Part shown: piece by piece, positions 1 through 32,332 of the stretch | Numbering within the stretch: the stretch's first letter is position 1 | How the letters are laid out: every line of letters starts with the position of its first letter | NCBI GenBank assembly: GCA_014654705.1 | Contig: JACVZY010000032.1 | Coordinates: 1 to 32,332 of the forward strand | From: Ignavibacteria bacterium | Lineage (GTDB): Bacteria > Bacteroidota > Ignavibacteria > Kapaibacteriales > UBA4661 | Direction: 5' to 3' | DNA: 32,332 nt | Notes under the pieces: generated by a model | What the model was told of the DNA's origin: nothing | Seen by the model: only the letters and a program-made list of their open reading frames with translations | The model's database searches: none | Made by a program: the position numbers and the translations under genes

Positions 1-75
1 TCTTCTATCACGATTATCTGGGCAATCCAGTTTTAACTTTTAATTGGCATCAATAGGCAAAAAACACACCCTTGA

Positions 76-97
76 CTTGCTGCCTCCACGCAGCAGG
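76..97 (+). other. Short hairpin upstream of the first gene
   Basis: The arms 76-83 and 90-97 pair over 8 bp (one G-T pair) around a 6-base loop. A T-rich stretch follows, with long T runs near 104-121. It could be the terminator of a gene to the left of the window or a hairpin in the leader of the barrel gene at 133. Nothing else in 1-132 is recognisable. Confidence 0.3.
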
Positions 98-132
98 AGA
101 GGATTTTATTTTCCATTTTTTTACAAACTGTT

Positions 133-687
133 ATGAATCGCATTCGTTTAACCCCTTCTCGTTTGGTTCTTTTGGCACTGGTGTTCACCGTATTAGGCGC
201 GTTGCCTACCCGTGCCTTTGCACAACTCAGCCCCAATCCAAACTTCCATAATAAAGATTTTTATATCGGTCCCCGTGTAGGCTTGGGCGGTATCGGTGGT
301 GCGGGCTTGGGTTTAGGAGCAAACGCAGAATATGGCATCACGCCGCAAATCGGCATTACCGGAACCTTTGGTTGGTCGAGTTATTCGTTTGGTTATACCG
401 CGTATTCATGGACGTACACTAATCTCATTTTTGCTGTCGGCGGAAATTATCACCTGGACATTCTGAAAGTGAAAAATCTTGATACCTACGCCGGTATCGG
501 CTTGGGCTGGAATGTAGGGTCGGTTGCTTCCAGTGATACACAGTACCCCTATAGCGGTTCGTATGGCGGATTTTTCTGGGATTTGCGTGTGGGAGGGCGA
601 TATTTCTTCTCGAATAATTTGGCTGCAACGGCGGAATTGGGCTATGGCTTCGGTTATTTGCGTTTGGGTATTGATATTAAACTATAA
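133..687 (+). CDS. Small outer-membrane beta-barrel protein
   Basis: A 184-residue protein with a clear signal peptide: basic start (MNRIR), hydrophobic core, and cleavage likely after the AFA at about residues 28-30. The mature part is a series of short alternating strands rich in Gly, Tyr and Phe, with conspicuous GLGG/GLGLG stretches, and it ends on a strand finishing in IDIKL. This is the pattern of small OmpA/OmpX-like or 'outer membrane protein beta-barrel' domain proteins of about 8 strands. No OmpA peptidoglycan-binding domain, enzyme motif or Cys is present. It stands alone: the next gene to the right is on the other strand. The specific role is unknown. I infer an integral outer-membrane protein. 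Confidence 0.75.
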   Translation: MNRIRLTPSRLVLLALVFTVLGALPTRAFAQLSPNPNFHNKDFYIGPRVGLGGIGGAGLGLGANAEYGITPQIGITGTFGWSSYSFGYTAYSWTYTNLIFAVGGNYHLDILKVKNLDTYAGIGLGWNVGSVASSDTQYPYSGSYGGFFWDLRVGGRYFFSNNLAATAELGYGFGYLRLGIDIKL

Positions 688-766
688 GCTCAGAATTCTA
701 TCCGTAAACAGCAATTGCTTGTCACTTCCCCTTTTCAAAAGTCATATGCTCGGCAAACCCTTCTAA

Positions 767-907
767 TCTGCGAAGTATAAAATTACTCAGCCCAAAACGG
801 TGATAGATTTCATTGTGAACGGCGAACCGCACAAAGCAGTCATAGATCCTTACAACAAACTCATAGACCGCATTCCGAAAGACAACGTGAAGGAAGTGAG
901 TAAGTAA
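767..907 (+). pseudogene. Relic of an M1-aminopeptidase C-terminus
   Basis: An in-frame stretch of 46 codons bounded by stops at 764-766 and 905-907 has no start codon or ribosome site. It contains the residues IDPYNKLIDRIPKDNV. This resembles the extreme C-terminus of the large Bacteroidota membrane proteins that fuse ABC-permease helices to an M1 metallopeptidase domain, where an xIDPYNKLIDR-type ending recurs. The rest of such a gene (over 1000 codons) is missing, and the sequence before 767 does not continue it in any frame I can recognise. I read it as a leftover of a deletion or rearrangement between the barrel gene and the cytochrome peroxidase. The family call rests on memory of the motif only. 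Confidence 0.45.
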
Positions 908-917
908 GTCTTGAATC

Positions 918-965
918 AAAAAAGAGAGAAGCCCCCCAAACAAAGTTTGGCGGGCTTCTCTCTTT
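918..965 (-). terminator. Rho-independent terminator of the cytochrome peroxidase gene
   Basis: A perfect 14-bp inverted repeat (arms 921-934 and 952-965, 17-base loop) with GC-rich inner pairs lies just past the stop codon at 986. Read on the minus strand, the stem runs into six T residues (complement of 918-923). It therefore best serves the minus-strand gene, though the plus-strand side is also fairly T-rich. Confidence 0.8.
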
Positions 966-985
966 CTAACACAATCGTACATTCT

Positions 986-2248
986 TTACGGCAAGACCGC
1001 AAACGGATTAGAAAAGCGCGTGTCCTTGATAAATTCTGCATCGGTGAGCGTTTTCAAAAATGCGACCAGTGCTTGTTTGTCGGCGGTGGACAGGTTCAGA
1101 CGGCGCGGTGTGTTTGCTTGATTGTTTGCACGGAGTTGGTTGCTCAGGTTCGGGTGCGGCTGCACTCGTGAATTGTAATGCTCCACCACATCTTCAAGCG
1201 TCAGCAAGCGCCCGTCGTGCATATACGGAGCGGTCAGTTCGATATTGCGCAGCGACGGCACGCGGAAGCGTCCGGCATCACGCTGATTGCCCGTTACCTC
1301 GGCAAGTCCTAAGTCTGTTGTAGAAACTGCGTCCAGTCCATTGTTCTCCGGTCGTTCCATGATGAGTTGTCGTGTGCCATGGCAGGTAGCACAGTTGCCG
1401 TCGCGTCCGTTGAAGATAGCGCGTCCACGATTTTCTTGAGCGGTAAAGTTTTGGAAGTTCGTTTGCAAACCAATGTCGAATTTGCTGCGGTAGGTGATGA
1501 GTGAGCGCATAAACTGCGCCAGTGCTTTGGCGATGCGGTCGGACGTAACGTCTGCCGAACCGAATGCGGAAGCGAAAAGCGGTTTGTAATAATCCGTTTG
1601 CGCAAGGCGTTTGGTGAGCGAGTCCAGCGTCATCCCCATTTCTGTTGGGTCTTGAATCGGCGCAAGCGCCTGAATCTCCAGCGTTGCGGCGCGAGTATCC
1701 CAGAAAAATCCCATTGTAGCGGCGCCGCCTCTTCCATTACCGCCACCACCGTCAGCATCAATGTAGGCAATGTTGTTCAGGCTCATCGAATGTCGCCGCG
1801 TTTGTCCGCCCATAAATCCTTCGCTGAGACGTTTGTTGTCGGTGAACGCAAGTTCTTGTTTGTGGCAGGTGGCGCAGGCGGTATTGTTATTGAGCGAAAG
1901 TTTTTTGTCGTAGAAGAGTACGCGCCCCAGCGTTGCTCCGGCATCGGTAACGGGATTGTCCGCAGGTGCGACGTACCGAGCGGCGTTGTCATTGACAAAA
2001 TGCGCCGGAAGAAGATGAATGGTGCTGTAGGCAATTCTTGTCGCGGGCAGAATTGGTGCCGCGCTTTCGATTGCAGTCGCAGTAGAGTTGTTGGTGGTGA
2101 TAGGCAAAAATGCGTCAATTGGTGCATTTGTACTGTTACATCCCGCCACTGTTGCCCCAAGTAACGTAACGGTCGCAAGCAGACAAAGTGCTCTGATGGC
2201 AAATGGCACGTTCTTTTGGACTGTCTGGAGGTTGCAGAAGGTTTTCAT
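986..2248 (-). CDS. Di-heme cytochrome c peroxidase (MauG/CcpA family), lipoprotein
   Basis: A 420-residue protein. Residues 1-37 form a lipoprotein signal ending in the lipobox VAGC (Cys37), so the protein is probably anchored in a periplasm-facing membrane leaflet. Two heme c sites are visible, CATCH at 125-129 and CATCH at 286-290. The family block LGRVLFYDKKLS sits before the first, and PYMHDG (Met343, likely axial ligand of the high-potential heme) after the second. Bacterial members reduce hydrogen peroxide with electrons from small cytochromes or cupredoxins. MauG-like members instead oxidise other substrates, and the sequence alone does not separate the two. The window also encodes a monoheme cytochrome c at 13605 that could be a donor, which is inference. 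It is transcribed alone and closed by the terminator at 918-965. Confidence 0.9.
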   Translation of the reverse strand: MKTFCNLQTVQKNVPFAIRALCLLATVTLLGATVAGCNSTNAPIDAFLPITTNNSTATAIESAAPILPATRIAYSTIHLLPAHFVNDNAARYVAPADNPVTDAGATLGRVLFYDKKLSLNNNTACATCHKQELAFTDNKRLSEGFMGGQTRRHSMSLNNIAYIDADGGGGNGRGGAATMGFFWDTRAATLEIQALAPIQDPTEMGMTLDSLTKRLAQTDYYKPLFASAFGSADVTSDRIAKALAQFMRSLITYRSKFDIGLQTNFQNFTAQENRGRAIFNGRDGNCATCHGTRQLIMERPENNGLDAVSTTDLGLAEVTGNQRDAGRFRVPSLRNIELTAPYMHDGRLLTLEDVVEHYNSRVQPHPNLSNQLRANNQANTPRRLNLSTADKQALVAFLKTLTDAEFIKDTRFSNPFAVLP

Positions 2249-2528
2249 GATGTTTTTGAAATAGTGGTGTAAGAATATGGAATAAATTTTGCATTAACTT
2301 AAGTTACAAGATTGATATCAAGACATTAAGTTTTGGTGTTGCCTAAAATCAAGAACAAATCATTGTAAAAAAAGATACAAAATAATGAGAAAATAGAAAA
2401 TGACCCTTACGCCATTGCTACCACGAACGGGTATTGCTGCCATTTGGAGGCACGGGCAACATTATGAATACACAAGATATGAAATGCGGAAATATAGTTA
2501 CCTGCTTGGTAGGAGTAAAAAAATATAA
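2249..2528. other. Intergenic stretch with no recognised gene
   Basis: About 350 bases separate the start of the cytochrome peroxidase (2248) and the end of the response regulator (2597). The part next to 2248 is AT-rich and must hold the peroxidase promoter on the minus strand, but I find no good TTTG/TAnnTTTG pair there. A short plus-strand reading frame at 2434-2640 has basic, low-information sequence and runs across the terminator at 2529-2566, so I do not treat it as a gene. Confidence 0.5.
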
Positions 2529-2566
2529 AAGCCTTCCGAAAAGCAAAAGACTTTTCAGGAAGGCTT
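2519..2566 (-). terminator. Rho-independent terminator after the response regulator
   Basis: The arms 2529-2543 and 2551-2566 form a stem of 9 plus 6 bp with one bulged A and a 7-base loop. On the minus strand the stem is followed by a T-rich tail (complement of 2519-2530). It lies about 30 bases past the response-regulator stop and closes the transcript that starts with the LytTR gene. Confidence 0.8.
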
Positions 2567-2596
2567 CGTTGTGGACGGTGAAAACTAAGCGTTTCT

Positions 2597-2986
2597 TTAG
2601 GCGAGGATGTGCTGGCGCACGGCGGGAATCAGGTCATTGACCATGCTTGTTTTTTTTACCCAGCCGGCTGCTCCAACTTCTTCGGCTACATTTTTCAGTA
2701 CGGCGCTGTTTTGTGCGCTAACAATTAACACCGGAATATGCTGATGTGTCGGCGAGCTTTTGAGTTTTTTAATAATATCAATCCCATTCATCCCCCGCAT
2801 TTCAAAGTCGGATATTAGCAGTCGTGGAAGCGGTTCGCTAGAAAATAATTCCTCCAAAAGCGGGTCGGCATGATGAAAATCTTTGACCACATAATTTTCC
2901 CGCTCCAACATGAAAACAATGCCTGCGCGAACAAGATTGTTGTCCTCGACAACAAAAATATCAGCTCCGCGTTGAGAGATAGACAT
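2597..2986 (-). CDS. Single-domain response regulator (CheY-like receiver)
   Basis: A receiver domain of 129 residues with no output domain. The acidic pocket is present (VVEDNN, Glu14/Asp15), as are the phosphoacceptor Asp60 in LLISDFEM, Ser90 in VLIVSAQ and the conserved Lys in WVKK (111). The start at 2986 is chosen because an AAAGGGA ribosome site precedes it and because the receiver fold begins directly after it. A longer frame reaches 3118 but adds 44 residues unlike any receiver N-terminus and has no ribosome site. It follows the PAS-LytTR gene on the same strand with about 145 bases between them, so co-transcription is likely. Being a lone receiver, it must act through a partner protein. 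The kinase at 5522 and the large kinase at 9974, neither of which has a receiver, are obvious candidates. Confidence 0.88.
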   Translation of the reverse strand: MSISQRGADIFVVEDNNLVRAGIVFMLERENYVVKDFHHADPLLEELFSSEPLPRLLISDFEMRGMNGIDIIKKLKSSPTHQHIPVLIVSAQNSAVLKNVAEEVGAAGWVKKTSMVNDLIPAVRQHILA

Positions 2987-3130
2987 AACAGTTTCCCTTT
3001 GACAGAATATCGGACGTGTAAGTGCACCAAATATATTAAGCGTAAATTTGCTCATATACACGATGCTTTCCCAATGCGATTCGACCAACGCCCTTTTGTT
3101 TTCGACTAACAGACCCATTTACTCGACGAA

Positions 3131-5209
3131 CTACCGCACCACTGAAAGGAAATGCGCTTTATAGCCGCGAGAAACTTTGACTTGCGCACCATTAAGCATT
3201 GTAAGAATGATCACCTTTTCGTCATGCTTCCACGACCGAATGGCATCAAGATTCACAATAGTGGAACGGTGGACGCGGATATATCCTTGCTTGAGCAAAC
3301 GCTCTTCCCACTTGCCCAGTGCACCGAAGGTGAGATAATGCTTCCCGGAGTGCGTGAAAAAGCGAGTATAATCTTTTGCACCTTCCAGATATGCAATATC
3401 ATCGCGCACATTCAGCACCACATTCCCCTGCGTGGCAGTTGAAATGGTGATATATTCAGCAATGGTGGCATTTGGGCTGAGTAATTCCGAAGCCTGTTTT
3501 TCTTGCCCGAGCGCAGTCTGTTTTAATTCCAAACGCTTGGTAATGTCCAGCGCAGTAAAGGAAACACCTCTGACCCGACCATCTGCGTCAATGACAGGAA
3601 TATAGCGGAACTCGAACCGAATCATACCTGCATTGGGAATGTCTGCAGAGCGCTCTAGTTGGATTGTTTCGCCTTGCAATGCTCTACGGAAATTCTCTTC
3701 AAACTGCTCTTTGTGCTCCGACAGAATATAATTGCGCACATCATCGCCGACGACCATTTCTTTTCCAAACGCCCTCCGAGTGCTCACAGCCGCAGCGCTA
3801 TTGAAAGCCAGAATGCTGAAATCAGTGTTGATAAGATACAGCAACTGCACTGAAGAATCAAATAACGCATTCAAACTTGCTTCCAGTATTTTATGTTTTT
3901 CTGCGGTTCTATCATGCTCTGTAACTGCTCTGGAGATACCGAAAACACCAATGAGAGAACCTTGATCATCAAAAACGGGAATATCGGTTACATGAACATC
4001 GAAGCGTGTCCCGTCCTTGTGCCGGACAGCGAATTGCCCCGACCAGCGCTCGCCTTTGGCTAAGTCGGTGAATATTCTTTGCGCTTCTTCTTGATGTTGA
4101 TTGCTGACGATGATTTCCGTTATCATCTCGCCTATTGCCTCTTCCGCCGTCCAGCCGTAGAGCGCTTCGGCAGCAGTGTTCCAGTAAATAATTTTTCCCT
4201 CAACGTCGGTGGCAATCACGGAATCGCCTATATTATTCAGCAGTTCAGCTTTGAACCGAAGCCTTCTTTCCTCATCTTTTCGCTTAGTAATATTTGTTTG
4301 AATGCTAATGAACCCCTTCAAAGTACCATCATCATCGAAGATGGGGTCAGTCTTGCTATGCACCCAATACATTTTTTTACTTTTGGTATAATTGACCAAT
4401 TCGACTTCAAACCCTTCGGCACGCCCCATAGCTTCTCGCATGGCAAGTATTGTTTTCCAGTCGGTCTCCGCACCTTGTAATAAAGCACCAGGCTTTTTCC
4501 CAAGTGCTTCGGCAAAGGTGTATTCGGTCAGCATTGTAAAGCCATCGTTGACCCACGTAATACGCCTCGCAGCGTCGGTGATAATAATGGCATTCGTCGT
4601 TTTGCTTGCCACCATAGAGAGCTTTTTTAACTGCTCTTCGGCTTGCTTGTGAGCATTGATATCCACAAAAGTCAGACGGCAGGAACGTGCGCTGTCGCTC
4701 ATTCTGGCTTCAATATGCACCCAAAACGGTTCCTGCCCGGAGCGCAGAAAAATTGCCGTGGCACTACAATTTTTTTTCTCACTCACATCCTTCAAGAGCG
4801 CACGGACGACGGCATGAGAGTCGGCAGCAACCAGAAACCACAATCGTGAGCCAATAAGCTCGTCGCGTTGTATTCCAAGCAACTGCGCAGCGGTACGATT
4901 TGCTTTGGTGATCACGCCATCATCGCGTGAAACGGTGCAGTACCCGACGGGAGCAGAATCGTAGAGGTCGTTGTAGAGTTCTGCGTACCGCTTCAGTTGC
5001 ACATCGCTTTCGACTTTCATTTGCCAAAGATTCTCGTTCTGCACCTCAAGTTCGATGATGTGAATCTGTAGTTCGTAGAGAAGACGAAGTGTTTCTTGTT
5101 TGGTTTTCGGGAGCACAAGTTGATTATCCCCATTGCCCAAACGCTCTTCGGCTTTCAGGCGCAGCTTCTCACGCAGTTCGTCCGGTGTAGAAAAAGTAAA
5201 TTTTTTCAT
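3131..5209 (-). CDS. Multi-PAS transcriptional regulator with C-terminal LytTR DNA-binding domain
   Basis: A 692-residue soluble protein. An N-terminal helical segment (about 1-70, probable coiled coil) is followed by four PAS domains at roughly 70-190, 195-315, 320-440 and 445-565. Each ends in the usual DIT/NIT-like linker, as in FVDINAHKQAEEQ and IQTNITKRK. The last 100 residues are a LytTR domain, recognised by AYLEGAKDY, YIRVHRSTIVNLDAI and VKVSRGYK. There is no kinase, receiver or membrane segment, so signals must reach the DNA-binding domain straight through the PAS sensors. The second PAS has a LOV-like GALLQGAETD stretch, but the Cys that makes the flavin bond in LOV domains is absent. 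The upstream region (5210-5410) has a cluster of TACGTG repeats overlapping a candidate promoter, which suggests autoregulation. Ligands are unknown. Confidence 0.9.
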   Translation of the reverse strand: MKKFTFSTPDELREKLRLKAEERLGNGDNQLVLPKTKQETLRLLYELQIHIIELEVQNENLWQMKVESDVQLKRYAELYNDLYDSAPVGYCTVSRDDGVITKANRTAAQLLGIQRDELIGSRLWFLVAADSHAVVRALLKDVSEKKNCSATAIFLRSGQEPFWVHIEARMSDSARSCRLTFVDINAHKQAEEQLKKLSMVASKTTNAIIITDAARRITWVNDGFTMLTEYTFAEALGKKPGALLQGAETDWKTILAMREAMGRAEGFEVELVNYTKSKKMYWVHSKTDPIFDDDGTLKGFISIQTNITKRKDEERRLRFKAELLNNIGDSVIATDVEGKIIYWNTAAEALYGWTAEEAIGEMITEIIVSNQHQEEAQRIFTDLAKGERWSGQFAVRHKDGTRFDVHVTDIPVFDDQGSLIGVFGISRAVTEHDRTAEKHKILEASLNALFDSSVQLLYLINTDFSILAFNSAAAVSTRRAFGKEMVVGDDVRNYILSEHKEQFEENFRRALQGETIQLERSADIPNAGMIRFEFRYIPVIDADGRVRGVSFTALDITKRLELKQTALGQEKQASELLSPNATIAEYITISTATQGNVVLNVRDDIAYLEGAKDYTRFFTHSGKHYLTFGALGKWEERLLKQGYIRVHRSTIVNLDAIRSWKHDEKVIILTMLNGAQVKVSRGYKAHFLSVVR

Positions 5210-5286
5210 GGAATTTCCGATTGGGTATTATCATTGATACTATCAAATCAAATTCTGCGCTTACCATAGCCACAAACTATAGAGCA

Positions 5287-5318
5287 CAAAATTACGTGAT
5301 TTCCCCTAGCGATACAAT
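5287..5318 (-). promoter_or_regulatory. Candidate Bacteroidota-type promoter of the PAS-LytTR gene
   Basis: On the minus strand, 5294-5287 reads TAATTTTG, an exact match to the Bacteroidota -7 element TAnnTTTG. About 20 bases upstream (5318-5315) lies ATTG, a three-of-four match to the -33 TTTG. The predicted transcript start is roughly 70 bases before the ATG at 5209. One TACGTGAT repeat (5293-5300) overlaps the -7 element. Confidence 0.45.
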
Positions 5319-5381
5319 ACGGCAATATACGTGATAATTACGGGCGTAAAGCAAAGAATAGCACACGTAAATTTACGTGAA
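5293..5381. repeat. Cluster of TACGTG repeats and palindromes (candidate operator)
   Basis: The divergent intergenic region holds TACGTGAT at 5293-5300 and 5328-5335 and TACGTGAA at 5374-5381. The last is part of a perfect 16-bp palindrome CACGTAAATTTACGTG at 5364-5379. An imperfect palindrome TTACG-gg-CGTAA lies at 5338-5349. The elements lie between the LytTR regulator and the divergent kinase gene and overlap the predicted regulator promoter, so a shared regulatory site is likely. LytTR proteins usually bind paired direct repeats. That the neighbouring LytTR protein binds here is inference. Confidence 0.6.
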
Positions 5382-5521
5382 ATGCACCAAGAAACAAGTT
5401 AATTTACCGAATGGCGAAAAATATTTTCTCCCTCTGTGCAGAATACGAACGTAATTATGGAGCTTGGTGTTTAGTAGCTATTCGACCTATCATTTTTTCT
5501 ACTCTAACGAGGCATTTTTGT

Positions 5522-6496
5522 ATGGATAAATTGTATATCGACCTTGCTCCCAACAACCTATCCAATATGCACCCGTCTCGTTACGACGGCACAGGCTTTA
5601 GCGTAACAATGCGTGATTTTTCACTAGCCGATGCCGCCATTTTGAAGACGCTCTACGAACACATCAAAACCGTGTACGACCTCTGGCTATATATGAAAGA
5701 TGCTCCGCAGTATGCGCTCTTCAAACCTTCTATTGAATTATTTAGCTCCTTAGAGATGGTTGCATCGGTCAGAGATTTGGGAGCAAATTCGGAATACGCG
5801 GAAGATTCCATGCAGAAGATTCTCCACGATATTCGCGGCGGTGCTACAACCGCAATGATAAGCTGCGCCGAGCGCATTTCATATATGAATCAATACCACG
5901 ATGTCGAGCTGATGCGAAGATTTGTCTTTCTTGCCCGCGACCAAGCGAAAATGATGCGGAGCGCCATTGAAGACATCGACCCATTTACCCGTGCTGCTGA
6001 CGAGCGCTTTCGCATCCATTCTGTTTATGATTACGTCAAAAAGTGGAACAATTTTGAATATCACACCCCCAAGGGTACTATCATGGTGAAGGTTCAGTGC
6101 TATTTTGAAGGGAACGTGACGACGTGCTGCTTAGAAGCCTCAGCGCTGGACAGAGTCGTGTATAACTACATCAACAACGCGATGCGTTTTGCGGCAAGCG
6201 ACGTAATCACCCTCACAATATTGCCCATTGGTAACGTCCTCCGATGGGTAATAGAAAACGACGTTGAGCCGCACAATCTGCACTGGCTAGAGCAAAACAT
6301 TGGCAATAATGCACAAGTGCTCTACAAAGGTGGCATCACCAATGGCGGCAACGGGATTGGCTTGGCAAATTGCGCAGAAATTGTTTCTGCCAGTTTCAGC
6401 ATCAAACCCTCCGAGGCTATTGAGCAGGGATACGTCGGGGCAAAAGTTATTGGTTCTAGGTATTACGGCTGGTTTCACTGGAACGCTGTGCAGTAG
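5522..6496 (+). CDS. Compact cytoplasmic histidine kinase
   Basis: A soluble protein of 324 residues from this start. The phosphorylation motif LHDIRGG (His102) begins the dimerisation helix. The ATPase half has an N box NYINNAMRF (215-223) and a G box GGNGIGLANCAEIV (275-288). There is no membrane segment, PAS or HAMP domain. The first 90 residues are the only sensory part and match no family I know. I chose the ATG at 5522 because AACGAGG lies 9 bases before it. An upstream in-frame ATG at 5411 would add 37 residues but lacks a ribosome site. It is divergent from the PAS-LytTR/receiver transcript and shares its operator-like region, so it may phosphorylate the lone receiver at 2597. Kinase function is well supported, the partner is inferred. 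Confidence 0.82.
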   Translation: MDKLYIDLAPNNLSNMHPSRYDGTGFSVTMRDFSLADAAILKTLYEHIKTVYDLWLYMKDAPQYALFKPSIELFSSLEMVASVRDLGANSEYAEDSMQKILHDIRGGATTAMISCAERISYMNQYHDVELMRRFVFLARDQAKMMRSAIEDIDPFTRAADERFRIHSVYDYVKKWNNFEYHTPKGTIMVKVQCYFEGNVTTCCLEASALDRVVYNYINNAMRFAASDVITLTILPIGNVLRWVIENDVEPHNLHWLEQNIGNNAQVLYKGGITNGGNGIGLANCAEIVSASFSIKPSEAIEQGYVGAKVIGSRYYGWFHWNAVQ

Positions 6497-6548
6497 AGTT
6501 GTTCCCTATGCTTTGAGGACTCAACTGTGGGACAAAAAACCATCAGAT

Positions 6549-7934
6549 TCATTGCGGCGGCAACTGCAAACGCTCTTCTATTCCTGCTTTTGCAAATTCC
6601 GCTGTGATTTGCCGAAAAGCATCGTCGGCATTAAATTCTTCAATGGATTGGATTGTGCCGCAGATGCTCATCAGCACTTTGTCCTGAATCTGCCCGCGCT
6701 TCATGGCGACAGAATACGGAATACGGTGGAATGAGACCATCGCATATTTGGAAATAAATTTATCGGGAAAACGCTCCTCCAGCACAACTTCTGCTTTCTT
6801 TTTGAGCATAAAATCTTTATGTGCCACCAGATCGCGCATCTCCACGAAATTTTCCAGCGCTAAATCGGCAATCGCATCCGCATTTTCTTTTCGCATGGCG
6901 GAAAATTCGCTGAAGACTTTTTCCCAATCGGTGCCATATTTTTCAAGCAGCGTATCGAAGTAGTAGCAGTCCTCAAAGCCGCAGTTCATACCCTGTCCGA
7001 AAAATGGAACGATAGCGTGAGCCGCATCGCCCATAAGAAGCGCTTTCCCGCCGATATTCCACGGAGCACATTTTATGGTCAAGAGCGTACCAATCGGGTT
7101 GTGTGCGTAATCTTCCGTCAGGTCGGGCATCTCCGGCACAACGTCGGGCATGACCTCTTGGAAAAAGCGAAGAATTTTTTCGTTCGTGTTCAGCTCGCGT
7201 AAATTCGGCTCACCTTTGCTCTCGGACATAAAGAGTGTGCAGGTAAAATCACCTTCGATATTCGGCAGTGCAATCATCATGTAGGAGCCACGGGGCCAGA
7301 TGTGGAGCGCATTTTTCTCAATTCTAAAGCCGCCCGCCGCCGATGCCGGAATTGTTAGTTCTTTATAGCCGTAGTCTTCGTACTGTTGCGAGAAGTTGAA
7401 AAAACCACTTTTCAAAAATTCCATTCTGATTGCCGAAGCAGAGCCGTCCGTGCCGATAACGGTCGCGCCTGAAATACTGTGCTCTTTCCCTGCTACCTCA
7501 TCAATAAAATGTACTTCCCCGCTCTGCAAGTCTATGCCCGTGCACCGCTGCCCAAAGTGGAATCGCACATTGGGCGATTTCTCGGCTTCATCCATCAGTA
7601 TGACGTTCAGTTCTCTTCTGGAAATAGAATTGATATACTCATGTTCATTTTTGCTATACGGCTGAAAATTCAATTCGCCCGACACAGGATGAATCAGTCT
7701 TCCCTTCATAGCAACCGCCTTTGCCAATACTTTTTCCGCCAGCCCGACCTGAGCCAAAGCGTGTATGCCGCGCGTGGAAATAGCGAGGTTAATAGATTTT
7801 CCGGCGCTCATAGTCGTCATGCGCATATCGGCGCGGCGCTCAAAGACTTCCACAGCATAGCCACGACGAGAAAGAAAAATGGACAGAAGCGAACCTGTCA
7901 GTCCGGCTCCAACGATGATGATTGGTTTGTTCAT
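6549..7934 (-). CDS. kmo: Kynurenine 3-monooxygenase (FAD-dependent)
   Basis: A 461-residue flavoprotein hydroxylase of normal length for Kmo. It uses NADPH, O2 and FAD to convert L-kynurenine to 3-hydroxykynurenine in tryptophan breakdown. Visible features are the FAD dinucleotide fold IIIVGAGLTG (GxGxxG, 9-14), the Kmo-type stretch SAGKSINLAISTRGIHAL, and the second FAD motif GDAAHAIVPFFGQGMNCGFED starting at residue 302. The start at 7934 places the FAD fold at the very N-terminus. An in-frame upstream extension of 37 codons is rejected because it would run into the cyclase gene. It lies 71 bases downstream of the cyclase gene on the same strand and may share its transcript. No kynureninase, tryptophan dioxygenase or 3-hydroxyanthranilate gene is in the window, so any pathway must be completed elsewhere. 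Confidence 0.93.
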   Translation of the reverse strand: MNKPIIIVGAGLTGSLLSIFLSRRGYAVEVFERRADMRMTTMSAGKSINLAISTRGIHALAQVGLAEKVLAKAVAMKGRLIHPVSGELNFQPYSKNEHEYINSISRRELNVILMDEAEKSPNVRFHFGQRCTGIDLQSGEVHFIDEVAGKEHSISGATVIGTDGSASAIRMEFLKSGFFNFSQQYEDYGYKELTIPASAAGGFRIEKNALHIWPRGSYMMIALPNIEGDFTCTLFMSESKGEPNLRELNTNEKILRFFQEVMPDVVPEMPDLTEDYAHNPIGTLLTIKCAPWNIGGKALLMGDAAHAIVPFFGQGMNCGFEDCYYFDTLLEKYGTDWEKVFSEFSAMRKENADAIADLALENFVEMRDLVAHKDFMLKKKAEVVLEERFPDKFISKYAMVSFHRIPYSVAMKRGQIQDKVLMSICGTIQSIEEFNADDAFRQITAEFAKAGIEERLQLPPQ

Positions 7935-8005
7935 GAGTGCGATATCGTTTGAATAAATGGTGTAGTTCAGTGTTTTGAATATTATGCAATAACATCTATC
8001 ATTTA

Positions 8006-9559
8006 TTAAGATTGACTTGAATTTCCGGCACCAACTAAAAACCACGTCCGCATCAAGCCCTTGCCTTTCACTTCAATTTCACCGCGCTCTTCCAATATAA
8101 ATTTACCGTTCAAGAGCGCATACACTTCCGGTGATACTTGAATCTTTCCTGATTGACCGCGTGATTCCATGCGGCTTGCCGTATTGACGGTGTCTCCCCA
8201 GAGATCGTAGGCAAATTTCTTTTTGCCGATAACCCCCGCCACCACTGCTCCGGTATGAATCCCAATACGCAGTGAAAGCGGCGCGGACAGTGTTTTACTG
8301 AGCAGTTCGACAGTTGCCAGCATTTCCAGTGCCATTCGAGCCACAGCCTCGCAGTGGTCTGCACGCGCTTCCGGCAGTCCGCCTACAATCATATACGCAT
8401 CGCCGATGGTCTTGATTTTCTCTAAAGCGTACTGCTCCGAAAAAATATCAAACGCTGAAAAAATACGATTGAGCAAATCAACAATTTCCCCCGCCGGGCG
8501 CGTCGCTGACATCTGAGTGAAGCCGACAATATCAGCAAAGAGAACCGTTACGTTCTCAAAATGGTTTGCAATGTTCTCTTCGCCATTTTTCAGACGTTGA
8601 GCAATAGCACGCGGCAGGATATTGTGCAATAGCTGCTCTGATGTCTCGCGCTCACTCTCCAGTGCTTGATTCAAACGCCCCAGAATATTGCGTTCTTCTT
8701 CCAGTTCGAGCGTTTTTTCTTGGAGTGTCGTGTTCGTGATTTCTATTTCCCGTGCTTGTTCGTTGAGGAGATTAATTTGGTGGCTGATTTCTTCGTTTGC
8801 ATCTGTGAGCTGAGTGTTGAGTTCTTGCGCCTTGCGGCGCTCCTCTTCCATATATTTTGTCATCGCAAATTCGTGACGAAAACTTTGAAAAAGAATGTTC
8901 GACGAAAAAGCTGCTATTGCCAGCACTGCATAGCCATTGTAAAGGCTATCGGTGATGATGTGCGAATCGCTGCTTGTTGCCAGTACAATTGCCGTGTACA
9001 CGACTGCATTGGCGAGGGCAAGCGTAAGGGTATAACCTTTATTGGCATAGAGTCCCGCAGAAATCAATCCCACAAAAACGGCAAACGGTCCGGCAAGACT
9101 GATTTGCTCAGAACCTTGTGCCATATTGTAAAAGAGGACGTAGGTAATCACCGTATAGCAAGTACGGAAAAAATTACCCCACAAAAAAAACAACGCAATG
9201 GAAATGTTCGGGTCGTTTACCTTCAAACGCCGCCCCACCAAGTACCCGCACAGAAGCGCCAACAGAAGCGCCAGATGAATATGAACAGCCTGCGCAAGAA
9301 CATTAGGCAATAGCCCAGGTATATTGAGGACATCCACAACAAGAATAAGAGCGCCGATAATCAGCGTTCCAAATTTGGAAGCAATGACCATGCGCTCGAA
9401 ATTCTGCTTGACCATCGCATTGATGAACTCAAAGCGGTGTTCTTCAGGCACAGGAGCAATATCAATTTTCTTCACCCACGTAAGGCGGGCAAGTTCAGCT
9501 TGCTGTTTCTCGGAAATAGCATAAATGCCGGTGAGGGTAGGCAAATCTTGTTTGCTCAT
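8006..9559 (-). CDS. Membrane-bound class III adenylate/guanylate cyclase
   Basis: A 517-residue protein. About 50 polar residues are followed by five or six hydrophobic helices (roughly 60-240), a coiled coil (roughly 245-320) and a class III cyclase catalytic domain (roughly 335-505). The domain shows a metal-binding Asp in VLFADIVGFT, KTIGDAYM (substrate Lys plus second metal Asp) and YDLWGDTVNTASRMES. The Lys and the Asp in YDLWGD favour ATP over GTP, so cAMP is the likely product. The helical region resembles MASE-type integral-membrane sensors, ligand unknown. The ATG at 9559 is preferred to a TTG at 9619. A TTTG-N19-TAAATTTG promoter ends about 70 bases upstream. A cAMP receptor protein is not encoded in the window. 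Confidence 0.88.
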   Translation of the reverse strand: MSKQDLPTLTGIYAISEKQQAELARLTWVKKIDIAPVPEEHRFEFINAMVKQNFERMVIASKFGTLIIGALILVVDVLNIPGLLPNVLAQAVHIHLALLLALLCGYLVGRRLKVNDPNISIALFFLWGNFFRTCYTVITYVLFYNMAQGSEQISLAGPFAVFVGLISAGLYANKGYTLTLALANAVVYTAIVLATSSDSHIITDSLYNGYAVLAIAAFSSNILFQSFRHEFAMTKYMEEERRKAQELNTQLTDANEEISHQINLLNEQAREIEITNTTLQEKTLELEEERNILGRLNQALESERETSEQLLHNILPRAIAQRLKNGEENIANHFENVTVLFADIVGFTQMSATRPAGEIVDLLNRIFSAFDIFSEQYALEKIKTIGDAYMIVGGLPEARADHCEAVARMALEMLATVELLSKTLSAPLSLRIGIHTGAVVAGVIGKKKFAYDLWGDTVNTASRMESRGQSGKIQVSPEVYALLNGKFILEERGEIEVKGKGLMRTWFLVGAGNSSQS

Positions 9560-9635
9560 GCGTGATGCTCTACGGTTAAATAAATGGGTATCGTCCGTTT
9601 CAAAGTGTAGGGACGACAAATTGCTCTGCCGATTA

Positions 9636-9666
9636 CAAATTTAGACAGCAAACAACAAGATACAAA
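9636..9666 (-). promoter_or_regulatory. Bacteroidota-type promoter of the cyclase gene
   Basis: On the minus strand TTTG (9666-9663) is followed after exactly 19 bases by TAAATTTG (9643-9636). This is a full match to the TTTG-N19-TAnnTTTG promoter used by the primary sigma factor of Bacteroidota. The expected transcript start is near 9629, giving a leader of about 70 bases before the ATG at 9559. Confidence 0.65.
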
Positions 9667-9749
9667 TGCAAAACCAAACTACAACGGCAAAGTATCTTTC
9701 GAAAAGACGTACAATAGCGGTGCTGACCATATTCCATGGAGAAATTGAG

Positions 9750-9780
9750 TTTGCGTACACGGCTTTTTTTTGTATCTTCA
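9750..9780 (+). promoter_or_regulatory. Candidate promoter of the six-PAS histidine kinase
   Basis: TTTG at 9750-9753, a 19-base spacer, then TATCTTCA at 9773-9780 (differs from TAnnTTTG in the last two bases). It would give a long leader of about 185 bases before the ATG at 9974. The spacing is ideal but the -7 element is imperfect. Confidence 0.35.
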
Positions 9781-9798
9781 CTTTGTTGATAGTTTACT

Positions 9799-9859
9799 GG
9801 GGTACTCAACACACGTTTCGGTCGTCTCTTTGTCATTGATGGCTTTTGTAGGGGTACTC
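9799..9859 (+). repeat. Pair of GGGGTACTC direct repeats
   Basis: The nonamer GGGGTACTC occurs at 9799-9807 and again at 9851-9859, 52 bases apart, just downstream of the candidate kinase promoter. The rest of the 414-base gap 9560-9973 holds the two promoters but no gene I can support. The spacing (about five helical turns) would suit a regulator binding site, but this is speculative. Confidence 0.3.
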
Positions 9860-9973
9860 GGTTTATTTTTTCTCTGCATTTGTACCATGTAACTTTCAAC
9901 AAAACCTCTCTTTCGACCTATCGATAACGCTATTTACTGTGCTGAAAAGAAATACCGTTGAAAGGTTATCACG

Positions 9974-12900
9974 ATGAACAAGCAGACAGACCCTCAAGCC
10001 GACACTGCACTCTTACGCCAACGTGCCGAGGAAATCTTGCAAGCAAAACTTCAGAATTCTCCCCTGACAGACTCCGTTGAGGAGTTACAGCATCGCCTGC
10101 TCTCCGCAGAAAGGCGTGCGATTGAACTGGAGTTACTTCTTGAAGAAAAAAAACAACGCCACAGGCAGCAAATACAATTCCAAGCCCAACTTCTTAATGC
10201 AGTCGGGCAGGCAGTGATTGCGACGGATATTCAAGGCAATATTACCTATTGGAACCCTGCCGCAGAGACATTGTACGGTTGGAGTGCTGAGGAGGTTTTA
10301 GGGCGAAATATCGTGGAAACAACCCCATCACAAGCGACAAAAGAGCAGGCAGAAGAAATCATGCAGTGCCTCATGCGTGGGGAGTCGTGGTCGGGAGAAT
10401 TTTCGGTGCAACGCCGCGATGGTACCATTTTTCCGGCACAAGTTGTTGATACACCTATTTTTTCTGAATCCGGCACGCTCGTCGGCATTATTGGTGCCTC
10501 CTACGACATCACCGAGCGCAAGCAGGCGGAAACACAACTCTTGCACAGGAATAGAGCGCTGGCAGAATTTCACAATTATGTGCAAAGTGCTTCTATTGTC
10601 ACCAGAGCCGATAAACGAGGGAATATCACCTACGTCAACGAAAATTTCGTCGCCATCAGTGGATATAGCGCGGCAGAGCTTACCGGGCACAATCACAATA
10701 TCATCAATTCCGGCCACCACCCACGCGAGTTCTGGACGGCAATGTGGAAGAATATCTCTTCCGGTAAGCAATGGCGCGGAGAAGTAAAGAACAAAGCCAA
10801 AAATGGAACGTTTTATTGGGTGGATACTTTCATCATGCCGTTGCTGGATGAACGTGGTGAAGTTTATGAGTACCTGTCTATTCGCAACGACATCACGCTA
10901 CGCAAGGAAATGCAAGAGGAGATTTTGGCTCAGTATCGCTTCATCAAAACCATCACCGAAGCACTTCCGAGCATGACGGCATACTGGTCATCCGATTTAC
11001 GTTGCACCTTTGCTAATGCTTCCTATCTGGATTGGTTTGGCAAAACGTCTGAGGAGATGATTGGTATTGATTTGCACGATTTGCTTGGGGAAGCACTTTT
11101 CAAGAAAAATGAGCAGTACATCGTTGGCGCATTAGCCGGAGAGCGGCAACAATTTGAACGCACGTTGGTCAAAGCCAATGGTGAAGTAGGCTATACACTT
11201 GCCCAGTATATTCCCGATATTTCCGGCGGGCAGGTGCTCGGTTTCGTGGCTGTGGTCATGGACGTTACGGAGATTAAGAAAACTCAAGTGAGCCTTGCAC
11301 AGGCACAGCACTTAGCGCACATAGGCAGTTGGGAGTTACATCTGGCTACTCAAACTCTGACGTGGAGCGACGAAGAGTATCTTCTTTACGGAGAAGACAT
11401 CCATTCATACACGCCAAGTTTTGAGGGCTATCTGGGGTATTTATCCAAAGAAGAACAGGCTCGAATGAGAGCATTAGTGAAAAATTCACTTGCAGATGGG
11501 ATTGAAGGCTTTGTCGTGGAACACGAAATCACGCTCAAGAACGGCACAAAACGATTTGTGGTTGAAAATGCGGTCATCGTGTACGATGCTCAGAAACAAC
11601 CAATCCTAATGTATGGCACCACACAAGACATCACCGAAAGCAAAAAAGCCAAAGAAGCACTGGCAAGGAGCGAGCGGCGCTATCGTTCTTTTGTCGAATT
11701 GCAAAGCACCTACTTTATTCGTACGGACTTGGAGGGTTTCTACACCTACGCTAACCCTACCATGCTGAAAGACTTTAGTCCAGGTGGTGAGCCTATTATC
11801 GGCAAACACGGATTCACCCACATCATACCCGAAGACCATTCAAAAGCAAGAGACGCTTCAGAACGCTGCCTCCAAACTCCGGGCGTACCCATATCGGTAT
11901 CGTTCAGGAAACCACACGTATCGGGTCGCATTTTTTGGACGGATTGGGAGTTCATTGCCATTACCGACAGCGATGGATTGGTTTCAGAAGTTCAATGTGT
12001 TGGTCATAACATCACCAACCGAGTGCTTGCCGAACAGCTATTGTCGCAAAGTGAAGAAAAGTATCGGTCAATGGTACATAATATCGCTGATATTATCACA
12101 CTCATTAATGCTGAGGGTATTATTTTATATGAAAGTGCTTCTATTCAAAACATTTTAGGGTACGATGAACATGAACTTTTGGGTAAGCATATTTTTGAAA
12201 TTATTCATCCTGACGATATAGCAAATGTTGGGGCAAGGTTTCAGGCGGTTACAGCGAATCAAGGGAGCGGTCAAGTGGTGGAATTTCGATGCTTGAATAA
12301 GCAAGGAGAATATACATTCTTAGAGGCGCAGGGAAATAACCAGCTTGATAATCCGGCAATACAAGCAATTGTAGTGAATTCACGCGACATCACGCAGCGT
12401 AAAAAAGCCGAGCAAGTACTGGAGCAAATGAATGAAATGCTGGAACTGCGCGTAGCAGAGCGCACCGAGCAGCTGATGCTGCTTGATAAAGAAAAAAATG
12501 AGTTTCTAGGAATTATCGCCCACGATCTTAAAAATCCTCTCGCCGGTATTCGGAGTGGAGCAGAAATTATTGAGCGCTATTTTACGAAAGAAGAGGGAAT
12601 TTATCGATTCACCCAAGCAATTATCAAAAGCGTTGACCAGATGCTTGAACTTATTCAGTCATTGACTGAGGAGCATCGCATCGAAAACGGCAGTTTTACA
12701 CTCACCTTCGACGTACTGCCTCTGACGATGATAGATGAGATTGTTGCCCTTAATCAGATGCACGCAATAACAAAAAATATCACCCTCCACTACGAATGCC
12801 CCACCGAATCGGTCTTTGTGTTGGCAAACGACCTCGCGATTCGGCAGATATTAGACAATCTTATCTCCAACGCCATCAAGTATTCTCCGCCCTTCAAGCA

Positions 12901-13183
12901 AGTACATATTCGGCTTTTGCAAGCAGAGACCGTGCGGATTGAAATTCAAGACGAGGGACAAGGACTAAGCGAAATAGACAAACAAAATCTCTTCCAAAAA
13001 TTTACCCGTCTCTCGGCAAAACCGACTGCGGGTGAGAGTTCGAGCGGTCTGGGGTTGTTTATCGTAAAAAAACTGGTAGAGCTACATCACGGGAAGATCT
13101 GGTGCGAAAGCGAAGCAGACAAAGGCATACCCGGAGCAATCTTTATTGTTGAATTTCCATTACCTCCGCAGACAAGCTTCTAA
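9974..13183 (+). CDS. Six-PAS soluble hybrid-free histidine kinase
   Basis: A 1069-residue protein without membrane segments or a receiver. An N-terminal coiled coil (about 1-65) is followed by six PAS domains at roughly 70-185, 195-310, 320-435, 445-555, 570-685 and 695-815. Most end in the linker DIT(E/Q)RK or DITLRK. The kinase core follows: His850 in IIAHDLKNPLAG, N box DNLISNAIKYS, and G box SSGLGLFIVKKL (around 1025) ahead of ELHHGKIW. All catalytic boxes are intact. The first PAS (VIATDIQGNITYWNPAAETLYGWSAEEVLG) is close to the third PAS of the LytTR protein at 3131, suggesting exchange or duplication of sensor modules within this block. The gene sits 420 bases upstream of the cytochrome operon on the same strand, so control of that operon is possible but unproven. 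Its response regulator is not fused to it. Confidence 0.92.
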   Translation: MNKQTDPQADTALLRQRAEEILQAKLQNSPLTDSVEELQHRLLSAERRAIELELLLEEKKQRHRQQIQFQAQLLNAVGQAVIATDIQGNITYWNPAAETLYGWSAEEVLGRNIVETTPSQATKEQAEEIMQCLMRGESWSGEFSVQRRDGTIFPAQVVDTPIFSESGTLVGIIGASYDITERKQAETQLLHRNRALAEFHNYVQSASIVTRADKRGNITYVNENFVAISGYSAAELTGHNHNIINSGHHPREFWTAMWKNISSGKQWRGEVKNKAKNGTFYWVDTFIMPLLDERGEVYEYLSIRNDITLRKEMQEEILAQYRFIKTITEALPSMTAYWSSDLRCTFANASYLDWFGKTSEEMIGIDLHDLLGEALFKKNEQYIVGALAGERQQFERTLVKANGEVGYTLAQYIPDISGGQVLGFVAVVMDVTEIKKTQVSLAQAQHLAHIGSWELHLATQTLTWSDEEYLLYGEDIHSYTPSFEGYLGYLSKEEQARMRALVKNSLADGIEGFVVEHEITLKNGTKRFVVENAVIVYDAQKQPILMYGTTQDITESKKAKEALARSERRYRSFVELQSTYFIRTDLEGFYTYANPTMLKDFSPGGEPIIGKHGFTHIIPEDHSKARDASERCLQTPGVPISVSFRKPHVSGRIFWTDWEFIAITDSDGLVSEVQCVGHNITNRVLAEQLLSQSEEKYRSMVHNIADIITLINAEGIILYESASIQNILGYDEHELLGKHIFEIIHPDDIANVGARFQAVTANQGSGQVVEFRCLNKQGEYTFLEAQGNNQLDNPAIQAIVVNSRDITQRKKAEQVLEQMNEMLELRVAERTEQLMLLDKEKNEFLGIIAHDLKNPLAGIRSGAEIIERYFTKEEGIYRFTQAIIKSVDQMLELIQSLTEEHRIENGSFTLTFDVLPLTMIDEIVALNQMHAITKNITLHYECPTESVFVLANDLAIRQILDNLISNAIKYSPPFKQVHIRLLQAETVRIEIQDEGQGLSEIDKQNLFQKFTRLSAKPTAGESSSGLGLFIVKKLVELHHGKIWCESEADKGIPGAIFIVEFPLPPQTSF

Positions 13184-13501
13184 GGGGCGTTGAGATTTTT
13201 TTCCAAAGTATGAAAAATTTGAACTTTTGCAAATTGCAAATATAAGACGCAAGGGACTTTAATTTAATTTCGTCAATGAAAGTATTGTTTCATCAGATAT
13301 GCGGACGGAAATTTGCCATGCTGGCTGGTTACAGGTACGAGCGTTACACCGTCGGTTGAGTTATTTATTTTCTGCATTTCTCAACATCGTGTACCCGACA
13401 CCTGTTAATTTCCCAACAACCCCAGCACATACACACTTTTGCCGTTGAGTTCTTCTCTCTCAAAGTACTATTGATGTTTGGTAGGGTTTAATTGTGCGCA
13501 A
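13184..13501. other. Intergenic region between the large kinase and the cytochrome operon
   Basis: No gene is evident between 13183 and 13605. A 15-base palindrome TTTGCAA-A-TTGCAAA lies at 13226-13240, 40 bases past the kinase stop. Neither it nor the T run at 13196-13202 makes a convincing terminator. The promoter of the cytochrome operon is at the right end of the region. Confidence 0.4.
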
Positions 13502-13529
13502 TTTGCCTCAAAAAAAGAATTTATCTTTG
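13502..13529 (+). promoter_or_regulatory. Promoter of the cytochrome operon
   Basis: TATCTTTG at 13522-13529 is the best-known form of the Bacteroidota -7 element. TTTG at 13502-13505 lies 16 bases before it, slightly closer than the usual 19. The transcript would start near 13536, some 70 bases before the monoheme cytochrome ATG at 13605. Confidence 0.65.
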
Positions 13530-13604
13530 CACTTTGTCAGACTTTTTTACTAAGTTACAACCATTAGTTTAATTTCAGCTAACAAACTCTTAAAAGGTAA
13601 AATC

Positions 13605-13973
13605 ATGCGAAAAATATATGGCTTTGTACTCTTCTCTGGCTTGATATTCGCTAGCTTTGGTAGTCGGCTTTCCGCACAGAGTGGCGCAGACGGGAAAAAG
13701 ATTTTCTTGGATAATAAATGCAATGCTTGTCACTCAATCACTGCTTTGAATATTGCGGTCAAAAAGAGTGCCGATGAGGAAAAAAGCGACAAAGAGGCAC
13801 CGGATTTATCCGGAATTGGTCTTGAGCGTAATGCGGATTGGCTGACCAAATACTTGATGAAGAAAGAGTCCATTAAAGGCGAAAAGCATTTGAAAAAATT
13901 CAAGGGTAGCGAAGGCGACCTCGCAGTGCTGGCACAGTTGCTGGAAACCCTCAAAACAAAGCCCAAGAAATAA
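13605..13973 (+). CDS. Monoheme class I cytochrome c
   Basis: A 122-residue protein with a signal peptide (MRKIYGFVLFSGLIFASFG..., cleavage near SAQS) and one heme site CNACH at about residues 40-44. It has the class I pattern APDLSGIG after the heme and a C-terminal helix (EGDLAVLAQLLETL). It is probably a soluble periplasmic carrier. The position where a distal Met is expected reads KGEKHLKKFKG. The only nearby Met is in KYLMKKES, so the sixth ligand could be that Met or the His of EKHLKK. As the first gene of the multiheme operon, it may shuttle electrons between the membrane tetraheme protein and the decaheme protein or a terminal enzyme. Whether electrons flow out of or into the cell cannot be told from sequence. 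Confidence 0.9.
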   Translation: MRKIYGFVLFSGLIFASFGSRLSAQSGADGKKIFLDNKCNACHSITALNIAVKKSADEEKSDKEAPDLSGIGLERNADWLTKYLMKKESIKGEKHLKKFKGSEGDLAVLAQLLETLKTKPKK

Positions 13974-14075
13974 GTCGTGCGACCATTTGTATTTCTGCGG
14001 TGAACCTTGCAAATGCAATATGTGCCTCAAAGAGCGCTACCGCTTTTGTCCATTTTTTTCAGGGAGGTTGTTACG

Positions 14076-14720
14076 ATGAGTATGTTTTTAATTAGTGGCG
14101 TCATTGCTATTGTGATTGCAACGCTTCTTTTGCTGGAATTTAAGCCTGCCCTTGCTCAAGAGCAAGGAGGTAAAATACTCGCCTTTGCGGCTATGTTCCT
14201 TTTGCCTACTGCTGCTATGGTAATGGGGAGCGCGGAACATCTGGAGCGATCGAAGCAAACAGAATTTTGTCTGTCGTGCCACCCGATGCACGATTACGGA
14301 AGAAGTTTGCTCGTGGATGACAAAGAATTTGTTCCTGCAAATCACTTTCAGAACAAGCGTATTTCCCGTGACCAAGCCTGTTTTACCTGCCACACCGATT
14401 ACACCATGTATGGCGACTTTTCGGCAAAAATTCGCGGCGTCAAACACCTCTACGTCCAATACTTGGGCACAATACCCGACACGCTCAAGCTCTACACTCC
14501 ATACAACAACCGTGAATGTTTGCAATGCCACGGAGACGCACGTACATTTGAAGGAAACCGCCATCATAAAGAAACAGATACCACTCTTGCGGCAATGAAA
14601 GACAATCGTCTTTCGTGCCTCACAAGCGGGTGCCACGACGTGATTCACAACATCCGCGAGGTGCGCCAGATGAAAGACGACGAACTCTGGAAAGGTGGTG
14701 TCTATGCAAAAGCGCACTAA
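14076..14720 (+). CDS. NapC/NrfH-like membrane tetraheme cytochrome (quinol-cytochrome link)
   Basis: A 214-residue protein. Two hydrophobic stretches (about 3-20 and 34-52) precede a periplasmic domain with CLSCH (65-69), CFTCH (102-106), CLQCH (148-152) and a last site CLTSGCH (181-187) with four residues between the cysteines. The start of the first site, FCLSCHPM, fits NapC/NirT/NrfH proteins, where the Met two residues past the CXXCH His is an axial ligand. Those proteins take electrons from menaquinol and pass them to periplasmic cytochromes (CymA does this for MtrA in Shewanella). I chose the ATG at 14076 because AGGGAGG lies 8 bases before it. An upstream in-frame ATG at 14007 has no ribosome site. 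It overlaps the next gene by 17 bases. It is the likely quinone-pool end of the conduit, by inference. Confidence 0.85.
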   Translation: MSMFLISGVIAIVIATLLLLEFKPALAQEQGGKILAFAAMFLLPTAAMVMGSAEHLERSKQTEFCLSCHPMHDYGRSLLVDDKEFVPANHFQNKRISRDQACFTCHTDYTMYGDFSAKIRGVKHLYVQYLGTIPDTLKLYTPYNNRECLQCHGDARTFEGNRHHKETDTTLAAMKDNRLSCLTSGCHDVIHNIREVRQMKDDELWKGGVYAKAH

Positions 14721-14928
14721 ACAACGCATACGCATTGCTGCATTCCTAATAACTGTGGGAATGGTACTGGAGTTTGCCTCGCTGATGTGGATAGGACCAT
14801 CAGCATTTTTAGTATTCATTGGTGGAGGGGCATTTATCTGCGTAGGTGTTGGTTTGTACCTCTTTATGCTTTTTATAGCAGGTAGGAAACAACCGCATAA
14901 TGAAGCACCGGAAATCAGCGCTTCATAA
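14704..14928 (+). CDS. Small two-helix membrane protein of the cytochrome operon
   Basis: A 74-residue protein with a basic N-terminus (MQKRTKQRIR), two transmembrane helices (about 9-29 and 33-58, with a GGG turn region) and a polar C-terminal tail. It starts inside the end of the tetraheme gene, with AAAGGTGG about 6 bases before the ATG, so the two are translationally coupled. It has no Cys or His and so binds no heme. I do not recognise the family. Coupling suggests it assists the membrane cytochrome, as a small subunit or assembly factor, but this is inference. Confidence 0.75.
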   Translation: MQKRTKQRIRIAAFLITVGMVLEFASLMWIGPSAFLVFIGGGAFICVGVGLYLFMLFIAGRKQPHNEAPEISAS

Positions 14929-14942
14929 AAAATGCAGTAAGG

Positions 14943-14973
14943 TTGGTGCCCTCAAAACAGGTTTGTAGCTTTT
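14943..14973 (+). promoter_or_regulatory. Possible internal promoter ahead of the decaheme gene
   Basis: TTG at 14943-14945 and TAGCTTTT at 14966-14973 (seven of eight matches to TAnnTTTG) are separated by 20 bases, in the 153-base gap before the decaheme cytochrome. It would allow the mtrA/mtrB-like pair to be expressed apart from the first three genes. Weak on its own. Confidence 0.3.
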
Positions 14974-15000
14974 TCGATTCTATTTCACTACACAATTCTA

Positions 15001-15055
15001 ACCGCGTCATCAAGCAATAGTCTTGCTTGCTGCGGTAGCATTGTGTCTTTTTTTT
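15001..15055 (+). terminator. Hairpin plus T run inside the cytochrome operon (attenuator-like)
   Basis: An upper stem of 7 perfect pairs (15011-15017 with 15023-15029, 5-base loop) sits on a lower stem of 5 pairs (ACCGC 15001-15005 with GCGGT 15032-15036) across an internal loop. A run of eight or more T residues follows at about 15048-15055, although 11 bases separate stem and T run. It lies between the small membrane gene and the decaheme gene. It could act as a partial terminator setting the ratio of the two halves of the operon, or as a stabilising leader structure. Confidence 0.45.
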
Positions 15056-15081
15056 ATTTAATATCAAAGGCGGGTATTTTC

Positions 15082-16065
15082 ATGAGAAATATTGTCTTAT
15101 TGTTTTGCTTTCTGTGCATTTCTGCTACGTCGTTTGTAGCCATGAAAACGATGGAAGACGGCAAATTGGAGGCATCGGCGTTGCCCGCTCTATCGGCATT
15201 TTCAGCGCATGGCTCGACCGTAGTCGCTACTGCTGAAAGAGACACAACGGCACTCAAGCCGCTGGTTTCCTACAAACGTGAAGATTGTATGGAGTGCCAC
15301 GAGGACGAAGTTGCTTCCTTTGAACTTACCTCGCATAGTAAATCGTGGAAAGCAGGAACCGGCTGTGAAAGCTGCCACGGAGACCTTGCAGCACATTTGA
15401 AGAACCCGAACATACGCGGCACTATTGAGACCATGCGTAAGAAGTCCTCCTTTGCCTCATCTGATGCCTGCTTAACGTGCCACGAAAAAGCTGGAGAACA
15501 GCAGCATAACGCCTTGAGTGAGCACACGAGAGCTGGCGTGGCGTGCGCTTCCTGCCATACTGCGCATCCGACTGCAGAGCATAAAAAAGCAATGACCTCC
15601 AAAGGACTCAGCCCGATGCACAAAAACAATCAGTCTGAACTGTGCATGTCGTGCCACAAAGCAACAGAAGCGCAGTTCGCCCAGACGACGCACCATCGCT
15701 TGCGCGAGGGTGTCATGGAATGTACAAATTGCCACAACCCCCATGGTTCTGACCAATTCCGCCAGCTCCGCATGGATAAAACAGGGGTCTGTGTTCAATG
15801 TCACGAAGACAAACGAGGACCATTTGTATTCATGCACGGCGCTTCTCTTGGCGATGGATGTATGTCCTGCCATGAGTCGCACGGTTCGGGCGCACGGAAT
15901 ATGCTCAAAACCCGCGACCCGCGCACTCTTTGTGTGAGCTGCCATTCGCGTGAAAGTGCAGCGGGTGTACCGCACGGACGCGCCGGATTACAAGACACCG
16001 GAGACTGCACACGCTGCCATTCTGAAATTCACGGTTCTAATGTCAATCCTTATTTCACCAACTAA
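15082..16065 (+). CDS. Decaheme periplasmic c-type cytochrome, MtrA/DmsE/PioA family
   Basis: A 327-residue protein with an N-terminal signal (MRNIVLLFCFLCISATSFVA) and exactly ten CXXCH heme sites, starting at residues 69, 95, 130, 155, 188, 214, 237, 260, 284 and 309. Length, even spacing and paired repeats such as CTNCHNPHGS and CMSCHESHGS are typical of MtrA and DmsE proteins. These form a heme wire inserted into the MtrB-type barrel, carrying electrons across the outer membrane. The ATG at 15082 is chosen because the signal peptide begins there. A GTG at 15043 has no ribosome site. The porin gene follows after 13 bases, the pairing that defines these conduits. Direction of flow (metal or electrode reduction versus Fe(II) oxidation) cannot be read from the sequence. 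Confidence 0.92.
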   Translation: MRNIVLLFCFLCISATSFVAMKTMEDGKLEASALPALSAFSAHGSTVVATAERDTTALKPLVSYKREDCMECHEDEVASFELTSHSKSWKAGTGCESCHGDLAAHLKNPNIRGTIETMRKKSSFASSDACLTCHEKAGEQQHNALSEHTRAGVACASCHTAHPTAEHKKAMTSKGLSPMHKNNQSELCMSCHKATEAQFAQTTHHRLREGVMECTNCHNPHGSDQFRQLRMDKTGVCVQCHEDKRGPFVFMHGASLGDGCMSCHESHGSGARNMLKTRDPRTLCVSCHSRESAAGVPHGRAGLQDTGDCTRCHSEIHGSNVNPYFTN

Positions 16066-16078
16066 CGAAGGAAACGCC

Positions 16079-18406
16079 ATGAAAAAGCTCACACTCTCTC
16101 GTTCAAGGCTCGGTGTTTCTGGTTGGATCTATCGCACCGCGCAACTGGCACTATTGCTATTCACTTGTGTTTGCACTGCTTTTGTATCGCAAGCGTCATC
16201 ACAAGACAAAAAAATGCCCGGAATTACCATAGGCGACTACCGATATTCGGGAGACCTCACGCTCGGCTATCGAACGCTGAATTTGAGCGGTCTGGACGGA
16301 CGCAGCGATTTCTGGGCAGAGCGCCGATATTACGAGGCGTATAACTTCCGCAGTGGAGTTCGTCTGACGGACATCAATCTTTTTGGCGAGCGCCAGCAAG
16401 GCACACAAACAGGGCTTTTCGACGAATTATATCTAAAAGCAAGCGGCATCGGTGATCCGTACACCAATGCCATGTTTCGGATGCGTTCGTTCAAAGGGTA
16501 TGATTTGAAAATCTCATACACCAAAGCTGATTATTTTTTGAACAGAAACGATTCGCTTTATACCGGATTACACAAATTTGATATGCGCCGCGAGATGCTC
16601 AACGCTTCGCTCACAGTTCCCTTTTCAGACGCTTTTGGTCTAGAACTGCGCTACTCCGGCAATGGTCGTTCCGGCACCATGACTTCCACATTTTCTCCGC
16701 ACATTGAAGGAGCATCCGGTACAGCAACAGCATTTTCAGGCGTGTACGCTGGGTACACACGGGACAATTTTTTCTGGATGAACACTCCGCGTAATGATTG
16801 GACGAACACCTTTTCAGGGAATCTGAAGTTTAGTTTGCCTTCGCATACAACCATTATCGTTGGTGGAGGTGCGCGTTTGTTTTCACAGAATATGACACCA
16901 GCGCCAGAAAATTTAACCTCATTGAACTACAGACCCGCATCACTTACGAATGAGCTGGGGATTGTAGGCTTAAATCCTCGCAATGAGCGTCTTACTCAGT
17001 TTGCATGGCAGGAGAAACGCTCTACTTCCACCCCCTTCGTCTTTGCTGAAGCAGTAACCAAACCCACCTCATGGCTTTCGCTCTCTGCTACTGCACGAAT
17101 GGAGTTTTTAACTGGCGAAACAAGTATAGGCGGCGGATGGGGAGGACTCGTGCGCAGGGCATCAACCCCGGCTACTGCTGCTGCTGTTCTCCGAGCATAC
17201 AGGATTGCTGAAACGGGCACTGTAACAGACAAATTGAATAGGACTCTGCTGTCTCTTCTAGCTACCGCTCGTATCACCGACCAACTGCATTTCACGCTAA
17301 ACTACCGTTATGATTCCGAAACGCAAGACCTCATCGGAAAGTACGCCATCGCTATCGATACCTCAGCCAATCAAAATCCAGTGTATAGGAAAGCAGGACG
17401 CGACAGCATCCAAAATTTGGAAACAAATCTCCGCATGAACATTGTTTCCCATACGATTTCACCGCAGCTTGTTTATATTCCTCTGGCAAATCTAAACTTG
17501 CGGGCGGGAGTGCAATACTACGTCCGCACGCCGGAGATACGAAGACTAGAAGAGGGAGTATCGGACAGCAACTTGGCAGCGACTCTTTCCAGGCGCACAA
17601 CAACGCTCTCTCCCTTTTTTAGCGCATTCTACCGACCTGTGCCAGAAATACGCTTGAGAGCAAATTTCCAAACCTACACTAATAGCGCCTACTGGGAAGG
17701 TACTTCTACTATAAGCCCTCAATTTACAAGACTTATACCTGATACTCGCACAAATTACGGCGCTTCGATTGATGTCAATCCGATAGAAGATTTTACCATT
17801 AGTGTACGATGGAATGCAGACAATGGGCAAAGCGACCTCAGTTTGGGCTATGCGAACGCTAGACTGACGGCGGTAAAGGGCGATTTGACGATGAACAATA
17901 AATCAACGGGACTAACGGCATCGCTCAGCTATACGCTGAACGAAAAGACACGGCTTACTGTGACCGGACAGTACCAAGATCGCACATTTACTCTGCCCGC
18001 TTCGTTTACTAGAGGTGCTGTCATTTTCCCCACGCCACCTTTTGGTGATTCGCTAACCGTGCTCGTTAGCAATAACACAATTGACCGATACCTTGATGCT
18101 TCCTTTGAAACGACCGCCATTCGGAATCTACGACTTGCCGGCGGCATTTCGTATCTTAGTTCTACCGGCGGCGGCGGCATGACTCCGGACATTCGCTTGC
18201 CTGCTGCGCAGGATGTTACCAAAATTGGTGGACCGTACACCATGACCGATATTCACGGACAGGCAAAGTATCAGCTCTTCACCAATCTAGCGCTCATGGT
18301 GGATTATAGATATGTCGTTCTTAATGAACTAGTCGCTACGCCTTATACAGGGCTGAATAACTTTACCGGAAGTATGTTTTTGTTTAGTCTCGTTGTGGGA
18401 CTATAA
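16079..18406 (+). CDS. MtrB/PioB-family outer-membrane porin of the electron conduit
   Basis: A 775-residue protein with a long signal peptide (residues 1 to about 42, hydrophobic AQLALLLFTCVCTAF). The rest is a large beta barrel of alternating strands with aromatic girdle residues, ending in the terminal strand MFLFSLVVGL. Early segments GDYRYSGDLTLGYRTLNLSG and RSFKGYDLKISY are of the kind seen in MtrB/PioB proteins, which have about 26 strands and sheath the decaheme cytochrome. The mature part has no Cys, so the N-terminal CXXC of Shewanella MtrB is absent. GAAGGA lies 7 bases before the ATG at 16079. The 13-base gap from the decaheme gene and the terminator at 18434 mark it as the last gene of the operon. 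The barrel call is firm. The MtrB family call rests on the pairing plus similarity in style. Confidence 0.85.
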   Translation: MKKLTLSRSRLGVSGWIYRTAQLALLLFTCVCTAFVSQASSQDKKMPGITIGDYRYSGDLTLGYRTLNLSGLDGRSDFWAERRYYEAYNFRSGVRLTDINLFGERQQGTQTGLFDELYLKASGIGDPYTNAMFRMRSFKGYDLKISYTKADYFLNRNDSLYTGLHKFDMRREMLNASLTVPFSDAFGLELRYSGNGRSGTMTSTFSPHIEGASGTATAFSGVYAGYTRDNFFWMNTPRNDWTNTFSGNLKFSLPSHTTIIVGGGARLFSQNMTPAPENLTSLNYRPASLTNELGIVGLNPRNERLTQFAWQEKRSTSTPFVFAEAVTKPTSWLSLSATARMEFLTGETSIGGGWGGLVRRASTPATAAAVLRAYRIAETGTVTDKLNRTLLSLLATARITDQLHFTLNYRYDSETQDLIGKYAIAIDTSANQNPVYRKAGRDSIQNLETNLRMNIVSHTISPQLVYIPLANLNLRAGVQYYVRTPEIRRLEEGVSDSNLAATLSRRTTTLSPFFSAFYRPVPEIRLRANFQTYTNSAYWEGTSTISPQFTRLIPDTRTNYGASIDVNPIEDFTISVRWNADNGQSDLSLGYANARLTAVKGDLTMNNKSTGLTASLSYTLNEKTRLTVTGQYQDRTFTLPASFTRGAVIFPTPPFGDSLTVLVSNNTIDRYLDASFETTAIRNLRLAGGISYLSSTGGGGMTPDIRLPAAQDVTKIGGPYTMTDIHGQAKYQLFTNLALMVDYRYVVLNELVATPYTGLNNFTGSMFLFSLVVGL

Positions 18407-18433
18407 TACCGCTTACAACTTTCTCATTCTTAG

Positions 18434-18474
18434 TCCAACGATACAGATTAGATTTGTGTCGTTGGATTTATTTT
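18434..18474 (+). terminator. Rho-independent terminator of the cytochrome operon
   Basis: The arms 18434-18445 and 18455-18466 pair over 12 bp with one T-G wobble around a 9-base loop, followed by TTTATTTT (18467-18474). It lies 28 bases past the porin stop codon. Confidence 0.85.
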
Positions 18475-18535
18475 GAATGCACTCGTGTGGATGTTCATAA
18501 GGGAAAATTGTCCACGCACTTGCTCCAATCGTCCA

Positions 18536-18566
18536 TTTTTCGCGGTCTCCTTTTGCAGTAATTTTG
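18536..18566 (+). promoter_or_regulatory. Candidate promoter of the AhpD-like gene
   Basis: TAATTTTG at 18559-18566 matches TAnnTTTG exactly. At the ideal 19-base distance (18536-18539) is TTTT, three of four matches to TTTG. The leader would be about 55 bases. Confidence 0.45.
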
Positions 18567-18627
18567 TAGCACATAATCGCTAACGGCATGAAAAGCCGTT
18601 TTCTTCACTTTTTTCTTTTTGTTCATT

Positions 18628-19185
18628 ATGTCTACATTCCCCATCCCTACGCTGGAAACAGCATCCGACGAAGTTCGTCCGCTTTTTGAAGCAATCAAAA
18701 AACAACTCGGTTTGCTGCCGAACCTGTACGCCATTATCGGCACATCTGCTCGCACACTCAAGGCGTACCTGACATTCCAAGATGCACTCACCAAAGGCGC
18801 ATTCACCAACAAAGAAATTCAAGGAATTTTCCTCGCCGTCTCTCAGGCAAACGACTGCTTATATTGCCTCTCGGCGCACACCGCGTTAGCAAAAATGAAT
18901 GGCTTTAGCGAAGAAGATATTTTTTCACTTCGTCTAGCCAGCATCACCGACAAACGCCTCGGCGCTATCACCAAACTTGCTCGCTCTATTGTTATGCGTC
19001 GCGGTTTCCCGGAAGCAGAACTTGTGCAGCGCTTTTTCGATGCCGGTTTCGACCGTGCTGCGCTTATCGAACTGATTGCGCTCGTGGCAGACAAAACATT
19101 TGCAAACTACGTGAACAATGTCGTTGATACGCCGATTGATTTCCCGGTGGCGCAAAAAATTGGTGAGCCGATGGTGTTGAACTAA
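18628..19185 (+). CDS. Carboxymuconolactone decarboxylase/AhpD-like protein
   Basis: A 185-residue helical protein with the AhpD-type active site CLYCLSAH (Cys77, Cys80, His84). In true AhpD these residues reduce the peroxiredoxin AhpC system. Many relatives of this length are peroxidase-related proteins of unknown substrate. The pattern LPNLYAIIGTSARTLKAYL near the N-terminus and VNNVVDTPIDFPVA at the end is typical of the 'carboxymuconolactone decarboxylase family protein' group acting in antioxidant defence. The ATG at 18628 starts the family's usual N-terminus. It is a single gene between the terminators at 18434 and 19259. A link to the cytochrome peroxidase or the electron conduit through oxidative stress is possible but only inferred. 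Confidence 0.88.
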   Translation: MSTFPIPTLETASDEVRPLFEAIKKQLGLLPNLYAIIGTSARTLKAYLTFQDALTKGAFTNKEIQGIFLAVSQANDCLYCLSAHTALAKMNGFSEEDIFSLRLASITDKRLGAITKLARSIVMRRGFPEAELVQRFFDAGFDRAALIELIALVADKTFANYVNNVVDTPIDFPVAQKIGEPMVLN

Positions 19186-19258
19186 AGCAGAGCATCACTG
19201 CGTAGTGGTATAATTTTAGCGTTTTTTATAGCAAAAAAATTAGACACATTGCAACCAT

Positions 19259-19298
19259 AGCAGAGATGGTGAGTTCTTCCCTCCTCAACGTCTCTGCT
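19259..19298 (+). terminator. Long hairpin after the AhpD-like gene
   Basis: The arms 19259-19273 and 19284-19298 form a 15-pair stem with one mismatch and one wobble around a 10-base pyrimidine-rich loop. A moderately T-rich tail (TCTTTGTTCGT) follows. It lies 74 bases past the stop at 19185. It is probably a terminator, though the poor T run leaves a structured RNA possible. The rest of 19186-19434 shows no gene. Confidence 0.5.
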
Positions 19299-19434
19299 TC
19301 TTTGTTCGTATTAACCATGTTGGATTGTATCTTAATTCAAACGAGTACAATGACTGTTTTAGGGTACGAACAGCGCGTTCCTACAAAACTCTTGCAAGAT
19401 AAATTCTCATTAGCTACACTTTGCCGCTACGACT

Positions 19435-20670
19435 ATGCTCACACTGAATCAAAAAATCAAGAATCGTATATATCGCTTGCTGCTGTGCGGCACTGCGGCA
19501 TTGCTTCTCAATGTTTACGGTGCATCGGCGCAGCCGCTACAATGGCAGCAGACAAATGGTCCTTTGGGTGGAGAAATACAATGTTTTGCGGTAAACGGTA
19601 CGACACTTTTCGCAGGAACATACGGTGTTGATGTTTTCCGCTCAACGAATAATGGTGAAAACTGGACCGCAGTTAAGTTGGGATTTAATGTTTTTTCTCT
19701 CATGGTGAGCAACTCAATACTCTTTGCAGGAACAGAGGGTCGTGGTGTTTTCCGTTCAACCGACAACGGCGTAACTTGGACGACACTCGGTTTGGGTTTG
19801 AATAACGGAAGTGTTTTTTCTCTGGCATCAAACGGCACAGCTCTCTTTGCCGGGACAGATGACCGTGGTATTTTCCGCTCAACAGACAATGGTACAACTT
19901 GGACAGCTGTCAATACGGGATTGAGTAGCAAGTTTATCCACTCTCTCGCGGTGAGCAGCACGGCGATATTTGCAGGGACAGTGGATAGTGGTATTTTCCG
20001 CTCAACAGACAATGGTACAACTTGGACAGCTGTCAATACGGGATTGAGTAGCAAGTTTATCCACTCTCTCGCGGTGAGCAGCACGGCGATATTTGCGGGG
20101 ACGGTGGATGGAGGTGTTTTCCGCTCAACAGACAATGGTACAACTTGGACAGCAGTTAATACAGGATTGGAGAGTAAATTTATCCTTTCTCTCCTAGTGA
20201 GCGGGACAACGCTCTTTGCTGGAACTTCTGAAGGTGTTTTCCAGTCCGACAATTCTGGTACAAGCTGGAGAATGGTTAATACAGGATTGACATATAAAAG
20301 CATCCTTTCCCTAGCTGTGAGCGGCACGACGCTCTTTGCAGGAACGGATGGCGGCGGCGTTTTCCGCGCAGCGCTCTCCGGCTCAACATCAGTGAAAGAG
20401 CAGTCGGAACCATCTCTAAACTTCACACCCTTTCCCAATCCATTTTCCGACCAAACAACCCTTGAATACGACCTTTCCACATCACAACACGTGCGTATAG
20501 CAATTTTCTCACCGCTTGGGCAATTACTCTTCACGTTGGCAGACGAATGGCAGCAAGCGGGTCGGCACAGTCTCCCACTTGATATGAATGGTTTTGCTAG
20601 TGGTGCGTACATTGCTCGTTTGCAAGCGGGCACTACCACGCAGACCTCGCTTCTTCGCTTGGTGCGCTAA
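19435..20670 (+). CDS. Secreted seven-repeat beta-propeller protein with T9SS sorting domain
   Basis: A 411-residue protein: signal peptide (residues 1 to about 33, cleavage after ASAQ), then seven repeats of about 41 residues. Each carries (L/I)FAGT and most a VFRSTDNGxTWTAV block of the BNR/sortilin-like or YCF48-like propeller type, so a seven-bladed propeller is expected. The last 85 residues match a type A T9SS C-terminal domain: a FPNPFSD start, then VRIAIFSPLGQLLFTL, GRHSLPLDMNGFASGAYIARLQAG and a final basic LLRLVR. Such proteins cross the outer membrane through the type IX system and are anchored or released at the surface. The ligand is unknown. A pair of near-identical 123-bp repeats inside the gene shows recent expansion. 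A long open frame on the opposite strand is an artefact of the repeats. Confidence 0.88.
   Translation: MLTLNQKIKNRIYRLLLCGTAALLLNVYGASAQPLQWQQTNGPLGGEIQCFAVNGTTLFAGTYGVDVFRSTNNGENWTAVKLGFNVFSLMVSNSILFAGTEGRGVFRSTDNGVTWTTLGLGLNNGSVFSLASNGTALFAGTDDRGIFRSTDNGTTWTAVNTGLSSKFIHSLAVSSTAIFAGTVDSGIFRSTDNGTTWTAVNTGLSSKFIHSLAVSSTAIFAGTVDGGVFRSTDNGTTWTAVNTGLESKFILSLLVSGTTLFAGTSEGVFQSDNSGTSWRMVNTGLTYKSILSLAVSGTTLFAGTDGGGVFRAALSGSTSVKEQSEPSLNFTPFPNPFSDQTTLEYDLSTSQHVRIAIFSPLGQLLFTLADEWQQAGRHSLPLDMNGFASGAYIARLQAGTTTQTSLLRLVR
19867..20112 (+). repeat. Two near-identical 123-bp tandem repeats within the propeller gene
   Basis: Units 19867-19989 and 19990-20112 are identical apart from a few bases at their right ends, such as cagggacagtggatag versus cggggacggtggatgg. 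A third, more diverged copy begins at 20113. The unit is exactly 41 codons, one propeller blade, so copy number changes keep the frame. Confidence 0.9.
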
Positions 20671-20703
20671 AGAACCAATAACACCCGTTTACCACATTTC
20701 ACC

Positions 20704-21324
20704 ATGGCAAAAAATTTCGCCGAGATTGCATTTACTGATGACGTTAAAAAACTGCAAGAAGAAAATGGAAGTCGTCATATCTATGCCCGAATGGAAGAAT
20801 CCGCCTACTACGATGGTCTGACGGAAAGCGAAATGGATTTCATTCGTGAGCGCGATTCATTTTATCTCGCCACCATCGGCGAGAACGGTTATCCCTACAT
20901 TCAGCATCGCGGAGGACCAAAGGGTTTTCTGAAAGTGATAGATAACACCACGCTTGGCTTTGTAGATTTTCGGGGGAACAAGCAATATATTTCTGTCGGG
21001 AATATTACGGCACATCCGAAGGTGTCGCTTTTTTTGATGGACTACGCAAGGCGCACACGGTTGAAAATGTATGCCAACGTCCGCATCGTTTCGCTTGAGG
21101 ACGAGCCACAATTATTTGAAATGCTCGACCCACGAGAATATCCACATAAGCCTGAGCGCATGATGATTTTTGCCATCGAAGCCTTCGACTGGAACTGCCC
21201 GCAGCACATCACTCCACGCTACACCACCGAAGAAGTAGCAAAGGCGTGGGAAAAGCAGACCGCTTACGTCGCAACCCTTGAGCAGGAAATCAGTCGCTTG
21301 AAAGCAGAATTGAACACCAAATAA
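20704..21324 (+). CDS. Pyridoxamine 5'-phosphate oxidase-like (FMN-binding split-barrel) protein
   Basis: A 206-residue protein with the split-barrel pattern of the PNPOx-like superfamily: DSFYLATIGENGYPYIQHRGGPKGFLKVID, LGFVDFRGNKQYISVGNI, and HPKVSLFLMDYARRTRLKMYANVRI, where strands carry FMN phosphate contacts. It is longer than a plain FMN-binding domain because of a helical C-terminus (AYVATLEQEISRLKAELN, likely coiled coil). Members of this subgroup are flavoproteins of unknown substrate and are not the vitamin B6 enzyme itself. It starts 33 bases after the propeller gene and is 41 bases ahead of the HPP gene, so it may be co-transcribed with the latter. There is no redox partner next to it. 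Confidence 0.85.
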   Translation: MAKNFAEIAFTDDVKKLQEENGSRHIYARMEESAYYDGLTESEMDFIRERDSFYLATIGENGYPYIQHRGGPKGFLKVIDNTTLGFVDFRGNKQYISVGNITAHPKVSLFLMDYARRTRLKMYANVRIVSLEDEPQLFEMLDPREYPHKPERMMIFAIEAFDWNCPQHITPRYTTEEVAKAWEKQTAYVATLEQEISRLKAELNTK

Positions 21325-21356
21325 CACTTGAACTCAAAGCAGCACTTGAACTCAAA
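21325..21356 (+). repeat. 14-base direct repeat between two genes
   Basis: CACTTGAACTCAAA occurs at 21325-21338 and 21343-21356, an 18-base period, filling nearly the whole gap between the PNPOx-like and HPP genes. It looks like a small slippage duplication. No function is evident. Confidence 0.6.
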
Positions 21357-21365
21357 ACGGAATCA

Positions 21366-21875
21366 ATGAAAAATTTTCTACAAAAATTTAGCGGTGCTGG
21401 CGCATCTCCTCCTGCGCGAGCATCGTGGAAAGCGATTGTTTTGGCATGGGCGGGCGGGGTAACTGCAATTGCCGTCGTAGCTTTCAGCGCTCAGACGACA
21501 GGGATGCCGCTTATGCTGGGGTCATTCGGAGCGACGTGCGTGCTAGTCTTTGGTTACCCCGATGTGCCGTTTTCGCAGCCGCGTAATATCTTTTTTGGAC
21601 ACACACTTGCTTCTCTGATTGGCTTATCTTTTTTGTGGCTCTTCGGTCCCGTTTGGTGGGCAATGGGATTTGCGGCGGGAACTACGATTGCGGCGATGAT
21701 GCTCACGCGCACCGTTCATCCTCCGGCAGGCTCGAATCCCATCATCGTGTTTCTCACGCAGCCCACATGGAATTTTCTTTTCTATCCGACGGCGCTGGGG
21801 TCAGTGCTCATTATCCTCATTGCCCTCGTGTACAACAACAGCGTCCGTAAGGAGCAGTATCCGCGATATTGGTAA
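21366..21875 (+). CDS. HPP family integral membrane protein
   Basis: A 169-residue protein with four hydrophobic helices (about 23-43, 48-66, 75-110 as two segments, and 140-158). It has the family signature TVHPPAGSNPII and a conserved loop GSFGATCVLVFGYPDVPFSQPRN. HPP proteins are small inner-membrane proteins, and some plant and cyanobacterial members transport nitrite. The substrate here is unknown. It sits 41 bases downstream of the PNPOx-like gene on the same strand and faces a converging small membrane protein gene. Confidence 0.88.
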   Translation: MKNFLQKFSGAGASPPARASWKAIVLAWAGGVTAIAVVAFSAQTTGMPLMLGSFGATCVLVFGYPDVPFSQPRNIFFGHTLASLIGLSFLWLFGPVWWAMGFAAGTTIAAMMLTRTVHPPAGSNPIIVFLTQPTWNFLFYPTALGSVLIILIALVYNNSVRKEQYPRYW

Positions 21876-21903
21876 ATAGGCTCCACAGCAAAACCACATG
21901 CTC

Positions 21904-22302
21904 TTAGGCAACACCTTGCTTTTGCCGCACACCCATCAGATACACGAAATACAAGACCACAACAATACTATCAAACACAACGGCAATTCCGGCTTTATCT
22001 AGATACTGACTGCCGAAGACCAACACCAGTCCAATAAAAATCACTTTGCTCATCCCCGCCACTGCCAGAATAAAGGAGCGATTGATTGGGTTGTACGCCC
22101 CATAAATAAGCATTGCACCCACAAGTGTGATAAGCGCACCCCAATTCCGCACGACAATTTCAGTAAGCGGATGCTCCGGTAATGTTGCACCAAAAGTAGC
22201 AAGTAGAGCCGCTTGTGGGGCGAGTGCAGGAAATATCATCGTGCACGTGAGCACACCGGAGACAAGCATAATCCATTTGATGTTGGCAATAATCCAATTC
22301 AT
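21904..22302 (-). CDS. Small four-helix membrane protein of unknown function
   Basis: A 132-residue protein with four predicted helices (about 8-30, 50-68, 76-97 and 105-124). A recognisable block PLTEIVVRNWGALITLVGAMLIYGAY lies between helices one and three. I know similar uncharacterised proteins from many bacteria but no assigned function. There is no Cys or metal motif. It converges with the HPP gene (28 bases between stops), with no clear terminator in the gap, and diverges from the lipoprotein gene at 22479. Confidence 0.7.
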   Translation of the reverse strand: MNWIIANIKWIMLVSGVLTCTMIFPALAPQAALLATFGATLPEHPLTEIVVRNWGALITLVGAMLIYGAYNPINRSFILAVAGMSKVIFIGLVLVFGSQYLDKAGIAVVFDSIVVVLYFVYLMGVRQKQGVA

Positions 22303-22415
22303 TGTGTTTCCTCAATTAGGATGAAAAGAGAAATTATTCAGAGAATATTGAAACAGTAATTTACGCTAAATACAGGACTATTCATCGTCAAAAAGGGACA
22401 TTGTAATAGGAGAAA

Positions 22416-22446
22416 TTTGCGACAACCCTCGCAATAAAGTATTTTG
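22416..22446 (+). promoter_or_regulatory. Candidate promoter of the lipoprotein/barrel operon
   Basis: TTTG at 22416-22419, 20-base spacer, TATTTTG at 22440-22446 (one base short of TAnnTTTG). The transcript would start near 22453, just ahead of the ATG at 22479 and about 75 bases ahead of the alternative ATG at 22530. Confidence 0.4.
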
Positions 22447-22478
22447 CCGATGGCGACAGTATTTGAAATTCTTTTGAT

Positions 22479-24608
22479 ATGAGTATGCACAACAAAATCT
22501 CTTTTCCCATTTCTGACCGAAACAACGTAATGATCCACCATCGACGTTCTATTTTGTCTGTGTTGTTATGGCTGCTTGTTTCAGCCTGTTCAAGCCTTAC
22601 CGACCTTGCTCTACCTATTATTCGCACAAACGTGTCGTCGTTGCCGCTTCTTGACACAACCCTTTCGCTGCAATCTTTTCTGACGGGCGATACGACCTTT
22701 CTCCGCCGAAATAGTCAAACGGGGAATCTTTCGTTTGCTCAGGAGCGCCAGATTCCAGCCGGAAGAATTGGGGACTCGCTCAAAATCAACACTGTTCCCC
22801 TTTCGGCAACGGTTGAATTTGGTAATCGTCCTGAAATTGCGGCGCTTATTCAATCACTGGCAGATGTATTTATACCAATTTCTGACCTTTTACCACCTCT
22901 ACCCCGCTCCACCACTACACCCCTTCCTTTTCCGGGAACGTCGCAAAGTGGCTTGAACATTCGCAAAAGCATCCCTTTGGGCAATGACATTGAAAGCATT
23001 ACTCTGAGCCGTGCGCGAGTGCGTCTGCGAATTACAAATCGTCTGCCTTTTCCGGTAGAAGTGCGCGCTCTTTCGGGCGAGAGCAACGCAGGAATACGCT
23101 TTACACCACGTTCCGGCAGTGCCTCTACACTGTTTGTTGTTCCCACAGCGCAGCGTACAGTACGAAGCGGCGATAGTATTGTCGTAACACAATCCCTCCA
23201 AAATCTCACGATTGCCGACGGTGCGAGCATCGAAACACAGGTCTTTGCCGCCGCACAAAACGGCATCACCTACGCCGACACCGCAGGAATTAGTGTGAGT
23301 GTTTCATTGGAGGAGCCAATTGTTTCTGAGGCACGTATTTCCTTGCCTTCCAGAAAATTCTCTTTCCCGGCTGCCATTCCGCTTGCGGATGGAACAAAGC
23401 TAACGTCCGCACGCTTACAAGCGCTCACAGCCGCGCTATCAGTAACGAATGGCTTTGAAATTACGGGTGTGGCAACAATTATAGCACCACAACTTCGCAC
23501 ACAAGCAGGCAGTACATTTCAGCAAAACATTCGGATTGGTCGAGGCATCAACCGTTTTACGCTTACCAGCCCAACGCCGCTAGACTTAGTGCCGGACAGC
23601 CTTGACCGTACTCGTGGCGGTATCGTTGACAGTTTGCGCCTCGTGGTAGAATTGCAAAATGATGCTGTCCCGGCACCGCAGCGCATCACCGTGCGGCAGA
23701 CCGATAAAATCACGCTTGGCGGCTCACTTGGCGAAACAAAACTGGACTTTGCACGCGGAACGTCGCTGCCGCCTATTGTGTTTAATCTTGTATCGGATGT
23801 TTCCTTTTCGCTTGCACCGGAGCTTGCAAAACTTGGCTTCACGGAAGTTCTTGCTGAACAGCTCGCGCTCGAACTTCAACTTTCCAATACCGCCGGAGCT
23901 GACGGTACGCTGTCGGGAACGGCATATCTCTTGGGGCAATCCTCACGCCCGATGGATAGTTTAGTCATTCTGAACCAAGAAATAAAGCGGGCAACGGAGC
24001 AAAACGGCGTACTCATGCCCGTTACGACCACGCTCATGACAAGCCGCGCCAATATCAGATTGACCGAGATTCCACGCCGCGTCAGTGTGGCAGCGCAAGG
24101 CAGGCTGATACAAAATCGTCCGTTTTTCATTGAGCGCACAAGCGCTGTCAGTGGCACTGCCATAATGACCATTCCGCTTGCCGTGCGGGTTACGGGCGGG
24201 CGCTACACCGATACCATTCCGCTCGACATTCGCTCTGCGATTGAAACTGCACAAAAGAACATTGACAGCGCTTCCCTTTTTCTGCAAATGCTCAATCGCC
24301 TTCCCGTAGAAGTGCTCGTGCGGCTTCATTTTCTGGACGCAAGCCGTAAACCTCTTCTCACCGTGCCCTCGAACGAGCCTTTGCGCTTACGGTCGGCAAC
24401 ACTAAGCGCCTCTCAAGCATCTACTCCAACGCCTAATGAGCAAACTGTTTCGGTGAATGCTCAAAATCTTGCTTCGCTTCAAAATGCACGATATGTGGCG
24501 TTGGAAGCACAGTTTTCTACACCCGCCGGACAACAATTTGTACGCTTTCAGACCAGTGACTTTGTGCGGCTTCGAGCATCGCTCAGTCTGCGCGTCAAAA
24601 CTCCTTGA
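22479..24608 (+). CDS. Large lipoprotein of unknown function
   Basis: A 709-residue protein with a lipoprotein signal ending in LLVSAC (Cys37 from this start, Cys20 if translation begins at the in-frame ATG 22530, which gives a more typical signal). The rest is beta-rich, with many Thr, Ser and Arg, repeated SLRLVVELQN- and RVRLRITNRLPFPVEV-type strands and no further Cys. It suggests several immunoglobulin-like or lipid-transfer-like beta domains. No family recognised. The following gene starts 28 bases later and encodes a barrel protein, so the two probably act together at the outer membrane. This pairing is seen in the sequence, the shared role is inferred. Confidence 0.7.
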   Translation: MSMHNKISFPISDRNNVMIHHRRSILSVLLWLLVSACSSLTDLALPIIRTNVSSLPLLDTTLSLQSFLTGDTTFLRRNSQTGNLSFAQERQIPAGRIGDSLKINTVPLSATVEFGNRPEIAALIQSLADVFIPISDLLPPLPRSTTTPLPFPGTSQSGLNIRKSIPLGNDIESITLSRARVRLRITNRLPFPVEVRALSGESNAGIRFTPRSGSASTLFVVPTAQRTVRSGDSIVVTQSLQNLTIADGASIETQVFAAAQNGITYADTAGISVSVSLEEPIVSEARISLPSRKFSFPAAIPLADGTKLTSARLQALTAALSVTNGFEITGVATIIAPQLRTQAGSTFQQNIRIGRGINRFTLTSPTPLDLVPDSLDRTRGGIVDSLRLVVELQNDAVPAPQRITVRQTDKITLGGSLGETKLDFARGTSLPPIVFNLVSDVSFSLAPELAKLGFTEVLAEQLALELQLSNTAGADGTLSGTAYLLGQSSRPMDSLVILNQEIKRATEQNGVLMPVTTTLMTSRANIRLTEIPRRVSVAAQGRLIQNRPFFIERTSAVSGTAIMTIPLAVRVTGGRYTDTIPLDIRSAIETAQKNIDSASLFLQMLNRLPVEVLVRLHFLDASRKPLLTVPSNEPLRLRSATLSASQASTPTPNEQTVSVNAQNLASLQNARYVALEAQFSTPAGQQFVRFQTSDFVRLRASLSLRVKTP

Positions 24609-24636
24609 TAAACCCGAAAAAGAAAAATTCACAACC

Positions 24637-26103
24637 ATGATTTCATCCACGGTACAATGCAAGCAAAGGCTATTTCTATGCTGGCTTGCAGTCTTTATTC
24701 TGAGCGCACTCACACGCCTTTCGGCACAAAACCTGAGCAATCCTGTGGGCATGGCTCTCGGTGCTGCGTGCGTTACATCGGCAGAAAATGTTGATGCAAT
24801 CGGTCTAAACCCAGCACTTTTAGCACCGCGTACGAAGCAGGACAGCACTACCTCTCTTTTCTTTACCCTTGGCGCAGTGGGCGGCATACTCGGCGAAAGT
24901 GCTCTCAAACTGAGCGATTTCTCTACCTATTTTCGCAAAGTAAACAATGAGCGGCGCGTACTAACCGATACCGAAGTCCGCACCTTCGCTTCATTGCTGG
25001 ATGGAAGTCGTCTGGGTGGGCAAGTGGACGCAACCCTGATAGCAGCTGTCCTACAAACAAATCTTGGTGCATTTGCGTTTTCCACAAGCCTGCACGGGCA
25101 AATCGGTCTGCAACTACCGCAAGGACTGGCGCAAATTCTTCAGGGCTACGATGCCGCACAAAGATTGCGTTTGGAGGGAACGGCAAGTTCTGCCTTCGGT
25201 TATGGAAATATCCAGCTCGGCTATGCAAATCATATTGTTCTACCTGAAATGTCCGATTCCAGCAATACACTTGCTGCCCTACGCGTGGGCGCAACGGCTC
25301 AATATCTCATCGGCTACGCTTTTGAAGAAATAACCAATGCGTGGCTCGACCTTATGCCCATTCCCGTCACGGATTTCCCAACAACGACGTACAACATTCG
25401 CGCGAATTTAGACTATACCCTACGTTCTGCCGGAACAACATTATTGACAAATGGACGGTTGCCAAAAGAAATCGGCAGCATTATGAACCAATCCGCCGGA
25501 AGTGGCTTTGGCGCATCAATTGGAGCAGTCGCATCGTTACGGCTGCCCGGCAGTAAGATTGCGGCGTGGCAAATTGCCTTTTCGCTTACAGATATTGGCG
25601 GTATAACGTGGAATAGTGCTCATCTTGCAAGCGTTTCTTTTCAAGACACCATCAAAAGCATCATCCCACTCGCCAGCGATAACAGCTATCTTCAGCGCTT
25701 GCGCGACACCACAAACCGTAGTCAAACCGTTACTCGTAGTCTCCCGACACGTTTTCATCTTGGATTTGCCTTCGACTATGGTGCGTATTTTGGCTTGCCG
25801 ATCCCACTTATTCTGAGTTTTCAATATACCCAAGGTTTGAACACGAGCGGTTTTAATACCACTCAACCGCGTTTTGGGCTTGGGTTTGCGTGGGAAAATA
25901 AAGGCTGGTTGCCGTCTCTTCGCACAGGAATTACTATTGGCGGGCAAGAAGAAATCCTCTGGTCATGCGGCTTGGGGTGGAATGTAGCTGATGGTGCATT
26001 TATGATTGATGCCGCCCTTGCTAATCTTTTGCCCTTTCTTGATGGTGGCAAAGGCACATGGCTTGGTGGAAGCCTTCGACTGAAAGGACGAATAGCGTGG
26101 TAG
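24637..26103 (+). CDS. Probable outer-membrane beta-barrel protein (DUF5723/PorV-like style)
   Basis: A 488-residue protein with a signal peptide (cleavage after LSAQ, about residue 30). It then has NLSNPVGMALGAACVTSAENVDAIGLNPALLA, the 'N-P-A-x-L' opening found in FadL-like, TraF-like and DUF5723 barrel proteins of Bacteroidota. The remainder is amphipathic strands with Gly/aromatic turns (GFAFDYGAYFGLPIPLILSFQYTQG, FGLGFAWENKGWLPSLRTGITIGGQEE) and a closing strand GGSLRLKGRIAW. It is a likely outer-membrane channel or secretion-linked protein. The start at 24637 gives the signal peptide directly. It forms a two-gene unit with the preceding lipoprotein. The exact family is uncertain. Confidence 0.72.
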   Translation: MISSTVQCKQRLFLCWLAVFILSALTRLSAQNLSNPVGMALGAACVTSAENVDAIGLNPALLAPRTKQDSTTSLFFTLGAVGGILGESALKLSDFSTYFRKVNNERRVLTDTEVRTFASLLDGSRLGGQVDATLIAAVLQTNLGAFAFSTSLHGQIGLQLPQGLAQILQGYDAAQRLRLEGTASSAFGYGNIQLGYANHIVLPEMSDSSNTLAALRVGATAQYLIGYAFEEITNAWLDLMPIPVTDFPTTTYNIRANLDYTLRSAGTTLLTNGRLPKEIGSIMNQSAGSGFGASIGAVASLRLPGSKIAAWQIAFSLTDIGGITWNSAHLASVSFQDTIKSIIPLASDNSYLQRLRDTTNRSQTVTRSLPTRFHLGFAFDYGAYFGLPIPLILSFQYTQGLNTSGFNTTQPRFGLGFAWENKGWLPSLRTGITIGGQEEILWSCGLGWNVADGAFMIDAALANLLPFLDGGKGTWLGGSLRLKGRIAW

Positions 26104-26226
26104 AGTCAAGATAAAAGCTTATTCCCTTCTAGCACTTGAACACTTACATCAGAATATTTGGTTCTTTCTGTCGTTGTTCTTAGTTTGCCGCCTCACGATA
26201 CTCTCTTGCACTTTTACTCTCTTGCT

Positions 26227-28644
26227 ATGAAACGATACTCTACCCTGAGCGTAGCTCTTTACTGCCTTTTCCTTAGTTTATCTTCCCTTCCGATCTCTGC
26301 TCAAGCGCCTGGTAACACTACGCAAGCAACGCGCGGCTGGCTGACGGTTGAGACCATCATGCGAGACCCCGCATGGATAGGTATTGCGCCTTCGTCGCCC
26401 TTTTGGTCGGAAGACGGCGAGCGGCTTTACTTTACGTGGCGGCGCGAGGGCGATGCAGGAGATTCACTGTACGTGAGCATTCGCGGCGGAACCCCCAGAC
26501 GCGCAACACTTGATGAGCGCAAAGCACTTACATCACAAAGCGGAGATTATTCAAAAGACTTTGCAAAGAAGGTTTTTAGCCGCAACGGGGATATTTTCTT
26601 GCTTGACATCAAGCGCGGCAGCGAAGCACAACTCACCAATACTCTTGCATCAGAGTTCAATCCACGTTTTTTGGCAAATGAGCAAAGTATTGCCTTTGAA
26701 CGAGAGGGCAATATTTTTATTCGTGAACTTGGAAGCGGCTTGGAGCGGCAAGTAACCAACATCCGTTCCGGCGCGAAGGCTCCCGATGCCTCAAAAACGG
26801 AATTGCAAAAGACGATTGAAAAGCAGCAGCTGGAACTCTTCGATGTGCTGCGTAAACGCAAGAATGACCGTGATGCAGCAAAGAAATATCAAGAACTTCT
26901 TGAGCAAAAAAAGCCGAAAGTATTCTACACAGGACAGAAAAATGCCTTTGCTTTGTCAATCTCACCCGACGCACGGTTCGTAACGTTTATTTTATCACAG
27001 TCTGCACAAGATGCAAAGCGAACTATTGTTCCGAACTTTGTTACCGAAAGCGGCTTTACCGAAGACATTCCGGCACGTACCAAAGTAGGCGAACCACAGG
27101 CAAAATTTGAATTATACGTGTACGATGTGGTGCGAGACACCACGCTTCAGGTCAAGCCGGACAGCCTCGAAGGTCTCATTCCGACCAAAGCCCCAGGCGA
27201 CACATCCAAAATAAAATTACAAGCACGAAGCGTGTTTTACACTAGTCCCTCGTGGGCGGAGGAAGGTCATCGAGCAGTTGTTCAAATATTTTCGCAGGAC
27301 AACAAAGATCGATGGATTGTCGTGCTGAATCCTGAAAAAGTACAGTTCACCACGCTGCTCGACCACCAACGCGACAGCGCATGGATTGGTGGTCCGGGCA
27401 TCAGCGCTTTCGGTTCTGCCGATGGCTCTATTGGTTGGATGCCGGACGGAAAACGGATTTGGTTTCAATCCGAAGCCGACGGCTGGTCTCACTTGTACGT
27501 GATCGGCGCTGATAGTGCGACCAAGACGAACAGAGTGCAGCTCACCAAAGGTCATTTCGAGGTCTATGAGCCGTTTATTTCGCGTGACAAAAAGCGCTGG
27601 TACTTCCACTCGAACGAGGTGCATTTCGGCGAACGCCACTTGTATTCCATGCCGCTTGAAGGCGGTACGCCTACGCGCATCACGACAAAAGAAGGCAGAA
27701 ACGATGTGCTCATCTCGCCCGATGAAAAACAGCTTGCCGTACTTCATTCGTTCAGTAACAAACCGCCGGAACTCTTCCTCATGCCTAATAAAGCAAATGC
27801 GGACGGCAGCGCAGAAACCAAGCAAATAACGCAATCGCTTTCGCCGGAATTTTCACGTTACGCATGGCGTGCGCCTGAGGTTCTCACGTTCAAAGCCCGG
27901 GATGGAGCAAATGTTCCGGCACGAGTCTATACGCCTGATGCCTCGCGCTCCAATGGTGCTGCTGTTGTGTTTGTTCACGGCGCGGGTTACTTGCAAAATG
28001 CTCATAAATGGTGGAGCACTTATTTCCGCGAGTATATGTTCCACAACCTACTCGTAGATAAAGGCTACACCGTGCTGGATGTAGATTATCGTGCTAGTGC
28101 AGGCTTGGGGCGTAATTGGCGAACGGGAATTTATCGGTTTATGGGCGGCAAAGACTTGGACGACCAGGTAGATGGCGCAAAATTTCTTGTTGAAAAATAC
28201 GGCGTGGATGCGAAACGAATTGGTATCTATGGCGGTTCTTATGGCGGCTTTATTACGTTTATGGCGATGTTTACACAGCCGGGCGTTTTTGCTGCGGGCG
28301 CGGCATTGCGACCGGTAACGGATTGGGCGCATTACAATCATGGCTACACATCGGCTATTTTGAACATCCCTCAAGATGACTCAGTTGCCTATCGTCGCAG
28401 CTCACCCATTTACCATGCCGCAGGGCTGCAAGGCGCCCTACTCATATGTCATGGCATGGTGGACGTAAATGTTCACTATCAAGATGCCGTGCGCTTGGTG
28501 CAGCGCCTGATTGAACTCAAAAAAGAAAACTGGGAATTTGCTTCGTATCCGGTGGAAGATCACGGCTTCCGCGAGCCGACAAGCTGGATGGACGAATACA
28601 AACGTATTCTCAAGCTCTTCGACTCAAATTTGCAGAAGAAATAG
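26227..28644 (+). CDS. S9 family serine peptidase (prolyl oligopeptidase/dipeptidyl peptidase IV-like)
   Basis: An 805-residue secreted peptidase. The signal peptide ends near PISAQA. Residues about 50-560 form the beta-propeller, with repeats such as SPSWAEEGHRAVVQIF and IGWMPDGKRIWFQSEADGWSHLYV. The alpha/beta-hydrolase domain begins near 570. The catalytic triad is visible as Ser671 in GGSYGGF, Asp746 in GMVDVNVHY and His779 in VEDHGF. Typical members release dipeptides or cleave short peptides in the periplasm. An insertion with KTELQKTIEKQQLELFDVLRKRKNDRDAAKKY (about 200-230) is a charged helix within the propeller. The ATG at 26227 is chosen as the start of the signal peptide. The AraC-type regulator gene follows after 26 bases, probably on the same transcript. 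Confidence 0.93.
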   Translation: MKRYSTLSVALYCLFLSLSSLPISAQAPGNTTQATRGWLTVETIMRDPAWIGIAPSSPFWSEDGERLYFTWRREGDAGDSLYVSIRGGTPRRATLDERKALTSQSGDYSKDFAKKVFSRNGDIFLLDIKRGSEAQLTNTLASEFNPRFLANEQSIAFEREGNIFIRELGSGLERQVTNIRSGAKAPDASKTELQKTIEKQQLELFDVLRKRKNDRDAAKKYQELLEQKKPKVFYTGQKNAFALSISPDARFVTFILSQSAQDAKRTIVPNFVTESGFTEDIPARTKVGEPQAKFELYVYDVVRDTTLQVKPDSLEGLIPTKAPGDTSKIKLQARSVFYTSPSWAEEGHRAVVQIFSQDNKDRWIVVLNPEKVQFTTLLDHQRDSAWIGGPGISAFGSADGSIGWMPDGKRIWFQSEADGWSHLYVIGADSATKTNRVQLTKGHFEVYEPFISRDKKRWYFHSNEVHFGERHLYSMPLEGGTPTRITTKEGRNDVLISPDEKQLAVLHSFSNKPPELFLMPNKANADGSAETKQITQSLSPEFSRYAWRAPEVLTFKARDGANVPARVYTPDASRSNGAAVVFVHGAGYLQNAHKWWSTYFREYMFHNLLVDKGYTVLDVDYRASAGLGRNWRTGIYRFMGGKDLDDQVDGAKFLVEKYGVDAKRIGIYGGSYGGFITFMAMFTQPGVFAAGAALRPVTDWAHYNHGYTSAILNIPQDDSVAYRRSSPIYHAAGLQGALLICHGMVDVNVHYQDAVRLVQRLIELKKENWEFASYPVEDHGFREPTSWMDEYKRILKLFDSNLQKK

Positions 28645-28670
28645 TCGTTGCTTCAATAATCAAACCCATT

Positions 28671-29564
28671 ATGCACGACAAAAAAGCTTCCACGCTTATC
28701 AATCCTCACAACGGCAATCTTGCTTTTAAGATTTTTTCGTTTGAGGACAATCATTCTTTCGACCATCTTCAGCGCCATAACTATTACTCCGTTATTCTCA
28801 TGAAGAGCGGAACGTACACACTCAAAGCCGACGTTTCAGAATATGCTCTGGAAGGTTCAGCGATGATGTGCTTTGCGCCGTACCAGCCCTTCATGATTCG
28901 CAGTCATAGTCCTGTTTGTGGCAGCGCGGCGCAATTTCATCCTGACTTTTTTTGCATCCATAAGCACGACCGCGAGGTGGCTTGTAATGGTGTCTTGTTC
29001 AATACCATCTACGAACCGCCATATTTAGCTCTTGATGAACACGATACGGCAAAGTTTTGTGGTATTTTGTTACAAATGCTTGCAGAAATGAACGCACCGG
29101 AGTTAGCACAGTATGAACTTCTGGTGTCACATCTGAAGATTTTTCTTATTCACGCTGCCCGATTAAAGGTGCAACAGTTGAATGCGACCAAAGAAATGGC
29201 TTCAGAAATACTACCGGATAGGCGTGAGCCTTTTATTTTGCAAAATCTGAAAGATGCCGTTGAACAGCATTATCACACGAAACATTCGGCAAGCGACTAT
29301 GCCGATTTGCTGAATATCTCGGCGAAAGCACTGGCAAAAATCACGAAAAGGTACTATCATAAAACGCTGACCGATATTATTGCCGAGCGCATTATTATTG
29401 AGGCAAAGCGTGAACTATACTTGACTTCTAAGACCGTAAAAGAAATCGCATACGAACTCGGGTTCAATGATGAGCATTACTTTAGCCGCTTTTTCAAAAC
29501 AAATGCCGATGTTTCTCCTCAGATGTATAGAGACACAGTGGGCTTTGCAAGGGGGGAAGTATAG
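28671..29564 (+). CDS. AraC-family transcriptional regulator
   Basis: A 297-residue protein. The N-terminal half (about 15-110) has the cupin-like AraC ligand-binding pattern (YYSVILMKSGTYTLKADVSEYAL, FAPYQPFMIRS). The C-terminal 100 residues hold two helix-turn-helix units, the second with the family stretch VKEIAYELGFNDEHYFSRFFKTNADVSPQMYR. The ligand is unknown. It begins 26 bases after the peptidase gene on the same strand and may regulate that peptidase, the aminotransferase gene that follows, or distant targets. Confidence 0.93.
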   Translation: MHDKKASTLINPHNGNLAFKIFSFEDNHSFDHLQRHNYYSVILMKSGTYTLKADVSEYALEGSAMMCFAPYQPFMIRSHSPVCGSAAQFHPDFFCIHKHDREVACNGVLFNTIYEPPYLALDEHDTAKFCGILLQMLAEMNAPELAQYELLVSHLKIFLIHAARLKVQQLNATKEMASEILPDRREPFILQNLKDAVEQHYHTKHSASDYADLLNISAKALAKITKRYYHKTLTDIIAERIIIEAKRELYLTSKTVKEIAYELGFNDEHYFSRFFKTNADVSPQMYRDTVGFARGEV

Positions 29565-29605
29565 TCGAGAGTTCGATGCTGTACTGTTTTTTGGGAGAAA
29601 AATGC

Positions 29606-29613
29606 TAAGTTTG
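29606..29613 (+). promoter_or_regulatory. Candidate -7 promoter element of the aminotransferase gene
   Basis: TAAGTTTG matches TAnnTTTG exactly, about 70 bases before the ATG at 29685. No TTTG is found at the expected -33 position, so the evidence is partial. Confidence 0.35.
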
Positions 29614-29684
29614 GGGACTTGAATTCACGGGACGTTATGTGTGTGTACACTATATTATTCTCTCATCGTTGCATTTTTATTGCT

Positions 29685-31169
29685 ATGAATCATCCATTGC
29701 CCCAGACCTCATCCGCTTCATTTGCTGATATTCGCACCAACATTATTGGCTATGATGACATGATTGATACACCGCACGGGAAGCGCCGTATAGTCTTTGC
29801 CGACTGGATAGCGAGCGGGCGAATGTATGCGCCTATCGAAAAAAAGCTTGCGGAAGATTTTGGTCCGATGGTCGCCAATACACACACGGAAACCACTGCC
29901 ACGGGAACGGCAATGACGCTTGCCTACCACGAGGCGCAGCGCATCATTAAAGCACACGTCGGAGCCACAAGCGACGATGCACTGCTTATGGTTGGTTCCG
30001 GCATGACGGCTGCCCTAGCGAAACTCCAGCGCATACTGGGCTTAAAAGTACCTGAACAGCTTGCGCCCTACTGCACCGTCCCGGAGGCAATTCGCCCTGT
30101 TATCTTTCTGACCCACATGGAACATCATTCCAACCAAACTTCGTGGTTGGAAACAATCTGCACCGTCGAAATTATTCGCCCCGACGAGCAGGGACTTGTT
30201 GACATGACCCATTTGGATGAATTGCTCAAAAAATACGACTCGCGCCCAATTAAAATTGCCTCCGTGACGTCATGTTCCAATGTTACGGGTATCTTCACGC
30301 CATACTATGCCATCGCACGACGGATGCACGAAGCAGGTGGGTGGTGTTTTGTAGATTTTGCTTGTTCTGCTCCGTATATTGCTATTGATATGCATCCCTC
30401 CGACCCTCTTGAACACTTGGATGCGATATTTTTCTCGCCGCATAAATTTTTGGGAGGACCCGGTTCACCGGGTGTGCTTATCTTTAACAAAAAACTCTAC
30501 ACCCTGCACGTGCCCGACCAACCCGGCGGCGGAACGGTGAAGTGGACAAACCCGTGGGGCGAGCATAGTTATATCGAAGACATTGAAGCCCGCGAAGACG
30601 GCGGCACTCCTGCTTTTCTACAAACGATACGGGCTGCCTTAGCAATTCGATTAAAAGAATCCCTGAGTGAAGAGGCTTTACATTTGAGAGAGAATGCGCT
30701 TGTACAACGAATTTTTGATGCGCTCTCGCCCATTCCAAATCTTCATATCTTAGCACCCGAAAACAAAGACCGTCTGTGTATATTTTCGTTTTATATTGAT
30801 GGCTTGCACTATAACCTTGGCGTAAAACTGCTCAATGACCGCTTTGGCATCCAGACTCGTGGCGGGTGCTCTTGTGCGGGAACATATGGGCATTATTTAC
30901 TGAGTATTTCTCCACAATTATCACGCACAGTTTCGTGCAAAATTGATGGTGGTGATTTATCAGAAAAAATGGGTTGGATTCGTTTTTCAGTCCACCCTGC
31001 CATGACCGATGATGAAACGGAATATATTTTGAGTGCCATTAAAGACCTCGCTGCCAATCACGAAGCGTGGAGTAGGGACTACCGATATGACACGCACAGC
31101 AATGAATTCCAACACCTAACATGGAATAGTTCTTTGGAAACAACAGTCAGCGAATGGTTTCAGTTTTGA
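29685..31169 (+). CDS. Class V aminotransferase fold PLP enzyme (cysteine desulfurase-like)
   Basis: A 494-residue protein, longer than the 400-residue norm for cysteine desulfurases. The PLP-binding Lys254 lies in FFSPHKFLGGPGSPGVL. Upstream are the PLP contacts HMEHHSNQTSW and GWCFVDFACSAPY. A loop TRGGCSCAGTYGH (Cys395, Cys397) stands where cysteine desulfurases carry their catalytic Cys, but the context (RGGCSC rather than the RxGxHC form of SufS/CsdA) differs. Possible reactions are cysteine desulfuration, selenocysteine lyase, isopenicillin-N-epimerase-like or kynureninase-like chemistry. No substrate can be assigned from the sequence. It is followed, 15 bases on, by the converging replication initiator, and has no SufE, IscU or other partner nearby. 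Confidence 0.8.
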   Translation: MNHPLPQTSSASFADIRTNIIGYDDMIDTPHGKRRIVFADWIASGRMYAPIEKKLAEDFGPMVANTHTETTATGTAMTLAYHEAQRIIKAHVGATSDDALLMVGSGMTAALAKLQRILGLKVPEQLAPYCTVPEAIRPVIFLTHMEHHSNQTSWLETICTVEIIRPDEQGLVDMTHLDELLKKYDSRPIKIASVTSCSNVTGIFTPYYAIARRMHEAGGWCFVDFACSAPYIAIDMHPSDPLEHLDAIFFSPHKFLGGPGSPGVLIFNKKLYTLHVPDQPGGGTVKWTNPWGEHSYIEDIEAREDGGTPAFLQTIRAALAIRLKESLSEEALHLRENALVQRIFDALSPIPNLHILAPENKDRLCIFSFYIDGLHYNLGVKLLNDRFGIQTRGGCSCAGTYGHYLLSISPQLSRTVSCKIDGGDLSEKMGWIRFSVHPAMTDDETEYILSAIKDLAANHEAWSRDYRYDTHSNEFQHLTWNSSLETTVSEWFQF

Positions 31170-31184
31170 CGAAATTAATTTATG

Positions 31185-32189
31185 TTAGGTCACGCCTTCG
31201 CTTTTGTGCTGCATGATACTTTCAACAATCATATTACGATGGAGCGTCAACAGGATTTGATAGTTAGTGTGTTCCTGCTCGGTAACTGGAAAGGAAAGGA
31301 AATCGGGCATATTCCCGACAGCCTCAGCCATAATGCGTTCTTGCTGCTCAGTGGAAAGAGTACCTAAATACTTCTCGACGGCTGCATTTCGTTTCTTGTC
31401 AATTGCGCTGGGTGCTATTTCATCAAAAAGGGTCTGAGGAGTCGTTTGATTGGATTTAGGCGCTATGGTCGTATCGAATAGTCGCTGTTGAATAATAAAC
31501 TTAACTGCTATCACTTTATGCCGAGCTTTTTGTTCTCGCACTAAAATGAAGTAGGTTGGCTCGTGGAGATGAATATCTTGGATTGCTTTGCTGATGATGT
31601 TCGCGTTCAGCTTGAACCACGAATCGTAATTACAATGAAAGAGCTTGTTCAGCTCCTCAATCGTAATAAAAGGGCTTTCAGCATAACCTCGTTTTTCATC
31701 GAAGCGAGAGCGACAAAACTCCCAAAGCGCAAGCGCATGCTTGCTGGAAAATTTAGCCTGCACCGCCAGAGGTAGTTTGGTGTACATCCCGATTTCGTCG
31801 CTTTTCTGAATTGTATTGTAACGCTTAAGCATTTCGTAGATGAACGGCGGATAGACCCACGAGACCACCTCGTGCTCTTTATCGTACATAGCCTGCGCTA
31901 AGAGATTTGCAACGACGCGGGTAGGATATTTTTTATCTTTTCCAAAGATATTAACCTCAATGGGGGGCAAATCGGCAATCGCTCTTATTTGCTCGAAGAC
32001 ATCGGTATTGCTTTCAAAAAGGGACTGCCCTGCCTTCTCTCGAATCGTTCTAATGTGAAGAGAATAGGTCTGCGAATCATGAATATTTTGCCTGCTGTGT
32101 TCCAGCAATACATTCAAAACCTTACGTTGTGCAAGCGTAAGAATATTTTCAATATCGACAAGCGAACTTGGTTTTATGATGATGTCCAT
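31185..32189 (-). CDS. Plasmid replication initiator protein (Rep_3 family)
   Basis: A 334-residue protein with two winged-helix-like halves, the arrangement of RepA/RepE/Pi initiators. Typical segments are an N-terminal LTLAQRKVLNVLL with a helix-turn-helix that follows, YPPFIYEMLKR, and a second half beginning near KLPLAVQAKFSSKHALALWEFCRSRF. Rep_3 proteins bind iterons next to their gene, open the origin and repress their own gene. An AAAGGA ribosome site lies 6 bases before the ATG at 32189. Iterons start only 22 bases upstream of that ATG, on the expected side. It is the only replication gene in the window, and no ParA/ParB genes are seen. The family call rests on fold-level patterns plus the iterons. 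A search would settle it. Confidence 0.8.
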   Translation of the reverse strand: MDIIIKPSSLVDIENILTLAQRKVLNVLLEHSRQNIHDSQTYSLHIRTIREKAGQSLFESNTDVFEQIRAIADLPPIEVNIFGKDKKYPTRVVANLLAQAMYDKEHEVVSWVYPPFIYEMLKRYNTIQKSDEIGMYTKLPLAVQAKFSSKHALALWEFCRSRFDEKRGYAESPFITIEELNKLFHCNYDSWFKLNANIISKAIQDIHLHEPTYFILVREQKARHKVIAVKFIIQQRLFDTTIAPKSNQTTPQTLFDEIAPSAIDKKRNAAVEKYLGTLSTEQQERIMAEAVGNMPDFLSFPVTEQEHTNYQILLTLHRNMIVESIMQHKSEGVT

Positions 32190-32210
32190 AACTAATTCCT
32201 TTTGAGGTTA

Positions 32211-32332
32211 CAATATTCACTGATGCAAATGCAATATCCACTGATGCAAACTCTTATCTTGAAAATTAAGAACAATATCCACTGATGCAAACGCAATATC
32301 CACTGATGCAAAATTTTTGAAAAACGCAATAT
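32211..32332. repeat. Iteron array of a plasmid-type replication origin (cut by the window end)
   Basis: Four copies of a 19-mer CAATATYCACTGATGCAAA stand in direct orientation at 32211-32229, 32232-32250, 32273-32291 and 32294-32312. A fifth, CAATAT at 32327-32332, is cut off by the end of the sequence. Within pairs the period is 21 bases (two helix turns), and the step between pairs is 41. The first copy has T for C at its seventh base. Repeats of this size beside a Rep_3 initiator are the usual binding sites for that protein. The AT-rich stretches at 32251-32272 and 32311-32326 are candidates for strand opening. The array probably continues beyond the window. Confidence 0.88.

Follow-up and report, generated by a model that had tools for sequence, protein, structure and literature searches.

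A putative electron conduit in an Ignavibacteria bacterium pairs an MtrA-family decaheme cytochrome with a barrel-like protein matching no known porin family

A cluster of five genes in an Ignavibacteria bacterium probably encodes a trans-envelope electron conduit, judging from sequence. Its parts are a decaheme, a tetraheme and a monoheme cytochrome and a barrel-like protein which matches no known porin family. What may be new here is the porin, which is either of a new family or diverged past recognition; decaheme–porin conduits in Ignavibacteria are already known. MtrB-type and OmbB-type complexes were reported from this class in 2020 (PMC7399161), and conduit genes appear in another report too (PMC4245776), as far as the available text of these sources goes. 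The sequence-only reading of this DNA had suggested that a Bacteroidota host would widen the range of such loci. The host is indeed a member of the Bacteroidota, near Kapaibacterium, but in view of the 2020 report the proposed widening is only partly new.

Gene organisation and its conservation

The window, here the whole stretch of 32,332 nucleotides that was analysed, carries all five genes on the + strand in a single orientation (Table 1). The intergenic gaps, calculated from the coordinates, are 102, -17, 153 and 13 nt in order, and co-transcription is plausible. Terminator-like sites number 11, as against 6.3 +/- 2.3 in shuffled sequence, so that the hairpin at the end of the cluster is modest evidence by itself.

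Table 1. Features of the conduit locus, with positions in the window
Feature	Position	Strand	Description
Monoheme cytochrome c gene	13605..13973	+	122 aa, one CXXCH
Tetraheme gene, NapC/NirT-NrfH type	14076..14720	+	214 aa, 3 CXXCH + 1 CX4CH
Small membrane protein gene	14704..14928	+	74 aa; 17-nt overlap with tetraheme gene
Decaheme gene, DmsE/MtrA family	15082..16065	+	327 aa, 10 CXXCH
Large-protein (candidate porin) gene	16079..18406	+	775 aa, 13 nt past decaheme stop codon
Terminator-like hairpin	18432..18468	+	17-pair stem, then T-rich tail; consensus match only

The same five-gene order is found at one locus (L026) in G010, a genome of another family, which places the arrangement beyond chance. 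The full order is nevertheless confined to two of the 11 porin-bearing genomes (G000 and G010). In G030 it is present with an inserted stretch, and in G149 the monoheme gene is absent from the conduit locus. The tetraheme and monoheme genes of G020 lie on a different contig from the conduit, while in G040 and G050 the tetraheme gene is several kb distant. Searches with the tetraheme gave no match in G059, nor in G153 and G155, where contigs are cut; the locus of G107 is cut at a contig edge. The one-directional set described in the sequence-only reading is present as claimed, with a terminator-like hairpin behind it, whilst the search that it proposed for the same order in relatives yields one clear recurrence and otherwise looser arrangements.

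The decaheme cytochrome and its pairing

The decaheme scores 194.5 bits against TIGR03508, over the cut-off of 192.2, and its best solved relative is chain A of 6r2q (E 1.5e-31). By these matches it is a DmsE/MtrA-family cytochrome, as had been proposed. Ten heme-proximal His columns are common to all 19 aligned decahemes, MtrA and MtrB-partnered ones included, the arrangement of heme sites being judged on the sequence alignment alone. A structure model built from a three-row alignment reached a pLDDT of 34.1, too low for use. Assignment to the Geobacter GSU2203 family was dropped (166.4 bits, cut-off 325), as was a role in extracellular DMSO respiration, no DmsAB-like gene having been noticed by eye among the ORFs of the window.

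Decahemes over the TIGR03508 cut-off occur in 16 of 391 genomes of the class. Nine of these genomes pair the decaheme with the unrecognised porin and seven with porins recognised by PF11854 (MtrB/PioB). In the decaheme tree, the in-class PF11854-paired decahemes lie on a separate branch from the window's kind; ten of the 16 forks are open and this main split alone was used, the end branch of Photobacterium is very long, and the midpoint root serves for drawing only.

The new porin is present in 11 of the 391 genomes, in 13 copies. The pairing is tight, as the sequence-only reading had noted for the window: all 12 checkable copies, across two families, begin 8–15 nt after the decaheme gene, the 13th (G107), at its contig edge, standing outside this count. 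Of the seven PF11854 pairs five were measured: four have a spacing of 11–13 nt and the fifth has one of 41 nt. Close homologues of the tetraheme (E below 1e-70, a limit chosen after viewing the search results) occur in eight genomes, all eight of which carry the porin. The hypergeometric probability of this co-occurrence, 1.3e-14, assumes the same 391 genomes in both searches and ignores kinship.

The candidate porin

PF11854, with a curated cut-off of 23 bits, gave no match up to E = 1 for the 775-aa protein or its 10 homologues (0/11), and the NCBIfam porin models were equally silent for the same 11 sequences up to E 1. As positive controls for PF11854, Photobacterium MtrB scored 510.6 bits and the seven in-class porins, each beside a sister decaheme, 270–403 bits. 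The sequence-only reading had called this protein an MtrB/PioB-type porin, a label which these searches do not bear out; of the two proteins that it wished to see searched against profiles, only the decaheme was recognised. By its account, the conduit reading would fail if the barrel belonged to a different transport family and its model could not enclose the decaheme; as to the first point, the 775-aa protein passes the cut-off of no family. Solved structures gave no match to the single sequence up to E 1, nor to the 11-row profile up to E 10.

The alignment of the 11 sequences does carry a barrel-like signal. Beta-strand alternation stands at z 3.7–7.2 over shuffles, and 23, 27 or 34 candidate strands are counted, depending on the threshold, against 7.8, 14.0 and 22.6 in shuffles; the alternation score is home-made and calibrated only on the sets analysed, and supports a barrel but no strand number. 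One row of this alignment (A1; L022:11649-14033) includes 20 residues that precede the likely start. A structure model from a three-row alignment reached a pLDDT of 26.6, again too low for use. The 775-aa protein is probably an outer-membrane barrel of an unrecognised family and a putative sheath for the decaheme, and the best reading is that the porin of the conduit is new or has diverged past recognition.

The tetraheme, monoheme and small membrane proteins

The tetraheme passes PF03264 (NapC/NirT; 40.3 bits, cut-off 24.1), does not reach the stricter NCBIfam thresholds for NrfH, NapC or TorC, and matches no solved structure up to E 1. With four heme sites and two hydrophobic segments at its N-terminus, it is a membrane cytochrome of the NapC/NirT-NrfH type, presumed to act on the quinone side. 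Its alignment (A3) contains one wrong-frame row (L034), which enters no conclusion. The 74-aa membrane protein is over no family cut-off in Pfam or NCBIfam, and its homologues directly follow the tetraheme gene at loci L057, L024, L025, L026 and L027.

The monoheme passes PF00034 (33.5 bits, cut-off 21.3) and is presumed to be a periplasmic shuttle. In an alignment of 10 sequences, its own included, His95 is kept in nine and Met85 in six, which hints at bis-His ligation. Its homologues occur in 45 of 235 genomes of the class, only seven of them among the 11 that bear the porin, so that the monoheme has no fixed link with the conduit. Six weak matches to solved structures were obtained (best E 0.0098), and MtoD was not among them. 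Both cytochromes are of the types that had been read from the sequence.

Comparison with known conduits

A close parallel in composition is the Mto cluster of Sideroxydans lithotrophicus ES-1 (slit_2494-2498), whose products are PmcA, ImoA/CymA, MtoB, MtoA and MtoD (PMC12016527, PMC13390432, in their available parts). Each combines a single decaheme and a single porin with a tetraheme of the inner membrane and with monoheme cytochrome, the comparison being one of composition and not of base-by-base gene order. The conserved second His of the window's monoheme may parallel bis-His MtoD, although Mto has two monohemes to the window's one, and in the available text of PMC13390432 it is PmcA, not MtoD, that is the proved partner of ImoA and MtoA. 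Unlike Mto, the window also has the extra 74-aa membrane protein, a tetraheme in which one heme site is CX4CH and the N-terminus holds two hydrophobic segments, and a porin whose sequence does not match the MtrB/PioB family.

The likeness to MtrCAB of Shewanella (MtrAB structure 6r2q) lies in a decaheme of the same family with a porin gene directly downstream, and the ten heme sites align with those of Photobacterium MtrA. In contrast to MtrCAB, the window has no adjacent MtrC/OmcA and its porin has no PF11854 match. The CXXC of Photobacterium MtrB is absent from the window's porin and from the seven in-class PF11854 porins alike, and is thus no distinction for the new porin. PioAB of phototrophic Fe(II) oxidisers (compare PMC6831781), a two-part decaheme–porin uptake conduit without MtrC, resembles the window in lacking MtrC, but its porin family is one that the window's porin does not match. 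The complexes known from Ignavibacteria come from related hosts and employ known porin families; the new porin is set apart from PF11854 by sequence, OmbB standing outside the direct comparison.

Proposed mechanism and alternative readings

The decaheme MtrA sits inside, and is insulated by, MtrB, a barrel of 26 strands. By analogy, the window's decaheme would be threaded through and insulated by its own barrel, and its ten hemes would pass electrons between the surface and the periplasm. There the monoheme would carry them, perhaps with a bc-type complex encoded next to the conduit in some relatives, and the tetraheme would exchange them with the quinone pool. With less certainty, electrons would flow mainly inward, as they do in the Mto pathway: Fe(II) minerals or some other external donor would supply them, and oxygen would take them up at the end.

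An even chance may be given to the view that the 775-aa protein is genuinely homologous to MtrB/PioB but has diverged below sequence detection, the pair being an ordinary MtrAB. Outer-membrane barrels evolve fast, and the new porin shares with the PF11854 porins its gene position and spacing, and has a similar size and strand periodicity. Profile–profile comparison can be read in both directions: the new porin against MtrB sets gave nominal P-values of 0.008–0.05, uncorrected, but a probability of 1–5%. The two in-class PF11854 sets, by comparison, matched each other at 100% and Photobacterium MtrB at 96% and 53%. None of the 11 members scores with PF11854, moreover, though their decahemes stay easily recognised. 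That the sheath barrel does not descend from MtrB/PioB, the porin having been swapped and the wire kept in one Bacteroidota lineage, is a more speculative proposal, which we would place at about one chance in three. It is improbable that there is no conduit at all, the decaheme being a periplasmic NrfB-like electron store and its neighbour an ordinary uptake or nutrient porin. The decaheme does match NrfB models weakly and the large protein lacks a family, yet the NrfB scores fall far below their cut-offs where TIGR03508 is passed, the pairing is kept in every checkable copy in two families, and the seven sister decahemes adjoin PF11854 porins.

The direction of flow is a matter of finer balance, uptake being somewhat more likely. 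The preference draws on the Mto-like composition, on the oxidases of the host (two of the COX1 family, recognised by eye as cbb3 and aa3 types) and on the scarcity of other multiheme cytochromes. No window ORF of at least 60 aa other than the decaheme and tetraheme has over two CXXCH, no other ORF with at least three occurs in the window or the remaining read part of the 68-kb contig, and the sole match of PF09699 over the genome is the decaheme. The genome-wide absence is weak, since PF09699 can miss multihemes: as controls, the window's tetraheme went unreported and a real MtrC passed only as a whole protein, by no single stretch. A surface cytochrome gene may thus lie elsewhere, which would suit the same conduit working in reverse, its tetraheme oxidising menaquinol and electrons leaving for Fe(III), an electrode or some other external acceptor where oxygen is scarce. 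Such export is a serious possibility, a little short of even. NapC/NrfH-type proteins are mostly quinol oxidisers, and the cbb3-type oxidase fits low-oxygen life. ImoA of the Mto pathway can, moreover, substitute for CymA in exporting electrons in Shewanella, according to the available part of PMC13390432. Against export count the lack of any neighbouring gene for a surface multiheme cytochrome, the presence of oxidases and the kinship in composition to an uptake cluster. A Cyc2-like one-heme protein of relatives was found in none of 10 genomes of the window's family; the search set had no positive control and this result is uninformative.

Implications

Surveys of extracellular electron transfer seek MtrB/PioB-like porins or the MtrCAB set. 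One survey of mtrCAB clusters reports them from three phyla (PMC8805035). Its main text, so far as available, contains none of the stems Bacteroid-, Chlorobi, Ignavibact- and Kapabact-. As the new porin is invisible to the PF11854 model, conduits of its kind would be undercounted, and the parts list for trans-outer-membrane electron wires may exceed the current view. Within one class, among genomes whose decaheme passes the family cut-off, seven with recognised MtrB-type sheaths stand against nine with unrecognised ones, a natural experiment in which the requirements of a sheath become testable. If the porin has truly been swapped and the wire kept, the sheath would be a replaceable part, and searches based on MtrB would miss whole groups of conduits.

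A probable conduit locus and its host

The sequence-only reading placed five genes in a single orientation, and they are present as described (Table), with intergenic gaps, calculated from the coordinates, of 102, -17, 153 and 13 nt. Neither the upstream sensor kinase nor the downstream AhpD-like protein looks to belong to the conduit system. The window covers bases 1-32,332 of a contig 68,309 bases long, in an assembly of 5.7 Mb and 118 contigs. Among named records, the closest relatives of the decaheme belong to MAGs labelled 'Ignavibacteria bacterium' (one, 78% identity) and 'Candidatus Kapaibacterium sp.' (two, 68% and 76%); judged by these relatives rather than by rRNA, the host is a Kapaibacterium-like bacterium of the Bacteroidota. 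Elsewhere in the window are genes for a di-heme MauG/MbnH-like protein, some 11 kb from the conduit and under the TIGR04039 cut-off (261.5 versus 362.85 bits), and for a protein of 411 aa that contains nearly identical internal repeats (RSTDNGTTWTAVNTGL) and, by eye, ends in a sorting-like domain.

Table. Features of the window and of related loci (L codes)
Feature	Position	Strand	Remarks
Five-gene putative conduit locus	13605-18406	+	monoheme, tetraheme, 74-aa membrane protein, decaheme, 775-aa protein
Hairpin	18432-18468		17 pairs, T-rich tail; downstream of locus
Large PAS-containing sensor kinase	9974-13183		upstream neighbour; identified by eye
AhpD-like protein			gene immediately downstream of locus
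Di-heme MauG/MbnH-like protein	986-2248	-
411-aa repeat protein	19435-20670
Tandem repeat	L058:4218-4508		host contig, close to window end; continues into N stretch
Rieske protein and cytochrome b-cytochrome c fusion	L021:5550-7616		possible bc-type partner
One-CXXCH proteins, 445-495 aa	L021:3502-4893; L022:5390-6754		similar ORFs in L024, L026
Iron-sulfur protein, NrfD-like membrane protein, monoheme cytochrome	L022:1892-5349		adjoin doubled decaheme-porin pair of G040

The decaheme and its putative porin partner

The decaheme (327 aa) scores 194.5 bits against a cut-off of 192.2 for TIGR03508, the DmsE/MtrA family, bearing out the MtrA/DmsE type first proposed for it. Its best solved relative is chain A of 6r2q (E 1.5e-31), which we take to be MtrA, the molecule name in the structure file being clearly erroneous. 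The entry is reported as the Mtr complex of S. baltica (PMC12133095). At E 0.001 TIGR03508 finds a match in 339 of 391 genomes of the class, 16 of them above the cut-off: nine with the new porin, of which the window's 775-aa protein is a member, and seven with porins of PF11854, the MtrB/PioB family. In G153 a contig end truncates the decaheme, and its score stays below the cut-off. Four of ten genomes of the window's family carry the decaheme, and within the genus its occurrence is patchy (3/8).

The 775-aa protein had been assigned to the MtrB/PioB type, and this assignment finds no support: at E up to 1, PF11854 and the NCBIfam porin models match not one of the 11 homologues, while a PF11854 scan of the host genome (E 0.001) and a PDB search with the new porin's profile were both empty. 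The PF11854 model is not blind, since it gives 510.6 bits for Photobacterium MtrB and 403.4, 336.4, 269.8, 282.3, 298.5, 328.7 and 307.1 bits for seven in-class porins adjoining sister decahemes. The new porin's profile finds it in 11 of 391 class and 3 of 395 phylum genomes, confined to the window's family and a second family, f14; a single-sequence search gave 8/149. Thirteen copies were found, two genomes (G040 and G030) having two decaheme-porin pairs each. The upstream side is present for 12, each beginning 8-15 nt after the decaheme stop codon; the last (G107) lies at a contig end. Barrel-like hydrophobic alternation is seen in the 11-row alignment (z 3.7, 4.8 and 7.2 at three thresholds), compared with z 1.8-5.6 for MtrB sets and -1.7 to 1.3 for three non-barrel controls.

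The new porin may be a replacement of an MtrB-type sheath or a very diverged MtrB. Among 19 aligned decahemes (11 of the new-porin group, seven partnered with PF11854 porins and one from Photobacterium), the ten heme-proximal histidines align in all, and ten additional histidine columns are common to 16 to 19. A single branch of the unrooted tree separates the new-porin from the MtrB-partnered decahemes (support 100/99), so that one partner change, or one long divergence, suffices. Profile-profile comparison of the new porin with three MtrB sets gave probabilities of 4.9, 1.1 and 2.8% (nominal P 0.008, 0.05 and 0.016), against 100% between two in-class PF11854 sets. Compared with Photobacterium MtrB, the smaller of these sets reached 96% and the larger only 53%; the measure weakens with distance, so that absent similarity to MtrB is no proof of separate origin.

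The accessory cytochromes

The tetraheme (214 aa) has three CXXCH motifs, one CX4CH and two hydrophobic N-terminal segments. It exceeds the cut-off of PF03264, the NapC/NirT-NrfH family (40.3 versus 24.1), lies under those of the NCBIfam NrfH, NapC and TorC models, and had no match among solved structures. The monoheme exceeds the PF00034 cut-off (33.5 versus 21.3) and contains only two histidines. The second, His95, is kept in 9/10 aligned proteins and Met85 in 6/10, the ten including the window protein itself and several paralogues from one genome; this pattern points to bis-His ligation, reported as an unusual feature of MtoD (PMC4412085). MtoD is absent from the monoheme's PDB sequence matches. 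Relatives of the monoheme occur in 45 of 235 genomes, just seven of them porin-bearing, and thus extend beyond conduit-bearing genomes.

Gene neighbourhoods in relatives

Recurrence of the five-gene order in relatives, suggested as a check by the sequence-only reading, holds for G010 (L026) and, with a stretch inserted, for G030 (L024), and not for the other porin-bearing genomes. The last four genes are in order in G149, a member of the window's family; the tetraheme is several kb distant in G040 and G050, and lies with the monoheme on a different contig in G020. Contig ends cut the neighbourhoods of G153 and G155, both of the window's genus, and of G107; no tetraheme match was found in G059, or anywhere in the genomes of G153 and G155. 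Downstream of its decaheme-porin pair, G059 (L021) encodes a homologue of the monoheme, then a Rieske protein and a fusion of cytochrome b with cytochrome c, a gene order which suggests that the monoheme could pass electrons to a bc-type complex.

Near the conduit in f14 relatives are proteins that carry a single CXXCH at the N-terminus, in a motif like IPAFARKY..C..CH, and that possibly resemble Cyc2-type fused cytochrome-porins; neither of the two scanned matched a Pfam or NCBIfam family. In L097 (G183) and L098 (G384), PF11854 porins accompany DmsE-family proteins of eleven hemes; next comes a protein resembling, by eye, the cupredoxin-like one of L021, with a flavoprotein similar to that of L021 as well in L097. 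L062 (G114) has a separate cluster, in which a ten-heme protein similar to MtrC (169.1 bits with PF22113) is encoded together with a 433-aa candidate porin, cytochromes of seven and four hemes, and proteins distantly related to the monoheme and tetraheme of the window.

Direction of electron flow

The Mto cluster of Sideroxydans lithotrophicus ES-1 is described as comprising MtoA, MtoB, ImoA/CymA, MtoD and PmcA (PMC12016527, PMC13390432). Detection of MtoA and ImoA on magnetite and not on Fe(II)-citrate (PMC12016527) supports uptake in that system. The window's conduit may instead export electrons, as ImoA is reported also to work outward in Shewanella (PMC13390432). Against export, the host genome has two COX1-family oxidases, and no multiheme gene neighbours the conduit other than its own cytochromes; together these tilt the balance a little toward uptake. 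The genome-wide PF09699 multiheme check is weak because the model left the window's tetraheme unreported and recognised a genuine MtrC at the whole-protein level only.

Relation to known systems

Pcc clusters have been known from Ignavibacterium since 2014 (PMC4245776) and an MtrB homologue from Ignavibacteria since 2020 (PMC7399161). Iron-cycling genes are reported for Ignavibacteriales of a deep mine (PMC8478452), and an mtrCAB survey reported three phyla (PMC8805035). Searches combining Kapabacteria with extracellular electron transfer, and Kapaibacterium or Kapaibacteriota with cytochrome, found no open paper, most subscription papers and all preprints being outside their scope; the main text of one Kapabacteria paper mentioning cytochrome lacks 'multiheme' and 'extracellular electron'. 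The locus is probably an electron conduit of known type, with a porin that matches no recognised family.
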